The translations under genes and the position numbers were made by a program. Below, piece by piece: positions 1-64,000 of a DNA stretch of 64,000 nt. This DNA comes from Longibacter salinarum (lineage in GTDB: Bacteria; Bacteroidota; Rhodothermia; Rhodothermales; Salinibacteraceae): the NCBI RefSeq assembly GCF_002554795.1, contig NZ_PDEQ01000005.1, positions 1 through 64,000 on the forward strand, written 5' to 3'. Below the pieces are notes generated by a model. That model searched no databases, had not been told where the DNA came from, and was given only the letters and a program-made list of their open reading frames with translations. The first letter of the stretch is position 1. Each line of letters begins with the position of its first letter.

Positions 1-243
1 TTTCAACTGCATCGCACGCGGCTGCAGGCCCCGGAGCGCATCGCGAGGCTCGTCCTCGTACTCAGCCTCATCTACGTCTGGCTCATCGCGGTCGCAAGCG
101 CCGTCGTCAAACGAGGCGACCGATGCTCCGTGGACCGATCCGACCGACGGGACCGAAGCTACCTTGCAATCGGCCTGCGATGGATCCGGCGATGTTTGCA
201 GAACGACGCCCCCATCGACATGCGATTTACCCCCTATTTTTGA
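1..243 (+). mobile_element. IS transposase, C-terminal fragment (IS4-like)
   Basis: The frame is open from the window edge to a TGA at 241-243 and gives 80 residues. The stretch KRGDRCSVDRSDRRDRSY followed by a hydrophobic run resembles the C-terminus of IS4-type DDE transposases, where a basic Lys/Arg/Ser segment precedes the last helices. The catalytic residues would lie upstream, outside the window. I cannot tell whether the element is intact. A strong hairpin terminator follows about 45 nt after the stop. The family assignment is by resemblance only. Confidence 0.6.
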
Positions 244-262
244 AAACTGTCCGGTAGCTAGG

Positions 263-286
263 GTTCAAGGTTCAGGGTTCAAAGTT
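263..286 (+). repeat. 7-nt tandem repeat (GTTCAGG type), short copy
   Basis: Three tandem variants of GTTCARR plus a partial unit lie just after the transposase stop. The same unit forms an eight-copy array at 7825-7880, so this is a dispersed repeat type found at gene 3' ends. Confidence 0.6.
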
Positions 287-287
287 A

Positions 288-324
288 GCGGCGCCCCGGT
301 CCATGGCTCGGGGCGCCGCTTTTT
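288..324 (+). terminator. Rho-independent terminator
   Basis: A perfect 11-bp GC-rich stem (288-298 with 309-319) has a 10-nt loop and runs directly into five T. On the opposite strand there is no T tract, so it should act on + strand transcription leaving the transposase. Confidence 0.85.
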
Positions 325-352
325 ATGTGTTGACGTAAGGGTCGCTCGCCCA

Positions 353-396
353 TCAACCCGTTCACACTTTAACACATCCATACCTCAACACACGCA
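353..396. repeat. 8-nt degenerate tandem repeat between convergent genes
   Basis: A pyrimidine-rich run of units such as TTCACACT and CATACCTC is similar to the arrays at 7904-7966, 46398-46461 and 49766-49912. It ends exactly at the stop codon of the CBS gene. Confidence 0.5.
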
Positions 397-825
397 CTAT
401 CGCGCAAGCAGGCGCTCTCGAAGCACGCTCTGCTCGGTCTCGACCTCTTCGAGGCGTGATTTCAGGAGGTCCCCAATGCTGACGATGCCGACCAGAACGC
501 CGTCCTCGAGAACAGGGAGGTGCCGAATGCGACGGCGGGTCATCGTCGACATCATGTCCTTCACTCCCTCATCCGGACTACACGTCACGACGGTCTGCTT
601 CATCACCTCGCGCACGCTTTGACTTAGCGTTCGAGTACCTTCCGTTGCGAGCCGTCGGATGATGTCCCGCTCGTCGAGAATACCGACAAGTTTGCCGTCC
701 CGCTCGACGACGAGCGCACCGATGTTGTGCTTTGACAGGAGGTTGACACTCGTCGCGATGAGTTCGTCAGCTGCAATCGTGACAGCGCCGGTGCCTTTTC
801 GTTTGAGAATCTCTCGGGCGTACAT
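397..825 (-). CDS. CBS domain-pair protein
   Basis: A 142-residue protein made almost entirely of two CBS motifs (about residues 10-60 and 75-130). The segments GALVVERDGKLVGILDERD and HLPVLEDGVLVGIVSIGDL show the typical beta-alpha-beta pattern with a G-I-(L/V)-(D/S) turn before the last helix. Stand-alone CBS pairs of this length bind adenine nucleotides and sense energy state or act as partners of other proteins. No partner domain is fused, and the next gene on this strand is about 370 nt upstream, so the target is unknown. The ligand is not deducible from the sequence. Confidence 0.9.
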   Translation of the reverse strand: MYAREILKRKGTGAVTIAADELIATSVNLLSKHNIGALVVERDGKLVGILDERDIIRRLATEGTRTLSQSVREVMKQTVVTCSPDEGVKDMMSTMTRRRIRHLPVLEDGVLVGIVSIGDLLKSRLEEVETEQSVLRERLLAR

Positions 826-1198
826 GGGAATGAGGCTCGCTGGATGGGGGAAAACGCATGGTCAACGATCACCGCGTGAGGAGCGCCCGTTCCGAGCACT
901 GTCGGGACATCGGGTATTGACGAATCGAGTGTCGCACAACACAACGCGAGCCAATTTGCCCTTGTACCGTCACACCGGGCACTCCATCACTTCGCGTCCT
1001 GCGACGCGGATCACACTTGCAGATTCAACTTCTTGGAAACTACACGAGTGTGGATTTCTTCGTCCTATACAAACGATCAGGGTGACGTAGGACTCTCCCG
1101 GATATGAATGAGGGAAAATCGATGATGCCCGAGGGTGGACAACCATCATCCAAATGGGTTCATGTCTTCCGGAGCACCCGGCATCCAGACCGCACGTG
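826..1198. other. Gene-free stretch (373 nt)
   Basis: Only short overlapping open frames without family resemblance are present. It must hold the promoter of the CBS gene and the 3' end of the 1199-1546 gene, but I could not single out a promoter or terminator. Confidence 0.4.
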
Positions 1199-1546
1199 CT
1201 ACATCCATCCGCTCCACCGCGCAAGCGTATACAGAAGACCGAGAGCGAACAGGCTCCCGAAGATCTGCTTGTTGTAGCGAGCCAGCCAGAGCGGGAGATA
1301 AATGTCGAAGTTGTCGGCGCGTTCATCCGTAAAACGCTCAGCAACGTTCGTTAACGGACAACGCCACTCATTGACGACGATAATGGCTACCTCCACAAGT
1401 ACGATAGCGACCAGCACCGCTGCGACATCGAACTCGCCACGCCACGCGTAAACCGGCAGGGCGAGAATGCAGCCGGCAAAGAAAGCCCAGGCGACGGTGT
1501 GGATCCCCTTGATAAGGCGCAATGCAACCTGAGGACGCATAACCAT
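1199..1546 (-). CDS. Small integral membrane protein
   Basis: A 115-residue protein with two hydrophobic spans near the N-terminus (about 15-35 and 42-60) and a third at the C-terminus (about 92-110). Between them is a conserved-looking loop NEWRCPLTNVAER, followed by an acidic segment (TDERADNFDIY). The Trp-Arg-Cys-Pro-Leu-Thr motif after a membrane span is reminiscent of DUF2784-type proteins, where a CPLT motif occurs in the same place; this is resemblance only. No function can be assigned. The gene stands alone, with about 100 nt to the hydrolase gene upstream on the same strand. Confidence 0.75.
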   Translation of the reverse strand: MVMRPQVALRLIKGIHTVAWAFFAGCILALPVYAWRGEFDVAAVLVAIVLVEVAIIVVNEWRCPLTNVAERFTDERADNFDIYLPLWLARYNKQIFGSLFALGLLYTLARWSGWM

Positions 1547-1649
1547 GACATCAGATGTGAGCGTGCGCGTGGCGACAGGATAAGCAAAGAACCTGAGACA
1601 TTTTACGTCAGAGTTGGCTCTCGCTCGCTCCCGTCCACCCGATGACGGA

Positions 1650-2516
1650 TTAAGCGGTCGCCCGATGTCCGTCCAGGAAAGACATCACCGCGGAATTGTA
1701 CGCAGAGGCATTGTCCTCGTGGATCAGGTGAGACGCTCCGGGAATATCGATGCGCTCGGTTCGTGGCAGCAGTTCCTCTAGCCGATCCACGAGTAGGTGA
1801 AAGACGGAGCGACTTGAGCCGCCCATCACGAGCAACGTCGGCGTCTGCATTTTTCGAAGTGCTTCATCATCCAGCTGAGGGAATCCCGACCCAACAAACT
1901 CAGCTCGGATGAGATTGTCGCGGACCTGCTGTTTTCTTTTCTCAGATAGATTCTGGTAGGTCGTTCGACCGAGAACCGCAGTGCCAAACCGTTGCATCAC
2001 CTGCTCCATGTCGCCGCGCTCGGCGGCTTTCTCGGCAGGAATGAGTCCGCTCGCACCCATCCTGAGAATCGCTAGGGCCGTCCGCGGCCGGGTCATAAAC
2101 AGCTTTAGTAGCTCCATCGGCTGCGGCGTGCTGCTAACGAACAGCGTAAGCACGGGCGGCTCTGAAAGAGCGAGCGTGCGAACGAGACCTAGATTCTCCT
2201 GAGCAAAAAGAAGAGAGACGAAAGCACCGTAGGAGTGACCGACGACATGCGCCGGCGTCGCATCAAGCACACGAACAATCTCACGCAGGTCGTCGACGTG
2301 CTCGAGCATCGAGTAGTCCGCCCCCGGAGGAATCGGCTCGTTCGGCCAGTGATAACGTCGACTGTAGGAAATGACGCGAAAGTGCCTGGAGAACGCCTCC
2401 TGCTGACGCTTCCACGTCCGACGATCGCTTCCGGAGCCGTGAACCAGGATGAGCGGCTCGCCGCGACCCGATTCGACATACTCGACCTCTGCGCCGTTCG
2501 CTCGTACTCGTGCCAT
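1650..2516 (-). CDS. Alpha/beta-fold hydrolase
   Basis: A 288-residue protein with the complete alpha/beta hydrolase layout: oxyanion-hole motif LVHGSGSDRRTW near residue 25, nucleophile elbow GHSYG near residue 95, and a C-terminal GASHLIHE supplying the catalytic His. A cap region rich in Arg/Glu lies between the elbow and the C-terminal strands. There is no signal peptide, so it is cytoplasmic. The substrate is not predictable. The ATG start fits the family start (MARVRANGAEVEYVESG, which leads into the first strand). Confidence 0.9.
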   Translation of the reverse strand: MARVRANGAEVEYVESGRGEPLILVHGSGSDRRTWKRQQEAFSRHFRVISYSRRYHWPNEPIPPGADYSMLEHVDDLREIVRVLDATPAHVVGHSYGAFVSLLFAQENLGLVRTLALSEPPVLTLFVSSTPQPMELLKLFMTRPRTALAILRMGASGLIPAEKAAERGDMEQVMQRFGTAVLGRTTYQNLSEKRKQQVRDNLIRAEFVGSGFPQLDDEALRKMQTPTLLVMGGSSRSVFHLLVDRLEELLPRTERIDIPGASHLIHEDNASAYNSAVMSFLDGHRATA

Positions 2517-2959
2517 AACCTCCCGGTCGTTATCCGAAGGCGTCCGGTCTCACGAACCAGGCGTTACGACGTGGACCCCTTGCCACGACCGTAAGCTACC
2601 GCGGAAATATCGAGGCCATTTCCCCTGTGTCTGTCTACGTACTCTGTAGAACGACGGGAAAAACCGACCGTTCTCTCGCACCGGGAAGCGTGGGAATGCG
2701 CCGATACTCGCTTCAGAGCGAATCGGACCGGCGATTGTCCGACCGGCGAAGACGACCAAAACCCGTTCATCGGATGGATCGCGAGAAAGACCGGACAGAA
2801 AGTCCCTTCAAAATCAGAGCTGAAGGTCTTTCGCCGACACACGCAGTAGACACAGCGAGCGAGATGCGCGACATCTCGATGTTTTGATCCTCGCGAGGAC
2901 CGACCGGCGGGAGGTCCGTACATTTGGATCTTCGAGGGCTGTCCGCCCGCGCAGCCCCC
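2517..2959. other. Gene-free stretch carrying a dispersed-repeat copy
   Basis: 443 nt with no credible gene. Its last part (2893-2947) is a copy of a 55-bp repeat also found at 16371-16425. In the + frame the repeat stays open to a TAA at 2961, so it may be the tail of a decayed gene. Confidence 0.45.
2893..2947 (+). repeat. 55-bp dispersed repeat, copy A
   Basis: This aligns without gaps to 16371-16425 with 45 of 55 identical bases. Both copies can be read as a peptide containing EDR-x-AG-x-PY and EGCPP, with a stop codon soon after. See the findings. Confidence 0.55.
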
Positions 2960-3403
2960 CTAAATTCCCATCACGCCGATCAAGAAATACGTCAGTATGA
3001 TCGCAGCGAGGCCAGCCCCCGCACTCGTCGCCCATCCGAGTGCACGTGAACGCGTCCATCCACTGATCCCCAGGCTCACGAGCAGCGCGGAGATCCCGAG
3101 CAGAAATGCCTGTCCGGAGAGGCGAAAAGCTGTGAGAAGCGGTCCAGGCATCTGCGCCTGTCGACCCATATCCGGGCGCTCGGCTAACCAGATCACACCC
3201 CAGGCACCCGCAACGGTCGCCACGAGAAGCGACAGAGCCGCCGTCACGGCCGCTCCCGCTGCCCACGTCACCGTCCGCTTCATTATCTCACTCTCTGCTC
3301 CCATCTGAAGCCATCCGATGGCCAGCGAGATCGAGAAGCCACCGAGCACGGCGCTGATGAAGGCCAACTGATTCTGTATTTCAGCAGCGGATTCAGGAAT
3401 CAT
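2960..3403 (-). CDS. Membrane protein of unknown function
   Basis: 147 residues from the ATG at 3403, chosen because the upstream in-frame extension (MCFLLVQPILDY...) does not look like part of the protein and MIPESAAEIQNQ makes a natural amphipathic start. There are four hydrophobic segments: about 12-32, 45-70, 88-110 and 120-145. The pattern of a soluble N-terminal helix followed by four spans suggests a small inner-membrane protein. It follows the M14 peptidase gene on the same strand by 71 nt and may share its transcript. No family is recognised. Confidence 0.7.
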   Translation of the reverse strand: MIPESAAEIQNQLAFISAVLGGFSISLAIGWLQMGAESEIMKRTVTWAAGAAVTAALSLLVATVAGAWGVIWLAERPDMGRQAQMPGPLLTAFRLSGQAFLLGISALLVSLGISGWTRSRALGWATSAGAGLAAIILTYFLIGVMGI

Positions 3404-3474
3404 GGTTTGTGGAGAGCGTCGATAATCGAGGATGGGCTGTACGAGCAGAAAGCACACCGTCCTCTCGCGTGGGC

Positions 3475-6030
3475 CTACTGCCCGACGAAGAAGACAGCAT
3501 TCGCGAACGGGATGAAGCCCCCGTACCAGAAGCCGCGAAAGAGTGGATTGCCGGAAAAGTACACGACGGTCCCGTCGCCGATCGACTGGGTGCCAAACAC
3601 GAGCGTCTCATCGAGCCGGTCCTGCGCCTCATGACCCATGAACCCCGTCACCGGCTCACCATCGGCCAGCGTGGCGACATTCCACCCGTCGTCGGCCTTC
3701 AGGTAGGAAACAGCGTCGTCGCTGCGCTTCAGGGCGTAGTACGTTTCGCCCACCCCAAAACCGAGAGGATGACTGGTATCAACGGATGCGCGGTGGATGC
3801 TTCCGGGTGTTGCCGACGTCAGGGCATCGCGCGACCGATCCGCGTACCGGCGGGGTACGGCCGTCGTATCGGCTCCATGCGATGCCATCTCGATCGCAAA
3901 CGGCGTGTGCCCGGCCAGGGCTTTCGTCGCTCCTCCCATCGTGACAAGACGCCCGCCCTCGCGGACCCATTCAGCCAGCATGCTTCGCTTCTCTTTGCTA
4001 TCCCAGTCTCCCGCCAGATTCGGCAGAACCAGAACGTCAACGTCCTCGAGCGCCCGTGCGTCTGCATCGTCCGTATCGATCAGCGTCACCGGGTACTCGA
4101 ACTGATGATCAAACGCGTACCAGACCTCACCGACGCGATAGGGACTTAGCGGCGACCCGCTGAGGAGTGCAACGTGGGGCGCTTTGATCGGGCGAACGCT
4201 CGACGACCCAAGGTCGGAGCCCCGATCCACGAATCCGCTCGCTACGCCGTGGAGCGCCCGGTTGTGCTTCGACGCAATGCGACGCACCTCCCGATCGAAG
4301 GCATCCTCCATCTCGAGATTATCGGCGCGGGGAATGATCAGAGCGCCGGCGTCATACGACTGCCCCTCGTGCTCGAACGGCTGCGTGGCCAGGCGAACGC
4401 CGAATCCTTGATGCAACAATTCGCCGAGGAACCGAGCATCCGCGCGACTGCCCCAACGCGTGATGTACGCGTACGACGATTCGCCGCCCTCGCCCATCTG
4501 CCGGGACGAGGCCTCACCGATGGAACCGGAGGTCGCTGGCAGGTCTCCCGTCACGGCCACGGCTTCGAGTCCGTACGCATAGGGCAGTCCCCACGACGTA
4601 ATATCGTAGGTCAGCGAGTCGATGATCGTCGTCCGCGGCTCGAGCAGCACCTTGGCCAGTCGCGACTTCGGTTGAGCGGCAGGCACGAGCAGGTCTCCAG
4701 CCGAAACGTTCGCGCGGTCCATTTCCCCCGTTTCATAGCGGAGGCCACTCACGGTGCCGTCTTCTGCAACACGTCCATATTCGATCTTCTGACGGTCGAG
4801 ATGGGCAGCCACAGCACGGAGACGGTCCCCGGAGGCATCTGACTTAATCACGAACCCACTGTATTCTCCCGGCGGGTTCTGCTGTGCCGTCTGGTAATAG
4901 CGGGAAAACTCTTCCTGCACCGTCTGGTGGTTCTCCGCTGCGACCTCTATGGTCGACATGCCCGCCGTGTGGTGGTGTGCAATCCGGTCGCCGAGTGTGA
5001 GAGTGTCGCCGGTTGCCGTGATCACCTTCAGGCCCGCGCGGCCGGACCCGCCCTGTTCGTAGGTCATGCCGATGGCTCCGTTGAAGATCGGCCACGTATC
5101 CCCGTATCCAGGATAGAAGAGATCGAACACTTCGCGCGTGAAGTAAAGCCACCCGTTTTGATCGAAGTACCGAGCGTTGTTGCGACCGATCGCGAACTGA
5201 AAAGAGCGTTGCCAGTCGGTGATGTCTTCGTGGAACGGGTCCGCCGCCGGCGCAAAATAGTAGGGATCATTGATGCCCTGCTCATGAAAGTCGACGTGGA
5301 CGTGCGGCATCCACTCGTGGTACACGGCCAGACGCTGTTGCGTCTCCGGCTGCACGCCCCAGGCCCAGTCCCGGTTCAGGTCAAAGTAGTAGTGGTTGCT
5401 CCGACCGTTCGGCCACGGCTCGTTGTGCTCGCGAGCGATCTGTCGAGCACTGGGCGTCCGTCCCACCGTCCGCTTGTACCACTGCACGTAGCGCTCACGC
5501 CCGTCCGGATTCAGGCAGGGGTCGAGGAGAATGACCGTGTCCGAGAGCCATTCGCCCGTGCGATCGTTCAATGGATCCGCCATCTCAAACAGCGTCTGCA
5601 TGGCCGCTTCGGTCGAGACCGACTCGTTGCCGTGGACGTTGTAGCTGAGCCAGACGACGGCTGCAGACGGTCCCTGCACTCGCCCGTCGGCCATTCCGGC
5701 GCGCCGAAGGTTGTTTTTACGGATCGCATCAATCTGATCGTGGTTTTCGGGGGAAGCCAGCGTCGCAAGCAAAAGGGGGCGACCTTCCACGCTCATGCCA
5801 TACTGCTGAAGCGTCACCCGCGGCGAGGCCTCCGCTACGTGCCGGACGTAGTCAACCACGCGATGATGCGGCGTAAATTGTTGACCGAGATCATACCCGA
5901 GGTAGGCTTTCGGAGACTGAAGCGTCGCCGGGGCCGTGGCCGCATTCTGAGCGACCGATGCCGGCTGCGAAATGCCCATGATGAGGGCAACGATCAAAAA
6001 TGCAGCGGCGACGTGAGGGCGTGCGTGCAT
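3475..6030 (-). CDS. Secreted M14-family zinc carboxypeptidase, large form
   Basis: An 851-residue protein with a Sec signal peptide (about 1-28, cut after an SVAQ-like site). The M14 domain follows: HGNES supplies zinc ligands His133 and Glu136, NPDGRERY lies near 174-181, the third ligand is probably His249 in DFHEQG, and the catalytic Glu is probably Glu325 in TYEQGGS. The remainder (about 400-850) includes a segment resembling the GATase1-like C-terminal domain of long M14 peptidases in Bacteroidota (VDVLVLPNLAGDWDSKEK and GGRLVTMGGAT). It should be exported and cleave C-terminal residues from peptides outside the cytoplasm. Substrate specificity is unknown. Confidence 0.9.
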   Translation of the reverse strand: MHARPHVAAAFLIVALIMGISQPASVAQNAATAPATLQSPKAYLGYDLGQQFTPHHRVVDYVRHVAEASPRVTLQQYGMSVEGRPLLLATLASPENHDQIDAIRKNNLRRAGMADGRVQGPSAAVVWLSYNVHGNESVSTEAAMQTLFEMADPLNDRTGEWLSDTVILLDPCLNPDGRERYVQWYKRTVGRTPSARQIAREHNEPWPNGRSNHYYFDLNRDWAWGVQPETQQRLAVYHEWMPHVHVDFHEQGINDPYYFAPAADPFHEDITDWQRSFQFAIGRNNARYFDQNGWLYFTREVFDLFYPGYGDTWPIFNGAIGMTYEQGGSGRAGLKVITATGDTLTLGDRIAHHHTAGMSTIEVAAENHQTVQEEFSRYYQTAQQNPPGEYSGFVIKSDASGDRLRAVAAHLDRQKIEYGRVAEDGTVSGLRYETGEMDRANVSAGDLLVPAAQPKSRLAKVLLEPRTTIIDSLTYDITSWGLPYAYGLEAVAVTGDLPATSGSIGEASSRQMGEGGESSYAYITRWGSRADARFLGELLHQGFGVRLATQPFEHEGQSYDAGALIIPRADNLEMEDAFDREVRRIASKHNRALHGVASGFVDRGSDLGSSSVRPIKAPHVALLSGSPLSPYRVGEVWYAFDHQFEYPVTLIDTDDADARALEDVDVLVLPNLAGDWDSKEKRSMLAEWVREGGRLVTMGGATKALAGHTPFAIEMASHGADTTAVPRRYADRSRDALTSATPGSIHRASVDTSHPLGFGVGETYYALKRSDDAVSYLKADDGWNVATLADGEPVTGFMGHEAQDRLDETLVFGTQSIGDGTVVYFSGNPLFRGFWYGGFIPFANAVFFVGQ

Positions 6031-6199
6031 AAAACGTCAGGGCTTCATTGAACGGGAGCCCTAAAGACTACGCCTTAGCACACTAAGAGGAAAGAGCCAG
6101 GGGTGAGGCGCAGTTGAAACGTGATCGGAACCTTTTTTACCACATGGAGATGCAGACCTTCCGCCACGCTGATTCGATCAGTCATTTATCTCCCCCGTC

Positions 6200-6487
6200 A
6201 TGGCCGACATCGAAATTTCTCGCTCGCATTCTCTCGGTACCTCTGGTGCTCGTACCGCCGTCGAGAAGGTTGCGTCCAAGCTCCACGAAAAGCTGAATGT
6301 CGACACGGAATGGCAAGGCGACACACTCCATTTCGAGGGGAACGGGGCGAACGGCAATATCGAGGTGAAGGAGCAACACGTTTATCTGGCACTGAACCTC
6401 AACTTTGTGCTCAAATCAATGAAGGGTTGGATTCGAAACGAGGCGGAGAAATATCTCGATAAGTACCTTGCGCAAGCTAGCGCGTAG
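6200..6487 (+). CDS. Polyhydroxyalkanoic acid system family protein
   Basis: A 95-residue protein resembling the PHA_gran_rgn family. It has an N-terminal ISRSHSLG, a central helix, a beta-stretch HFEGNGANGNIEVKEQHVYL, and a C-terminal amphipathic helix ending in EKYLDKYLAQ. Family members lie near polyhydroxyalkanoate genes in proteobacteria and have a poorly defined role. No PHA synthase or phasin gene is in this window, so a storage-granule role here is only inferred from family. The gene is single and is followed closely by the convergent DinB-like gene. Confidence 0.75.
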   Translation: MADIEISRSHSLGTSGARTAVEKVASKLHEKLNVDTEWQGDTLHFEGNGANGNIEVKEQHVYLALNLNFVLKSMKGWIRNEAEKYLDKYLAQASA

Positions 6488-6503
6488 ACGTACCCTGGCA
6501 CGT

Positions 6504-6998
6504 TCAGCCGTCGGCATGGTCGCCCCACGCATCGAGTTGTCGACGGATCGTGATGATCTGGCCGATGTGATAGGCATTGTGGTCGGCGACGAGCAGTGCT
6601 TCACGCAAATAGGTCTGCTCGTCCCCATGAGGAACGGGTTCGTAGAGATCGATGGAATCGTCGCGTACCATGTCGCAGATCGACTCCAGGTCGGTCCGAA
6701 ATCCCTCGACGGAGGACGTCCACACGGTGTCGTCATCTGGAGCCGACGCGTCCGGCCAGTAGTCGTTCGGCCACTCGCGCTCCGCATACTCCGGTGCCCT
6801 GCAGAACTCCAGAATATCGCGCTGAGCGATTCGCATGTGCTCTACTTGCTCCCACACGGAGTACGGCAATCCTTCCGGTCGAACGCCTCTCAGCTCGGGC
6901 GCCAGACCACCGATCGCATCGTCGAACGTCGCATGAGCCTGTCGAGCGGTTAGAAGGTTGAGAACGTGGTGGCGCAGAGCGTCTTCACGGTCAGCCAT
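6504..6998 (-). CDS. DinB-like / damage-inducible superfamily protein
   Basis: 164 residues from the ATG at 6998; the upstream extension is rejected because the DinB-like helix begins at MADREDALRHHVLNLL. The four-helix-bundle pattern is visible, with metal-ligand candidate histidines in the second helix (VEHMRIAQRDILEF) and the C-terminal motif ADHNAYHIGQIITIRRQL, which is typical of DinB_2 proteins. Family members are metal-binding thiol transferases or unknown stress proteins. The substrate thiol cannot be inferred. It is convergent with the PHA-type gene, 16 nt apart. Confidence 0.88.
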   Translation of the reverse strand: MADREDALRHHVLNLLTARQAHATFDDAIGGLAPELRGVRPEGLPYSVWEQVEHMRIAQRDILEFCRAPEYAEREWPNDYWPDASAPDDDTVWTSSVEGFRTDLESICDMVRDDSIDLYEPVPHGDEQTYLREALLVADHNAYHIGQIITIRRQLDAWGDHADG

Positions 6999-7164
6999 GG
7001 GTCGAAACGTTAGCAGAAGAAAGGAGCGGCAATCTTGCTCAGTACAAACGGGTTCTTCGCGTCTGATCCCCAGCGCCACGTTGTTTGTTCAGGAAAGAAC
7101 ACTCAGTCGCGCAGCGAATCAACACCCGAACACGTAAACACCCAGTTTCCTCAACACCTTCGCC

Positions 7165-7824
7165 ATGCCCGCCTTCTTGAACTGGCGACGGGTCGTCGCC
7201 GTCCTTGTGATCGCGTGGAGCGGCCTGCTGATGGTCAGTTGTGGGCTTCCCCACGTGACGGTGGAAGATGACGGTCCGCCGGTGCACGACATATACGTCG
7301 TCGAATACGGCTGGCACGCTGGGATCATCATCCCGACGCAATCCCTCCCCTCCGATGCGCTCCCGGCATTTCCGGGCGTTCCCGCGTCCCCGTTCATTGA
7401 CGTCGGCTGGGGCGAAGCGCGCTACTACCCATCGAGCGACCCCGGCACCCTAACGCTTCTCAGGGCAGGTCTGTGGCCCACGTCGAGCGTCGTGTACGTC
7501 GTCCCCATCTACGAGCGCCCACCCCCATCCAGTCGAGGAAGTAAGACCGTCCGCCTGCGGGTGAGTGATGCCGAGCTCCGCGCCATGGCGAACGCAATCC
7601 GATCGTCGATGCGCGTAACGGAGGACGGATCCGCCATTTTCGCCGCCGAGGGACACGCGCAGAATAGCCGCTTCTTCGAGTCTCCCCTTTCGTATCACGT
7701 TTTCAACAACTGCAATCACTGGGCGGCTGCAGTGCTCCGGGCGGCCGGATGCGACACCTGGCCCCGCTACACACTCACCGTCGACCGCGTCATGCGCCAG
7801 GCCGAGGAATGCTCGCGGCGATGA
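7165..7824 (+). CDS. DUF2459 family lipoprotein
   Basis: A 219-residue protein with a lipoprotein signal ending LLMVSC-G, so the likely lipidated Cys is near residue 27. The DUF2459/TIGR02117 pattern follows: HDIYVVEYGWHAGIIIP, VGWGEARYYPS and a C-terminal FNNCNHWAAAVLRAAGC. The last motif (Asn-Cys-Asn-His-Trp) and the early His are the conserved residues of the family and resemble a papain-like/NlpC-type Cys-His pair; function is unproven. It lies alone, and its stop codon is followed immediately by the 7-nt tandem repeat array. Confidence 0.88.
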   Translation: MPAFLNWRRVVAVLVIAWSGLLMVSCGLPHVTVEDDGPPVHDIYVVEYGWHAGIIIPTQSLPSDALPAFPGVPASPFIDVGWGEARYYPSSDPGTLTLLRAGLWPTSSVVYVVPIYERPPPSSRGSKTVRLRVSDAELRAMANAIRSSMRVTEDGSAIFAAEGHAQNSRFFESPLSYHVFNNCNHWAAAVLRAAGCDTWPRYTLTVDRVMRQAEECSRR

Positions 7825-7880
7825 GTTCGGAGTTCAGGGTTCAGGGTTCAGGGTTCAGAGTTCAGAGTTCAGAGTTCAGT
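7825..7880 (+). repeat. Tandem array of eight 7-nt GTTCAGR units
   Basis: Starting at the first base after the stop codon, the units are GTTCGGA, GTTCAGG three times, GTTCAGA three times and GTTCAGT, in perfect 7-nt phase. The progressive change of the last base from G to A suggests slipped-strand growth. A shorter array is at 263-286. Confidence 0.9.
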
Positions 7881-7903
7881 GTCCGAAACGGCCGTTACGG
7901 ACA

Positions 7904-7966
7904 AACACTTGAATACTCTCACACCCACACACTTCCAAACGTTCACACTTCCACACCTCCAAACCG
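7904..7966. repeat. 8-nt degenerate tandem repeat between convergent genes
   Basis: On the minus strand the units read GGTTTGGA, GGTGTGGA, AGTGTGAA, CGTTTGGA, AGTGTGTG and GGTGTGAG, in a clear 8-nt phase. It sits between the 3' ends of the DUF2459 gene and the SulP gene. The same unit type appears at 46398-46461 and 49766-49912. Confidence 0.75.
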
Positions 7967-7975
7967 AAATCCGTA

Positions 7976-9748
7976 TCATTCCTCGAACTCCCGCTCGGGC
8001 TCCGGGGGCTCCATCTCACTCAGATAGGTGTTGAGGCGATCGCCGCCGTCGTCGTGATCGAGATCTCGGAGGATGTAAAGCACGGCCTCGTGCGGATGTT
8101 TGTAAAAGTGATCTTCTCCGAGTCGCTCCCACAGGCCCGCCCGTCTCATGAGATCGCGAACCGGACCGATCAACCCAGTGAAGTAGAGATCGATACCCTC
8201 CTCGTCGAGCACGTCCAGGATGGAGTCCAGCGCCTCTGCGGCCGTGGTGTCGAGATCGTTGATGCTCGCTCCATCGATAACGACGGCTTCGATGCGATGG
8301 AGCTGCGTGCGACTCTTGTCGAGAATGAAGTTCTTGAAGTACTCCGCGTTCGCGAACGTAAACGCCGCATTCACGCGAAGAATGAGCACGCTATCGATCG
8401 GCGACGCCCCGTCCATCCTTCGCAGATCGTGATACGACCGCGTCCCCGGTACGTGACCGAGCTCCGCCATTTTCGGCCGACTGAGTCGGTACAGGGCAGC
8501 GACAATGGATGCCGCGACGCCGACCAGAATGCCTTCCTGGATCCCGACGGTCAGAGTAATAACCATTGTCAGGACCGCGATGAACGCCTCCCTTCGCTTT
8601 GTCTGGACCAGGTACTTAATTTCACCGATGTCGATGAGTCCGGCCCCGCTCACCACGATGATGGCTGCAATTGCTGGCATCGGCATATGGTACACCAGCG
8701 GGGTGAGCACCAGCAAGGTCGCACCGATCAGGATGGCCGCGATGGCATTGGGCACCGGCGTTTTTGCACCAGCGCGGTCGTTCACGGCCGAGCGTGAGAA
8801 GCTACCGGACACCGGCACGCTCTGGAAGACACTTCCGATCAGGTTCGCGCTCCCGACGGCAAACAGCTCGCGGTTCGCATCAATAGCATACCGGTGCTCC
8901 TTCGCGAATACGCGCCCAAGCGAGATCACGCTCATGAACTGAACGACAGCGAGGGTCGCGGCCGTGGGTAGGAGTTGCCAGAGATCCCCCTGCGAGATGT
9001 CCGGCCACCCGGCGCTCGGCAGCCCCGTTGGAACGCTTCCGATGACCTCGACGCCGGCCGCGCGACCGCCGAGGATCCATCCCAGCAGCGTCGCAACGGC
9101 CGCCACAATGAGCGCACTCGGCCACTTCGGACGCCAGCGAGCGATGGCCAACAGGCAGACGATACTCAACCCGCCCACCACAGCCGACGGCACGTGCACC
9201 ATGTGCGCGTGGATCGCAGCATCAGCGACGAGTTCATGGACATACGCGCTCCGTTCTAAGTCAATGCCAAGCAGTGGGCCAAGCTGACTGGCTGCAATGA
9301 TGAACGCGGCGGCGGTCGTGAACCCGGCAATGACCGGCCGCGACAGCAGGTCGGCCACGAAGCCGAGACGAAGGGCGCCCATCCCCAGTTGCAGCGCCCC
9401 GGCGATAGCGGCCGCCATCACCGCGAGGGCCACATACCGATTCGAGCCCGGATCCGCGAGAAGACCAACGCCAGCTGCGAGAATCAGCATGTCGATCGCA
9501 ACCGGCCCGGTGATCAGCTGCCGCGAGGTCCCGAGAAGGGGATAGACGAGCAGCGGGACCAGGGCGGCGTACAGACCATAGATCGGCGGCAGTCCGCCGA
9601 GGACCGCGTACGCCATCCCCTGCGGGATCAGCATGACGCCCACCGTCAATCCGGCCAGCACATCGGTCCGGAAGTCGTCATTATCGTAGCCTGGCAGCCA
9701 ATCCGTGATCGGCGTCAGCTGCCGCAGCCATCGGAGAAGGTGCGTCAT
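7976..9748 (-). CDS. SulP family anion transporter with STAS domain
   Basis: 590 residues from the ATG at 9748, which begins MTHLLRWLRQLTPITDW as in other SulP proteins; the upstream 26-codon extension is rejected. The N-terminal membrane domain carries the SulP signature (GVMLIPQGMAYAVLGGLPP) and about 12-14 spans. The C-terminal STAS domain (about 445-565) contains VVIDGASINDLDTTA and FTGLIGPVRDLMRRAGL. The family transports sulfate, bicarbonate or other anions; the substrate is not decided by sequence. A close paralogue is encoded at 34256-36043. The downstream gene end is marked by the 8-nt repeat. Confidence 0.92.
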   Translation of the reverse strand: MTHLLRWLRQLTPITDWLPGYDNDDFRTDVLAGLTVGVMLIPQGMAYAVLGGLPPIYGLYAALVPLLVYPLLGTSRQLITGPVAIDMLILAAGVGLLADPGSNRYVALAVMAAAIAGALQLGMGALRLGFVADLLSRPVIAGFTTAAAFIIAASQLGPLLGIDLERSAYVHELVADAAIHAHMVHVPSAVVGGLSIVCLLAIARWRPKWPSALIVAAVATLLGWILGGRAAGVEVIGSVPTGLPSAGWPDISQGDLWQLLPTAATLAVVQFMSVISLGRVFAKEHRYAIDANRELFAVGSANLIGSVFQSVPVSGSFSRSAVNDRAGAKTPVPNAIAAILIGATLLVLTPLVYHMPMPAIAAIIVVSGAGLIDIGEIKYLVQTKRREAFIAVLTMVITLTVGIQEGILVGVAASIVAALYRLSRPKMAELGHVPGTRSYHDLRRMDGASPIDSVLILRVNAAFTFANAEYFKNFILDKSRTQLHRIEAVVIDGASINDLDTTAAEALDSILDVLDEEGIDLYFTGLIGPVRDLMRRAGLWERLGEDHFYKHPHEAVLYILRDLDHDDGGDRLNTYLSEMEPPEPEREFEE

Positions 9749-9862
9749 GTGGGGGCAAAAAGTACAGTCGGTCGAAACCCATGATCCTCGCCTCGTCGGT
9801 ACTCCCCGAATGAGGGATCGATCCAACGTGTAGGGAGGTATTTTCTGGTCTTTGCGTCATAC

Positions 9863-9905
9863 AAAAAGCCCGCCGCCGAGCTCCAGGAAGAGTTGGCGAC
9901 GGGCT
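9863..9905 (-). terminator. Rho-independent terminator of the glutamate dehydrogenase gene
   Basis: Read on the minus strand, an 11-bp stem (9895-9905 with 9867-9877, one G-T pair) is followed by five T (9867-9863). It lies 27 nt after the gdh stop codon. Confidence 0.85.
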
Positions 9906-9932
9906 GGTCTTGCTTCGTAACGCGCAGTGCGA

Positions 9933-11390
9933 TCACGGGAAGAAGCCCATGGCGGTGTACGACTTGCCGATCTTGTTGATCGCGGAGCAGTACGCAGCTG
10001 TTCGCATGTCGATGCCTTTCTCCTCCCGGATAACGCGGACCTCGTCGTACGCGAAGGCCATCGTGTCTTCCAGACCGGAGTTCACGAGATCCTGCTCGCT
10101 GGCGCCGAAGCCAATGCGTTCGATCAGTCCCTCGAGGAGCTTGCTGTCGAAGTCTTCCGCCGTAAGCTCGTCCACGGCGCGGAGGATCCGCTCTGCGTTC
10201 CGCTCCTCGAAGCGACGGCTCATGCGGCCATGACGCACGTGCGAGAGGTTGCGGAGCCACTCGAAGTAGGACACCGTCACGCCACCGGCGTTGAGGTACA
10301 CATCCGGAATGATGAGCATGCCCCGCTCGTTCAGGATCTCATCTGCGTCGGCGGTCAGGGGGCCATTTGCGGCCTCGGCGATGATCTTCGCCTTAATGTC
10401 GCCCGCGTTATCGCGGTCGATGACACCCTCCAGCGCAGCCGGAATCAGGATATCGCAGGGAAGCAGTAGCGCGTCCGCGGATTCCTCGATGTTTTTCGCG
10501 CCCGGGAAGTCGAGAATCGACCCGGTCGTCTTCCGGTGGTTCATTACCTCTTCGATGTCGAGGCCGTCGGGGTCGTAAATCGCACCCTCGATCTCAGCGA
10601 GACCGACGATTTTCGCGCCGCCTTCGTTCTGTAGAATGCGGGCGGCATGGTAGCCGACATTGCCAAGCCCCTGGATGACAACGCTTTTGCCTTCCACGCC
10701 GACACCGAGATCGAGCGCTTCCATATCGCTCTTGTAACTGCATGCCTCGCGGATGCCGTAATAAACGCCGCGGCCGGTTGCTTCCGTCCGGCCCCGGACG
10801 CCACCCTGTCCGACCGGTTTGCCCGTCACGCACCCGAGCGCGTTCAGGTCATCGTCGGTCATCTGGTTGTACGTGTCCATCATCCACGCCATCTCCCGCT
10901 CGCCGGTGCCGTAGTCCGGCGCTGGCACGTCGAGACCCGCACCGATGAAGTTCTTCCGGATCAGTTCGAACGTGTAGCGACGGGTGATCCGCTCCAGTTC
11001 GTCGACCGAGTATTCCCGTGTATCGATGCAGACACCGCCTTTCGCGCCGCCGAACGGCACGTCGACGATAGCGCACTTGTAGCTCATGAGGGAGGCCAGC
11101 GCCATCACCTCATCGACGTTGACGCTAGTCGCGTACCGAATTCCACCCTTCGTCGGCTTCTTGTGGTGGGAATGCTCGGCGCGGTAACCGCGAATAACAT
11201 CAATGGAGCCATCGTCTCGCTTGATGGGAAACTCGAAGCGGACGATGTTGTCGCACGCGCGGATCTGGCCGAGGATGCCCGGATCGAGATCCGAGTGAGC
11301 GGCCGCCGCATCGAACATGCGGTTTACCTGCGCGAGAAATCCGTGCGGCTTTGTACCGTTTGACGTCGGCGTCGCCGTAGATGTGACCAT
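9933..11390 (-). CDS. Glu/Leu/Phe/Val dehydrogenase family, likely glutamate dehydrogenase
   Basis: 485 residues from the ATG at 11390; an earlier in-frame ATG would add 18 residues without family support. The dimerisation/substrate domain holds KKPTKGGIRY (Lys81) and PFGGAKGG with catalytic Lys117. The Rossmann domain shows GLGNVG at about 241-246. The C-terminal half has IPAALEGVI and EAANGPLTADADEIL, typical of NAD(P)-glutamate dehydrogenase. It catalyses reversible oxidative deamination of glutamate to 2-oxoglutarate and ammonia. Glutamate is a major compatible solute and nitrogen hub in halophiles. Cofactor preference cannot be called. Confidence 0.93.
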   Translation of the reverse strand: MVTSTATPTSNGTKPHGFLAQVNRMFDAAAAHSDLDPGILGQIRACDNIVRFEFPIKRDDGSIDVIRGYRAEHSHHKKPTKGGIRYATSVNVDEVMALASLMSYKCAIVDVPFGGAKGGVCIDTREYSVDELERITRRYTFELIRKNFIGAGLDVPAPDYGTGEREMAWMMDTYNQMTDDDLNALGCVTGKPVGQGGVRGRTEATGRGVYYGIREACSYKSDMEALDLGVGVEGKSVVIQGLGNVGYHAARILQNEGGAKIVGLAEIEGAIYDPDGLDIEEVMNHRKTTGSILDFPGAKNIEESADALLLPCDILIPAALEGVIDRDNAGDIKAKIIAEAANGPLTADADEILNERGMLIIPDVYLNAGGVTVSYFEWLRNLSHVRHGRMSRRFEERNAERILRAVDELTAEDFDSKLLEGLIERIGFGASEQDLVNSGLEDTMAFAYDEVRVIREEKGIDMRTAAYCSAINKIGKSYTAMGFFP

Positions 11391-11928
11391 GACAGAAGGG
11401 GTATCGAAATAGGGAACGTACGGGCCGTCGCCCGAGCGAATCACTGCAGGCTCCAGAGAGAAGCCTCACAAAACGGGCAACACAGACTGTACCGCATGTA
11501 AGGCAGCACATACCGCAACTGCAAGCGCTTCCGGACGCGGCCCTGGAACGTCTGCCGCTTTTTAACCCGGATGCGCAATACCTTGTCCGTCCCTTCATGA
11601 TATCCGACCATGTTCGCTGTAAACATCGCCGGCGATGACGAACGAAAGTAGTCCATCGGGCCACGTCGACAAATCGTCCAACCTCGCGCGACTCCGGGTC
11701 TTTCTCCCGACGCATGTAGCTTTTCCAGACATCGTTGTGGGCGAAGAACCGTCTCTTTCGTCTTCGCACCGGAGAGATCGTCCTTTGCCGCTCGAGATTT
11801 TCCCCTTAGACGGCCAACGGAGTAGCGTCCCTGAACCCATCGCTTAAGCAACCGGGACCCCTACGGCGGGCACGTCAGTAGCACGAAAATGTCTCCCGTC
11901 GTCCCTCGCGCACAAGCTGATTCGGTTC
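11391..11928. other. Divergent promoter region (538 nt)
   Basis: It separates the divergently transcribed glutamate dehydrogenase and antiporter genes. A 136-codon minus-strand open frame covers much of it, but its composition (Arg/Cys-rich, no domain) looks like chance. No clear promoter boxes could be assigned. Confidence 0.4.
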
Positions 11929-13914
11929 GTGCCTGAATCTATCCTTCTCGACATCACCACGGTCATCGTCCTGGGCATCGGTGCTCAGTGGCTCGCCTGG
12001 CGATTCCGGCTCCCTTCCATTCTTCTTCTGTTGCTTGCCGGTTTTTTGGCGGGCCCGGTGCTTGGGCTGCTGTCCCCCGCCTCGCTTCAGGGCGACTGGC
12101 TGTTCGCCTTTGTATCCGTGTCGATCGGGATCATTCTCTTTGAAGGTGGGCTCAGTCTACGTCTCAGCGAGCTCCAGGCCGTCGGGTCCGCAGTTCGCAA
12201 TCTGATCAGTATCGGGGTGTTCATTACCTGGGGCCTGGCGGCGTTCTTCGCGCACATTGTGATGGGGTTCAATGTCGAGCTCTCCATCCTGATCGGAGCC
12301 ATTCTTACGGTCACGGGACCGACCGTCGTGGTGCCGCTCCTCCGACACGTTCGCCCGAGAGGCCGCGTCAGCACGGTCGCGAAGTGGGAGGGCATTACCA
12401 TCGACCCGGTCGGCGCAATCATCGCCGTCCTCGTCATGGAAACGCTGCTGCTCATCCACGAACCGGCACAAAGTGGGGGACACACGGGCCTGAGCACAGC
12501 TGCAGAGCACGTCGTCATCGGTCTGGGACTTGAGATCTTCGTCGCCCTCGGCGTCAGTGTCGCAGCCACGTTTCTGCTGCTGATCATTCTCAAGCAGCGC
12601 CTCGTCCCGGACTTCCTCCGAAACCCGGTCACGCTCATGATTGTCGTGGCCGCGTTCGTGATTTCCAACGTTCTGAAAGAAGAGTCGGGCCTGCTCACCA
12701 CAACGATCATGGGCATCGCGCTGGCAAACCAGCCGTATGCACCGGTTCAGCGCATCATCGAGTTCAAAGAGAACCTTCAGGTCCTCCTCATCGGGTCGCT
12801 TTTCATTCTTCTAAGTGCCCGCCTGGACCTTGGTGCGCTGGAGTTTATCACGATCGAGTCGCTCATTTTCCTCGGTCTCCTCGTCATTCTCGTCCGACCG
12901 CTGGCGGTCTTCCTGTCGACATTCAACACGCAACTTGAGTGGGAGGAGCAAGCGTTCCTCGCCTGGCTCGCCCCACGCGGAATCGTCGCTGCAGCGGTCG
13001 CCTCACTGTTTGCATACCAATTGCGCAACATCTACCCCGATCAGGTAGAGGCCGTCGTTCCGACGGTCTTTTTCGTCATTGTTGGAACGGTCGCGATCTA
13101 CGGTCTAACCGCCGCCCCTCTTGCTCGCTGGCTGGGTATCGCCGAGCCAAACCCGGAGGGCCTGCTCTTCGTCGGAGCCGCGGAATGGGTTCGCCACGTC
13201 GCGGCGTTTCTCCACGAGCACGGCCATGAGGTTCACCTGGTGGATGCCAACGCCGACCACGTCCGCCGAGCACAGGAAGCAGACTTACCGGCCCGGCGCG
13301 CAAATGCTCTGTCTGAAACTGTTCTCGACGATCTGGACCTGAGCAGTACGGGACGGCTCCTCATCACCATTCCGAATGACGAGGTGGCGTCCCTCACCGC
13401 ACTCCACTTCTCGGAAGTATTCGAGACCACCGACATCTACCAGCTCGCTGCAGAACATGAGAGCCGGCACAGCAAGGAGGGGGAGATGCCGAAACACCTG
13501 CGCGGCCGCCCCCTCTTCGGCGAAATGACGAGTTATGCCGATATCGAAGACCAGTTTAATCAGGGGGGTACGATCCGCGCCTTCGACCTGCAGAAAGATG
13601 GAGGGCTCTTCGACGATGGTGGCAAGGAGTACTACACGTACGAAGACCTCCAGGAGCAGACGGGGGACATCTCCGTCATCCCGTTCTTCATTCTTCGCGG
13701 CTCGGACCTGGTTATTGTTTCGGAAGAGAGCAACTTCTCGCTTCGTCGCGGGGACACGCTTATTGCCATGGTTGGCGCAAGCGAACGGGTCCACCTCGTC
13801 GAGGAGGGCGATAGCTCCGTATTCTTCTTTCAGGACCCAGACGCGGAACCCTCCGCACCAGAACCCGCTACGGAGACTCCGACGCAGGAGGAAAAAGAGT
13901 CCACATCCTCCTGA
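11929..13914 (+). CDS. CPA1-type Na+/H+ (or K+/H+) antiporter with RCK domains
   Basis: 661 residues starting at a GTG (11929); the nearby ATG at 11889 is out of frame. The membrane part (about 1-400) has 12 or more spans with the antiporter core ILIGAILTVTGPTVVVPLL and the motif EGITIDPVGA. The cytosolic part has a TrkA_N Rossmann domain (about 415-540, beginning LLFVGAAEWVRHVAAFLHEHG) and a TrkA_C-like domain (about 600-645), then an acidic Pro/Glu tail. It exchanges a monovalent cation for H+ at the inner membrane, probably gated by nucleotides bound to the RCK domain. The ion specificity is undecided. Confidence 0.9.
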   Translation: MPESILLDITTVIVLGIGAQWLAWRFRLPSILLLLLAGFLAGPVLGLLSPASLQGDWLFAFVSVSIGIILFEGGLSLRLSELQAVGSAVRNLISIGVFITWGLAAFFAHIVMGFNVELSILIGAILTVTGPTVVVPLLRHVRPRGRVSTVAKWEGITIDPVGAIIAVLVMETLLLIHEPAQSGGHTGLSTAAEHVVIGLGLEIFVALGVSVAATFLLLIILKQRLVPDFLRNPVTLMIVVAAFVISNVLKEESGLLTTTIMGIALANQPYAPVQRIIEFKENLQVLLIGSLFILLSARLDLGALEFITIESLIFLGLLVILVRPLAVFLSTFNTQLEWEEQAFLAWLAPRGIVAAAVASLFAYQLRNIYPDQVEAVVPTVFFVIVGTVAIYGLTAAPLARWLGIAEPNPEGLLFVGAAEWVRHVAAFLHEHGHEVHLVDANADHVRRAQEADLPARRANALSETVLDDLDLSSTGRLLITIPNDEVASLTALHFSEVFETTDIYQLAAEHESRHSKEGEMPKHLRGRPLFGEMTSYADIEDQFNQGGTIRAFDLQKDGGLFDDGGKEYYTYEDLQEQTGDISVIPFFILRGSDLVIVSEESNFSLRRGDTLIAMVGASERVHLVEEGDSSVFFFQDPDAEPSAPEPATETPTQEEKESTSS

Positions 13915-14094
13915 TCAGGATTCTGCGCTGGCGGTACTCCGGTTACCCGGTTGTATCAGATCCTGCATGCCGCGTAACGTAGCGGTTGTCCCTCGGTGAT
14001 TCATGGAGCTATAGGAAACCGCTCCCTCACCTGCGCTTTCACCCACCCCACGCGGCCCTCACCCCGTCGCTTCTACTCGGTTTATTTTGACATC

Positions 14095-16236
14095 ATGGCT
14101 GCATCTTCCCCATCAGGTGCGAAGAAACTTGAAAAGTCGCTGACGTTGTTCGACGTATATGCGATCAGCACCGGAGCCATGTTCAGCTCTGGATTCTTTC
14201 TCCTCCCGGGTCTCGCGACAGCCGAGGCCGGGCCATCGGCGATTCTCGCCTATTTTATCGCCGGTATTTTGATCATGCCGTCCATGCTGAGCATGGCGGA
14301 ACTGGCGACAGCCATGCCGAAGTCCGGCGGGACTTATTACTTTCTCGACCGGAGCCTCGGCCCCCTCGCCGGCACAGTTGGCGGGCTCGGCACATGGCTG
14401 GCCCTCGTATTCAAAAGTGCCTTTGCCCTCATCGGTATGGGCGCTTATCTCGCGATCTTCTTCGACGTCCCGATCAAGCCTCTGGCAGCGGCGCTCACCG
14501 TGGCATTTGCCGTCTTGAACGTTGTCGGCGCCAAGGAAACGAGTAGCCTGCAACGGATTCTGGTCGCCATCCTCGTCGCCGTCCTCGTCTTCTTTGCCGT
14601 TCAGGGGCTCATCACCGTTGCCGGTGGAGACCCGACGCAGGTGAAGGGCGGCTTCACTCCCTTCTTTGCATTCGGCGCCACCGGCTTCTTATCCACGATC
14701 GGACTGGTGTTCGTGTCGTATGCCGGGCTAACGAAGGCGTGCAGTGTCGCCGAGGAAGTCCAGAACCCAGACAAGAATATCCCGCTGGGCATGTTTTTGT
14801 CGCTTCTCACGGCGACGCTGCTCTACGTCATCGGTGTGTACATCATGGTGAGTGTCCTGGACCCGGAGCAGCTGCGCCAAGACCTGACGCCGGTCGCAAC
14901 TGCCGGGGAGGTCTTTCTCACGTGGCTGCCGTATGACGGAGGATTGATCCTCGTTGTCGTGGCCGCCATTGCCGCCTTCGCCTCTACCGGAAACGCCGGC
15001 ATCCTGTCTGCGTCGCGATATCCGCTTGCGATGGCGCGTGACCGCCTCGTCCCTGACAATTTCGCGCGACTCGGGCGGTTCAAGACACCGACCGCGGGCA
15101 TCATGATTACGGCGTTCGTCATGCTCCTGGTCATCTTCGGGCTGAGTGAGGAAGGCGTCGCGAAGCTTGCCAGCGCGTTCCAGCTTCTGATTTTTGGGCT
15201 GGTTAACTTCGCCGTGATCATCATGCGCGAAAGCCGGATTCCGTCGTACGCACCCGGATACCGCTCCCCATTTTACCCGTGGACGCAGGTCTTCGGCATC
15301 GTGATCGCATTCTTTCTGATCACCGAGATGGGGCCGCTTGCGATTCTCTTCACCGGAGGCATCGTGGTGGTTGGAATCGCTTGGTACTTCTACTACGCAC
15401 GCTCCGTCCCCCGGGAAGGAGCTATTTTCCACCTCTTTGCTCGTCTGGGCAAATTCCGCTACGACGGCCTCGACAGTGAGCTGCAGGCCATTCTTGAGGA
15501 GAAGGGGGCAACCGACGATGCCGCATTCGAACGACTGGTCGCCCAGGCCGAGATTCTCCATCTTGACGAACCGACCGACTACGAATCGGTCGTCGAGCGC
15601 GCCACGGAGATCCTGTCCAACCGCGTGTCGATCTCTGCTGAAACGTTGAAGCACGACTTCCTCGAGGGTACGCAGCACAGCGCGACGTCCGTGGCCCATG
15701 GAGCCGCCCTTCCGTACGTTCGAGCCAGCGGCATCAAGACGCAAGCGATGGTGATGGTGCACTGCCAATCCGGCATCTGCGTCGACATCGATCCCGAAAT
15801 CACCGGTGAAGACGGGTCGGAGCCGGTCTACGCGATCTTCTTCCTCGTCACACCGGAAGATGAGCAAAGTCTCCACCTCCGTACACTGGCCACCCTCGCC
15901 AGCCGAACAGATGACGAAGACTTCCTCGTCGAATGGCGCTCAGCAAACGACGAGCAGGAAATCAAGGAGTCGCTTCTGCATCACGACCGGTACCTCACTC
16001 TTCAGCTGCTGAGCGGCACCAATACAGAAGCGTTCATCGGGCAGCGGGTGCGCGACGTCAACGTCCCGGCCGGCAACCTCGTCGCGCTAATCCGCCGACG
16101 GGGGGATATGATCATTCCGAACGGGAGCACGGAGTTCGAAGAGGGTGACCGAGTGACCATCATCGGCGATCCGAACGGCATTCAGCGGCTCTACGAGCTC
16201 TACCGTCGCGGCGAGCGGGAAGGCGTGGTGAGATAA
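14095..16236 (+). CDS. APC-family permease fused to an EIIA-like and a TrkA_C domain
   Basis: 713 residues from the ATG at 14095 (MAASSPSGAKKLEKSLTLFD, a standard APC start); the 33-codon upstream extension is rejected. The APC fold (about 15-440) starts with the motif FDVYAISTGAMFSSGFF. A PTS EIIA type-2-like domain occupies about 505-630, aligning with EIIA-Ntr through HGAALPYVR and HLRTLATLASR; the phospho-His of the family (in LPH) is Tyr541 here. A TrkA_C domain (about 641-703) ends the protein. It is probably an amino-acid transporter gated by its cytosolic domains. It lies 180 nt after the antiporter gene, possibly co-transcribed. Confidence 0.88.
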   Translation: MAASSPSGAKKLEKSLTLFDVYAISTGAMFSSGFFLLPGLATAEAGPSAILAYFIAGILIMPSMLSMAELATAMPKSGGTYYFLDRSLGPLAGTVGGLGTWLALVFKSAFALIGMGAYLAIFFDVPIKPLAAALTVAFAVLNVVGAKETSSLQRILVAILVAVLVFFAVQGLITVAGGDPTQVKGGFTPFFAFGATGFLSTIGLVFVSYAGLTKACSVAEEVQNPDKNIPLGMFLSLLTATLLYVIGVYIMVSVLDPEQLRQDLTPVATAGEVFLTWLPYDGGLILVVVAAIAAFASTGNAGILSASRYPLAMARDRLVPDNFARLGRFKTPTAGIMITAFVMLLVIFGLSEEGVAKLASAFQLLIFGLVNFAVIIMRESRIPSYAPGYRSPFYPWTQVFGIVIAFFLITEMGPLAILFTGGIVVVGIAWYFYYARSVPREGAIFHLFARLGKFRYDGLDSELQAILEEKGATDDAAFERLVAQAEILHLDEPTDYESVVERATEILSNRVSISAETLKHDFLEGTQHSATSVAHGAALPYVRASGIKTQAMVMVHCQSGICVDIDPEITGEDGSEPVYAIFFLVTPEDEQSLHLRTLATLASRTDDEDFLVEWRSANDEQEIKESLLHHDRYLTLQLLSGTNTEAFIGQRVRDVNVPAGNLVALIRRRGDMIIPNGSTEFEEGDRVTIIGDPNGIQRLYELYRRGEREGVVR

Positions 16237-16237
16237 C

Positions 16238-16260
16238 CACCTGTTTGGCGGATGGATATC
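16238..16260 (-). repeat. 23-bp dispersed repeat, copy 1
   Basis: Its reverse complement matches 48055-48077 at 20 of 23 bases. Read on the minus strand it encodes DIHPPNR, and all three differences from the other copy are synonymous. Confidence 0.5.
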
Positions 16261-16370
16261 GAAACTGAAGGACGGTTGTTCATCCCTATGATAAGCCTGA
16301 CAGTGATCGTTTCGCGATGACGCCGTAGGCACGGTGCGCGAGATCAACCAAACCCAGTAGTGCCAACATA

Positions 16371-16425
16371 GCGAGGACCGATCAGCGGGAGATCCATACC
16401 ATCGGATCGCCGAAGGCTGTCCGCC
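16371..16425 (+). repeat. 55-bp dispersed repeat, copy B
   Basis: A gap-free partner of 2893-2947 (45 of 55 identical). The corresponding frame ends in a TAA at 16436. Confidence 0.55.
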
Positions 16426-16760
16426 GAACAGGTTCTAAACGTCCAGCAAACGAGGATACAGCCACAGACTGGTTGACGTCGTCTGGCCTCTCGTGCAGAA
16501 ATTCCTGCGTAGCACATCACACACGCCTTTCGTCCCGTAATGCGACGCAGTTTTAACACAGGTGAAAGAGATGGAAAACGAACGATAAAAACACCTCTCA
16601 GCGGCGTTTGGGCGACACAGCGTAAAGGATTCGACTTGGGGCGTTAGACTATCGTTACCACGCCGCGTGGATCGACGGGTCGTGATGCACATACGGGATG
16701 GCTGGACGAGATGCGCCACGATTCTCGTCACGTCAGATTATTCATTTTCCCCGTTTTGCT

Positions 16761-17612
16761 ATGAAGAACACGCGCTACGTAACACGAACTCTCTACGCGG
16801 CCCTTGCTGTACTCGTGGCCGCCACGATGGCGGTCCCATCGGCTCAGGCTCAAATGTATGACGAGCCGCTGACCTCTGACCGTCCGGGCTTCAGCAACGC
16901 TGCCGCGACGCTGCAACAGGGTGCCTTCCAGACCGAACTCGGCTACAGCTTCGCGAATACGGCGGATGTATTTGGAGACGAGTCCGCCTCGTCCCATAAC
17001 CTGGGTCAGCTCCTCCTTCGGTACGGCGTGACCGATGCATTCGAACTCCGGGCGAACGTGGGTTCGTACGAATACCAGGAAGTCCTCGACCCATCCCTTA
17101 CAAATCCGTCGCTAACGGATCCGGAAACGACCTACGAAGGTGGCTACTTCGGCCCATCCGTTGAAGCAAAAGCACGCCTTTTCCGGAACGAGACGTCGAC
17201 GCTGTCGGCCTTTTCCTCAACCTTGCTTCCGGTTCAGACAGGTTTCTACGACAGCAACCCGGATCAGCGTGCGATCCAGACACTCGCACTGCTCCTTGAC
17301 GGCCAACTGGGTACGGGCGTATCGCTCACCATCAACGGTGGAACGCAGTTCTACTGGGACGGTGGCGTGCAGGAAGATCGCCAGTTCTCGGCGCTCTTCA
17401 TCCCGACCCTCAACTTCGCCATTAATGATCAGGTGGGAGCCTACGTCGGGTACTACGGTGAGTACACAGAATTCGCGAACACGAACTTCGTGGAGGGTGG
17501 ACTGACGTTCCTCGCCAACGAGAACACGCAGCTGGACCTCAACACGGGATACCGTGTGGACGACAACCTCGACCAGTTCTTCATCGGTCTTGGCCTATCC
17601 CAGCGTTTCTAA
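16761..17612 (+). CDS. Outer-membrane beta-barrel protein (MetA-pathway phenol-degradation / transporter-like)
   Basis: 283 residues from the ATG at 16761, which begins a Sec signal peptide (MKNTRYVTRTLYAALAVLV, cleaved after an SAQAQ-like site). The mature part has the pattern of a transporter-like barrel of the Phenol_MetA_deg type: it starts LTSDRPGFSNAAATLQQG, alternates aromatic and polar residues throughout, and closes with a C-terminal Phe (LGLSQRF), the usual outer-membrane sorting signal. The compound handled, if any, is unknown. It is monocistronic, with its own terminator at 17666-17703. Confidence 0.82.
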   Translation: MKNTRYVTRTLYAALAVLVAATMAVPSAQAQMYDEPLTSDRPGFSNAAATLQQGAFQTELGYSFANTADVFGDESASSHNLGQLLLRYGVTDAFELRANVGSYEYQEVLDPSLTNPSLTDPETTYEGGYFGPSVEAKARLFRNETSTLSAFSSTLLPVQTGFYDSNPDQRAIQTLALLLDGQLGTGVSLTINGGTQFYWDGGVQEDRQFSALFIPTLNFAINDQVGAYVGYYGEYTEFANTNFVEGGLTFLANENTQLDLNTGYRVDDNLDQFFIGLGLSQRF

Positions 17613-17665
17613 GTGGCGCATAGCATGGTGAATGCGGCGCACGTTTTGGTGCCGCCATCATTCCG

Positions 17666-17703
17666 CGGACCGAGGGGCCACGTGCCTCCCGGTCCGTTTT
17701 TTA
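17666..17703 (+). terminator. Rho-independent terminator
   Basis: A perfect 7-bp outer stem (17666-17672 with 17690-17696), with further GGGG/CCTC pairing inside it, is followed by a run of eight mostly T bases. It terminates the outer-membrane protein transcript ahead of aroE. Confidence 0.85.
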
Positions 17704-17807
17704 TTTGCTCTCCGCTCTGCGGTCGAAGGCCGAACCCATTCGAGGACGCGATGTAACAGCCCGCGCTCCCGCAGACGTCTTTTCCAACACCGCCTCTCTC
17801 CACGCTC

Positions 17808-18659
17808 ATGACTATCGACGCGAAGACGCGTCTCGTCACGCTCCTCGGTTTCCCGGTCGAACACTCGATGTCTCCTGCCCTTCACAACCCTGCCTTCGAA
17901 GCGCAGGGCGTGAATGCAGCCTATGTCGCGACGCCAGTGCGACGCGAGGATCTGGCAACAGCGGTGAACGGACTCCGAGCCATGCACTTCCTGGGAGCCA
18001 ACGTCACGATTCCTCACAAACAGGCGGTCCTCCCGCTGCTAGATGTCGTGACGGAAACGGCCGAAGCGGTTGGGGCCGTCAATACGATCGTCTGCCAAGG
18101 TACGGACGACGAGATCCTGCGACTGAAGGGGGACAACACGGACGTGGCGGGATTTGTGATGCCGCTCGCCGACCACGCGACCACACTCCGCGACGGCAGC
18201 GCAACCATCCTCGGCGCGGGAGGCGCTGCCCGCGCCGTCGTCTACGGACTGCTCACCCGGTTCGACCTCCACCGCCTTACGATCGCCGCCCGGCGGCCGG
18301 AGCAGGCGGAGGCGCTCGCACGCGAATTCTCGCCATGGGCAGACGGTACGGCGGTTACGGCTACAGCACTGGCCGAGGCCCCAGTGCGTGCCAGCCGTTT
18401 GGTCGTCAATGCGACGCCGGTGGGCATGCACCCGAACGAAGACGAGACGCCATGGCAAACCGTGAGCGATTTCTCCGACGGCCAGATCGTATACGACCTT
18501 GTCTACAACCCACGCGAAACGCGTCTACTCCGCGAAGCATCGGAACGCAATGCCACCGTCATCGGCGGCCTCGACATGCTCATCGGACAGGCCGCCGACG
18601 CCTTCCGGCAGTGGACCGGACGAGAAATGCCGATCTCCCTCGTCCGCAGCGCCCTCTAG
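17808..18659 (+). CDS. aroE: Shikimate dehydrogenase
   Basis: 283 residues, the usual length. The substrate-binding SMSPALHNPAF lies near residue 20, NVTIPHK carries the catalytic Lys near 70, the partner Asp is in DNTD, and the NADP-binding GAGGAARAV is near 133. The C-terminal MLIGQAADAFRQWTG helix is typical. It reduces 3-dehydroshikimate to shikimate with NADPH in aromatic amino-acid synthesis. The gene is followed 77 nt later by pgeF on the same strand and may be co-transcribed with it. Confidence 0.96.
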   Translation: MTIDAKTRLVTLLGFPVEHSMSPALHNPAFEAQGVNAAYVATPVRREDLATAVNGLRAMHFLGANVTIPHKQAVLPLLDVVTETAEAVGAVNTIVCQGTDDEILRLKGDNTDVAGFVMPLADHATTLRDGSATILGAGGAARAVVYGLLTRFDLHRLTIAARRPEQAEALAREFSPWADGTAVTATALAEAPVRASRLVVNATPVGMHPNEDETPWQTVSDFSDGQIVYDLVYNPRETRLLREASERNATVIGGLDMLIGQAADAFRQWTGREMPISLVRSAL

Positions 18660-18736
18660 ATTCCAATCCCCTCGCGCGACCTCGGGCGCATCTCCTATTC
18701 TCCTGCCTGCGCTTCTCTCCATCCATCCTGTTTGCC

Positions 18737-19480
18737 ATGGTCATTCGTCCGAACGTCTTCGCCGACATGTCGCCCATCACGGCTGGATTCTCGACGCGCA
18801 ACGGAGGCGTCAGCTCAGCGCCCTTCGACACGCTCAACCTCGGCTTCTCGACGGAGGATGACCCGGACAACGTCACGACGAATCGGCTCCGTTTCTGCAA
18901 CGCTCTGGGAGCGGTACAGGACCAGATCGTGGAGGCCGGACAGATCCATGGAAAGACGGTTCGCGCCGTAGATGAACCCGGCGTCGTTCCAGAGTGTGAT
19001 GGCCTCGTCAGCGATACGCCCGGCGTTCTGCTCTGCATCGGAACGGCCGACTGCGCCGCCGTGCTTCTCGCAGACCCCGACGCCGGCGTGGTTGGCGCCT
19101 GTCACTCCGGCTGGCGCGGAACCGCTGCGGATATCGCAACAGAAACGGTCAAACACATGGTTGACCTTGGCGCCCGCCCACAGCAGATGTCCGGATACGT
19201 CAGCCCGTGCATCTCACTGGATGCGTTTGAGGTCGGGCCCGAGGTGGCCGAGCAATTCGACGCAAAGTACGTGGAGCAACGGGCTGAATGGGATCGACCG
19301 CATGTTGACTTGAAGGCGGTGATTCGGGACCAGCTAACGCAGGCCGGCCTTTCCAGCGAGCGAATCGAGATCTCACCCTACTGCACCATGCTGGACAACG
19401 GCGACTTCTTCTCGTATCGTGCCGCAGGCGGGATCACGGGCCGCATGTTCGGCGCCATCGGTCGATCCCTGCGCCAATAG
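18737..19480 (+). CDS. pgeF: PgeF/YfiH family (laccase-domain) peptidoglycan editing factor
   Basis: 247 residues from the ATG at 18737. The conserved metal-binding positions of the family are visible: His in QIHGKTV, Cys in TADCAAVLLAD and His in ACHSGWRGTAADI. The C-terminal ISPYCTMLDNGDFFSYR is also conserved. Family members act on purine nucleosides or remove wrongly inserted residues from peptidoglycan precursors; older annotations call them polyphenol oxidases. Which activity dominates here is not visible. The protein has no signal peptide and should be cytosolic. Confidence 0.92.
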   Translation: MVIRPNVFADMSPITAGFSTRNGGVSSAPFDTLNLGFSTEDDPDNVTTNRLRFCNALGAVQDQIVEAGQIHGKTVRAVDEPGVVPECDGLVSDTPGVLLCIGTADCAAVLLADPDAGVVGACHSGWRGTAADIATETVKHMVDLGARPQQMSGYVSPCISLDAFEVGPEVAEQFDAKYVEQRAEWDRPHVDLKAVIRDQLTQAGLSSERIEISPYCTMLDNGDFFSYRAAGGITGRMFGAIGRSLRQ

Positions 19481-19622
19481 CTTTCATCAACGCCGATGCG
19501 GGGGATGCCCTACCAACCGCTTGGCAAAAAGTCGATCCAATTTATCGTTAGCGGGCACAGCGGAGGTTCGTTTTCGTTGAGGCGCCGTGACATTTTTACT
19601 TCGATGACCTTCTCTCTATCCT

Positions 19623-20633
19623 ATGCCCATTGCTTCGTCTGATTATGCCGCGCCCGCATGGCTGATTGGAGGTCACGCTCAGACGCTCTACGCGACGCTC
19701 TTCAGGGGCGTGGACTTCCAGTACAAATACACGGAACGTATTAGCACGCCGGACGACGACTTTCTGAACCTCCACTGGACCAAGCCGAGCGATGCCGGAA
19801 GCGTATCGGAGCCGAGTCGCCTGAACCGCGTGGCCGTCCTCACGCACGGGCTTGAGGGCAGTGCCCAGCGCAACTACATGCGCGGGATGGCGAAAACGCT
19901 CGTCCGGCACGGGTGGGATGTGGTCGCCTGGGATCTGCGCGGCTGCGGAGAGGAGCTCAACCGAACCGTCCCGACCTATCACAGCGGGAAGACCGAGGAC
20001 CTCGATGTTGTCGTGCAGCACGCCCTGTCGAAAGGATACGACCAGGCCGCCCTCGTTGGATTTAGCCTGGGCGGGAATATGACGCTCAAGTACGTCGGCG
20101 AACGGGGGGAAGCCATTGACGACCGGATCCAGCGCGCCGTCGCAATCTCCACGCCCGTCGACCTGGAGGCCTCGTCTCGCCGAATCTCCGAACGGTCGAA
20201 CTGGCATTACACGCAGTACTTCCTCCGATCGCTGCGCGAGACCGTTCGCCAAAAGGCCGAGCGCCATCCAAACGTTGTCGACCGCACGCTCATGCAGGGC
20301 GTCCGTACGCTCACAGACTTCGACAACGCCTTCACCGCCCCACTCAACGGCTTCCGCGACGCACAGGACTACTACCGGCAATCCAGCAGCAAACAATATC
20401 TTGGCGAGATCGCGATCCCAACCCTTCTGCTGAACGCGGCCAACGACCCGTTCCTCCCGGACGAGTGCTACCCGCACGAGATCGCCCGTGATCACAACCT
20501 GCTGACCCTCGACACCCCCGGCGAAGGCGGTCACGTCGGTTTCGTCTCGTCCGAGCCCGATGGTGCGTACTTTTCGGAAATCCGAACAGCCGACTTCCTC
20601 AGCCAGCAGGTCGTCGCGATCACCAACGCCTGA
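19623..20633 (+). CDS. YheT-like alpha/beta hydrolase
   Basis: 336 residues with the YheT/AB-hydrolase-1 layout. The start PAWLIGGHAQTLYATLFR matches the family. Further landmarks are the oxyanion motif LTHGLEGSAQRNYMRG, the nucleophile elbow GFSLGGN, the catalytic Asp in NAANDPFLPDE and the His in GGHVGFV. Family members are predicted esterases of unknown physiological substrate. It is cytoplasmic (no signal peptide). Its 3' end faces the convergent prohibitin gene, separated by a 7-nt repeat array. Confidence 0.92.
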   Translation: MPIASSDYAAPAWLIGGHAQTLYATLFRGVDFQYKYTERISTPDDDFLNLHWTKPSDAGSVSEPSRLNRVAVLTHGLEGSAQRNYMRGMAKTLVRHGWDVVAWDLRGCGEELNRTVPTYHSGKTEDLDVVVQHALSKGYDQAALVGFSLGGNMTLKYVGERGEAIDDRIQRAVAISTPVDLEASSRRISERSNWHYTQYFLRSLRETVRQKAERHPNVVDRTLMQGVRTLTDFDNAFTAPLNGFRDAQDYYRQSSSKQYLGEIAIPTLLLNAANDPFLPDECYPHEIARDHNLLTLDTPGEGGHVGFVSSEPDGAYFSEIRTADFLSQQVVAITNA

Positions 20634-20704
20634 CGAACGTCCCGTAAGTGCTACGGATCACGGGGACACGCCTTCGCACCGGCTGATCCACAATTCAAAA
20701 TATT

Positions 20705-20759
20705 CATTCCGCACTTCGCACTTCACACTTCGCAATCCACATCTCGCATTTCGAAATCC
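20705..20759. repeat. 7-nt degenerate tandem repeat (TTCGCAC type)
   Basis: Units TTCGCAC, TTCACAC, TTCGCAA, TCCACAT, CTCGCAT and TTCGAAA follow in 7-nt phase between two convergent genes. The sequence differs from the GTTCAGG and GTGTGGAA units but sits in the same kind of place. Confidence 0.7.
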
Positions 20760-20765
20760 CCGACC

Positions 20766-21599
20766 CTATTGCCCGCCGAGGATAATCGGCAGCCCACCGG
20801 ACTCAGAGCCGCCAACGACCACGACCTTCGAATTCGACGATTGCGCCAGTTCTCGCGTCGCCTCGATGCCTTTGAATCGCAGGAATTCAGGGGACAGGCT
20901 TTCCGTGATGATCCGCTGGTATTCGGCTTCTCCCTCGGCCTCAATTCGCTTCCGTTCAGCCTCCAACTCTTCCTTCTGCAACGTGTACTCGTAGCGCTGC
21001 GCCTCCTGCTCCTCCTTCAGCTTGTTCTCGATCGCGCTCTGAATCTGTTGCGGCAGGCGAACGTCGCGGATCAGCACCGCCTCGATCGTCACGTACTCGG
21101 TCTCCACGCCCGTACGAACCCGGTCGATCATTTCTGTTTGTAGCTCCTCGCGTTTGCTGGAATAGAGTTCCTCGGGCGTAAACAACCCGACGACCTCACG
21201 GGCCGCGCTACGGAGCTCGGGCTGAACGAGCTTCTTGTAATAGTCCGTGCCGTACGTGGTGTGCAGTTGCGGAAGCTTTCCTGCGTCGGGCTTCCACCGA
21301 ACCGACACGTCCATTCCGATGGACAGGCCGTTCGACGAGAGCGCGGTGATTTTCTCAAGTTGCTCCTGCACTCGGACGTCGTAGCGAATGATATCGACCC
21401 ACGGCGCGTGCACCTTCAGCCCTTCACCGACGGTATTATCGAGATTGGTCCCCCCGAAGACGCTGTACTTCACGGCGGCCTCTCCACTTTCGACCGTCGT
21501 CGACATGCAGCCGGGAATCAGGATGGCAAAGAAAATGAGTCCAACGATAGCGCCTCCGACACGGAGAGCGGCTTTCGTGAGATTGGGATAGCTTGCCAT
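20766..21599 (-). CDS. Prohibitin/SPFH family membrane-anchored protein
   Basis: 277 residues. An N-terminal hydrophobic segment (about 12-30, ending in IPGC-M, possibly a lipobox) anchors the protein. The SPFH/band-7 domain spans about 33-215, with GEAAVKYSVFGG, the prohibitin-typical GLKVHAPWVDIIRYDVRVQEQ and RSAAREVVGLFTPEELYSSKR. A long charged coiled coil (about 200-245, KEEQEAQRYEYTLQKEELEAE) follows, then a hydrophobic Val/Gly tail. Family members form ring or cage assemblies that organise membrane proteases. No FtsH partner gene is adjacent. It lies 98 nt downstream of recJ on the same strand. Confidence 0.9.
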   Translation of the reverse strand: MASYPNLTKAALRVGGAIVGLIFFAILIPGCMSTTVESGEAAVKYSVFGGTNLDNTVGEGLKVHAPWVDIIRYDVRVQEQLEKITALSSNGLSIGMDVSVRWKPDAGKLPQLHTTYGTDYYKKLVQPELRSAAREVVGLFTPEELYSSKREELQTEMIDRVRTGVETEYVTIEAVLIRDVRLPQQIQSAIENKLKEEQEAQRYEYTLQKEELEAERKRIEAEGEAEYQRIITESLSPEFLRFKGIEATRELAQSSNSKVVVVGGSESGGLPIILGGQ

Positions 21600-21697
21600 A
21601 CTGGAGACCTGCAGGTTGCAATTCGAGAGAGAAAAAAGCGTACATCTAACGTCGACGTGAGCGACGTCTGCTACGGTGACGAGGTACCAACAATCGT

Positions 21698-23482
21698 TTA
21701 AGCCGACTCCTTCTGCAGGACGCGCTCACTGCTTTCCAGTCGTACGTCGCGGCATTTGAGCTGGAGGGTCGTGCGACCATTCCACGTGTTCTCCTCGACG
21801 GAATACAGCAATTCGATCGGTTCGCCGGAATCATAGCTCTCGCGAACCACGTCCAGTTTGTTGCCCATGCCGAAGCCGATGACGTCGTAGCTCTGACGCG
21901 AGTCGGAGTCTGCCTCCCGCACACGAAACTTCAGGTGGTTACCGCCACGGCCAACCGTCCGTGGCTTGCCGTCCAGAACGAGATTGCCGGAATGAAAGAC
22001 GGGCGTCGCGTTCGCCGGCCCGTGTGGACCGAACTGCTTCAGCACCGCCCAGAAGCGACCGCGGTGCTCCCCGACAACGTCCAGCGGCATGGACGCGTCG
22101 ACCTTGATCGCCGGCGTCAGCATTTCGGCCGTGATCCGCTTCCCAACCGCCTCGTCGAACGCATCGCGGAACGCATCCACCTGATCCTCAGGAAGAGACA
22201 TGCCCGCGGCGTAGTCGTGCCCTCCGAACTGAGTGAGCACATCTTCGCAATCCGACAGAGCGTCGTACACGTTGACGCCCGAAATCGACCGTGCCGACCC
22301 TTTCACCTCGGCGCCATTCCGGGCCAGGAGAATCGCGGGCTTGTGGAAATGCTCCACGACGCTCGATGCTACGATGCCGATGATGCCGAGATGCCATTCG
22401 GGGTTGTAGAGAACGAGTCCGTGCGGCGTGCGCGACGTGATCTGGCGCTCCGCCAGCTCGATCGCTTCCTTTTCGATCCGATCGTTGATCTCGCGACGCT
22501 CCCGGTTCAACGTCTCCAGTTCCCGGGCCATCGGTAAGGCCGTCTCGACATCCGGCGCGAGCATGAGGTCGACGGCGAGGTCCGCCTGCGCCATGCGCCC
22601 GGCCGCGTTGATGCGCGGACCGATGGTAAAGACAATTTTCCCCGTCGACGTGACATCCGCCAGATCGAGATCTGCCGTCTGTGCCATCGCGCGCAGTCCG
22701 GGGCGAACCTCGTCCTTCTCCTGCAACACCCGCAGGCCCTCGGCCATCAGCACTCGATTTTCGCCGTACAACGGGACGATGTCACTAGCCGTGGACACCG
22801 CGAGGAGATCGAGGTAACGAAACGCGTCGTCGGCAGGCTGCCCCAGCCGATCGAGCGTTGCCTGCACGAGCTTGAACCCAACGCCACATCCGGAGAGCTC
22901 CTTGAACGGATACTCGCAATCATCGCGCTTTGGGTCGAGGATCGCGACCGCTTCTGGAAGCGTAGCCTTGGGCGTGTGGTGGTCGCAGATGATGAGGTCG
23001 AGACCGAGCTCACGGGCATACGCGGCTTCCTCCATCGCCGTGATCCCGCAATCGAGAGCAATAACCAATGTCGCTCCGATCTCGCGGGCCCGATCCAGCC
23101 CCCGCGACCCAAGCCCGTACCCGTCCTCGTAACGGTCCGGAATAAAGACGTGCGCATCGACTCCCTGCGACCGCAGAAAGTCCGCCATAAGAGCGGAGGC
23201 CGTTGTCCCATCTACATCGTAATCGCCGTACACGAGTACCGGATCGTCCGACTCGATCGCCTCCGCGACGCGATCGGCCGCTGCCTCCATGTCCTGCATA
23301 AGGAAGGGATCGTGGAGCGCTTCACGGTCTGCCCGAAAGAAGTGCCGCGCCTCATCAAACGACGAGACGTTGCGAAGCGCAAGAGCACGAGCGAGCGCTT
23401 CCGGCAATCCATTGAGCTCCTTCTGAAGATCAGAAATGACATTCGGATCGTCGACGGAGCGGAGAATCCAGCGATACGTCAT
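21698..23482 (-). CDS. recJ: Single-stranded-DNA-specific exonuclease RecJ
   Basis: 594 residues from the ATG at 23482, chosen because MTYRWILRS resembles the usual RecJ start; ATGs at 23503, 23518 and 23545 are also in frame. The DHH catalytic motifs are present: YGDYDVDGTTASALM, ALDCGITA, CDHHTPK and GCGVGFKLVQ. The DHHA1 motif follows in GRMAQADLAVDL and FGGHDYAAGMSL. An OB-fold with C-terminal helices completes the protein. It degrades single-stranded DNA 5' to 3' in recombination and mismatch repair. Confidence 0.94.
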   Translation of the reverse strand: MTYRWILRSVDDPNVISDLQKELNGLPEALARALALRNVSSFDEARHFFRADREALHDPFLMQDMEAAADRVAEAIESDDPVLVYGDYDVDGTTASALMADFLRSQGVDAHVFIPDRYEDGYGLGSRGLDRAREIGATLVIALDCGITAMEEAAYARELGLDLIICDHHTPKATLPEAVAILDPKRDDCEYPFKELSGCGVGFKLVQATLDRLGQPADDAFRYLDLLAVSTASDIVPLYGENRVLMAEGLRVLQEKDEVRPGLRAMAQTADLDLADVTSTGKIVFTIGPRINAAGRMAQADLAVDLMLAPDVETALPMARELETLNRERREINDRIEKEAIELAERQITSRTPHGLVLYNPEWHLGIIGIVASSVVEHFHKPAILLARNGAEVKGSARSISGVNVYDALSDCEDVLTQFGGHDYAAGMSLPEDQVDAFRDAFDEAVGKRITAEMLTPAIKVDASMPLDVVGEHRGRFWAVLKQFGPHGPANATPVFHSGNLVLDGKPRTVGRGGNHLKFRVREADSDSRQSYDVIGFGMGNKLDVVRESYDSGEPIELLYSVEENTWNGRTTLQLKCRDVRLESSERVLQKESA

Positions 23483-24387
23483 ATGCGGACCGAAACGATA
23501 CATTCTATCAGCGGACATGAGACCGACAAGCGAATCGGCCGGCACTCACTATCTTAAGACACATCGTGTGCTGTATCATAACATGCGATGGGGATTCTGT
23601 CTGAAAACTCCACGATGACAGCCTTTCTCAACGAAACCGGAATATAGTTAAAGAACGTACCCTTTACTCACGGAGAGATCTCGTCTCGACGAACGCATCG
23701 CTCTGTCAGGTGACGAGCACCGAATCCCTGTGGGGCTGCCAGTGAAGTGCTTACCAAGACCGCTCCCACGGCACGCCCCTTGCTTGAGTAGACAACCCTT
23801 TGACATTCCAAATGAAGGCACTCATCGGCGGTGCAACGTAATTTTTATGCGCCGAAAGCTATTTGCTGCCGAGAGAGTGGACACGCGTGCACCCTGGAAC
23901 GTTTAGGTGGTACAATCAATCTAGTGTTGTACGCCTCCCACTCGGCTCCCGTCGTACATGTGGCCCCGGGCAACCGAGGTACATAATGTAGCGATCCTTT
24001 CCGGCCTCGGCACGTGTACATTACAGGTTTACCTCTGCCTGGTGGCTCTTGACCCCCGGGTGCTCTTTACCGGCCGACTCGTTCGATAACTCCTCGTCGT
24101 TCGGTTTCGTCCCCTGCCTGCGCCGCATTCAACTGCAGGCACTTCTTTGCTTTATCTATCTACCCCATCCAATACGGACGGTGCAACCGGTTTTATCCGG
24201 CCCGCAGTGGCCACCGATCCAGATCTGAGTCGGCCGTCGACGCCTGCTCGTTTCTCTCGGTTGGCGCGTCGTACGGACGGTGCGCGTATGCTTCATTGCC
24301 CTGCGCCTCCCCACAGACATTCTTGTCGTTGCGGCGCTCTCTTCTCTGCCAACCTCGGCACGCCTTAACCTCGATTTACTGATTCGA
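23483..24387. other. Long gene-free region between recJ and rho, with a pyrimidine-rich rho leader
   Basis: 905 nt without a credible gene. The first part holds the divergent promoters. From about 24060 to 24360 the + strand is rich in C and T and poor in G, with many CC and TC steps (for example around 24085-24170), as expected for a rut site where Rho would bind its own leader RNA. A TTGACA at 23803 is the best -35-like match but has no good -10 partner. Confidence 0.45.
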
Positions 24388-26067
24388 ATGAAAATTTCCA
24401 CGCTTCAAGAAAAGAAGCTCGACGAGCTCCGCGACATCGCGCGTGGTCTCGATCTTCGTGGGTACAGTAAACTCCGCAAGCAAGACTTAATCTACCGTAT
24501 CCTGGAAGCGCAGGCGGAGGATGCGGCTCGTTCCGGCTCTTCGAGATCACGCAACGGGTCCACAAACGGATCCTCCGACTCCTCGAGGAAGCGTTCGAGC
24601 AACCGGTCGAAGAAGTCATCGAGCAATTCTTCAAACTCAAGCGGCCAGGAGGACAAATCATCGCGGAAGAACCAGCGAGGTAGCGGCAAAGCTTCCGGAA
24701 ACGGTGGCCGATCGTCTAAGGACCGTCAAAAAGGGAGTGCGTCCTCGAAAAACGGATCGTCGAAGAAACGTTCGTCCAACGGCGACAAAAGCTCTTCAAA
24801 CCGGGGATCCAACCAGAAGTCTAACTCGAAACGATCTTCGTCCAAGGGATCACACGACGGACGCTCAAAACAGCAGCAGTCGAGCAAAAAGAACTCGATC
24901 TACGCGGATCGGCCGGAATACATGGCCGAGTACGATGCCGACGACACCGAACTCCGCGGCATGATCGAGAAGGTCGGGCTACTTGAGGTGCTGCCCGATG
25001 GCTACGGCTTCCTCCGGTCAGACGAGTACAATTTCGAGTCCAGCCCGGATGACATCTACGTCTCTCCGTCGCAAATCAAGCGCTTCGGCCTTCAGGATGG
25101 CGACACGGTCTTCGGGCAGGTTCGGCCACCGAAAGAAGGCGAGAAATACTTCGCACTAATTCAGGTTCACACCGTCAATGGCTGCAAGCCGGGCGAACTG
25201 GAAGAGCGGCGCGAGTTCGATTACCTGACTCCCATCTTCCCAAACAAGCGCCTCACGCTGGAGACCGATGCCACGGAGTACGGGCAACGCATCATCGACC
25301 TCTTCGCCCCGATCGGCATGGGGCAGCGCGGCCTGATCGTCGCCCCGCCGAAAGCCGGTAAAACCGTTCTGCTGCAGAAGATCGCGGCCGGGGTCACGAA
25401 GAACCATCCGGATGCGCACCTCATCATGCTCCTGGTCGATGAACGGCCGGAGGAGGTGACCGACATGGACCGGCACGTGGATGGCGAGGTCATCGCGTCG
25501 ACATTCGACTCCGATGCGGAGAAGCATGTCGAAATCGCCGACACGGTCATGATGAAGGCGAAACGACTCGTCGAGTCCGGCCAGGACGTCATCATCCTAC
25601 TCGACTCGATTACCCGCTTGGCCCGCGCGCACAACGCAGTGGTGCCGAGCAAGGGACGCACGCTCTCCGGCGGTGTCGAAGCCGGTGCCCTCCGCGGTCC
25701 GAAGCAGTTCTTCGGCGCAGCGCGCAATGTGGAAGAAGGCGGCTCGCTAACGGTTATCGGCACGGCGCTGATCGACACGGGCAGCAAGATGGATGAGGTC
25801 ATCTTCGAGGAGTTCAAGGGCACGGGCAACATGGAGCTCGTCCTGAATCGCACAATGGCCGACCGACGCATCTACCCCGCGATCGACCTGATCAAATCCG
25901 GGACACGACGGGAGGAGCTCCTCATCTCCAAACCACAGATGAAGCGGATCTGGGTTCTCCGGAAGATCCTCGCCGACATGGATGCCATCGAAGCCATGCA
26001 ATTCCTGCTGGACAAAATGGAGGGAACGGAGGACAACGACGACTTCCTCGCGACGATGAACTCGTAG
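24388..26067 (+). CDS. rho: Transcription termination factor Rho with long disordered insert
   Basis: 559 residues from the ATG at 24388; an earlier in-frame ATG (24280) lacks family support. The Rho_N helical domain (about 1-43) is followed by a very long Ser/Lys/Arg/Asn/Gly-rich insert (about 44-169) with no predicted fold. The cold-shock-like RNA-binding domain (about 195-265, [13 protein letters not shown]) and the ATPase come next: Walker A APPKAGKT at 319-326, the Q loop near LSGGVEAGA and the R-loop region [19 protein letters not shown]. It is a hexameric RNA helicase that ends transcription. Bacteroidota Rho proteins commonly carry such an insert; in gut Bacteroides it drives phase separation. 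Confidence 0.97.
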
Positions 26068-26303
26068 CGCCACCTTCGCACCTCATCGTTCGGTCAAGCG
26101 CCCGCCTTGCCGCCCTCTTCGACGGAGGGTGAACGAGCCAGGCGTTTTCCATTTCCCCGTGACCTTCCTTCCCAGAACAGGATATCTCGCCGGCTGCTAC
26201 AGGAATCTGCCGATTACGACACGACGGGAAGACGTGCGGAACGTCGTATAGTTTGATGGAGTGATCCATATATCTCGCTTTCCCCACCTCTCAATTGGCT
26301 CGT

Positions 26304-29300
26304 ATGTATCGCCACATCGTCGCTATCGCCGCAGCTGTGTTCTTGCTGTCTGGAACATCCGGTTTCGCGCACGCACAGTCGAACGAACAATCTGACGACG
26401 CCGGCCCCTTCCTGAGACACCCGGCCGTGTCCCCCGACGGTAATACCATCGCATTTTCGTACCAGGGCGATATCTGGACCGTGCCCGCATCGGGTGGGCG
26501 CGCGTTCCGACTCACGGTGCATGAAGCCTACGAAGGCCAACCGCAGTGGAACGACGCCGGGACCCACCTCGCCTTCACGAGCAACCGGCACGGCAATGCC
26601 GATGTCTTCGCTATGACGGCCGAGGGCAATACGCCCGTTCGGCTGACGTATCATTCGACAAACGATCGCGTCACCGACATCACGGCAGACAACCGCGTCC
26701 TCTTCAACACGGAGCGCACCTACGTCCAGGTCGAGCGAGAGAGTGAGGTCTACCACGTGCCGATGGACGGCGGAATGCCCGACCGGCTCCTCAACGCCCT
26801 CGGCGACGGCGCTACGCAATCGCCCGACGGACGCTTCATCGTGATGGAGCGCGGCAGCAACCGCACCACGCGAAGCGATTACCGTGGCCCCGCGAACCGC
26901 GACCTCTGGATCTACGACACGCAGGAGGAGAGCTACCAGCAGATCACGCAGTACAACGGCAACGACTACGCGGCGGTGTGGGCCGGACCGCGCGAGCTGT
27001 ACTTCATCAGCGACCGCAGCGGCACGCGCAACGCCTACCGCCTGCAACTCGCGGACGATGGCTCCGCCAGCAGCGAACCCGAAGCGCTCACGAACTACGA
27101 CCGGGACGGCGTCCGTACGCTATCTGCCAGCGCAGACGGTAGCCTTATCAGCTTCGAGCGCATGACGAACGCGTATACGCTCGACGTGGACGGCGGAGAG
27201 CCGCAGATCCTCAACGTCACCGTCCCGCGCGATGCACGAAATGTGCCTGTGGACCGCATGACCATGTCGGACGAGGCCCGCGAATTTGCCGTCTCCCCGG
27301 ACGAGTCGCAGATCGCGTACGTGGTTCGCGGCGAAATCTTCGTCACGGAGACAGACACCGAAGAGCCGGAATCCAACCGTCTCACGCGTCATGCCTACCG
27401 CGATCGCGACGTCGTATGGGTGAACGAGAAAACCCTTCTGTTTACCAGCGACCGCGAAGGACAGTACGATGTCTTCCGCCTGACCTCCACCGACCCGGAG
27501 GCCGAATCGCTGTTTGAAAGTCTCCAGCACTCGGTCGAACGCATCACGTCCAGCGATGTCGATGAACGACATCTCGTTCTCTCTCCCGACCGCGATCGCG
27601 TCCTCTTTCTCCGCGGTCAGGGTACCCTCGTTTCTGCATCCGTTTCCGACGACGGCCTCTCGGACGAGAACGTCCTGATTGAGGGATGGGCGGAGCCGCG
27701 CGACGTCACGTTTAGCCCGGACGGGCAGTGGATCGCCTACTCGCAGAGCGACCTCGACTTCAACGAGGACGTCTTCATCCTTCCTGCCGATGGCGACGGC
27801 ACCCCCGTGAACGTCAGCCAGCACCCGCGCTCCGACGGCAACCCTGTCTGGAGCCCGGACGGATCGAAGCTGGGCTTCGTGTCGGAACGCAGCGGCAACG
27901 ACGCTGACATCTGGTTTGCCTGGCTGACGGAAGAAGACTTCGAGCGCACGAAGCGGGACTGGGAAGAGCTGCAAGAAGAGACGGAGGACGAGACGAAAGA
28001 GGACGACGAGCAAACCGTACCCGTAGATATCGACCTCGAAGATATCCACGAGCGCCTGGTACGCGTGACGTCGATGCCGGGCAACGAAGATTCGCCCGTG
28101 ATCGACAAAGAGGGACAGACCTTTTACTTCGTCGCCGGGGAGCGGGGACGCACCACCACCTACGATCCGTCGCCCGACCTCTACAAGATCAAGTGGGACA
28201 GTAGCGAACGGTCGCAGATATCGCAGGGGGGAATTTCGCCCTCTGACATCGTCCTCGGCCCGGAAGCATCCACCCTCTACTTTCGTCAGCGAGGCGGCCG
28301 CCTGGCGCAATTCGCAACGACGGGCTCCGACGTGGAGTCGCTACCGTTCACAGCGCACATGACCGTCGACCGGAGCGAGGAGCGGATGCAGATTTTTGAG
28401 GAGGCGTGGCGTTCGATCGCCAACGGCTTCTACGACCCCGACCACCATGGTGTGGACTGGGATGCCCTGAAGGACAAGTACCGCCCGTGGGCACAGCGCG
28501 CCTCCACGATTCAAGATCTGCAGGAGGTCATGAATCTGATGCTCGGTGAGGTCAACGCAAGCCACATGGGTTTCTACCCGGCCTCCCTCTTCGGCAGCAA
28601 CGGAGGAGCCGAAACCGGACTCCTCGGCGTTGAGCTCGACCCAACCGATGACGGCGCTCGCATCGTTCGCGTGGTACCCAACAGCCCGGCCGATCGCTCG
28701 CTCAGCCGTCTGTACGAGGGAGACGTTATCCTCTCCGTCAACGGTTCGTCCGTCGCCGACGCCCGCAACATCTACGCGCTCCTCGACGGGACCGTCGACC
28801 AACGCACGCTTCTCCGCGTCCGCGGCCAGGATGGCGACACGCGCACGGTCCGCATTCGCCCAACAGACGATCTCGACGATCAGCTGTATCGTGAATGGGT
28901 CGAAGATCGGCGTGAACTGACGGAGGAATACTCCGGTGGACGCCTCGGCTACATTCACATCGAAGGCATGAACTGGGAAAGCTTCGAGCGCTTCGAGCGA
29001 GAGCTCGTCGCTAGTGCCGGGGACAAGGAAGGTCTGCTGGTTGATGTCCGATTCAACGGTGGCGGCTGGACGACCGACTACCTCATGACGGTGCTGACCA
29101 CCCGCCGGCACGCCTATACGGTGCCGCGCGGCGCAACCTCAGACATCGACAATCACGAGCAATTCCGCTCGCACTACCCGTTCGGCGAACGCCTCCCCTA
29201 CGCGGCCTGGACGAAACCCGTCGCCGCCCTCTGCAACCAGAACAGCTACTCGAACGCCGAAATCTTTTCGCACGCCTTCAAGCAGTTCGACCTCGGGCCT

Positions 29301-29594
29301 CTCGTCGGAACGCCCACGTTCGGTGCCGTCATTTCGACGGGCGGCGTCGGGCTGATCGACGGGTCCTTCGTCAGACTCCCGTTCCGCGGCTGGTGGGTTT
29401 ACGAAACGGACGCGAACATGGAGGGCACGCCGGCGACGCCTGATATCACCGTAGAGAACGCACCCGATCACCGTGCGCAGGGGACGGATGCCCAGCTTCG
29501 CCGGACCGTCGACGAACTTCTTCAGCAACTCGATGGCCAACAGGCGACAGGGCCCTCTAGCTCGGACGACGGCAGTGGCCCGAGTGGTCGGTAA
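26304..29594 (+). CDS. Tricorn-like secreted protease (beta-propellers, PDZ, S41 domain)
   Basis: 1096 residues from the ATG at 26304, chosen over a TTG three codons upstream because MYRHIVAIAAAVFLL is a standard signal peptide (cleaved after AHAQ). The N-terminal two thirds carry WD40-like/PD40 repeats (repeated SPDGxxIAF and ADG segments, about 35-680). A PDZ domain covers about 773-835 (LLGVELDPTDDGARIVRV). The S41 protease domain follows with LVDVRFNGGG and NSYSNAE, where Ser983 is the likely nucleophile. Such proteins degrade peptides; here the signal peptide places it in the periplasm. The propeller and core order match tricorn protease. Confidence 0.92.
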   Translation: MYRHIVAIAAAVFLLSGTSGFAHAQSNEQSDDAGPFLRHPAVSPDGNTIAFSYQGDIWTVPASGGRAFRLTVHEAYEGQPQWNDAGTHLAFTSNRHGNADVFAMTAEGNTPVRLTYHSTNDRVTDITADNRVLFNTERTYVQVERESEVYHVPMDGGMPDRLLNALGDGATQSPDGRFIVMERGSNRTTRSDYRGPANRDLWIYDTQEESYQQITQYNGNDYAAVWAGPRELYFISDRSGTRNAYRLQLADDGSASSEPEALTNYDRDGVRTLSASADGSLISFERMTNAYTLDVDGGEPQILNVTVPRDARNVPVDRMTMSDEAREFAVSPDESQIAYVVRGEIFVTETDTEEPESNRLTRHAYRDRDVVWVNEKTLLFTSDREGQYDVFRLTSTDPEAESLFESLQHSVERITSSDVDERHLVLSPDRDRVLFLRGQGTLVSASVSDDGLSDENVLIEGWAEPRDVTFSPDGQWIAYSQSDLDFNEDVFILPADGDGTPVNVSQHPRSDGNPVWSPDGSKLGFVSERSGNDADIWFAWLTEEDFERTKRDWEELQEETEDETKEDDEQTVPVDIDLEDIHERLVRVTSMPGNEDSPVIDKEGQTFYFVAGERGRTTTYDPSPDLYKIKWDSSERSQISQGGISPSDIVLGPEASTLYFRQRGGRLAQFATTGSDVESLPFTAHMTVDRSEERMQIFEEAWRSIANGFYDPDHHGVDWDALKDKYRPWAQRASTIQDLQEVMNLMLGEVNASHMGFYPASLFGSNGGAETGLLGVELDPTDDGARIVRVVPNSPADRSLSRLYEGDVILSVNGSSVADARNIYALLDGTVDQRTLLRVRGQDGDTRTVRIRPTDDLDDQLYREWVEDRRELTEEYSGGRLGYIHIEGMNWESFERFERELVASAGDKEGLLVDVRFNGGGWTTDYLMTVLTTRRHAYTVPRGATSDIDNHEQFRSHYPFGERLPYAAWTKPVAALCNQNSYSNAEIFSHAFKQFDLGPLVGTPTFGAVISTGGVGLIDGSFVRLPFRGWWVYETDANMEGTPATPDITVENAPDHRAQGTDAQLRRTVDELLQQLDGQQATGPSSSDDGSGPSGR

Positions 29595-29708
29595 CGTGTA
29601 GCCTCTAAAATTGCGCAAGATCCTTTCAGGTGGGAACCGTTCCCATACATCCGTGTGGTAAACGATTGCCCTAGCGCGTACATTGCAACTTAACTTTTCT
29701 GTCCTGGC

Positions 29709-30458
29709 ATGTCTCAGAACGTCAAGCTGTCTGCTATTTTGTTCGACATGGACGGCGTCCTCGTCGATGTTTCCCGCTCATATCGACGCGCCATCGAGGA
29801 GACGGTCGAGCACTTTACGGGGCGGAAGATCGGAGCGAACACGGTCCAGCGGTATAAGAACTACGGAGGGTTCAACGACGACTGGAAGCTCACGCACGCG
29901 ATCATTACGGACACCGCAATGGAGGTGCCGCTCAGCCGCGTGATTGAGGAGTTCCAGAATCGCTATCGTGGCGAGAACTGGGACGGCGTCATCACAGAGG
30001 AGACGCCGCTCATTAGCGAAGAAACGCTCCAGGCGCTCAACACGGACGAGCGCATCATGGGCATCGTCACAGGGCGCCCGGAAGAGGAAGCTCTGTGGAC
30101 GCTGGACCACTTCGGGTGGAAGAAATACTTCCCGCTCCTCGTCTCCAAGGAGAAGCAGGGAGAACGCCCGAAACCGCACCCCTTCCCGCTGAATCACTCC
30201 CTGACGATTCTTGCCGCTGCCGGCCGCGACGTCTCCCCGAAGGAGGCCGTCTACATCGGTGACACGGTGGACGACATGGAAGCCGCTCGAAAGGCAGGCA
30301 TGTGGGCCATCGGTATCGTCCCGCCCTACGTAGATGCCGATGACCACCGCCCGCTCCTCCGCGATAAAGGCGCCCACCTCGTCCTCGAAGATCCGAACGA
30401 ACTGCCGGACCTGTTCGATCGCTTCGGCGAGGCCCTCGCAGCACACTCGCACGCGTAA
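29709..30458 (+). CDS. HAD superfamily subfamily IA phosphatase-like hydrolase
   Basis: 249 residues. Motif I ILFDMDGVLVD gives nucleophile Asp13 and acid/base Asp15. Motif II is near IVTGRP, motif III is Lys in KPHP, and motif IV is YIGDTVDDMEAA. Sequence style matches the TIGR01548-type HAD-IA group, whose substrate is unknown. It is cytosolic. A strong terminator lies 32 nt after the stop, so the gene is probably a single-gene transcript or the end of one that begins with the protease gene 115 nt upstream. Confidence 0.9.
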   Translation: MSQNVKLSAILFDMDGVLVDVSRSYRRAIEETVEHFTGRKIGANTVQRYKNYGGFNDDWKLTHAIITDTAMEVPLSRVIEEFQNRYRGENWDGVITEETPLISEETLQALNTDERIMGIVTGRPEEEALWTLDHFGWKKYFPLLVSKEKQGERPKPHPFPLNHSLTILAAAGRDVSPKEAVYIGDTVDDMEAARKAGMWAIGIVPPYVDADDHRPLLRDKGAHLVLEDPNELPDLFDRFGEALAAHSHA

Positions 30459-30490
30459 CGCCCCCGAGGAAACCAGATCTCTGACGTACG

Positions 30491-30536
30491 AAGCGGTGAA
30501 CCTGCCCGACCGGCACGGTTCACCGCTTTTCTTTTT
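30491..30536 (+). terminator. Rho-independent terminator
   Basis: A perfect 12-bp stem (30491-30502 with 30517-30528) with a 14-nt loop is followed by TTCTTTTTG. It ends the HAD-hydrolase transcript; the reverse strand has no T run. Confidence 0.85.
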
Positions 30537-30629
30537 GATCGCAAAGCACGGTCGCCTTCCGGCAACGAAAAACGACCATTCCTGGCGTGCGTGGTGCACA
30601 CAGGCGAGCCCCCACTTCGGCTCGTGCAC

Positions 30630-31199
30630 CTACTGCCCGTCCACGACAATTTCGACCCGGCGGTTCTTTTGTCTTCCCTCCCGCGTCTCGTTACTCGCCA
30701 CCGGCACCTTCGGGCCGTACGCACCGATCTCGAGCGTCGGCGTCTGAATACCGTGCTCCGTGTTGAGGTAATGAGCTACCGCCGCAGCACGTTGTGCGGA
30801 GAGGTACCAGTTGCTCGGATAAATGCTGCGGAGACTGTCCCCGATCGGCATGCTGTCCGTGTACCCTTTGATCCGAAACGCACGCCCATCATATTCCCGG
30901 TTGATGGTTTGCGCCAACTCATCGATCGCCCGCTTACCACGATCGGTCAGCCAGGCACTGCCCGATGGAAAATACACCACCGGCTCGAGGGTCGTCGTCT
31001 CCTCCTGTGTTTGCTGCTGCTCTCGAACCGAGGTGCGAAGTCGCTCGACCGTACGAGATAGTTCGTCATTGACCGTCTGCAGCGAATCGACCTGCGTCTG
31101 CAGGCGCTCTACCTCCTGTCCGCCGCAGGCAGTCAGAGAAATGGAGAAGACGAAGGCAACACACAAGAACAGAACCGATCTGAGCGTCGACGTACTCAT
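30630..31199 (-). CDS. OmpA-like lipoprotein
   Basis: 189 residues from the ATG at 31199; MSTSTLRSVLFLCVAFVFS is a lipoprotein signal ending SLTAC-GG with the lipid Cys near 25. A short coiled coil (about 30-75, with regular Leu/Val heptads) links to a C-terminal OmpA/MotB domain (about 80-185) that contains peptidoglycan-binding signatures (SAWLTDRGKRAIDEL, KGYTDSMPIGD and NRRVEI near the end). It probably ties the outer membrane to the peptidoglycan. It is convergent with the HAD-hydrolase gene and has no other close neighbours. Confidence 0.9.
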   Translation of the reverse strand: MSTSTLRSVLFLCVAFVFSISLTACGGQEVERLQTQVDSLQTVNDELSRTVERLRTSVREQQQTQEETTTLEPVVYFPSGSAWLTDRGKRAIDELAQTINREYDGRAFRIKGYTDSMPIGDSLRSIYPSNWYLSAQRAAAVAHYLNTEHGIQTPTLEIGAYGPKVPVASNETREGRQKNRRVEIVVDGQ

Positions 31200-31375
31200 A
31201 CATGAAACGATATTAGTCCAGAATAGAGGCCCCATGCGAACGGATCGGGACCACTTCAAATCTATGAGACAGCGCTGACGGATGCCAGAAGAGGAATCAA
31301 GGTCGCCGTCAACAACGGAAGCAACATGCGCGTGATATGTACTGGATAAACGGAGCGGTTTTTCCTAAGCGTCTG

Positions 31376-32059
31376 TCAACTGCTGTTCTCTGCGAACCGG
31401 CGGATCGTGCCTTCCACCCGGTCCATGTGCCGGGCAAGCGAATCGTATCCAATGTGCTCGCGAGCGACGGGCCATCGCGCCCAGGCCACCCGACGAATCC
31501 CCTCCTTCCGCTCCGGCTTAAAGTGTCGCTCCGGCGTCTGCATCAGGTACCAGTGCGTTATCTTTACGGCGTAAACGCCCCCATCCGGATACGCGTGATG
31601 CGTGGTCCCCAGCGGCTGATGCTCCGCCAATTGCTCGATGCCAACCTCCTCGCGGACCTCGCGCAGAGCACACTCCGCAATGCTTTCACCCGGATCCAGC
31701 TTGCCTTTCGGCAAATCCCAGACTCCTCTTCGATGAATCAGAAGGAGAACGGGTTCGCCATCTACAATGCGAAGAACATAACCTCCGCCCGCCTTCACGA
31801 CCTCCGGCGGTCGATACGGATCCACGTTTCGAATGGCAGTTGACGGCACCCCCTCCACCTCAACCGTTCGTCCCGTCGCTCGCTTCGGCGGACGCTGCAT
31901 TGTCGACGTGTCCACGACGTAGATCCGCTCCGCTCCCCGGGGTACGTCGCCCAGATCCAGGAAGAGTGTCAGTTCCTCCCCCTCAGGTGCGATAAGACCG
32001 TGGCGACGAACCTCGTCGAGGTCATCGCGATACGCATCCGACGGGGCAAAAAGCAACAT
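31376..32059 (-). CDS. Nudix hydrolase
   Basis: 227 residues from the ATG at 32059; the longer form has no family support before MLLFAPSDAYRDD. The Nudix box is complete (GKLDPGESIAECALREVREE followed by VGI). It lies in the second half of the protein; the first 110 residues are an extra domain of unknown role ending in VVKAGGGYVLRI. Substrates of such proteins are nucleoside diphosphates linked to another moiety; here the exact one cannot be assigned. It is divergent from the SLC13 permease gene. Confidence 0.92.
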   Translation of the reverse strand: MLLFAPSDAYRDDLDEVRRHGLIAPEGEELTLFLDLGDVPRGAERIYVVDTSTMQRPPKRATGRTVEVEGVPSTAIRNVDPYRPPEVVKAGGGYVLRIVDGEPVLLLIHRRGVWDLPKGKLDPGESIAECALREVREEVGIEQLAEHQPLGTTHHAYPDGGVYAVKITHWYLMQTPERHFKPERKEGIRRVAWARWPVAREHIGYDSLARHMDRVEGTIRRFAENSS

Positions 32060-32232
32060 AGACAGACGGAAAATAGCGAGTGGATCGGTGTGACACAGTG
32101 CGCTACTTACACCGGCATCGCATAGTTCAAACAAACCGGTTTTGCAAGAACGATGTAACTCCGGGAACCGGAATTAAAATACCAATATAGCCTATTACTC
32201 TCGGCTGATCTTTCCGCACCAACGACTCCTTC

Positions 32233-34011
32233 ATGTCGATCGAAACCATCATCGTGTTCGCCCTTCTGGTCGTGGCGATGGTGCTGTTTATGTCCGATCG
32301 CGTGTCCTTCGACGTTACGGCGCTAATCATCCTGTCGACCTTAATGTTGACGGGCATCGTGTCGCCGCAGGAAGGCATCTCGGGCTTCAGCAACGCCGCT
32401 ACCGTCACAATCGGGGCAATGTTTGTCCTTAGCGAAGGTTTACGTCGGACCGGGGTGTTGAGGCATCTGAGCGATCTTTTTGCTGACGTCGGCGGCGGGA
32501 GTTTCTCCCTGACAGTCGGCTTCATGATGGTTGTCATTGGCGTTGTGTCGGCGTTCATCAACAATACCGCGGCCGTCGCCATCTTCATTCCGGTCGTCAT
32601 CGGTCTCTCCAATCAACTGGGCGTCAGCGCATCGAAATTGCTGATGCCCCTCTCCTTCGCGTCGATGTTTGGCGGGGTCTGTACGCTGATCGGGACCTCG
32701 ACGAACATTCTCGTCAGCTCGATCGCGGAGTCGCACGGTGCGGAGCCATTCGGGATGTTCGAGTTCACCGCCCTCGGGCTCATCTTTGCCGCGGTAGGCG
32801 GAGCCTACACCTTCTTCGTCGGCATCCCGATGATTCCGTCTCGCCGGATGGGCAAGGACCTCACGTCCGACTACGAAATGCAGGAGTACCTGACGGACGT
32901 CGTATTATCGGAGGAAAGTCCGCACGTGGGTGAAACGGTGGAAGAGTCCGCGCTCACGAAGGACCTTGACCTGGATATCCTGCAGGTCTTTCGGAGCTCC
33001 CGAGAACCCGTTCAGCGCGACCGTGAAGCCCCGCTCGAAGCTGGCAACGTGTTACGCGTCCGAGGCGGCGTACAGGAGATCGAAAAAATGCTGGAACGCG
33101 AAGACATCACCCTGCGCCCGGCCCGCGACTGGTACGATGTCGACCTCGAAGGGGGCCCCGACAAGCTGGTCGAAGCCGTAGCCGCACCGGACTCGGCGCT
33201 GGAATCAGAAAGCATCGGAGATGTCGATTTCCCCGATCGATTCGGAGCGGTCCCGCTCGCCATCCGCCGCCATGGAACGCTCCAGCAGGAGCACCTGGAA
33301 GAGGTTCGCCTGTCCGGTGGCGACTCGGTGCTGCTTAACATCGACGAGGAGCGCGCCTCCGAAATTGAGCGCGACCCCTCGTTTGTCCTTGCCACCGAGG
33401 TCGAGGTGGAGCAGTATCGAGAAAAGCGAACGCCGATCGCGCTGACGATTCTCGCTACCGTCGTCCTGCTTGCAGCATTCGACATCACGCCGATCGTGGT
33501 GAGTGCGATCGCGGGCTGCGTCGCCATGGTGCTGACTGGCTGCATTACGACCGAAGAAGCCTACCAGGCCATCAACTGGAAAATCATTTTCCTTCTCGCC
33601 GGCGTCATCCCCCTCGGGACCGCAATGGAAAATACGGGCGCTGCCGGCATTTTATCGGCCACGTTGATCGACACACTGGGCCCCATTGGCCCGACTGCTG
33701 TCCTGTCCGGGTTCTTTTTTCTCTCGATGATGCTGACAAACATCATCTCGAATCAGGCGACGGCAGCCCTCCTCGCCCCCATCGCCCTGCAGGCCGCGGA
33801 GAGCCTGGGCGTAGACAGTCGTCCCCTGCTCATGGCAATTACGTACGCCGCGTCCCTTAGCTTCATGACGCCGGTCGGGTATCAGACGAACACAATGATC
33901 TACGGACCCGGCCAGTACAAATTTACGGACTTCACCAAGGTCGGTACGCCGCTCAATATTTTGTTGTGGATCCTTGCCACCTTCCTCATCCCCTGGATCT
34001 GGCCGTTTTAG
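32233..34011 (+). CDS. SLC13/DASS family permease with two TrkA_C domains
   Basis: 592 residues. About 1-180 are membrane spans of the SLC13 fold ([16 protein letters not shown] and [14 protein letters not shown]). Two TrkA_C (RCK_C) domains lie in the cytosolic loop (about 205-395), and the second membrane half (about 400-590) repeats the fold with [15 protein letters not shown] and [15 protein letters not shown]. The insertion between two repeats is the layout of bacterial SLC13 permeases with TrkA_C domains. Substrate is a divalent anion or another ion and cannot be chosen by sequence. It lies next to a SulP transporter gene. Confidence 0.92.
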
Positions 34012-34255
34012 AGCCTATTGCAACACCCCGCTTGGGCTGTGCCCAGCGGCGAGAATCTCTCGCTCGGGCTCAACGAACGTAGCAGCGTTTGCGATAGTCC
34101 CTTGGCATTCCTTCTCTTCGATCTCCATGTGTAGGATCATTTCCCGGCAATAGTCTCTTCTACACGATCATCACGAAGCCTCGCCGTGACCCGCTTCGTC
34201 GATTCTGGATTGTCATGACCGACCGATCCTTCTTGCTCACCATGTCCCTGGTCCC

Positions 34256-36043
34256 ATGACGAACCGGATCAAGGCCTGGATCCGCTACCTTACGGACAGC
34301 TCCTCGTGGGTACGCCGCTACGACCTCGACGACATGCGGGCCGACGCCATCGCCGGGGTGACCGTCGGCGTGATGCTGATCCCTCAGGGAATGGCGTACG
34401 CCGTCATCGCGGGGCTCCCCCCAATCTACGGGCTCTACGCTGCGCTCGTCCCGACGCTTGCCTACCCGCTGCTGGCATCCTCGCGGCAGCTGGCGATGGG
34501 ACCGACAGCAATTGACATGCTCATCGTGGCGGCCGGGGTGGCCCCCCTCGCCGCCACCGGAAGCGATGAATACGTTGTTCTCGCGATCTTGCTGGCCGCC
34601 ATGGTTGGTCTGATCCAGATCGGCATGGGAGCCGCCAAGCTGGGCTTTGTCGCCAACCTGCTGTCTCGCCCCGTGATCACGGGGCTGACAACCGCTGCCG
34701 CGCTGATTATTGGGTTCAGTCAACTCGGCAACCTGCTCGGCATTGACCTCGCGAAGTCGCAGTACGTCCACCGCCTCCTCATTGACGCAAGCCAGCACCT
34801 GGGCGAAGTCCACGTCCTTTCGCTCGGCATCGGGCTGGGCTGCATCGTGCTTCTCATTCTCCTCCCGCGCATTCAGCCGATGATTCCCGAGGCCCTCGTC
34901 GTCGTGATCGTCGCGACGGCACTAAGCTTCGCTCTGGGCTTCGAGCGCGACGGTGTCGAGGTTATCGGATCCATCCCAACCGGTCTTCCGGAGCTGGACA
35001 TCCCGAGTCTCTCACCGTCGGACTGGCGCGGGCTATTTCCCGCCGCGCTGACGCTCGCCCTCGTGCAGTTCATGAAGAATATCTCCCTCGGGCGCGTCTT
35101 TGCGCGGCGACACCGGTACACGATCGACGCCAACCAGGAGCTCCTGGCGATGGGGACGTCGAACCTCTTGGGGAGCTTCGCGCAGGGCATTCCGGCATCC
35201 GGCAGCTTCTCGCGATCCGCCGTCAACGATCAGGCCGGTGCCCGCACCCCGGCAGCCAACATTTTCGCGGCCATCATCATCGCGCTCACGCTACTCTTCC
35301 TCACGGGCCTCTTCTACTTTTTACCCGTTCCGGTCCTCGCTGCGATCATCATGGTTGCCGGATTCGGATTGATTGACCTACGCGAAGTCCGTGAGCTCTT
35401 CGAGGCCCGGCGTCGCGACGGGTACATTGCGCTGTTTACGGCTACCTGCACACTCGTCATCGGCATCCAGGAAGGCATCCTCCTCGGCATCGGCGCCTCG
35501 GTGATTATGGTGCTGTACCGGATCAGCCGTCCAAACGTCGCCGAACTCGGACACGTACCGGGAACGCGTCTCTTCCGCGACATCGAGCGATTCGATACCG
35601 CCCAGCGTATCAAGGACGTCATGGTCCTGCGCGTCGACGCGGCCTTCTCCTTCGCCAATGCCGAATACTTCAAGGACTTCATTCTCGAAAAGAGCGAGCG
35701 AGAGGGCCGTCGGATCCGAGCCGTGATCGTCGATGGAACGAGCATTAACGATCTCGACACCACGGCCGTCGAAGCATTAGAGGTGACAATCGAAACGCTC
35801 GAAGCAAAGGATATTGAGCTTCACCTGACGGGTCTCATCGGTCCCGTCCGCGAAGTCGTCCGACGCTCTGGCCTGCACTCGATCGTCGGCGAACGCCACT
35901 TTCACATGGAACCGCACGAAGCCGTCGTGGACATTCTACGTCGATGGGACGATGAGCGATACGATGAGGACGACGAGCGCATCGAACGCTACTATGAGAC
36001 GCTAGATGAGGAGAAAAAGACGTCGACACCGGCCGCTTCCTGA
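34256..36043 (+). CDS. SulP family anion transporter with STAS domain, second copy
   Basis: 595 residues with the SulP signature GVMLIPQGMAYAVIAGLPP, about 12-14 membrane spans, and a C-terminal STAS domain (about 440-555, VIVDGTSINDLDTTA and LTGLIGPVREVVRRSGL). It is a paralogue of the 7976-9748 protein, alike even in the STAS motifs, so the two probably arose by duplication and may differ in affinity or ion. The 14-codon frame ending across its start codon is noted in the findings. It probably shares regulation with the SLC13 gene 244 nt upstream. Confidence 0.93.
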   Translation: MTNRIKAWIRYLTDSSSWVRRYDLDDMRADAIAGVTVGVMLIPQGMAYAVIAGLPPIYGLYAALVPTLAYPLLASSRQLAMGPTAIDMLIVAAGVAPLAATGSDEYVVLAILLAAMVGLIQIGMGAAKLGFVANLLSRPVITGLTTAAALIIGFSQLGNLLGIDLAKSQYVHRLLIDASQHLGEVHVLSLGIGLGCIVLLILLPRIQPMIPEALVVVIVATALSFALGFERDGVEVIGSIPTGLPELDIPSLSPSDWRGLFPAALTLALVQFMKNISLGRVFARRHRYTIDANQELLAMGTSNLLGSFAQGIPASGSFSRSAVNDQAGARTPAANIFAAIIIALTLLFLTGLFYFLPVPVLAAIIMVAGFGLIDLREVRELFEARRRDGYIALFTATCTLVIGIQEGILLGIGASVIMVLYRISRPNVAELGHVPGTRLFRDIERFDTAQRIKDVMVLRVDAAFSFANAEYFKDFILEKSEREGRRIRAVIVDGTSINDLDTTAVEALEVTIETLEAKDIELHLTGLIGPVREVVRRSGLHSIVGERHFHMEPHEAVVDILRRWDDERYDEDDERIERYYETLDEEKKTSTPAAS

Positions 36044-36186
36044 TCACCTTTCTTTCTGGCCTCCCTATCTCGTCGGCTCCGACTCATCGCGGGAAACGCT
36101 CTATTCACCGCATTCCGGTCGCGTGCGAGTAGATGAATGTCGTGCTTTGCGGCACCATGACACGTGCCCTTATGCCGTCCTGCGAC

Positions 36187-38598
36187 ATGCTTCGCTCGTA
36201 CCTCAATCTCGCTATTCGTACGCTCCGCCGCCGCGTTGGCTATACGCTCGTCAACGTCGTCGGTCTGACGATCGGACTCGGGTGCTGTGCTGTGATCGCC
36301 GTCTTTCTCCAGTACGAGCTGAGCTTTGACACGCACCACGACGATGCAAACAGCATCTATCGGATCTACACGCAGTTCGAGGACAACGCGTTTTCCGATA
36401 TTCAATTTCCGAGCTTTAACCAGTCAACGGCCGAAGATCAGATGGTCGTTCCCCGCCGCATCGCACGTGAGGTGCCCGGGGTGGATGACGTGGCGCAGTT
36501 CGTGATCCTCCCCACCCCTCTGTTTGTCGAAAATCCGAAGGGGCAACGATTCGAGTCGGATCGGCAACTGATCACAAATACGGGAGCGGCATTCGGCCGG
36601 ATGTTTACGTTCTCTCGGATCGCGGGAGCCTCTGTCGAAAAGGCTCTCTCAGAACCCAGGTCGATCGTTCTAACCGAGCGGACGGCCACGAAATACTTTG
36701 GGGACGCAAACCCGATCGGTCAGACACTAAGCGTCGGTTCGTCGACGACGGCAACGGTGCGATCGGTGGTCGAGGATCCGCCGATGAATACGCGAATCCG
36801 CTTCGACCTCGCACTGTCTGTGACACGCATTCCACGGTGGGCTGCCTTCCGGTACGTAAAGCTGAAGCCGAGCGTCAGACCCGAGACCGTTCAACCCAAA
36901 ATCGCGACCATCCTGAACGAGTCGTCAGCGTCGTTGAGGGAACGCAAGGCGGATGGCACGCTCATCGGCCACTTCCTCCAGCCGCTCACGAGCATTCATC
37001 TGGCCGATCGCATGCTGTATGACCGGACGCCCCACCGCAACCCGGCCTACCTCTGGGCTTTCGGTGCTATCGGACTGCTCGTCCTCGCGATCACCATCAT
37101 CAACTACGCAAACCTCGCCCTTGCTATTTATGCCGGTAGAAATGCGGAAATCGGCATCCGAAAAGCGCTCGGGGGTCACCGGACGCAGCTTGCCCGCCAG
37201 TTTCTCGTGGAGTCGTCCGTCCTCGCGCTGGCCTGTGTGCCTCTCGCCGTCGGCCTCTGCGCGGCCATTATTCCCGGTTTCAACGCACTGATGGACACCG
37301 GCATCTCGCTCTGGTCGGTATTCGACCCGATTGTCCTGGCTTCATTGACTGTCCTCGCGCTAGCAGCAGGTCTTGGAGCCGCTAGCTACCCCGCGTTCGT
37401 GCTGGCCAAAAAGCAAACGGTGAACCTCTTCGACCACGGTTTTTCAACCGGTACGCGGAAAACGTGGTCGCTGAGACATGGGCTGATCGCACTTCAGTTC
37501 ATTGTGCTTATCGGGCTCGGCGGGCTGAGCTGGATCGTGTACAACCAACTCGACTTCATGCAGAACAGCGACCTCGGGTATCCGGTCGACACCATCGTGC
37601 AGCTCACCTCTGTGCAAGCGGACAGCACGCAGTACCAGCAGTTGAAGCGCAGGATGAACGAATCACCACATATCCTCGCCGTGGGAATCGGGGCACGCCC
37701 ACGGCAACGCCTCAACCGGGGCCCGTGTGGCGTGACCGGACTTGAAACGGACTACAGCGGCTGCGACTACGAGCGCGTCGATCCGGACTGGTTCGAGGTC
37801 GTGGGGATCGACAATGCGGCGGTCGAACGCATTCGGGAGGCCGGACCCAGCGCGCCGGAACAGGTCGTCGTCAATCAAGCCTTCGCCGAGATGGTATCGG
37901 CCGAGATCGAATCTCCCGTGGGTCGCGGCATGATCAACGTACCCGACCGCCCGCCTGAAACCCCACCTCCCATCGTGGGCGTGATCCCGAACCTGCACAC
38001 CAATTCGATGCGGCACGAGATCTCTCCGACGCATTATCACGTCGTAGCCGCGCCTCCGTATGCATACCAGCCCGTAATGCGCATCGCTTCGGGACGAACT
38101 CGGGAAGCGATGGCTCATGCGGAAGCGGTGCTGTCCGACATGTTTCCGAATACGCCGCTCGAAATCTCGTTTTTCGACGACACCGTAGCCGAACTCTACG
38201 AGCAAGAACGCCGATTCGGCACCCTGGTGACGATTCTTTCGATGCTGGCGATCGTGCTCGCGTCGATCGGCCTGGCCGGTCTTGTCGCGTACCTGACACG
38301 GATGCGGATGCGAGAGATCGGCATTCGGAAGGCGCTCGGGGGATCGGTCGCGAGCATCCTCGTGCTACTCAACCGGGAGTACGTACAACTCGTAGCAGCA
38401 GGTTTTGTCGTCGGAGCCCCGCTGGCCTGGTGGGCGGGACAGATGTGGCTGGACCAGTTTGCCTACCAAACGAGCATCTCTCCCTGGATCTTCGTCGCGA
38501 CCGGCGTGGGGGCCATCATGGTGGCTATCGCCGCTGTAAGCACGCAGGCCTATCGTGCCGCGCGCGTCGACCCCGCCCACGTGCTTCGGTCAGAATGA
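36187..38598 (+). CDS. ABC transporter permease of the MacB/FtsX type
   Basis: 803 residues from the ATG at 36187 (MLRSYLNLAIRTLRRRVGYT, the usual start of this family); an upstream 18-codon extension is rejected. The layout is a membrane span, a large MacB-type periplasmic domain (about 45-270), an FtsX membrane unit (NAEIGIRKALGG), a second periplasmic domain and a second FtsX unit (MREIGIRKALGGSVASI). Such double-FtsX permeases in Bacteroidota export lipoproteins, peptides or antimicrobials with an ATPase encoded elsewhere. No ATPase gene is adjacent. Confidence 0.9.
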   Translation: MLRSYLNLAIRTLRRRVGYTLVNVVGLTIGLGCCAVIAVFLQYELSFDTHHDDANSIYRIYTQFEDNAFSDIQFPSFNQSTAEDQMVVPRRIAREVPGVDDVAQFVILPTPLFVENPKGQRFESDRQLITNTGAAFGRMFTFSRIAGASVEKALSEPRSIVLTERTATKYFGDANPIGQTLSVGSSTTATVRSVVEDPPMNTRIRFDLALSVTRIPRWAAFRYVKLKPSVRPETVQPKIATILNESSASLRERKADGTLIGHFLQPLTSIHLADRMLYDRTPHRNPAYLWAFGAIGLLVLAITIINYANLALAIYAGRNAEIGIRKALGGHRTQLARQFLVESSVLALACVPLAVGLCAAIIPGFNALMDTGISLWSVFDPIVLASLTVLALAAGLGAASYPAFVLAKKQTVNLFDHGFSTGTRKTWSLRHGLIALQFIVLIGLGGLSWIVYNQLDFMQNSDLGYPVDTIVQLTSVQADSTQYQQLKRRMNESPHILAVGIGARPRQRLNRGPCGVTGLETDYSGCDYERVDPDWFEVVGIDNAAVERIREAGPSAPEQVVVNQAFAEMVSAEIESPVGRGMINVPDRPPETPPPIVGVIPNLHTNSMRHEISPTHYHVVAAPPYAYQPVMRIASGRTREAMAHAEAVLSDMFPNTPLEISFFDDTVAELYEQERRFGTLVTILSMLAIVLASIGLAGLVAYLTRMRMREIGIRKALGGSVASILVLLNREYVQLVAAGFVVGAPLAWWAGQMWLDQFAYQTSISPWIFVATGVGAIMVAIAAVSTQAYRAARVDPAHVLRSE

Positions 38599-38640
38599 AG
38601 CGTCCATAACGACTCTTTCCACCTCCACGTCCCCAGTGTC

Positions 38641-39456
38641 ATGCCTCAATCCACCGCAGCCTTGACTCTCGCGGTTGTTCGCAAGACGTTCCGGTGCGCT
38701 ATTCTCAACTTGATCGTTTTGTTCACACTCTCCCTCTCACAACCAGCAACCGGACAGCCATTTCCCGATCCAAACGCCCCTTCGTACGCTCGCGGGGAAG
38801 CGATCGTCATGACCGCGTCGCCCCGGTTTGCTGACGACGATCTCGGGAATGGGTATCGAGTCGACCTGCTCGGGGTCAAAGGAACACGTTTAGCACCTGC
38901 ACGCACCGAGTCTGAACGCATTTCGCGGACGGGGGAATGGCTGCGCCGATCGGAGAACGAAGTTACCCTGAACGTCCAGTCGACGGCTGTCGGAATGGTG
39001 GATGTCACGCTCCCGGCCGATTCGCCGCGTCGGGTTATGAACGTGATGTTGTATCGTCTCAAACGCGCATCTCGGCTCATCGACACCGGCGTCGACAGGA
39101 TCGAGGCGACGCCCGAGGCCAGCCTTTTGCTGACGAAAATATACCACGGGCACGCATTCAACCTGGCTATTGTCGGCACGGAAGAAACCTTCACGCCAGA
39201 AGCTGTCGCGGCCGTGCGCCGATGCTACGAGGAAGACCGCCCCCTCGAGCCGGTGCTTAAGCGATACGAACTGAAGGTCTCCGCCTCCTCCCGAGGTCTG
39301 GTGACGCGCGTGCCGTGGACCGCTGTCCCCGACCGCATTCCAGTCAGCTGGTCAGACGTAAAGGCACTCTATCCGATGGACGAGCCCGAGGCAGTATTTG
39401 CCGAGTACACGTTCCTCAGAGACGTAACCCCCGATCCTGTGCAATGGACGCAGTAG
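38641..39456 (+). CDS. Secreted protein of unknown function
   Basis: 271 residues with an N-terminal signal peptide (AILNLIVLFTLSLSQPATGQ). The mature part has no motif I recognise: it is mixed charged/polar with a beta-rich middle (EVTLNVQSTAVGMVDVTLP) and one Cys. It begins 42 nt after the ABC-permease stop on the same strand and is followed by two more secreted proteins, suggesting one operon. Possible roles include a periplasmic partner of the permease, but nothing in the sequence shows this. Confidence 0.72.
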   Translation: MPQSTAALTLAVVRKTFRCAILNLIVLFTLSLSQPATGQPFPDPNAPSYARGEAIVMTASPRFADDDLGNGYRVDLLGVKGTRLAPARTESERISRTGEWLRRSENEVTLNVQSTAVGMVDVTLPADSPRRVMNVMLYRLKRASRLIDTGVDRIEATPEASLLLTKIYHGHAFNLAIVGTEETFTPEAVAAVRRCYEEDRPLEPVLKRYELKVSASSRGLVTRVPWTAVPDRIPVSWSDVKALYPMDEPEAVFAEYTFLRDVTPDPVQWTQ

Positions 39457-39527
39457 TCGGTCCTCGCATGCGCGAATGTCCCTCATTCATCCTCACCTAC
39501 ATATTTTCCTCAAGTCGCGCCGAAATC

Positions 39528-40574
39528 ATGACGCTTATCCGCACGCTCAGCCTGTTTCTTGCCCTGTCTCTTCTCCCGCTCGCGCAGGTATGGGCGCAGT
39601 CGCACAGCGACGTAACCGTCAGCGAAGAGGAAATTGAGGAGCGGGTCCGGTCGGCGCCGCGAGGCAACGCCGCCAACAACATCGCCCACTTCTCACCGGA
39701 CGGCTCCCGGATTACGACAATGACTCCGGGCGGCACCTTCGCCATCCGGGATCTGGAGACAAAAGACATCCTTCAGTCATTTCCGGGACAGTCACGCTAC
39801 ACGTACGAGGCCACGTGGTCCCCCGACGGATCCATGCTCGCGAGTTCCTCGGTCGACGGAACGGTGCACCTCTGGGACGTCGATTCAGGCCAGCGCGTCG
39901 CGGTTCTGGATCAGTTTTCGAATGGGTCGCCCACGATGGGCGGTGGCATCACGGAGGCGCGATTCTCACCAGACGGACGGTACCTCGCCGTCTTGCAACG
40001 CTACACGCCGGGCCGAGTCGCCGTCTGGGACATGCAAGAAGAAGCAGAAGTGATGCGTGTTGAGCGCTCAGGAAAAGTGTACGGAATGGCCTGGGGCGAG
40101 GAGGGGCAGCAGATTTATACGGCGGAGGAAGACGGAGCAATGTATTCGTGGTCGTTTCCCGCGGGCAAAGAGGTCGACCGATGGAAAGTGCAGGATGACT
40201 ACCTTTTCGACATTGATGTCGCGGGGTCGCGGATCGTGGTTGGAGGTCGGAGCGGTGTGCTACACGTTCTCAACATCGACGACGGACGCATCATCCAGCG
40301 TCTTCGTCAGGGATCATTCGTGAACCGCGCGGCCATCGTCCCAAATTCCCCATTCGTGGCGGGCGTGAGCTCCGACGGTATGCTCAAGGTATGGAATAGC
40401 GATACCGGTGCCCTCCACTTTCAGCGCTTCGCCCACAACGCGAACGCATACTCGGTCACCGTGTCGCCCGACCATAGAACGCTCGCCACCGTCGGGCAGG
40501 ATCGCTACGTTCGGCTCTGGGATGTGGAAACGGGCGCCCTTCTCGGCACAATTGGAGGCACGGAGACGAGGTAG
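39528..40574 (+). CDS. Secreted WD40-repeat beta-propeller protein
   Basis: 348 residues from the ATG at 39528, which starts a signal peptide (MTLIRTLSLFLALSLLPLA, cleaved after VWAQ). WD40-type blades are evident: HFSPDGSRITTM, WSPDGSMLASSSVDGTVHLW, FSPDGRYLAVLQR, LKVWNSDTGAL and VRLWDVETGAL. About six to seven blades are likely. Function is unknown; such propellers bind proteins. It lies between two other secreted proteins, and the short intergenic distances suggest joint transcription. Confidence 0.85.
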   Translation: MTLIRTLSLFLALSLLPLAQVWAQSHSDVTVSEEEIEERVRSAPRGNAANNIAHFSPDGSRITTMTPGGTFAIRDLETKDILQSFPGQSRYTYEATWSPDGSMLASSSVDGTVHLWDVDSGQRVAVLDQFSNGSPTMGGGITEARFSPDGRYLAVLQRYTPGRVAVWDMQEEAEVMRVERSGKVYGMAWGEEGQQIYTAEEDGAMYSWSFPAGKEVDRWKVQDDYLFDIDVAGSRIVVGGRSGVLHVLNIDDGRIIQRLRQGSFVNRAAIVPNSPFVAGVSSDGMLKVWNSDTGALHFQRFAHNANAYSVTVSPDHRTLATVGQDRYVRLWDVETGALLGTIGGTETR

Positions 40575-40630
40575 ACCATGAATCGGCGAAGCTAAGCTGT
40601 TTGGTGCATTTCTGACAACAAGATCGCCCT

Positions 40631-41533
40631 ATGTCCCACCCTCTCCGCTCGACATCGATTCTGCTACTGATCGCATCGGTCGCGCTTTTCGGCCTAACGA
40701 CGGAAGCGGTGTGCGCTCAGAACATTCAGGATCTACTCGACACCACTGCCGACCGTAAAGGGGTTATCTTCGCTCCAGGCGTAATATCATCGCCGGATAG
40801 CAGCGAAAGCTCACCGTCAATCACTGCCGACGGCAGCACGCTGGTGTTTACGCGCTACGCAAACTACGGGCAGCAAGTCCCCTACATCGCCACGCGAATC
40901 GGTCACTCGGAGCATGACGACGCATGGGATGTCCAGCGCGCTCCATTCGCTGAATTCGTTTACAACCTGGCCATCTCCCCGGACGGCCAGACCATACTCT
41001 ACCGGCCACCGCGTAGGGGCAACTCGGCATCGAAGCCTACGAGTCGCGTATTCCGCGTTCAAAAACAACCCGGGGGCAAGTGGAGCGATGCCGAAGAGAT
41101 CGAGGAACTCAGAAAGACGCGCGCAGGGTACTTCGACCTCCAAGAGGACGGCACCCTGTACCTGTACGCACGACCCGGAGAGTCAGACGCTGACCCGAAC
41201 AAACCGCGCGGCGTGTACCGGACCCATCTGAATGTCGACGGGTCGACCGAGCCTCTAACGTTCGTCGGCCTCCACGTCAGTCCGTCCGGATCGAATACAT
41301 TCGACCCCGACGTATTCCGCAATGGGCGGCAGATGATCGTCACGCGAGCCGGAATCTCGGCGGAAGAAGAAGAGACGTTGGGCCGAAAAGGGTTTTACCT
41401 GCACCGGCGCAGCAGCGACGGGTGGACGAAAGGCCAGCGGCTGAAGCTTCCGTACGGCTGGGGTGCAACCATCCTACCAGACAGCCGGATGCTGTATGTG
41501 CATGACGGCGACCTGTACGTGGTATCACTGTAG
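40631..41533 (+). CDS. Secreted PD40-type (TolB-like) beta-propeller protein
   Basis: 300 residues with a signal peptide (MSHPLRSTSILLLIASVALFG, cleaved after VCAQN). Repeated SPSITADGSTLVFTRY and ISPDGQTILYR segments identify WD40-like PD40 repeats as in TolB and OmpA-associated propellers. There is no catalytic motif. The stop codon overlaps a 7-bp hairpin (41532-41552) that has no T run. Function is unknown; a binding role outside the cytoplasm is the likely reading. Confidence 0.83.
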   Translation: MSHPLRSTSILLLIASVALFGLTTEAVCAQNIQDLLDTTADRKGVIFAPGVISSPDSSESSPSITADGSTLVFTRYANYGQQVPYIATRIGHSEHDDAWDVQRAPFAEFVYNLAISPDGQTILYRPPRRGNSASKPTSRVFRVQKQPGGKWSDAEEIEELRKTRAGYFDLQEDGTLYLYARPGESDADPNKPRGVYRTHLNVDGSTEPLTFVGLHVSPSGSNTFDPDVFRNGRQMIVTRAGISAEEEETLGRKGFYLHRRSSDGWTKGQRLKLPYGWGATILPDSRMLYVHDGDLYVVSL

Positions 41534-41864
41534 CCTCCGGGCGTCGGAGGCTGTGCGCAGCGCCTCGCCCCTACATTTGTCGCATCTGCCATTTCTGCTA
41601 AAGGAACCGGGAATCGTTGCGGGTCGACGGCGCATTTGGCCGGGCTTACCGAACGGCAAAATGAGTCCACGCTCACTTTATAAACGAGAGACAACCCGCT
41701 GCCTTCATCAGAGCCCCGGGACGTTTCGCTCAGGCCAAAGCGATTTATCATGGCCCATCGCGTGAAGTAGAAACCGTTCACAAAAGCTTGAAAAAAGATC
41801 ACGAAGCTGCTACATTGGTTCATGATACCTTCACCGTATCGCGAACCGGACCCCCGAGACCGCT
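41534..41864. other. Gene-free stretch (331 nt)
   Basis: It follows the PD40 propeller gene. A small hairpin overlaps that stop codon, and no other feature is clear. The promoter for the 41865 gene should lie in its second half. Confidence 0.35.
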
Positions 41865-42353
41865 ATGTGCCCCCTTACTCGCCGCACCTCTTTCCTCTGT
41901 CTCGCACTCCTCCTTTGGACTGCCGGTAGCGCCTTCGCCCAGCTTCCTTCCAATGAGCTTGAAGGCACCTGGCGCATGGTGTCCCAGGAACGGGTGTATC
42001 CCGACTCCACGGTCGACACGCGTGAGGAATGGGGGGCGAATTACAAAATTCTCAACTCGACACACTTCGCCTGGGGACGGGAGACGAAGAACGGAGAGGA
42101 AGTTCTCGCCGGTGGGGGGCGCTATGAGTACCACCCCGAGCGCAACATCTACGTAGAGCATATCGAGTACCACTCGTCCCCCGGCTTTCAGGACGTGACG
42201 CTTCGTTTCGAGGCTAAGGTCAAGGGGGATCGATGGATTCATGTCGGAGACCTCGGCTCCTACAAGTTGCGCGAAGTCTGGGAACGCGTCGACCCGCAAG
42301 AAGCCGAACAGGAGACGGTTGCAAACTCTCCCGTCGGAAATGACGATCGGTAA
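41865..42353 (+). CDS. Secreted lipocalin-like protein of unknown function
   Basis: 162 residues with a signal peptide (TSFLCLALLLWTAGSAFAQ). The mature chain begins NELEGTWRMVSQERVYP, a Gly-Thr-Trp start seen in lipocalin/calycin-type DUF proteins, and continues with antiparallel strand patterns (YKILNSTHFAWGRE and GRYEYHPERNIYVEHIEY). The protein is likely a small beta-barrel or sandwich that binds a hydrophobic ligand, by fold analogy only. It stands between the propeller gene and metH. Confidence 0.72.
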   Translation: MCPLTRRTSFLCLALLLWTAGSAFAQLPSNELEGTWRMVSQERVYPDSTVDTREEWGANYKILNSTHFAWGRETKNGEEVLAGGGRYEYHPERNIYVEHIEYHSSPGFQDVTLRFEAKVKGDRWIHVGDLGSYKLREVWERVDPQEAEQETVANSPVGNDDR

Positions 42354-42454
42354 TCTACGCCCTCGACGTGAGGCTCCCGGCGTACGATTCACAAAATCGA
42401 TCTGCCCGACAACATACGCTCTTTCGTTACACAATCCCATTTTGACCCCCGACC

Positions 42455-42483
42455 CTGGTGGCGCTTATCGGCGCCACCAGTTT
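42455..42483 (+). terminator. Hairpin with short T run upstream of metH
   Basis: A perfect 10-bp stem (42455-42464 with 42471-42480) with a 6-nt loop is followed only by TTTG. It lies about 100 nt after the upstream gene and 110 nt before metH, so it may end the previous transcript or act as an attenuator. No SAM or cobalamin riboswitch pattern could be recognised around it. Confidence 0.5.
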
Positions 42484-42593
42484 GCTATTGTGCCGTTCTT
42501 TCCCAAACGACCGCATTTTACGGGCAACGTTTTGCCATGGGCAAGCGTTAGCGATGCTTACCCGACGTTCGTCCCCCTCGACTCTTGTCTGGA

Positions 42594-46397
<3,804 letters not shown>

Positions 46398-46461
46398 AGG
46401 TATGGAGGTGTGAAAGTGCGGACGTGAGGAAGTGTGAGGGTATGTGGGCGTGAGGGTGAGA
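46398..46461. repeat. 8-nt degenerate tandem repeat after metH
   Basis: Directly after the metH stop the + strand reads in 8-nt phase: AGGTATGG, AGGTGTGA, AAGTGCGG, ACGTGAGG, AAGTGTGA, GGGTATGT, GGGCGTGA. The unit type is the same as at 7904-7966 (opposite strand) and 49766-49912. Confidence 0.8.
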
Positions 46462-46605
46462 TTTAAGATCTGAGTTCGCTACGCTCTCTCTCGCAATCCT
46501 GCTGAATGCTCGCCTGCTCAAGGCGATTCGTCCAGAAACAGAACTGTCTTTCAACATTCGATCACTCTGGCGCTACGTCCACCTGAGCCGACGCTACCTC
46601 TTGAT

Positions 46606-47193
46606 ATGTATGAAGGATTCCGAGCCGTGCTTAGCGACCTCCTTCCGTCGCTAACAGCCGCGGACTGGACACAAGTCAAACGTCTCGTATCCCCTCGCAA
46701 GCTGTCGGTTGGAGAGTCGCTCGTGCGCGAAGGACACGCAGGCCACCGAGTCGCTTACATCTACCGTGGAGCCGTTGTCTACTACACGCTACGAGATGGA
46801 GAGCGCAATGTCCTCGGCTTCGACTTCGAGGATAGCTTCGCAGGAGATTTCCGCAGTTTCTTTGATGAAGTCCCGGCGACGAAAACGGTGACAGCGTTAG
46901 AAAACTGTGAGGTTCTGGTGCTTACCCGTGCACACTTTGATGAACTAGCCGAAGCCAACCGAGACTTCCGTTCCGTTCGGTCGAGAATGGCAGAAGAACT
47001 TTTTAGAGGCGCCGAGACGCGCGCGGTCGAGATGCAGTCTTTCTCGGCAGAAGAACGGTATCGCCGCTTGCTGGACCGTAGCCCGCATTTGCTTCAACGC
47101 GTCCCACTATATTTGCTGGCGTCGTACATCGGGGTCACCCCAGAGGCACTGAGCCGCATTCGACAGCGACTCAGTGCCAGTGATGACCAGTGA
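46606..47193 (+). CDS. Crp/Fnr-family transcriptional regulator
   Basis: 195 residues. A cyclic-nucleotide-type beta-roll (about 10-115, with VGESLVREGHAGHRVAYIYRG) and a long dimerisation helix (about 115-140) precede the winged helix-turn-helix, which ends with VPLYLLASYIGVTPEALSRI. The recognition helix shows E180, S183 and R184, the E-xx-SR pattern that in E. coli FNR reads TTGAT half-sites. Only one Cys (101) is present, so no Fe-S cluster of the FNR type is expected; the signal is unknown. A TTGAT-like palindrome lies upstream of the convergent neighbour. Confidence 0.9.
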   Translation: MYEGFRAVLSDLLPSLTAADWTQVKRLVSPRKLSVGESLVREGHAGHRVAYIYRGAVVYYTLRDGERNVLGFDFEDSFAGDFRSFFDEVPATKTVTALENCEVLVLTRAHFDELAEANRDFRSVRSRMAEELFRGAETRAVEMQSFSAEERYRRLLDRSPHLLQRVPLYLLASYIGVTPEALSRIRQRLSASDDQ

Positions 47194-47203
47194 CTGCGTC
47201 GGA

Positions 47204-47830
47204 TCAAAATTTGTAAAGTAAAGATGCGTTGGGGAAGACGCCGAGGTCATGAGCAGCATGCGTCTTCTTCGCACCATCCGCACCGAAAAAGACACGCTCA
47301 TCATTTTCGAGTGTACTCGCTACATTGGGCCAGAACCGGAGCGTTAAGTCTAGGCCGAGATTCCGGTAGATTGGTTGATGATAGTTGAGCGCCGGACCGA
47401 TCGAGAACGTCGTGTAAGCAAACGCCTTGCCCTGGGGAGGTGTCACCTCATAACGGTGTGCCTTCAACTCGACCCGAAGGTCAAACCGCCACGGCAATCG
47501 GTAGCCGATTCCAAATCCGGTGGTCCAAGGACTGTACACGTCGAGATTCTGATCTCGCTCCGTACGGGTTCGGCCCACACGGTCGTAGCTCAACCATAGG
47601 CCGTGTGAGTATTCGAATACCCACCGACCGGTCGTATAGGCAATCGCGAGGTTGGCTCCGCGGAGAAGAACCGGTTGTGAGAGGCCTGCTTTCAGCGCGA
47701 AAGAGGCTTGGTTTCGTCCCGTATCTCGCTGGGATACGTCTTCTGTCGGGCGGCTCACCTGAGCATTTGCCGCCGAATAGAGGGACACACCCAGAAGGCA
47801 AAGACAGATGTAGAAGGGTATGCTTTTCAT
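47204..47830 (-). CDS. Outer-membrane beta-barrel-like protein
   Basis: 208 residues from the ATG at 47830, the start of a signal peptide (MKSIPFYICLCLLGVSLYS, cleaved after ANAQ). The mature part shows alternating hydrophobic/aromatic strands (GYRLPWRFDLRVELKAHRYEV, split by turns) and ends in LLYKF, a C-terminal Phe as in outer-membrane barrels. Function unknown. It is convergent with the Crp/Fnr gene, 10 nt apart, and has the FNR-type box 69 nt before its start codon, so it is the likely target of that regulator. Confidence 0.75.
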   Translation of the reverse strand: MKSIPFYICLCLLGVSLYSAANAQVSRPTEDVSQRDTGRNQASFALKAGLSQPVLLRGANLAIAYTTGRWVFEYSHGLWLSYDRVGRTRTERDQNLDVYSPWTTGFGIGYRLPWRFDLRVELKAHRYEVTPPQGKAFAYTTFSIGPALNYHQPIYRNLGLDLTLRFWPNVASTLENDERVFFGADGAKKTHAAHDLGVFPNASLLYKF

Positions 47831-47898
47831 TGGTGATGCACTGCTGTCGATGAGAAAAATTGTCATCAACAGTCTAGCGCACGACCTCCGTGATCGCA

Positions 47899-47912
47899 TT
47901 GATCTAGATCAA
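47899..47912. promoter_or_regulatory. FNR/Crp-type operator, perfect palindrome
   Basis: TTGATCTAGATCAA is an exact match to TTGAT-N4-ATCAA. The centre is about 75 nt upstream of the start codon of the outer-membrane protein gene, which is a usual place for activation or repression, and the gene for a matching regulator is convergent next to it. Confidence 0.65.
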
Positions 47913-48054
47913 GAAACGCGCGCCGCCCAAAGTAGGACGGGACGAATCTCCAGAACGAATCCGTGCTGCCAACGTCGCTACGTAACTCAATTTAGCGACC
48001 TACAGGATGTCGTCCACATGTTTACTGTATCGGTCACTCCATTCGCGTCACCTG

Positions 48055-48077
48055 GACATCCACCCGCCAAACAGATG
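48055..48077 (+). repeat. 23-bp dispersed repeat, copy 2
   Basis: Matches the reverse complement of 16238-16260 at 20 of 23 bases. Both copies encode DIHPPNR in the same frame with synonymous differences only. Confidence 0.5.
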
Positions 48078-48192
48078 TTTTGGCTCTGACGGTGTACGGT
48101 CTACGAATTCACACCGCCATGCAGAACGGGCCTTCCCTTACGACCTGAATACCGAACGCATTGTCACGTTTCCATGTCTGCCGAATGCAACG

Positions 48193-49062
48193 CTAGTCCG
48201 ATCGGACGTGCCGGAGCTTTTCGGGATTCAGAACGGCGAAGAGCCGGTCGATTTGACCGTTGTTGCTACGAAAGACCCAGACGCTCTGCAGGTCGTCTCC
48301 GTAATGGACGGCGAGCCCGGCCTCCCCGTTGACAGTCACATGCTCCAGACGCAAATCGGAAGGCGCTTTACCGACGAGGCCCATGAGAAATCGAGTGATT
48401 CGGTCTCGTCCGTAGATCGGGCGCAGGGCTGCGGTCACCTCGCCGCCGCCATCGGAATACGAGATTGCGTCTTCGGCCAGCAGCGTGCCCACACGCTCGG
48501 GGTCACCGTCCTCAATAGCCTCAACGAAGGCGTGAACCAGCGCCTCCTGTTCATCGCGTGATGTGCTGAATCGCCGATTACGGTCGCCTACGTGTTCGCG
48601 AGCCCGCTGGGCAATCTTTCGGCAATGCGCGGGCGAGCGGTTGACGATGCTCGCGACGGTCGTGTAGTCAATATCGAAGCCTTCGCGGAGGACGAAGACG
48701 GCGCGTTGCACCGGTGTCAGCGCCTCCAGCACAACGAGTAACGCCACAGACAGCGCCATGTCGGTCTCCACGGACGGTGGTACTGCTCCACGTTCTGCAA
48801 CAAGGGGAGCGGGCAGCCACGGACCGGCGTACTCCTCCCGCTGCTGTCTCGCCGATTTCAACTCATCGAGGCACAGGCGGGTAACCACCGTCGTGAGATA
48901 CGCCGGCGGATTCTCTACTGTCGCCGGGTCGACCTCATGCCAGCGAAGGTAGGCGTCCTGCACGACATCCTCTGCGGCCGCAACGGTGCCGAGCATTCGA
49001 TACGCCAGGCCAAACAGCCGGTCGCGCTGATCTTCGAACAGATCGGTCGTGTCAGGCTGCAT
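48193..49062 (-). CDS. ECF41-group RNA polymerase sigma factor with SnoaL-like C-terminus
   Basis: 289 residues from the ATG at 49062. Sigma region 2 (about 8-75, FGLAYRMLGTVAAAEDVVQD) and region 4 (about 108-160) are joined by the ECF41 linker motif WLPAPL (82-87). The fused SnoaL-like domain carries DGGG (204-207) and NPEKL (279-283), both hallmarks of the group. No anti-sigma gene is nearby, as expected, because the C-terminal domain controls activity. The start overlaps the partner gene by 11 nt, pointing to coupled translation. It directs transcription of the partner gene in known cases. Confidence 0.93.
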   Translation of the reverse strand: MQPDTTDLFEDQRDRLFGLAYRMLGTVAAAEDVVQDAYLRWHEVDPATVENPPAYLTTVVTRLCLDELKSARQQREEYAGPWLPAPLVAERGAVPPSVETDMALSVALLVVLEALTPVQRAVFVLREGFDIDYTTVASIVNRSPAHCRKIAQRAREHVGDRNRRFSTSRDEQEALVHAFVEAIEDGDPERVGTLLAEDAISYSDGGGEVTAALRPIYGRDRITRFLMGLVGKAPSDLRLEHVTVNGEAGLAVHYGDDLQSVWVFRSNNGQIDRLFAVLNPEKLRHVRSD

Positions 49063-49651
49063 GGCGAGCCGGGGTAGCCTCGATGTCGGAGCGGATCGCG
49101 CACAGCTTGTCGGACCCAATATTGAGCGGGCGATTCAGCAGGTTGTAGTAGTTTTCCATCGCGTTCAGCCACGTGAGTTCGGCAATAGCCCGGTCATCGA
49201 AATGCGTTCGCAGAGCATCGAACGTCGCGTCGGTCACAGATGTCGAACGGGTCGCCTCCTCGACGTAGACCAGGGCAGCGCGCTCACGGGGCGAGAAGAC
49301 GTCACTCGTCTCATACTGTAGCAGTGCATCGTATTTTTCGATCGAAATCCCCTGGTCTTGTGCGCTCGCCTGGGCGATATCGATACAGAATGAGCAGCCG
49401 TTCAGCGTCGCGACGTAGCTCTTGATTAAGAAGCGGAGTTCCGGATCAATGGACAACTGCTTCTCCGTGGCATTCATCTTCTGAGCTACGGAGGCACTAC
49501 CGGGTACGCGTGCATTCACCACCTTGACGGGCGTAATGACACGACCAAGCGTCCGTTTCGTGATCCAGTAGACGAGACGCATCCACCACGAGTCGGGGCG
49601 GTCGATCGGTTCTAGACGCGGCGCTTCAGACGAGGCATTCACTTCAGTCAT
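49052..49651 (-). CDS. Carboxymuconolactone decarboxylase/AhpD-family protein (ECF41 partner)
   Basis: 199 residues from the ATG at 49651. It is an alpha-helical AhpD-like protein with the redox motif CSFC (in NGCSFCIDIAQ). The His that follows four residues later in AhpD is Ala here, so the proton-relay chemistry differs or is lost. The last 11 nt overlap the sigma-factor start. In the ECF41 group the adjacent gene is usually such a carboxymuconolactone decarboxylase, oxidoreductase or epimerase and is the sigma factor's target. Its substrate is unknown. Confidence 0.88.
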   Translation of the reverse strand: MTEVNASSEAPRLEPIDRPDSWWMRLVYWITKRTLGRVITPVKVVNARVPGSASVAQKMNATEKQLSIDPELRFLIKSYVATLNGCSFCIDIAQASAQDQGISIEKYDALLQYETSDVFSPRERAALVYVEEATRSTSVTDATFDALRTHFDDRAIAELTWLNAMENYYNLLNRPLNIGSDKLCAIRSDIEATPARHAA

Positions 49652-49765
49652 CGTGGGACATGGGTTTTCGAAAGCAGTCGGCGAAAGCATCACAGAAGTG
49701 ACGAATCAGCCGAAACCCACGTGACGCCCCATGCACCACATCACAAAACCGTTACGATACCGTGT

Positions 49766-49912
49766 CGAGGTGTGGAAGTGTGAAAGTATGGAAGTGCGGA
49801 CGTGTTTGCTCTAGAGGTCCATTCTACCACGATACGTGGTACGTCAACGTCTTAACGCCCGAACGCCGAAAACCTTCAAACTTCCAAACTTTCATACGTT
49901 CACACCTACCCC
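49766..49912. repeat. Facing 8-nt repeat arrays around a small palindrome
   Basis: A purine-rich array (49766-49805, GTGTGGAA type, 8-nt phase) and a pyrimidine-rich array (49870-49912) face each other as a degenerate inverted repeat. Between them is a 7-bp hairpin with a 3-nt loop (49825-49841). The second array ends just before the MBL gene stop codon. Confidence 0.7.
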
Positions 49913-49917
49913 CCCCT

Positions 49918-50781
49918 CTACGCCGCCCGCTGTAGTGGTTCGAGGTGGCGTTCCGCCTCAATGCGATCCTGGTCGCGGATGCAGGAGCTGATGAGGTTGT
50001 CCTTCGAAAAGTCGCCGCCTGAGATCCAGCGGAGCAGCCCATCTTTCCCCAGCATCTCCTCGCGGATGTCATTTACGGGGCGCTTGTCCTGTCGGTAGCG
50101 ACGCCGGGCTACGCCGCACAGCGCCTCAAGATACCGCGCCTTCTCGCGGAGGGCGTGCGCACCCTCATCGACGATGCCGCGATGGGAGCAGAAGACTGTT
50201 GTGATGTCGTATTGCAGCACGCGGTGAATGCTTCGAAGGAGCGCGCCAACGTGCTCGTCATAGCGAAGATACTCCGGTCGCTGCGTGATGTAGAGGTCCG
50301 CAGAAAACAACCAGCCTTTCCCTTCAACGCGGTAGCACACCATGTCGTCCGCGTGTCCGGGCGTCGGAATGGCGTGAAGGATGAGCCCATCGCCGATCGA
50401 CAGGTGCTCGGGGACCGGCTGGGCCTCAATGGGGCCAGGGGAGCCCCAGACGATGCGGCGGTACATCTCCATGTCGAAACCGTCGCGCAGTAGATCCAGA
50501 CTCGCTTCCGGCGCGAAGACCGGCACATCCAGCATCTCGGCAATGCGCCCAGCGTTTCCCGCGTGATCCTCGTGGTGATGCGTGACCACAACACGGTCGA
50601 CCCCGCGCGTGTCCGCCATCTCCTGGACGAACGAGCGCACGCGTCGCCACTGGTTGGGCGGACCCGTATCGATCAGCGTGCGCCCCACATGGTAGCAGTA
50701 CGCATGCGTACTGATGCCGACCGGGTACCGGCCGGTGCGAAAGGCCTCAACGGGCCCGTGTTGATGGCGAGAACAGCTCAT
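49918..50781 (-). CDS. Metallo-beta-lactamase fold hydrolase
   Basis: 287 residues with all metal-ligand motifs: THHHEDHAGN (His-x-His-x-Asp-His), the His of TPGHADDM, the Asp of FSADLY and the His of CSHRG. There is an N-terminal strand (GISTHAYCYHVGRTLIDTGP) and a C-terminal helical region of about 70 residues. No signal peptide is seen, so it should be cytosolic. Substrate unknown: glyoxalase II, lactonase and RNase-Z-like activities share this fold. It starts 18 nt after the mscL stop and is probably co-transcribed with it. Confidence 0.93.
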   Translation of the reverse strand: MSCSRHQHGPVEAFRTGRYPVGISTHAYCYHVGRTLIDTGPPNQWRRVRSFVQEMADTRGVDRVVVTHHHEDHAGNAGRIAEMLDVPVFAPEASLDLLRDGFDMEMYRRIVWGSPGPIEAQPVPEHLSIGDGLILHAIPTPGHADDMVCYRVEGKGWLFSADLYITQRPEYLRYDEHVGALLRSIHRVLQYDITTVFCSHRGIVDEGAHALREKARYLEALCGVARRRYRQDKRPVNDIREEMLGKDGLLRWISGGDFSKDNLISSCIRDQDRIEAERHLEPLQRAA

Positions 50782-50799
50782 AGGGCAGACAAAGGGTCG

Positions 50800-51279
50800 T
50801 TACGATGCTGCGTGCGGTGACGGCTCGTCGGTGATATCGGAGGTACAGTGCGGACAGCGTGTGGCTTGAACCGGAATATCCTGTACGCAGAAGGGACACT
50901 TCTTCACGGTCGGTGCCGCCGGTTCGGGGGCTTCATCCGGCTCCATCATCTTGTTCACCGACCGCACGAGGACAAAGACGGCGAAGGATACGATGAGGAA
51001 GCTAATCGCACTGTTTAGAAAGACGCCGCCGTTCACTGTCACGGCCCCCGCGGCATTTGCTGCTTCCAGCGTAGGGTACGGACCCGGCGTCGTCCCGTCC
51101 TTCAGAACGACGAAGATGTTGGAGAAGTCGACGTTACCGACAAGCAAGCCCAGTGGAGGCGTGATCACGTCCTTTACAAGCGACTGGACGACGCCGTTAA
51201 AGGCCGCCCCGATGATGATACCGACGGCCATGTCGACGACGTTACCGCGAAGCGCAAACTTTTTGTATTCCTGAAGCAC
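50800..51279 (-). CDS. mscL: Large-conductance mechanosensitive channel with zinc-ribbon tail
   Basis: 159 residues. The MscL core (1-110) has the N-terminal pore helix ALRGNVVDMAVGIIIGAAF and the second span (about 86-107). The C-terminus, instead of the usual helix bundle, carries a zinc ribbon: Cys128, Cys131, Cys142 and Cys145 (KCPFC and RCPHC). The channel opens under membrane tension to release solutes during osmotic downshock. The ribbon form is known from some other MscL proteins and may affect assembly. It is the first gene of a likely two-gene unit with the MBL hydrolase. Confidence 0.95.
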   Translation of the reverse strand: MLQEYKKFALRGNVVDMAVGIIIGAAFNGVVQSLVKDVITPPLGLLVGNVDFSNIFVVLKDGTTPGPYPTLEAANAAGAVTVNGGVFLNSAISFLIVSFAVFVLVRSVNKMMEPDEAPEPAAPTVKKCPFCVQDIPVQATRCPHCTSDITDEPSPHAAS

Positions 51280-51478
51280 GTGTTTGGTAGACTTCGATCA
51301 GAATCTCGAACGGCCAATCCTTGCGTACGTGCGACCACGAAACAGTGACACTGATATCTGGGTGCAGGGTCAGACGAATCTGACCAACTGACCGTGTCGC
51401 AATCTTCCGGCCAAATGTGAGCCCCGCTCGTATCTCGACCGGCGGACTACGTAAAATATGGATGCACAGGCCCGTCGT

Positions 51479-52687
51479 TTATTCCGTTGCCGTGACGTTT
51501 CGATTCCTTGCATGCGTGAGAATATCTTCGACAATGTCATCCACATCATTGTGGAGGCTCAACACGTCTGCATAGGGTGTCCCTTCTGCTAGCGTTTCGA
51601 TAAGCGGATACACAGGCTTGGTCTCTGTCCAATATTCGCGGTCGAGAAATACCATCGGGCTGGCAGCACCAAACGTTTCGTAATGATTCTGGGCCGCATC
51701 CATAAAAATTTCCTGGATGGTTCCCGCACTTCCGGGCGCATAGATCACGCCGTGAGTAGCGATCGCAAGAAGACCGTCCTCCCGAATGCTGTTCGCGAAA
51801 TACTTGGCAACGTGGCTCGGGAATAGGTTCGAGGGCTCGTGCCCATAGAACCACGTTGGAATCGCGAGACTGTCGGCTCCGTCTGGATAGGTGTCGAGAA
51901 TCTGGTATGCGAGATCGAAGTACGCCTCGTCCTCATAATGAGGTGCGGCCGCAAGCGTATCCACAGCGTTGTGCACGACATCGAGTTCATGCGCGGAAAG
52001 GTACGCGCCGAGATTTGCCGCTTCCATCGCTCCCGGTCCGCCTCCCGTGGCGACGAAAAAGCCGGCCCGCGCGAGCTTCCACCCGATAACAGCAACCTGT
52101 CGGAACGTCGGACTGTCGCGCTCCAGCCGGTGACCTCCCATGACGCCAACCACACGCCGTCGATCGGTCTCTGGAAGAACATGGTCCAGATGCGAATCCG
52201 GGTTGTCCGGTGGGTCATGGAGAAGATCGGCGAGCGCGTCATCAACGGCGTGATCGTGGATGCGAAAAGCTAGGGCATCCATCACAGGCACCGCCTGACT
52301 GACCTTCGTCCGCGCCTTAAAGTAGTCGTAGATGCGCCGGTCGGCGGTTTCGTGCAGGCTCTCGTACTCCCCGCGCCGATACCCGTCCATGAGTTCCTTC
52401 GTGCTGTAGAGGGACGCCCGGTAGGGGTGAAACGGCAAGCCGGTGAAGGCGGGAAAGATCGTCCCTCCGGTGTTGCGGATGTGTTCGTCTGTCGCGCTCG
52501 TCATTCGGCATCCGAGAAAACAGGCGTCTTCGGCTGGCACGCGCTGGACCACCTCCTCCATGACCTCGGACCGCAGATCCAATCCCTGCACGACAATGTC
52601 TTTCATCGACCCGTGCGTCTCGATGTGAGCGACGAGCTCCGTACTGGATTCAATTTCGATGACTCGGTCCGGACAACACTCGTACAT
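51479..52687 (-). CDS. LOG-family Rossmann-fold nucleotide-binding protein, long form
   Basis: 402 residues from the ATG at 52687 (a longer form to 52750 lacks support). The LOG-type Rossmann domain covers about 177-370: GVMGGHRLERDSP, GGGPGAMEAAN (215-225) and the PGGxGT-like PGSAGTIQE (318-326). The N-terminal 150 residues form an extra domain. LOG proteins release nucleobases from nucleoside 5'-monophosphates; long bacterial forms such as PpnN have N-terminal regulatory domains. Which nucleotide it uses is not clear. The gene is single. Confidence 0.88.
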   Translation of the reverse strand: MYECCPDRVIEIESSTELVAHIETHGSMKDIVVQGLDLRSEVMEEVVQRVPAEDACFLGCRMTSATDEHIRNTGGTIFPAFTGLPFHPYRASLYSTKELMDGYRRGEYESLHETADRRIYDYFKARTKVSQAVPVMDALAFRIHDHAVDDALADLLHDPPDNPDSHLDHVLPETDRRRVVGVMGGHRLERDSPTFRQVAVIGWKLARAGFFVATGGGPGAMEAANLGAYLSAHELDVVHNAVDTLAAAPHYEDEAYFDLAYQILDTYPDGADSLAIPTWFYGHEPSNLFPSHVAKYFANSIREDGLLAIATHGVIYAPGSAGTIQEIFMDAAQNHYETFGAASPMVFLDREYWTETKPVYPLIETLAEGTPYADVLSLHNDVDDIVEDILTHARNRNVTATE

Positions 52688-52877
52688 AAAAAAGGAGGTC
52701 GTTGATGTGAATGGTCGCGCCGAAGCTGAAAACCTCTGTGTAGACAACACAGAAAATAAGGGAAGCGACGTACCGTTTCATTTCGAAGAAGGTTCGCCGC
52801 TGTTGTCGCGTGGATCTTGCACGGTCGAACCCTCGTAATTTTAGTGCACAATCATCAAAGACGGTCGCTCGTCTCTC

Positions 52878-54686
52878 TTGTCTCTTCTTCGCAGCATCGA
52901 TTCTCTGCTCCATCCGCTTCTGCCCCTACATGCAGGGCGATACTCCTACGGGCTGTGGGTCATTGGGATCTTGTTGTCTTTCCTTATTTTCCCATCCCGC
53001 TCTTCGGCCTTCGCACAGGAATGTCCTTCGCCGCCAGCGTCTCCTGCAGGAACGGATACGACCTCCTGGAGCGCGTATGCAGAGAACGCCCAACGGCATC
53101 GCCAGTGTGCCGACCCGTCGAACGGCGATTGGGTCGTGCGCGAAGCTGTCGGCTGGATGCGGGCAAAACGGTTTGAGAATGTTATCCAGCTTGCGGATAA
53201 CGTTCTCCGCGGGCCGACGAAATCCGATAGCCTGACGGTCAGCCGGATCTACGAACTCGCGGGCATCGCCGCCTCGCGCCTCAGCCGCCCGGATGAAAGT
53301 ACGCATCTCTTCCGAACGTCGAGATACTATTCGTCGACACGTTCTCCTGCCGAGCAGGCAGAACTTCACTTCAGTTGGGCGAAAAGCGCCCTTCGATCTG
53401 GAAGGTACGTGCAAGCTCGCTCCCACGTGCAGCGGGCTCAGAAGGAACTGGCAAACCCGGACACGTCCCTCGCGCTGTCGGCTCTCCTTTCTACGACGCA
53501 AGCCTGGGCTTTCGTTCTGGAGGCTGTCCGTGATGACCGCCCCCCGTCGGATTCTGTCGACACCGTCCTGGCCGAAGCGAATACGATTCGGTCGGCGACC
53601 GGCGACCGGCTCTGGCATGCGTCCGACGGACGTCAGATGGACATCCAGAGCCGCTTCGCGATCGTTCGCGCTGCCGCAAGCACCGTGCGCGGTCAGTCCG
53701 TGGAAGCGGGTGACCTGTCGGCGGCCCGGTCGCGTGCCCAGAAACATGGCGATGCCTGGGCCGAGATCGCTTCTCACTTCGTCGATGTCCTGCGATACGC
53801 CGAAACCGACGAGCCAGATGCAATCTACGACCGCATGGATCAAATCATCGACCTCTCCCGGTCGGCTCAAGAGCCAACCTTTCTCGCCCAGGTGCTCCTC
53901 GCCAACGTGCGGATCGCTTCAGATCACGGCCAGGAAGACGAGGCCCACCGCGCGCTCCAACGGTTGAGCTCGCTCGATGCCGTCCCGCCAGCTATCTTCC
54001 AGGCCGCGTCCACTCGGCAGATGAGGGCGTTCGAAAATCCATGGACCTGGACCACGTGGGCTCAAATCCTCGGCCTCGCGCTTGTCTTGTCCCTCGTCTT
54101 TCAGGTCTTCGTCTCGCGTATGCGATCCAGCGATGACGCGACACCCGACCCTGGGGACGAACGCGAGGGCGCAGACGTGCCCACGGAGCCTGGACCGGAG
54201 CCCTCCTCCGAGTACCAATCACCAAAGGGTCTCGACGATCCAGTCGTGAACGACCATGCTGCCGTCGCCTTCGATGTGCAGATCGACCTGGACCCGGAAG
54301 AGATCGAAAACATCATCGCGTCGACGCCCTTCACCGGCGGAGCCGAGTCCTCCGGTCAGCAGGACGCTGCCTCGACGCCTGCACCCGACGCCGAGGGGCG
54401 GCGCTCTGCACAACCGGTCAGCGTCCCATGCTACGGAGCAGACGGCTCACGCGAGGGCGAAATCGAGATTCCCTCCAGCCTCGCGGGCGGACTGCTGGAG
54501 CGGAAGATCGTCGCGCTTGAGGTCGAGGGCGAAATTCTCCTGCTGTACCGCTTCGAAACGGGATCCCAGCGCGTCGTCCACTACGACCCGGAATCGGGCA
54601 CCTTTGAGGACGTGGAGACCGACGGCGACTTCCACGGCTTCCCGATCGCCAAACTCGGCCGACCGGATACGGATTCGTCCGACTGA
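52878..54686 (+). CDS. Large protein with helical-repeat domain, one membrane span and acidic cytosolic tail
   Basis: 602 residues starting at a TTG (52878), the first plausible start after an in-frame stop at 52842. An N-terminal signal-like segment (YGLWVIGILLSFLIFPSRSSAFAQ, split by charge) leads into helices resembling TPR-type repeats (about 60-395, AKSALRSGRYVQARSHVQRAQ). A span near 395-415 (WAQILGLALVLSLVFQVFV) precedes a disordered acidic Pro/Glu tail, then a compact C-terminal segment (about 520-600, VPCYGADGSREGEIEIPSS). No family is recognised. The domain order suggests a membrane-bound scaffold. Confidence 0.7.
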   Translation: MSLLRSIDSLLHPLLPLHAGRYSYGLWVIGILLSFLIFPSRSSAFAQECPSPPASPAGTDTTSWSAYAENAQRHRQCADPSNGDWVVREAVGWMRAKRFENVIQLADNVLRGPTKSDSLTVSRIYELAGIAASRLSRPDESTHLFRTSRYYSSTRSPAEQAELHFSWAKSALRSGRYVQARSHVQRAQKELANPDTSLALSALLSTTQAWAFVLEAVRDDRPPSDSVDTVLAEANTIRSATGDRLWHASDGRQMDIQSRFAIVRAAASTVRGQSVEAGDLSAARSRAQKHGDAWAEIASHFVDVLRYAETDEPDAIYDRMDQIIDLSRSAQEPTFLAQVLLANVRIASDHGQEDEAHRALQRLSSLDAVPPAIFQAASTRQMRAFENPWTWTTWAQILGLALVLSLVFQVFVSRMRSSDDATPDPGDEREGADVPTEPGPEPSSEYQSPKGLDDPVVNDHAAVAFDVQIDLDPEEIENIIASTPFTGGAESSGQQDAASTPAPDAEGRRSAQPVSVPCYGADGSREGEIEIPSSLAGGLLERKIVALEVEGEILLLYRFETGSQRVVHYDPESGTFEDVETDGDFHGFPIAKLGRPDTDSSD

Positions 54687-54849
54687 ATAACGGACCGTTT
54701 CGGCGAATGCGTCGCGCCCGGCGACGTCCGCCAGCACGCAACCCGTGTCTGGCTACCCGTGCCGAAGAAACGAGCCTGCGTTATGATTTCCGGCGCGCAT
54801 GGGTCTTAGAGACAGCCCCCGAACCTGTCTCTCACCTCCTGCTGCACCA

Positions 54850-55452
54850 ATGCCTCGCCCGGATTTCCCGCAACGCAAGAACAGCCTCCGTCATCCGGAC
54901 ATCGACTACAGTTCGCGCGGGGCCTACTTCGTGACGGTTCGGACGCATCGACGTCGACCTCTCTTCGGCTCGATTCGAGACGGCGTCATGGACTGTTCGC
55001 CCACCGGCGACATTGTCCGGGACGAGTGGTACCGGACCGAGACGCTGCGGGGAAATGTCGTGCTGGATGCTTTTGTCGTGATGCCCGACCACGTCCACGG
55101 CATCCTCTGCCTCGTGCCGGAGGGCGTCACGGAGGTCTCGCCACGGGGCTACCGATGGCGCCCCCTCGCGCCGCCCGATGCCGGCAATGCCCAGAGCCTG
55201 CGCGCAAGAAGGCATGATCCGGAGCGCCACGGCGTCGCCTACCGGCCGCCGAATTCGCTGTCCTCGATCATGGTCGGCTTTAAGGGAGCCGTCACCCGCC
55301 GGATCCGCGCCGAATGCGACATCCAGCCCGATGCCCGAATCTGGCAACGCACCTTCTACGACCGCGTCCTGCGGAACGAACGCGAATGGCGGTCTGCACG
55401 GCAATACATCCGCCTAAACCCACAACGTTGGTGGGAAAAACACGGCCGATAA
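54850..55452 (+). mobile_element. REP-associated tyrosine transposase (RAYT, Y1_Tnp)
   Basis: 200 residues from the ATG at 54850. The Y1-type HUH fold is evident: YFVTVRTHRRRPLFG at the first strand, VVMPDHVHGIL with metal-binding His81/His83, SSIMVGFKGAVTRRI, and WQRTFYDRVLRNEREW with candidate catalytic Tyr170. RAYTs are single-copy domesticated transposases that recognise palindromic repeats and move them. A perfect 36-bp palindrome lies 140 nt downstream, and a second, less perfect copy lies at 59916-59935. It may be the enzyme that spread these palindromes. Confidence 0.9.
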
Positions 55453-55592
55453 CGTACCGACACGTCGCCATGTGTCCATCGTGGCCGATTTTTCCTGGAC
55501 GCCGGCCCGTTCCCCCGCCGGGTCGTTTTCCGTCCACGGTTCGGGGTCCCCACAGCGGGTACGATTCATCCCTGTCCGGGCCGGTTTCCCCG

Positions 55593-55628
55593 CGTTGTAG
55601 GGGCGCATTGCAATGCGCCCCTACAACG
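55593..55628. repeat. Perfect 36-bp palindrome (REP-like)
   Basis: Arms 55593-55610 and 55611-55628 are exact reverse complements with no loop; the core is GGGGCGCATTG/CAATGCGCCCC. It is of the type targeted by RAYT proteins and lies beside such a gene. A partial copy with one mismatch is at 59916-59935. Confidence 0.85.
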
Positions 55629-55700
55629 CAAACGGGGGACACACCGAAAACCGATGTATAAATGCCAGGGGAACGGGATGGACCCAACCGGCACCGACGC

Positions 55701-55734
55701 AAAACGCCCGACCCTCCTCGCGGAGAACCGGGCG
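55701..55734 (-). terminator. Rho-independent terminator of nrdJ
   Basis: Read on the minus strand, a 6-bp GC stem (55729-55734 with 55705-55710) with an 18-nt loop is followed by four T. It lies about 70 nt after the nrdJ stop. Confidence 0.65.
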
Positions 55735-55802
55735 TATGCGATACAGCCAAATGATGCTGCTTGGAGCCAACCGCGCACACACGCGGCAACCCTTTCACGG
55801 TA

Positions 55803-58800
55803 TCATCCGCATCCCGTGCTTGCACCGCAGTTCGGGCACATGTAGCACGCGCCGCTGCGGACCGTGATGCTGCCGCACTCGGGGCAGGGCGGAGCGTCGG
55901 ACTGGTTCTGGAAGGTATCCTCCGTCGCGCTCTTCATGGCCTGCGCCTGCGCCGGATTGCTCCCCGACGTCGCCGCGTCCATGAAGGCCTCAACGGTCTG
56001 ACCGATCAGCTCGTCCTGTTGCTCCGCCGTGGCGTCGTCCACATCGCCGAAGTCAAGCTCCGCCTGTGTGGTGTCGACCGCCGGGCCGCTACGGTGCGAT
56101 TCCTCCGCAGCGGCCTCATTAGGGTCCGTGGTCACCTCCTCATCTGAGGCGAGATCCGGCTCCAGCTCCTGATCCAGGAATTTGATGGACAGGTAGCGGA
56201 AGATGTAATCCATGATCGACTTCGCGATCGGGATCTGCTTGTTGTTCGTAAAGCCACTCGGCTCGAAGCGCATGTGGCTGAACTTGCGGCACAGATCCTC
56301 CAGCGGCACGCCGTACTGCAGCGCGATGGAGATGCTCGTGGCGAACGCGTCCATCATGCCGGCCAGCGTGCTGCCCTGCTTGGCCATCGTGATGAAGATC
56401 TCACCGGGGCGCCCGGCGCCGCCGTTCTGCACGCTCTCCGGATAGAGCCCGATCGTGAGGTACCCCTCGTGACCGGCAATGGAGAACTTGTGCGTGATGG
56501 ACGGCCGCTCGTCGGGCAGACGCTTGCGCGTCGGCTTGTAGACGACCTTCTCCTGAATCTCCGGCTCTTGCGTCACCGCACCGTCACCGGACGGATCGGC
56601 GGCCTTCGCGGCTTCAGCAGCTTCGGCAGCCTTCTGCTTGTCCGACTTCTGCGTGTTGCCATCCTCGGATGTCGACAGCGGCTGACTCCGCTTGGAGTTC
56701 TCGCGGTAGATCGCGACGGCCTTCGTGCCGAGCTCCCAGCTCTTGAGGTAGGCGTCAGCAATATCCTCCACCGACGCGTCCTCCGGCATGTTGACCGTCT
56801 TCGAGATCGCGCCACTCACGAACGGCTGCACGGCACCCATCATGCGGATGTGACCCATGTGATGGATCGACCGCTCGCCGTTGTTCGGTTTGAAGGCGCA
56901 GTCGAAGACCGGCAGGTGCTCATCTTTCAGCAGCGGCGCACCTTCGATCGTGTCATTGTCATCGATGTACTCGATGATCGCCTTGCGCTCGTCCTCGTTG
57001 TATCCGAGGCGCTCCAGCGCATCCGGCACGCTCTGGTTGACGATCTTCATCATGCCCTCGCCTTCGCCGGCGAGCAGCTTGTACTTCACGAGCGCGATGT
57101 CCGGCTCAATGCCCGTCGTGTCGCAGTCCATGTAGAACCCGATCGTGCCGGTCGGCGCGATCACGGTGGCCTGCGCGTTGCGGTAGCCGTGGCGCTCGCC
57201 AAGCTCGACCATGCGAGCCGCACTTTCACGGGCGCTGTCGAGCAGATCGCTCGGGCACAGGTCGCGGTCGATGTCTTCCACCGCCGCCTGGTGCATGCGC
57301 ATCACGTCGAGGAAGGGCTCCTCGTTCTCGGCATAGCCATCGAACGGACCGATGTCTTCGTTGGCTGCGATCTCGGCGCTGCGGCCGTACGCTTCGCAAT
57401 GGATGATCGCCTGCACGGCCCCGGCCACGGCGCGACCTTCGTCGCTGTCGTAGGGGAAGCCCATCGCCATCAGCAACGCGCCCAGGTTGGCAAAGCCGAG
57501 TCCGAGGGGACGGAACAGGTGACTGTTGCGGGCAATCTCCTCCGCCGGGTAACCGGCGTTATCGACCAGGATCTCCTGCGCGGTGATGAAGATGCGGGCA
57601 GCGGCGCGGAGACGCTCCACGTCGATCGACCCATCTTCGTTCTGATACTTGCGCAGGTTGAGGCTCGCCAGGTTACAGGCCGAGTTGTCCAAGAACATGT
57701 ACTCCGAGCAGGGATTGCTGGAGTTGATCTGGTCCGTGTTCTTGCACGTGTGCCATTTCTGAATCGTGTCCTCGAACTGCAGGCCGGGGTCGCCGCAAAC
57801 GTGCGTCCCTTCCGCCACCTTGTCGAGCACCGTGCGCGCTTTGATCTCTTCGACCACCTCGTTCGTGGTGACCGTGCGCAAGCCGTACGTCTCGTCGCGG
57901 TCGGCCGCCTCCATAAACTCGTCGGTGACGCGGAGGCTCTGGTTCACGTTCTGGAACGCGACGGAGCCGTACGCCGGGCCGTTGAACGAGCCGTCGTACC
58001 CCTGCTCGATGAGCGCCCAGGCTTTCTTCTCCTCCTTCTGCTTCACCTCGACGAATTCCATCACGTCAGGGTGCCAGCACTTGAGCGTCTGCATGATCGC
58101 CGCGCGACGCGTCTTGCCGCCGCTCTTGATCGTGCCGCCCGTAGCGTCCTGCACCTCCATGAAGCTCACCGGACCGGACGGCGCACCGCCACCGGACAGC
58201 TTCTCTTTCGTGGAGCGAAGCGTCGACCAGTCCGCGCCCACGCCGGAGCCGAACTTGAAGAGACGCGCACTCTCGCCCATCGTCTCCCAGATGCCGTCGA
58301 TCGAGTCTTCCACGTCCACGATAAAGCAGGCGCTCGCCTGGGGGTACTCGTAGGGGTCGACCTTGACGATGTCCTCCTTATCGAAGTCCCATCCGTAGAT
58401 CTTCTTGTCGCCCGTGTCGCGGATGCCGTACTGCTGGCCGAGCCCGACGTTGAACCAGACCGGCGAGTTGAACGCGCCATACTGGTGGGTGCAGAGCCAG
58501 GTCAGTTCGTCGTAAAACGTTTCCGCGTCTTCCTCCGACGCGAAGTAGTCCTGCTCTTTGCCCCAGTCCGTGATGGAACGGGTGACCCGGTCGACGAGCT
58601 GCTTCAGCGAGTACTCACGGAGGCCGTCTTCCGGCGAACCGTTGCCCTTGTCATTGTCGCCGTAGAAGTACTTGCTGGCGACGATGTTTGTGGAGAGCTG
58701 ACTGAAGTGTTCGGGGAATTCGACGTCCTTCTGCTCGAAGATCATCTCCCCGGACGGGTTCGAGATGGAAGCATCCCGAATCTCCCATTCGCACGAGTCG

Positions 58801-58928
58801 AACGGATGCTCTCCTTCGGTCGAAAAAACGCGATCGATAGAGAGTCCGCCCTCGAGCTCGCTTGTATCGGGGAGGTCCGGTGCACCCCCATCTCCCTGAA
58901 AGAGATTGGAGGAGTTGGATTCTGACAT
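55803..58928 (-). CDS. nrdJ: Vitamin B12-dependent ribonucleotide reductase (class II)
   Basis: 1041 residues. The active-site loop has SNPCSEYMFLDNSACNLASLN with the Asn-x-Cys-x-Glu triad, GLGFANLGALLMAMG follows, and a second signature is VIAPTGTIGF. The N-terminal part contains the usual class II helices. The C-terminal tail, CPECG ... YMCPNCG ... TGCG, supplies the zinc/redox cysteines. The enzyme makes deoxynucleotides from ribonucleotides using adenosylcobalamin and needs no oxygen. The long 5' region (about 1.2 kb) contains two perfect DnaA boxes, a possible but distant control site. The terminator is at 55701-55734. Confidence 0.97.
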   Translation of the reverse strand: MSESNSSNLFQGDGGAPDLPDTSELEGGLSIDRVFSTEGEHPFDSCEWEIRDASISNPSGEMIFEQKDVEFPEHFSQLSTNIVASKYFYGDNDKGNGSPEDGLREYSLKQLVDRVTRSITDWGKEQDYFASEEDAETFYDELTWLCTHQYGAFNSPVWFNVGLGQQYGIRDTGDKKIYGWDFDKEDIVKVDPYEYPQASACFIVDVEDSIDGIWETMGESARLFKFGSGVGADWSTLRSTKEKLSGGGAPSGPVSFMEVQDATGGTIKSGGKTRRAAIMQTLKCWHPDVMEFVEVKQKEEKKAWALIEQGYDGSFNGPAYGSVAFQNVNQSLRVTDEFMEAADRDETYGLRTVTTNEVVEEIKARTVLDKVAEGTHVCGDPGLQFEDTIQKWHTCKNTDQINSSNPCSEYMFLDNSACNLASLNLRKYQNEDGSIDVERLRAAARIFITAQEILVDNAGYPAEEIARNSHLFRPLGLGFANLGALLMAMGFPYDSDEGRAVAGAVQAIIHCEAYGRSAEIAANEDIGPFDGYAENEEPFLDVMRMHQAAVEDIDRDLCPSDLLDSARESAARMVELGERHGYRNAQATVIAPTGTIGFYMDCDTTGIEPDIALVKYKLLAGEGEGMMKIVNQSVPDALERLGYNEDERKAIIEYIDDNDTIEGAPLLKDEHLPVFDCAFKPNNGERSIHHMGHIRMMGAVQPFVSGAISKTVNMPEDASVEDIADAYLKSWELGTKAVAIYRENSKRSQPLSTSEDGNTQKSDKQKAAEAAEAAKAADPSGDGAVTQEPEIQEKVVYKPTRKRLPDERPSITHKFSIAGHEGYLTIGLYPESVQNGGAGRPGEIFITMAKQGSTLAGMMDAFATSISIALQYGVPLEDLCRKFSHMRFEPSGFTNNKQIPIAKSIMDYIFRYLSIKFLDQELEPDLASDEEVTTDPNEAAAEESHRSGPAVDTTQAELDFGDVDDATAEQQDELIGQTVEAFMDAATSGSNPAQAQAMKSATEDTFQNQSDAPPCPECGSITVRSGACYMCPNCGASTGCG

Positions 58929-59307
58929 GCGTGCCGTGTGGATTTGAATGGAGGGTTGCTGGATTTCAACTCGCTCAAAATACCTGCTCCGGGCAGGCTA
59001 CCGGTCCGTCCCAGAGCCAACCCACGTGGCTTCGTCATCTCCGCGGGTCGTTCACTCGGAAACAAGACCGTCGCTACGGGGCGGCAGCAATCGATCGACT
59101 GCGTCTATTACGCCGACGGACGGTAGATCGTGCCGGCGACGCGTCTTCTTATCGGCATCAGACCAACGGTGCAGTCGATGCCTGGCCGCTCGGCGCTGCG
59201 CAAAAAAACCGGTGCAGAAAGCAGGGTGAACGAGTTCGCGCGCCACGGTGTATCCGCACCGACTGCGAGCCGGATTAGAAAAACAGAGCAGCGCACGGAG
59301 TGAAAGG

Positions 59308-59325
59308 ATGTGCACGATCGCACAT
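59308..59325. promoter_or_regulatory. Operator-like inverted repeat
   Basis: ATGTGC ... GCACAT with a 6-nt centre forms a perfect inverted repeat in the region upstream of nrdJ. It looks like a regulator site, but no regulator gene is in view to pair it with. Confidence 0.35.
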
Positions 59326-59695
59326 GCGTCCGACGTCCCGCTACAGCGTCCAACCGAAAGGGAGTGTCAGCCTCAATAAAGTTGGTTTGACACCGAGCGC
59401 CTGACGTCTTCGGTGTGAAGACGATGCGGGCCGGAGCGATTCACCAAATCGAGACCGTCGTTGACAGCAAAAGCTGCGAATGCAGCACGGGGCTCTCCCG
59501 CCCACGGGGTGCTGTCATCGATAGTAGACGCGCGGACGTACCAAGGCGCTGGCATCGCGACTTCCTTTCACCGACATCATGGTGGGTTTCCCCCTGATGC
59601 ATAACGGCTATTTGCTCGAAAGCAAGCAGCCGGTCGCGAAGTCGTCTCACGTGCAATCAAAAGGAAGGGGCACGGACGCCGTGATGCAAATCTGT

Positions 59696-59704
59696 TTATC
59701 CACA
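59696..59704 (+). promoter_or_regulatory. DnaA box (TTATCCACA)
   Basis: An exact match to the high-affinity consensus. A second identical box in the same orientation lies 151 nt downstream (59847-59855). Confidence 0.6.
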
Positions 59705-59846
59705 ATCTCCTAACGTCAAGCTCTTCGACGATCCGCATAACGGAAATAGCCAATTCGCCGCCGATGCTGATGATTGGGAACCCAGAGGGTCTTACGATAA
59801 CTGTTATTGTCCAAGTCCGTCACACCCGCCGCGAACACCCACAAAG

Positions 59847-59855
59847 TTATCCACA
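59847..59855 (+). promoter_or_regulatory. DnaA box (TTATCCACA)
   Basis: The second exact consensus box, same orientation as the one at 59696. Together they mark a possible DnaA-binding locus upstream of nrdJ. Two boxes alone do not prove an origin. Confidence 0.6.
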
Positions 59856-59915
59856 GCCTCCTCCACAACATGTCGTCACCCATCGAAGTTGAGGTCGCAA
59901 TAACAGAAGAGGTAA

Positions 59916-59935
59916 GGGCGCATCGCAATGCGCCC
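59916..59935. repeat. REP-like palindrome, diverged copy
   Basis: A 20-bp inverted repeat GGGCGCATCG/CAATGCGCCC with one mismatch; its arms match the core of the perfect palindrome at 55593-55628. It supports spread of this palindrome by the RAYT encoded nearby. Confidence 0.7.
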
Positions 59936-60160
59936 GAACGGCGACATGAGCAGCGTACGCCCTCCGCACACCCGTACAATAAAGGTCACTCTCCGTCGGG
60001 CCAGACGCTCGAAACTAACGCAGCGCCCTCCTCCGATCGGAAAAGGGCGCTACGCATCAGCCACGGTGATGGCTGTACACAAAAATGGGCGGCTCTCCGG
60101 CTCTTCCTCCTCCCTGCGTACAGGCAGGCGCACAGCGCCCGCCCGAACGACCGAGTCAGA

Positions 60161-60361
60161 CTAGTAATCCGAGAGGTCGTCGCCGAAGTACTCGTCGTAG
60201 TTGTCGTCTTCGTACGAGTATTCTTCCTCCTCGTCGTCCAGCTCGTAGAAGTCGTTATCCCCGTACGGGTCGCCCATCAGGAGTTCGTCGTCCATGAGAG
60301 GACCTCCCATCATGGCGTCGTCGAGGATCATATCGTCATCATACATTTCGTCGTAGAACAT
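60161..60361 (-). CDS. Hyperacidic 66-residue mini-protein
   Basis: 66 residues from the ATG at 60361 (MFYDEMYDDDMILDD). It has 19 Asp, 9 Glu and 9 Tyr and no Lys, Arg or His at all, so 42 percent of its residues are acidic. Codon use is coding-like (mostly GAC for Asp, TAC for Tyr). It is Met/Gly-rich in the middle and poly-acidic towards the end (LDDEEEEYSYEDDNYDEY). Function is unknown: a metal or cation sink, nucleic-acid mimic, or charged linker are all possible. A longer in-frame form exists, but the upstream part looks like noncoding sequence. Confidence 0.55.
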   Translation of the reverse strand: MFYDEMYDDDMILDDAMMGGPLMDDELLMGDPYGDNDFYELDDEEEEYSYEDDNYDEYFGDDLSDY

Positions 60362-61028
60362 GGCGCTTCTATGCTTCTGGTATACAAAGTGGGGTGAGTG
60401 GGACTGCACGAGGTAGGTCGATACGACACGTATCACGGCCTTCCGATTCCCTCGTGCAGGTGAAACCACGGCAACATCTGCTCGGCGTGGCTCCCAAAAT
60501 GAACAGCGAAAAAGTGCGGCATTGACGCACGAGATTCCACCAGGTTTCCGGCAATCCGAACCATTGTGCGTCGTACCATCGCGACCTCCCGTGAACGGGC
60601 GCGGTGCACGAAAACAAACAATCCGTGTGCCCAAATCCGTTAGGAGGTTCCGCATCGTACAAAGAATCAGCGTCTTGTACAGGCTCGCTGCGTGGAATTA
60701 CGATGCAGAGCCAGAGTCGCACGCGTATCATCCCCGAGTCCAGACGAAATGCGCTTTCGGATGATCTCGAATCGGATTCTGGCGCGCTGCGAGCCACCAG
60801 GCCCGCGTCGTGGATCCATGAACATTTTCCGAAGCCGGCAGAATGAGCCACGCCTTGGAGTCGTTTTGCCACAAATTCCCCTTCGACTCCATGAAAAGCG
60901 ACCAACGGAACGAATCCTGCTGGCTGCGGCGGAGTAATGCATAAACCGTGACCGGCCCGCCGTTTGCCGGCCCCCGTTTTTCCACTGGCTCCCGATGTTT
61001 TTCGACGACCCGACGATCTTCTGCTCTT
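60362..61028. other. Gene-poor stretch (667 nt) before the 61029 gene
   Basis: Apart from a weak candidate small gene at 60433-60579, no coding region is supported. It separates a minus-strand acidic gene from the + strand gene that starts at 61029, so it should hold both promoters; I saw no clear boxes. Confidence 0.4.
60433..60579 (-). CDS. Candidate 48-residue basic mini-protein
   Basis: A GGGAGG-like Shine-Dalgarno sequence lies about 6 nt before the ATG at 60579, which is unusual here because most genes in the window lack one. The peptide starts MVRRTMVRIAGNLVESRAS and ends in HEGIGRP; it is rich in Arg and His and has a Phe-rich middle (PHFFAVHFGSHAEQ). It lies 71 nt upstream of the acidic 66-residue gene on the same strand, so the pair could be co-transcribed. 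No family is recognised; it may not be a gene. Confidence 0.3.
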   Translation of the reverse strand: MVRRTMVRIAGNLVESRASMPHFFAVHFGSHAEQMLPWFHLHEGIGRP

Positions 61029-61433
61029 ATGGCTGCCGAAAGTAGTGCCTATCCCGAACCCAGCGACTTCGAAGTGATGCGGCCGACGTATCGCGAAAAG
61101 GACGACGGGTTCGTCCAGGCGACCATCTCGATTTCCCCGTTTCGCGTGAAGGGGGAGAGCTCGTCCAAAGCAGGCGCGCGACGGGCCGCGCTGTATGAAG
61201 CGCAGAAGACCTACAAATCGTACCACCCGGGATACTCGATTAAGAATCCCTTCCCCGAACACTTCGTCGATGGTGAGGGAATGGAGTGGCACCGCCTCCC
61301 ACCGTTCGAGCGCGGCACATACGGCGACTACAAGTTCATCGACGACCAGGGCGAAGAAGACTACGTAGACATCGACACGATGCTACTCTGGGACGTACGA
61401 CCGAAAGACATTCTTGAGGGCGAAGAGTCCTGA
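61029..61433 (+). CDS. Conserved-looking protein of unknown function
   Basis: 134 residues from the ATG at 61029; the upstream in-frame extension is rejected. It is soluble, rich in aromatic and acidic residues (YKSYHPGYSIKNPFPEHF; GTYGDYKFIDDQGEEDYVD) and has no cysteine. A small basic N-terminal segment (QATISISPFRVKGESSSKAG) precedes a helix. No family is recognised. A strong terminator follows 21 nt after the stop, which supports it being a real gene. Confidence 0.7.
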   Translation: MAAESSAYPEPSDFEVMRPTYREKDDGFVQATISISPFRVKGESSSKAGARRAALYEAQKTYKSYHPGYSIKNPFPEHFVDGEGMEWHRLPPFERGTYGDYKFIDDQGEEDYVDIDTMLLWDVRPKDILEGEES

Positions 61434-61454
61434 GGCGACCGACTCGTTGAAACG

Positions 61455-61491
61455 AAAAGCCGCTCCTCCAATCGGGGGGAGCGGCTTTTTT
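61455..61491. terminator. Bidirectional rho-independent terminator
   Basis: A perfect 12-bp stem AAAAGCCGCTCC (61455-61466) with GGAGCGGCTTTT (61478-61489) is followed by T runs in both directions. It separates the + strand gene ending at 61433 from the minus-strand gene ending at 61570. Confidence 0.88.
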
Positions 61492-61569
61492 TATCTACGA
61501 GCACGAAGCTACCAGCAGTGTCTACTGACTCTCGCGGACGGACCAGTCCATGAAGCAAGCAATCGCTGT

Positions 61570-61899
61570 TCATCCAGTAGCGGCCTGTGCATCCAGACGA
61601 TCGAGCACCCGCTCTGTGTCCCGAATCAGCGTAGCAATTGCCTCCGCACGCGCCTGCAAATGAAGCGCGTTCCGCCCGTCCGCGTCCTCGTTCTTCGTAG
61701 CCGTTCGATCAGCATCCGTCTCGACAACGAGGGATTTGCAATCCTTACTGAGCCGACGGGCCATCGCCTTTAGCATCTCAAGGTCGCGGCGCGCCTCACC
61801 GACCGCCGTCGATGTCGGGTCATGGCGTGATGAGGATCCATTCAGACGAAATCTGGGGAGCGACCGATCCTCGAGAAGACGGTCGTGAAGAAGAACCAT
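61570..61899 (-). CDS. Hypothetical helical protein
   Basis: 109 residues, mostly helical in look (ARRDLEMLKAMARRLSKD; HLQARAEAIATLIRDTERVL), highly charged and without hydrophobic spans. No family is recognised. The bidirectional terminator after its 3' end, and the lack of a competing frame, support it as a gene, but its first 35 residues look less like protein than the rest, so the start may lie further in. Confidence 0.45.
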   Translation of the reverse strand: MVLLHDRLLEDRSLPRFRLNGSSSRHDPTSTAVGEARRDLEMLKAMARRLSKDCKSLVVETDADRTATKNEDADGRNALHLQARAEAIATLIRDTERVLDRLDAQAATG

Positions 61900-62113
61900 G
61901 GCCTCGGCAGGTAATCATGAGAGACACGTCGTATCGACCGATCGCCGTGCTCCATACACCTGAGATGTCGCGTCGCTCGCGGACGCTCACAACGATCGGA
62001 TGTACATATTACATTCGTACAAATCGATCGCTGTCTACGTACTCCATCACATGGCCTGCGAAAAACTCGCACGCTCCCGTGGAGCTTTTCACTACAACCT
62101 CCGCATGATGAGG

Positions 62114-63058
62114 TTATGGTGCAGGGGCCGAGGTTGCCGTCCACTGGATGTCGACGTGCACGGGCAGATGATCTGAAATCCGACGCGCCTCACGCAGAGT
62201 TGAAAAGGCGGTCGTGAAGTCAGCGATCCCGCCTCGCGAGATATGAAGCGGTCCCATTTCCACGAAGATATTGTCGTATTCGTTGGCGAGATGACCGTTA
62301 GGACCCGTCCGCCGCTTCCGCCGAAGGCTGGTCGGCTGATCGTCGAGCACCGCTCGGTAGCCGAGTCGCCGGAATCCACTGAACGCTTCGTGATCCTCGT
62401 CCAGGTTGAAGTCGCCAAGCACGACCAGATGGTCGGACGCGTACCGCGGGTGTAGCGCGTCGAGTTGCCGGACCTCGTGCTCCGGGTCTTTCGAGCGCGG
62501 CACGGCGTGGATGCTGGCAACCAGGAAGGTGCTGCCGCTCTTCCGCTCCTGAAAGCGCGCCATGTACGGCTCGCGGTCGATGGAGCGAGAAAGCGTCGGT
62601 TCAAGCCAGGCACGCCCCTTGATCTGGGCACGCGAGGTTTTCCAGACGTACGCATAGCGCTCCGACCCGTCGCCGCTTGTCGGGTCGCTGAGTCGGTAAT
62701 CCCAGTCAAACCCACGGCGATCCAGTTCATCGACCAGGCGACCAACGGCCTGCGCACCGGCCGGACCCGTGGACACCTCCTGGATGGCCACGATGTCATA
62801 GTCGCGCAGCGTCTCCGCGATGAACGCCATCTCGCGATCGTTCTTCGAGCGGCCGAAGTTGTACAGGTTCCACGTCGCAAGACGCAGATACGGACCGCTC
62901 GGCGCCTCCCCAGTGGTTTCCGTTTGGACCGTCGCCACCGGGTCTGTGGCCGACCGCGTCGCAATACCTAGAATTTCGATTCCGGTGACATATTCGACAC
63001 CGGCAACACTTATGACGATTACGGCTGCCATGAGCAACCGCTTGACCTTAGAATCCAT
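62114..63058 (-). CDS. Endonuclease/exonuclease/phosphatase family protein
   Basis: 314 residues with an N-terminal hydrophobic anchor (LMAAVIVISVAGVEYVTGI). The DNase-I-like fold shows LRLATWNLYNFG, the metal-binding Glu in IVAIQEVS, LVASIHAVPRS, the Asp/Asn pair in VVLGDFNLDED and the catalytic His near the C-terminus in ISDHLPVHVD. Enzymes of this family cut nucleic acids, phosphodiesters or sphingomyelin. The anchor places it at or outside the inner membrane. Substrate cannot be assigned. The gene is single. Confidence 0.9.
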   Translation of the reverse strand: MDSKVKRLLMAAVIVISVAGVEYVTGIEILGIATRSATDPVATVQTETTGEAPSGPYLRLATWNLYNFGRSKNDREMAFIAETLRDYDIVAIQEVSTGPAGAQAVGRLVDELDRRGFDWDYRLSDPTSGDGSERYAYVWKTSRAQIKGRAWLEPTLSRSIDREPYMARFQERKSGSTFLVASIHAVPRSKDPEHEVRQLDALHPRYASDHLVVLGDFNLDEDHEAFSGFRRLGYRAVLDDQPTSLRRKRRTGPNGHLANEYDNIFVEMGPLHISRGGIADFTTAFSTLREARRISDHLPVHVDIQWTATSAPAP

Positions 63059-63229
63059 CGTAAAGCAGGAAAACGCGGGGACAACGAATGAGGCGTATTA
63101 ACGTCGTCGTCCCCGTGGAGAATTGCGATCCCTGACCGCCATAGAATGTGTGAGTTTCACGAGACGTGACATTCCAATCGCCTCACGTACTGGTTTGCGC
63201 ATCTTGACCGTAGATGGCTCCACACAGTT

Positions 63230-63391
63230 CTAGCGCGTGTACAGCCAGACGCCATGAATGATACCCGGAATGTACCCGATCAGAGTCAGGACCAGGTTGA
63301 TCAGAAAATCCGTTCCCAGGCCACGCAGAAGATAGACTCCGAGCGGGGGCAACAGGATCAAAAGAAGGAGCGTGATGAAGTTGTTATTCAT
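63230..63391 (-). CDS. Pmp3/YqaE family small membrane protein
   Basis: 53 residues, two hydrophobic spans linked by a short loop: it begins MNNNFITLLLLILLPPLGVY and continues LRGLGTDFLINLVLTLIGY, ending IPGIIHGVWLYTR. The LLPPLGV motif in the first span and the IPGIIHGVW motif after the second are those of the Pmp3/YqaE (UPF0057) family, stress- and salt-related proteolipids that affect membrane potential. A salt-tolerance link would fit this organism but is only inferred from family. It stands alone between the nuclease-like gene and the methyltransferase. Confidence 0.9.
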   Translation of the reverse strand: MNNNFITLLLLILLPPLGVYLLRGLGTDFLINLVLTLIGYIPGIIHGVWLYTR

Positions 63392-63502
63392 GGCGGTACA
63401 CGTTTGAAATGAAAAAGCAGTCGTTCGATTGAACTGGCGTATACAACGAAGGGACGCAGGCCGCCCCCCATTATTTGCGCACGGCTTACGCGGCGGGATT
63501 CT

Positions 63503-64000
63503 CTACGACCGTTTGCGTGCCAGCGTCACGCCATCGGCGAGGGGGAGCATACTCACGTCCACCCGGTCATCGGCATGAATAGCCGTGTTGAGGTCGTGCA
63601 CAACCTGAACGCTCTCCTCCTCAATCTCGGGATGAGCCACACGACCGTCTCGAAACGTGTTGTCGAGCACCACGAGGCCACCTGGGCGGACGAGACGGAG
63701 GCACAACTCGTAGTACGTTGGATAATTGATCTTGTCTGCGTCAATAAACGCGAAATCGTAGGTCTCCGCTGCATTCTCCTTTTCCAGAAGGACATCGAGA
63801 CTGTCCAGCGCGGGTGCGATGCGAAGATCGATCTTGTCCGCGACGCCAGCTTCCTCCCAGTACCGCCGTGCTACGTTTGTGTACTCCTCACTGATATCGA
63901 GAGCCGTGACGTGGCCGTCGGACGGAATTGCCTCCGCCGCAGCCAGTGCACTGTACCCCGTGAAGACGCCAACCTCCAGGGTCCGACGAGCGTTCATGAG
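63503..64000 (-). CDS. O-methyltransferase family 3, 5' end cut by the window
   Basis: 165 residues visible; the N-terminus lies beyond the window edge. The SAM-binding motif I is LEVGVFTGYSALAAAEAI, then ALDISEEYTNVARRYWEEAG, the metal-binding acidic motif YDFAFIDADKINYP, and LVLRPGG-like LVRPGGLVVLDNTFRDGRVA. These are hallmarks of caffeoyl-CoA/catechol-type O-methyltransferases (Methyltransf_3). It transfers a methyl group from SAM to a hydroxyl of an unknown acceptor. Confidence 0.92.
   Translation of the reverse strand, partial: LMNARRTLEVGVFTGYSALAAAEAIPSDGHVTALDISEEYTNVARRYWEEAGVADKIDLRIAPALDSLDVLLEKENAAETYDFAFIDADKINYPTYYELCLRLVRPGGLVVLDNTFRDGRVAHPEIEEESVQVVHDLNTAIHADDRVDVSMLPLADGVTLARKRS

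Follow-up and report, generated by a model that had tools for sequence, protein, structure and literature searches.

A Crp/Fnr-family regulator, a predicted FNR-type operator and a convergent outer-membrane barrel gene in Longibacter salinarum

The genes and the box between them

The window, by which we mean the whole 64,000-nucleotide stretch of Longibacter salinarum DNA analysed here, carries at 46606-47193 on the plus strand the gene for a 195-aa regulator of the Crp/Fnr family. The protein has a sensor domain with the cNMP-binding fold (Pfam PF00027, 47.5 bits against a cut-off of 27.5) followed by a short winged-helix DNA-binding domain. The C-terminus reaches 13.9 bits with Pfam HTH_Crp_2, which is under the cut-off; the short HTH aligns with that of PDB 3dn7 and others. 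The AlphaFold model (pLDDT 94) has helices at 168-175 and 179-193 and predicts a Crp/Fnr-type fold with high confidence. The recognition helix is P-E-A-L-S-R, with the codons for E180 to R184 at 47143-47157 (plus strand), and from its sequence it is predicted to read TTGAT/ATCAA. An earlier note on this DNA, made from the letters alone, had placed E180, S183 and R184 in this helix, and the translation agrees. These three residues and P179 are invariant in an alignment of 14 regulator homologs.

The earlier note also gave the regulator a single Cys and argued that it could not hold an FNR-type Fe-S cluster. C101 is the only cysteine in the 195 residues, and there is no cysteine cluster to supply the four ligands of an FNR-type [4Fe-4S] centre. 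The single Cys rules out an Fe-S FNR and supports the argument. By eye, the phosphate-binding cassette of CRP (Arg82-Ser83 type) is not evident in the aligned stretch FAGDFRSFFDEVPATKTV, and the protein scores 23.8 bits against the NCBIfam CRP equivalog, where the cut-off is 266. Neither of the genome's two other proteins with a cNMP-binding domain has an HTH, which speaks against another Crp/Fnr protein as the reader of the box discussed below. A profile search found no protein of the genome that passes the HTH_Crp_2 cut-off either, so the regulator is the only Crp/Fnr transcription factor evident in this organism.

Convergent with the regulator gene lies the predicted target, a minus-strand gene at 47204-47830 for an outer-membrane protein (OMP) of 208 aa with a signal peptide and a predicted 8-strand beta-barrel. 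Its stop codon is at 47204-47206, and the 10 nt between the 3' ends of the two genes are as first reported. The structural model has 8 strands at low confidence (pLDDT 62), its best Foldseek matches are all outer-membrane barrels (OmpA/OmpX/Ail/NspA, E about 1e-4), and the sequence ends ...LLYKF with the C-terminal aromatic residue; it has the marks of an outer-membrane beta-barrel. Searches of Pfam and NCBIfam returned no named family for it. Directly upstream of the OMP promoter, at 48193-49657, are two further minus-strand genes, one coding for a sigma factor of the SigJ/ECF type whose C-terminus is a SnoaL-like domain (TIGR02957, 339.6 bits), the other for a carboxymuconolactone-decarboxylase/AhpD-like protein. 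We take this arrangement to resemble ECF41-type loci.

The predicted operator is the palindrome TTGATCTAGATCAA at 47899-47912, which fits TTGAT-N4-ATCAA with 0 mismatches. The mechanical start of the OMP reading frame, at 47899, overlaps it. The conserved start that goes with the signal peptide is the ATG at 47830, so the box is intergenic and lies 68 bp upstream of the gene. A pattern scan confirms that the window has no other exact palindrome of the FNR type; allowing up to 2 mismatches gives 17 matches, about what chance predicts (15.3). The exact palindrome occurs at only 3 places in the 4.4-Mb genome. One of the two others falls within scpA (C1:501442), the second within an acyl-CoA dehydrogenase gene (C7:213820), both genes named from their translations, which leaves the window box as the only one that is not in an obvious gene. 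A site with one mismatch at 46601-46614 overlaps the start of the regulator's own gene. It is not conserved, and we reject it as an autoregulatory site and take it as chance. The pattern TTGATCNNGATCAA with at most 1 mismatch is found at 19 places in G000, the genome of the window (1 for a reversed control pattern), most of them inside ORFs; this excess perhaps comes from codon usage or from the abundance of GATC.

The pair and its homologs across Bacteroidota

The regulator is present at 60% identity or more in 3 of 100 relatives (G000, G001 and G003), and the OMP in the same three and no others of the 100. The two relatives that keep the gene pair have regulators 97% and 62% identical to the window's, and the 62% ortholog, from Longimonas halophila (NZ_PDEP01000009.1), is the only one divergent enough for its conservation to be informative. 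Loss of the palindrome from such relatives had been proposed as the way to refute its role. It is retained in both: the exact palindrome stands at the same place in G000, G001 and G003, with the plus-strand spacers CTAG, TTCG and CCGG. The shared form, TTCTTGATC-NNN-ATCAATG, agrees at 17 of 19 positions between G000 and G003, better than any other 19-mer upstream of the gene, and 30 shuffles reached 14 at most.

The pairing reaches well beyond these genomes. A search with the OMP only found homologs in 7 of the 245 genomes of the class and, in a sample of 394 genomes from the phylum, in 4 more. In all 11 a Crp/Fnr gene adjoins the OMP gene or, in L198 and L200, is one gene away. The regulator precedes its target co-directionally in the distant pairs, whereas the window pair is convergent, so the linkage has outlasted rearrangement. 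At L198:2167-2682 and L200:812-1450 the gene between regulator and OMP also encodes a signal peptide and is apparently another OMP.

At least 479 relatives of the regulator were confirmed, and this regulator type is common in Bacteroidota. We surveyed 80 homologous loci, nearly all from Bacteroidota, picked by protein similarity alone. An FNR-type operator is associated with these regulators: the exact TTGAT-N4-ATCAA box is present at 32 of the 80 loci (the other 48 have no exact box), while each of 39 control palindromes of the same composition is present at 4 or fewer and the same half-sites with other spacers at 6 or fewer. De novo enumeration of 5-base palindromes with gaps of 0-8 leads to the same site, which ranks first (23 of 66 regulator flanks) with an extension of itself as runner-up. 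As a rule the box is found after the regulator's stop codon and ahead of the start of the following gene. When the regulators are grouped by residue 180, 24 of the 87 E-type ones have it nearby, against 0 of 12 V-type and 0 of 7 Q-type, a difference that, with such numbers, is suggestive. The V-type regulators (TDVHLSR/TEVSLSR; L008-L011, L013, L014, L021, L023, L024 and L028) are related proteins with no FNR box; we tried them as a second helix class with its own site, and no clear operator emerged in 12 loci.

The genes next to the box are of many unrelated kinds, including short-chain dehydrogenases (SDR), cupins, DinB-like and SnoaL-like proteins, an OYE-associated Rossmann protein and outer-membrane proteins. 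Such diversity favours the idea that the regulator uses the box but serves a wider gene set through degenerate sites, with the OMP gene as one minor target. Degenerate boxes such as TTA-N6-ATCAA seem to be functional, and a few of the genome's sites with one mismatch may fall between genes. However, only a single exact box lies outside a gene, and the OMP is linked to a regulator in all 11 genomes where we found it. We also looked for a wider regulon among the near-matches and rejected it: sites with at most 1 mismatch are frequent and mostly inside ORFs, and they have no evident shared targets. We consider the idea possible but rather unlikely, and we prefer to see the OMP gene as the regulator's dedicated target.

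Promoter spacing and the recognition helix

The -7 element of Bacteroidota promoters is TAnnTTTG, located at -12 to -5 (PMC9723704). We selected nine promoters of the survey for the absence of a second box, so their counts should be read alongside those of the tandem class. In 7 of the nine, TTTG begins at exactly 26 bases past the box, and the remaining two have the near-match TTTA at the same position; none of 20000 shuffles gave such agreement at any offset. The ten tandem loci have a second, weaker box (TTA-N6-ATCAA type) 8-9 bp after the perfect one. Here it is the second box that keeps the distance: TTTG follows it by 26 bases, and the -7 element by 22 bp, in 9 of the 10, the exception being L063. 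The tandem operators were seen at L066, L092, L094, L097, L107, L108, L113, L127, L131 and L063. A -7 octamer that starts 22 bp after the box places the box centre at -41.5. This is the class-II activator position, well established for FNR and CRP.

The window promoter follows this geometry less completely. Its predicted -10/-7 element, TAGACTGT at 47869-47876 on the minus strand (TAnnnT, here TAGACT), lies 22 bp from the box, as does TACTCTGG in Longimonas. The TA is in register and the TTTG of the Bacteroidota consensus is absent, so the core promoter is only a prediction and its start site a guess. Given this spacing, and with the -7 box of Bacteroidota at -12 to -5, we would put the start at 47864 (minus strand), with the box centre at -41.5. 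A scan of the region with the Sigma-70 consensus found no promoter.

It could be argued that the regulator, once on the box, keeps RNA polymerase out and so represses the OMP gene. A box that touches the -35 region could occlude the polymerase, and the sign of regulation is not readable from sequence. Yet the spacing to the -7 element is exactly 22 bp over many unrelated promoters, which is the geometry of a class-II activator, while repressor sites are usually variable in position. At several loci another box stands 22 bp, or one step, further upstream, an arrangement typical of activators too. We regard repression as improbable and activation as the better reading of this geometry.

The recognition helix provides a natural series. 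Six distant OMP-linked regulators have Q in place of E180 (PQSLSR), and TTGAT-N4-ATCAA is found at 0 of their 6 OMP loci. All 6 carry TTA[AC]CA-WW-TGTGAA, set 22 bp ahead of where the -7 element falls, an operator that we recognised after the fact, by inspection, from these 6 loci. At the distant E-type OMP loci L198 and L200 the site is TTAAC-N4-ATCAA, 23 and 22 bp from the -7 element respectively, which keeps the ATCAA right half. Across the OMP-linked loci, E is accompanied by ATCAA and Q by GTGAA in 11 of 11. The six Q-type regulators are one clade and may represent a single change. In a tree of 84 regulators, built by a quick method, the OMP-linked ones fall in about four places, and they may still have a single origin. 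A causal reading of the match between E/Q and operator is supported by Rodionov et al. 2005, who reported that the helix position in question, 181 by CRP numbering, correlates with the operator across the family (PMC1274295).

That the palindrome is a chance match or serves some other function (a different transcription factor, a pair of GATC methylation sites) is very hard to believe: about one exact match is expected by chance in 4.4 Mb, two others do sit in genes and GATC-containing near-matches are common in the genome, as the 19 places show, but the box is kept with a changed spacer in Longimonas, is borne out by the 80-locus survey and by its covariation with the helix, and our search of the genome found no other HTH-bearing Crp/Fnr protein to read it.

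A proposed module and its known relatives

We believe it quite probable, arguing from sequence, that the locus is a dedicated module of a regulator and an 8-strand barrel, in which a Crp/Fnr regulator free of Fe-S probably activates the adjoining OMP gene from a class-II position. The regulator, having no Fe-S cluster, would bind TTGAT-N4-ATCAA at 47899-47912, presumably as a dimer. Once bound it would activate, rather than repress, the convergent barrel gene, the box taking the place of a -33/-35 element at -41.5, 22 bp from the -7/-10 element. A ligand of the cNMP-fold domain may set its activity. At the sequence level we consider the box itself, its uniqueness and conservation, the gene linkage, the fixed spacing and the helix/operator covariation to be established. 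At that level, too, the arrangement of regulator, box and neighbour recurs with other target genes around homologous regulators across Bacteroidota. The earlier prediction of regulator, operator and target appears stronger for the homolog survey, the fixed promoter spacing and the matching change of helix and operator.

We lean, with some reserve, towards a single rule for a large group of Bacteroidota Crp/Fnr regulators. The neighbour gene would be activated from an operator exactly 22 bp from the -7 element, residue 180 (E, Q, perhaps V) would set the operator, and one sub-group would be nearly obligately paired with an unnamed family of outer-membrane barrels. If the rule is true, the targets of these regulators can be read from genome sequence. 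Once tested, such a rule, which leads from the helix residue through the operator to the gene next door at a set promoter distance, would allow targets to be assigned to a large number of regulators in one step. The gene pair would then also offer a clean natural series in which protein and DNA coevolve, and the signal that induces the barrel family would become testable.

FNR-type operators and Crp/Fnr regulators free of Fe-S are already known. We found no operator described for these Bacteroidota regulators in the literature, a search limited to open papers and weak as evidence of absence. Escherichia coli FNR has the same E/S/R recognition-helix residues, the TTGAT-N4-ATCAA operator and the class-II geometry predicted for the window. 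It differs in the N-terminal cysteine cluster that holds its [4Fe-4S], where the window regulator has a single Cys. The window OMP is, like OmpA, OmpX, Ail and NspA, a predicted 8-strand barrel with a signal peptide, but it is only 10-15% identical to them, its model is of low confidence and it belongs to no named family.

The closest solved relative of the regulator by far is PDB 3dn7, a 'cyclic nucleotide binding regulatory protein' that the family profile matches at E=3.7e-48 and that shares the ASYLG-TPE-LS helix. Its record, as returned, gives neither function nor operator. DNR, NnrR and HcpR (PMC1274295) also have the Crp/Fnr fold and lack the FNR cysteine motif, and the operator of DNR is of FNR type, TTGATnnnnATCAA, following helix positions 180/181 in CRP numbering (Rodionov et al. 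2005, PMC1274295). Their targets are nitrogen-oxide or hcp genes, whereas the predicted target in the window is an outer-membrane barrel; the window regulator differs further in its P-E-x-L-S-R helix and in an HTH under the Pfam HTH_Crp_2 cut-off. What seems new beside these systems is an operator with fixed spacing for a Bacteroidota group, its near-obligate link to an unnamed barrel family and a natural E/Q specificity series.
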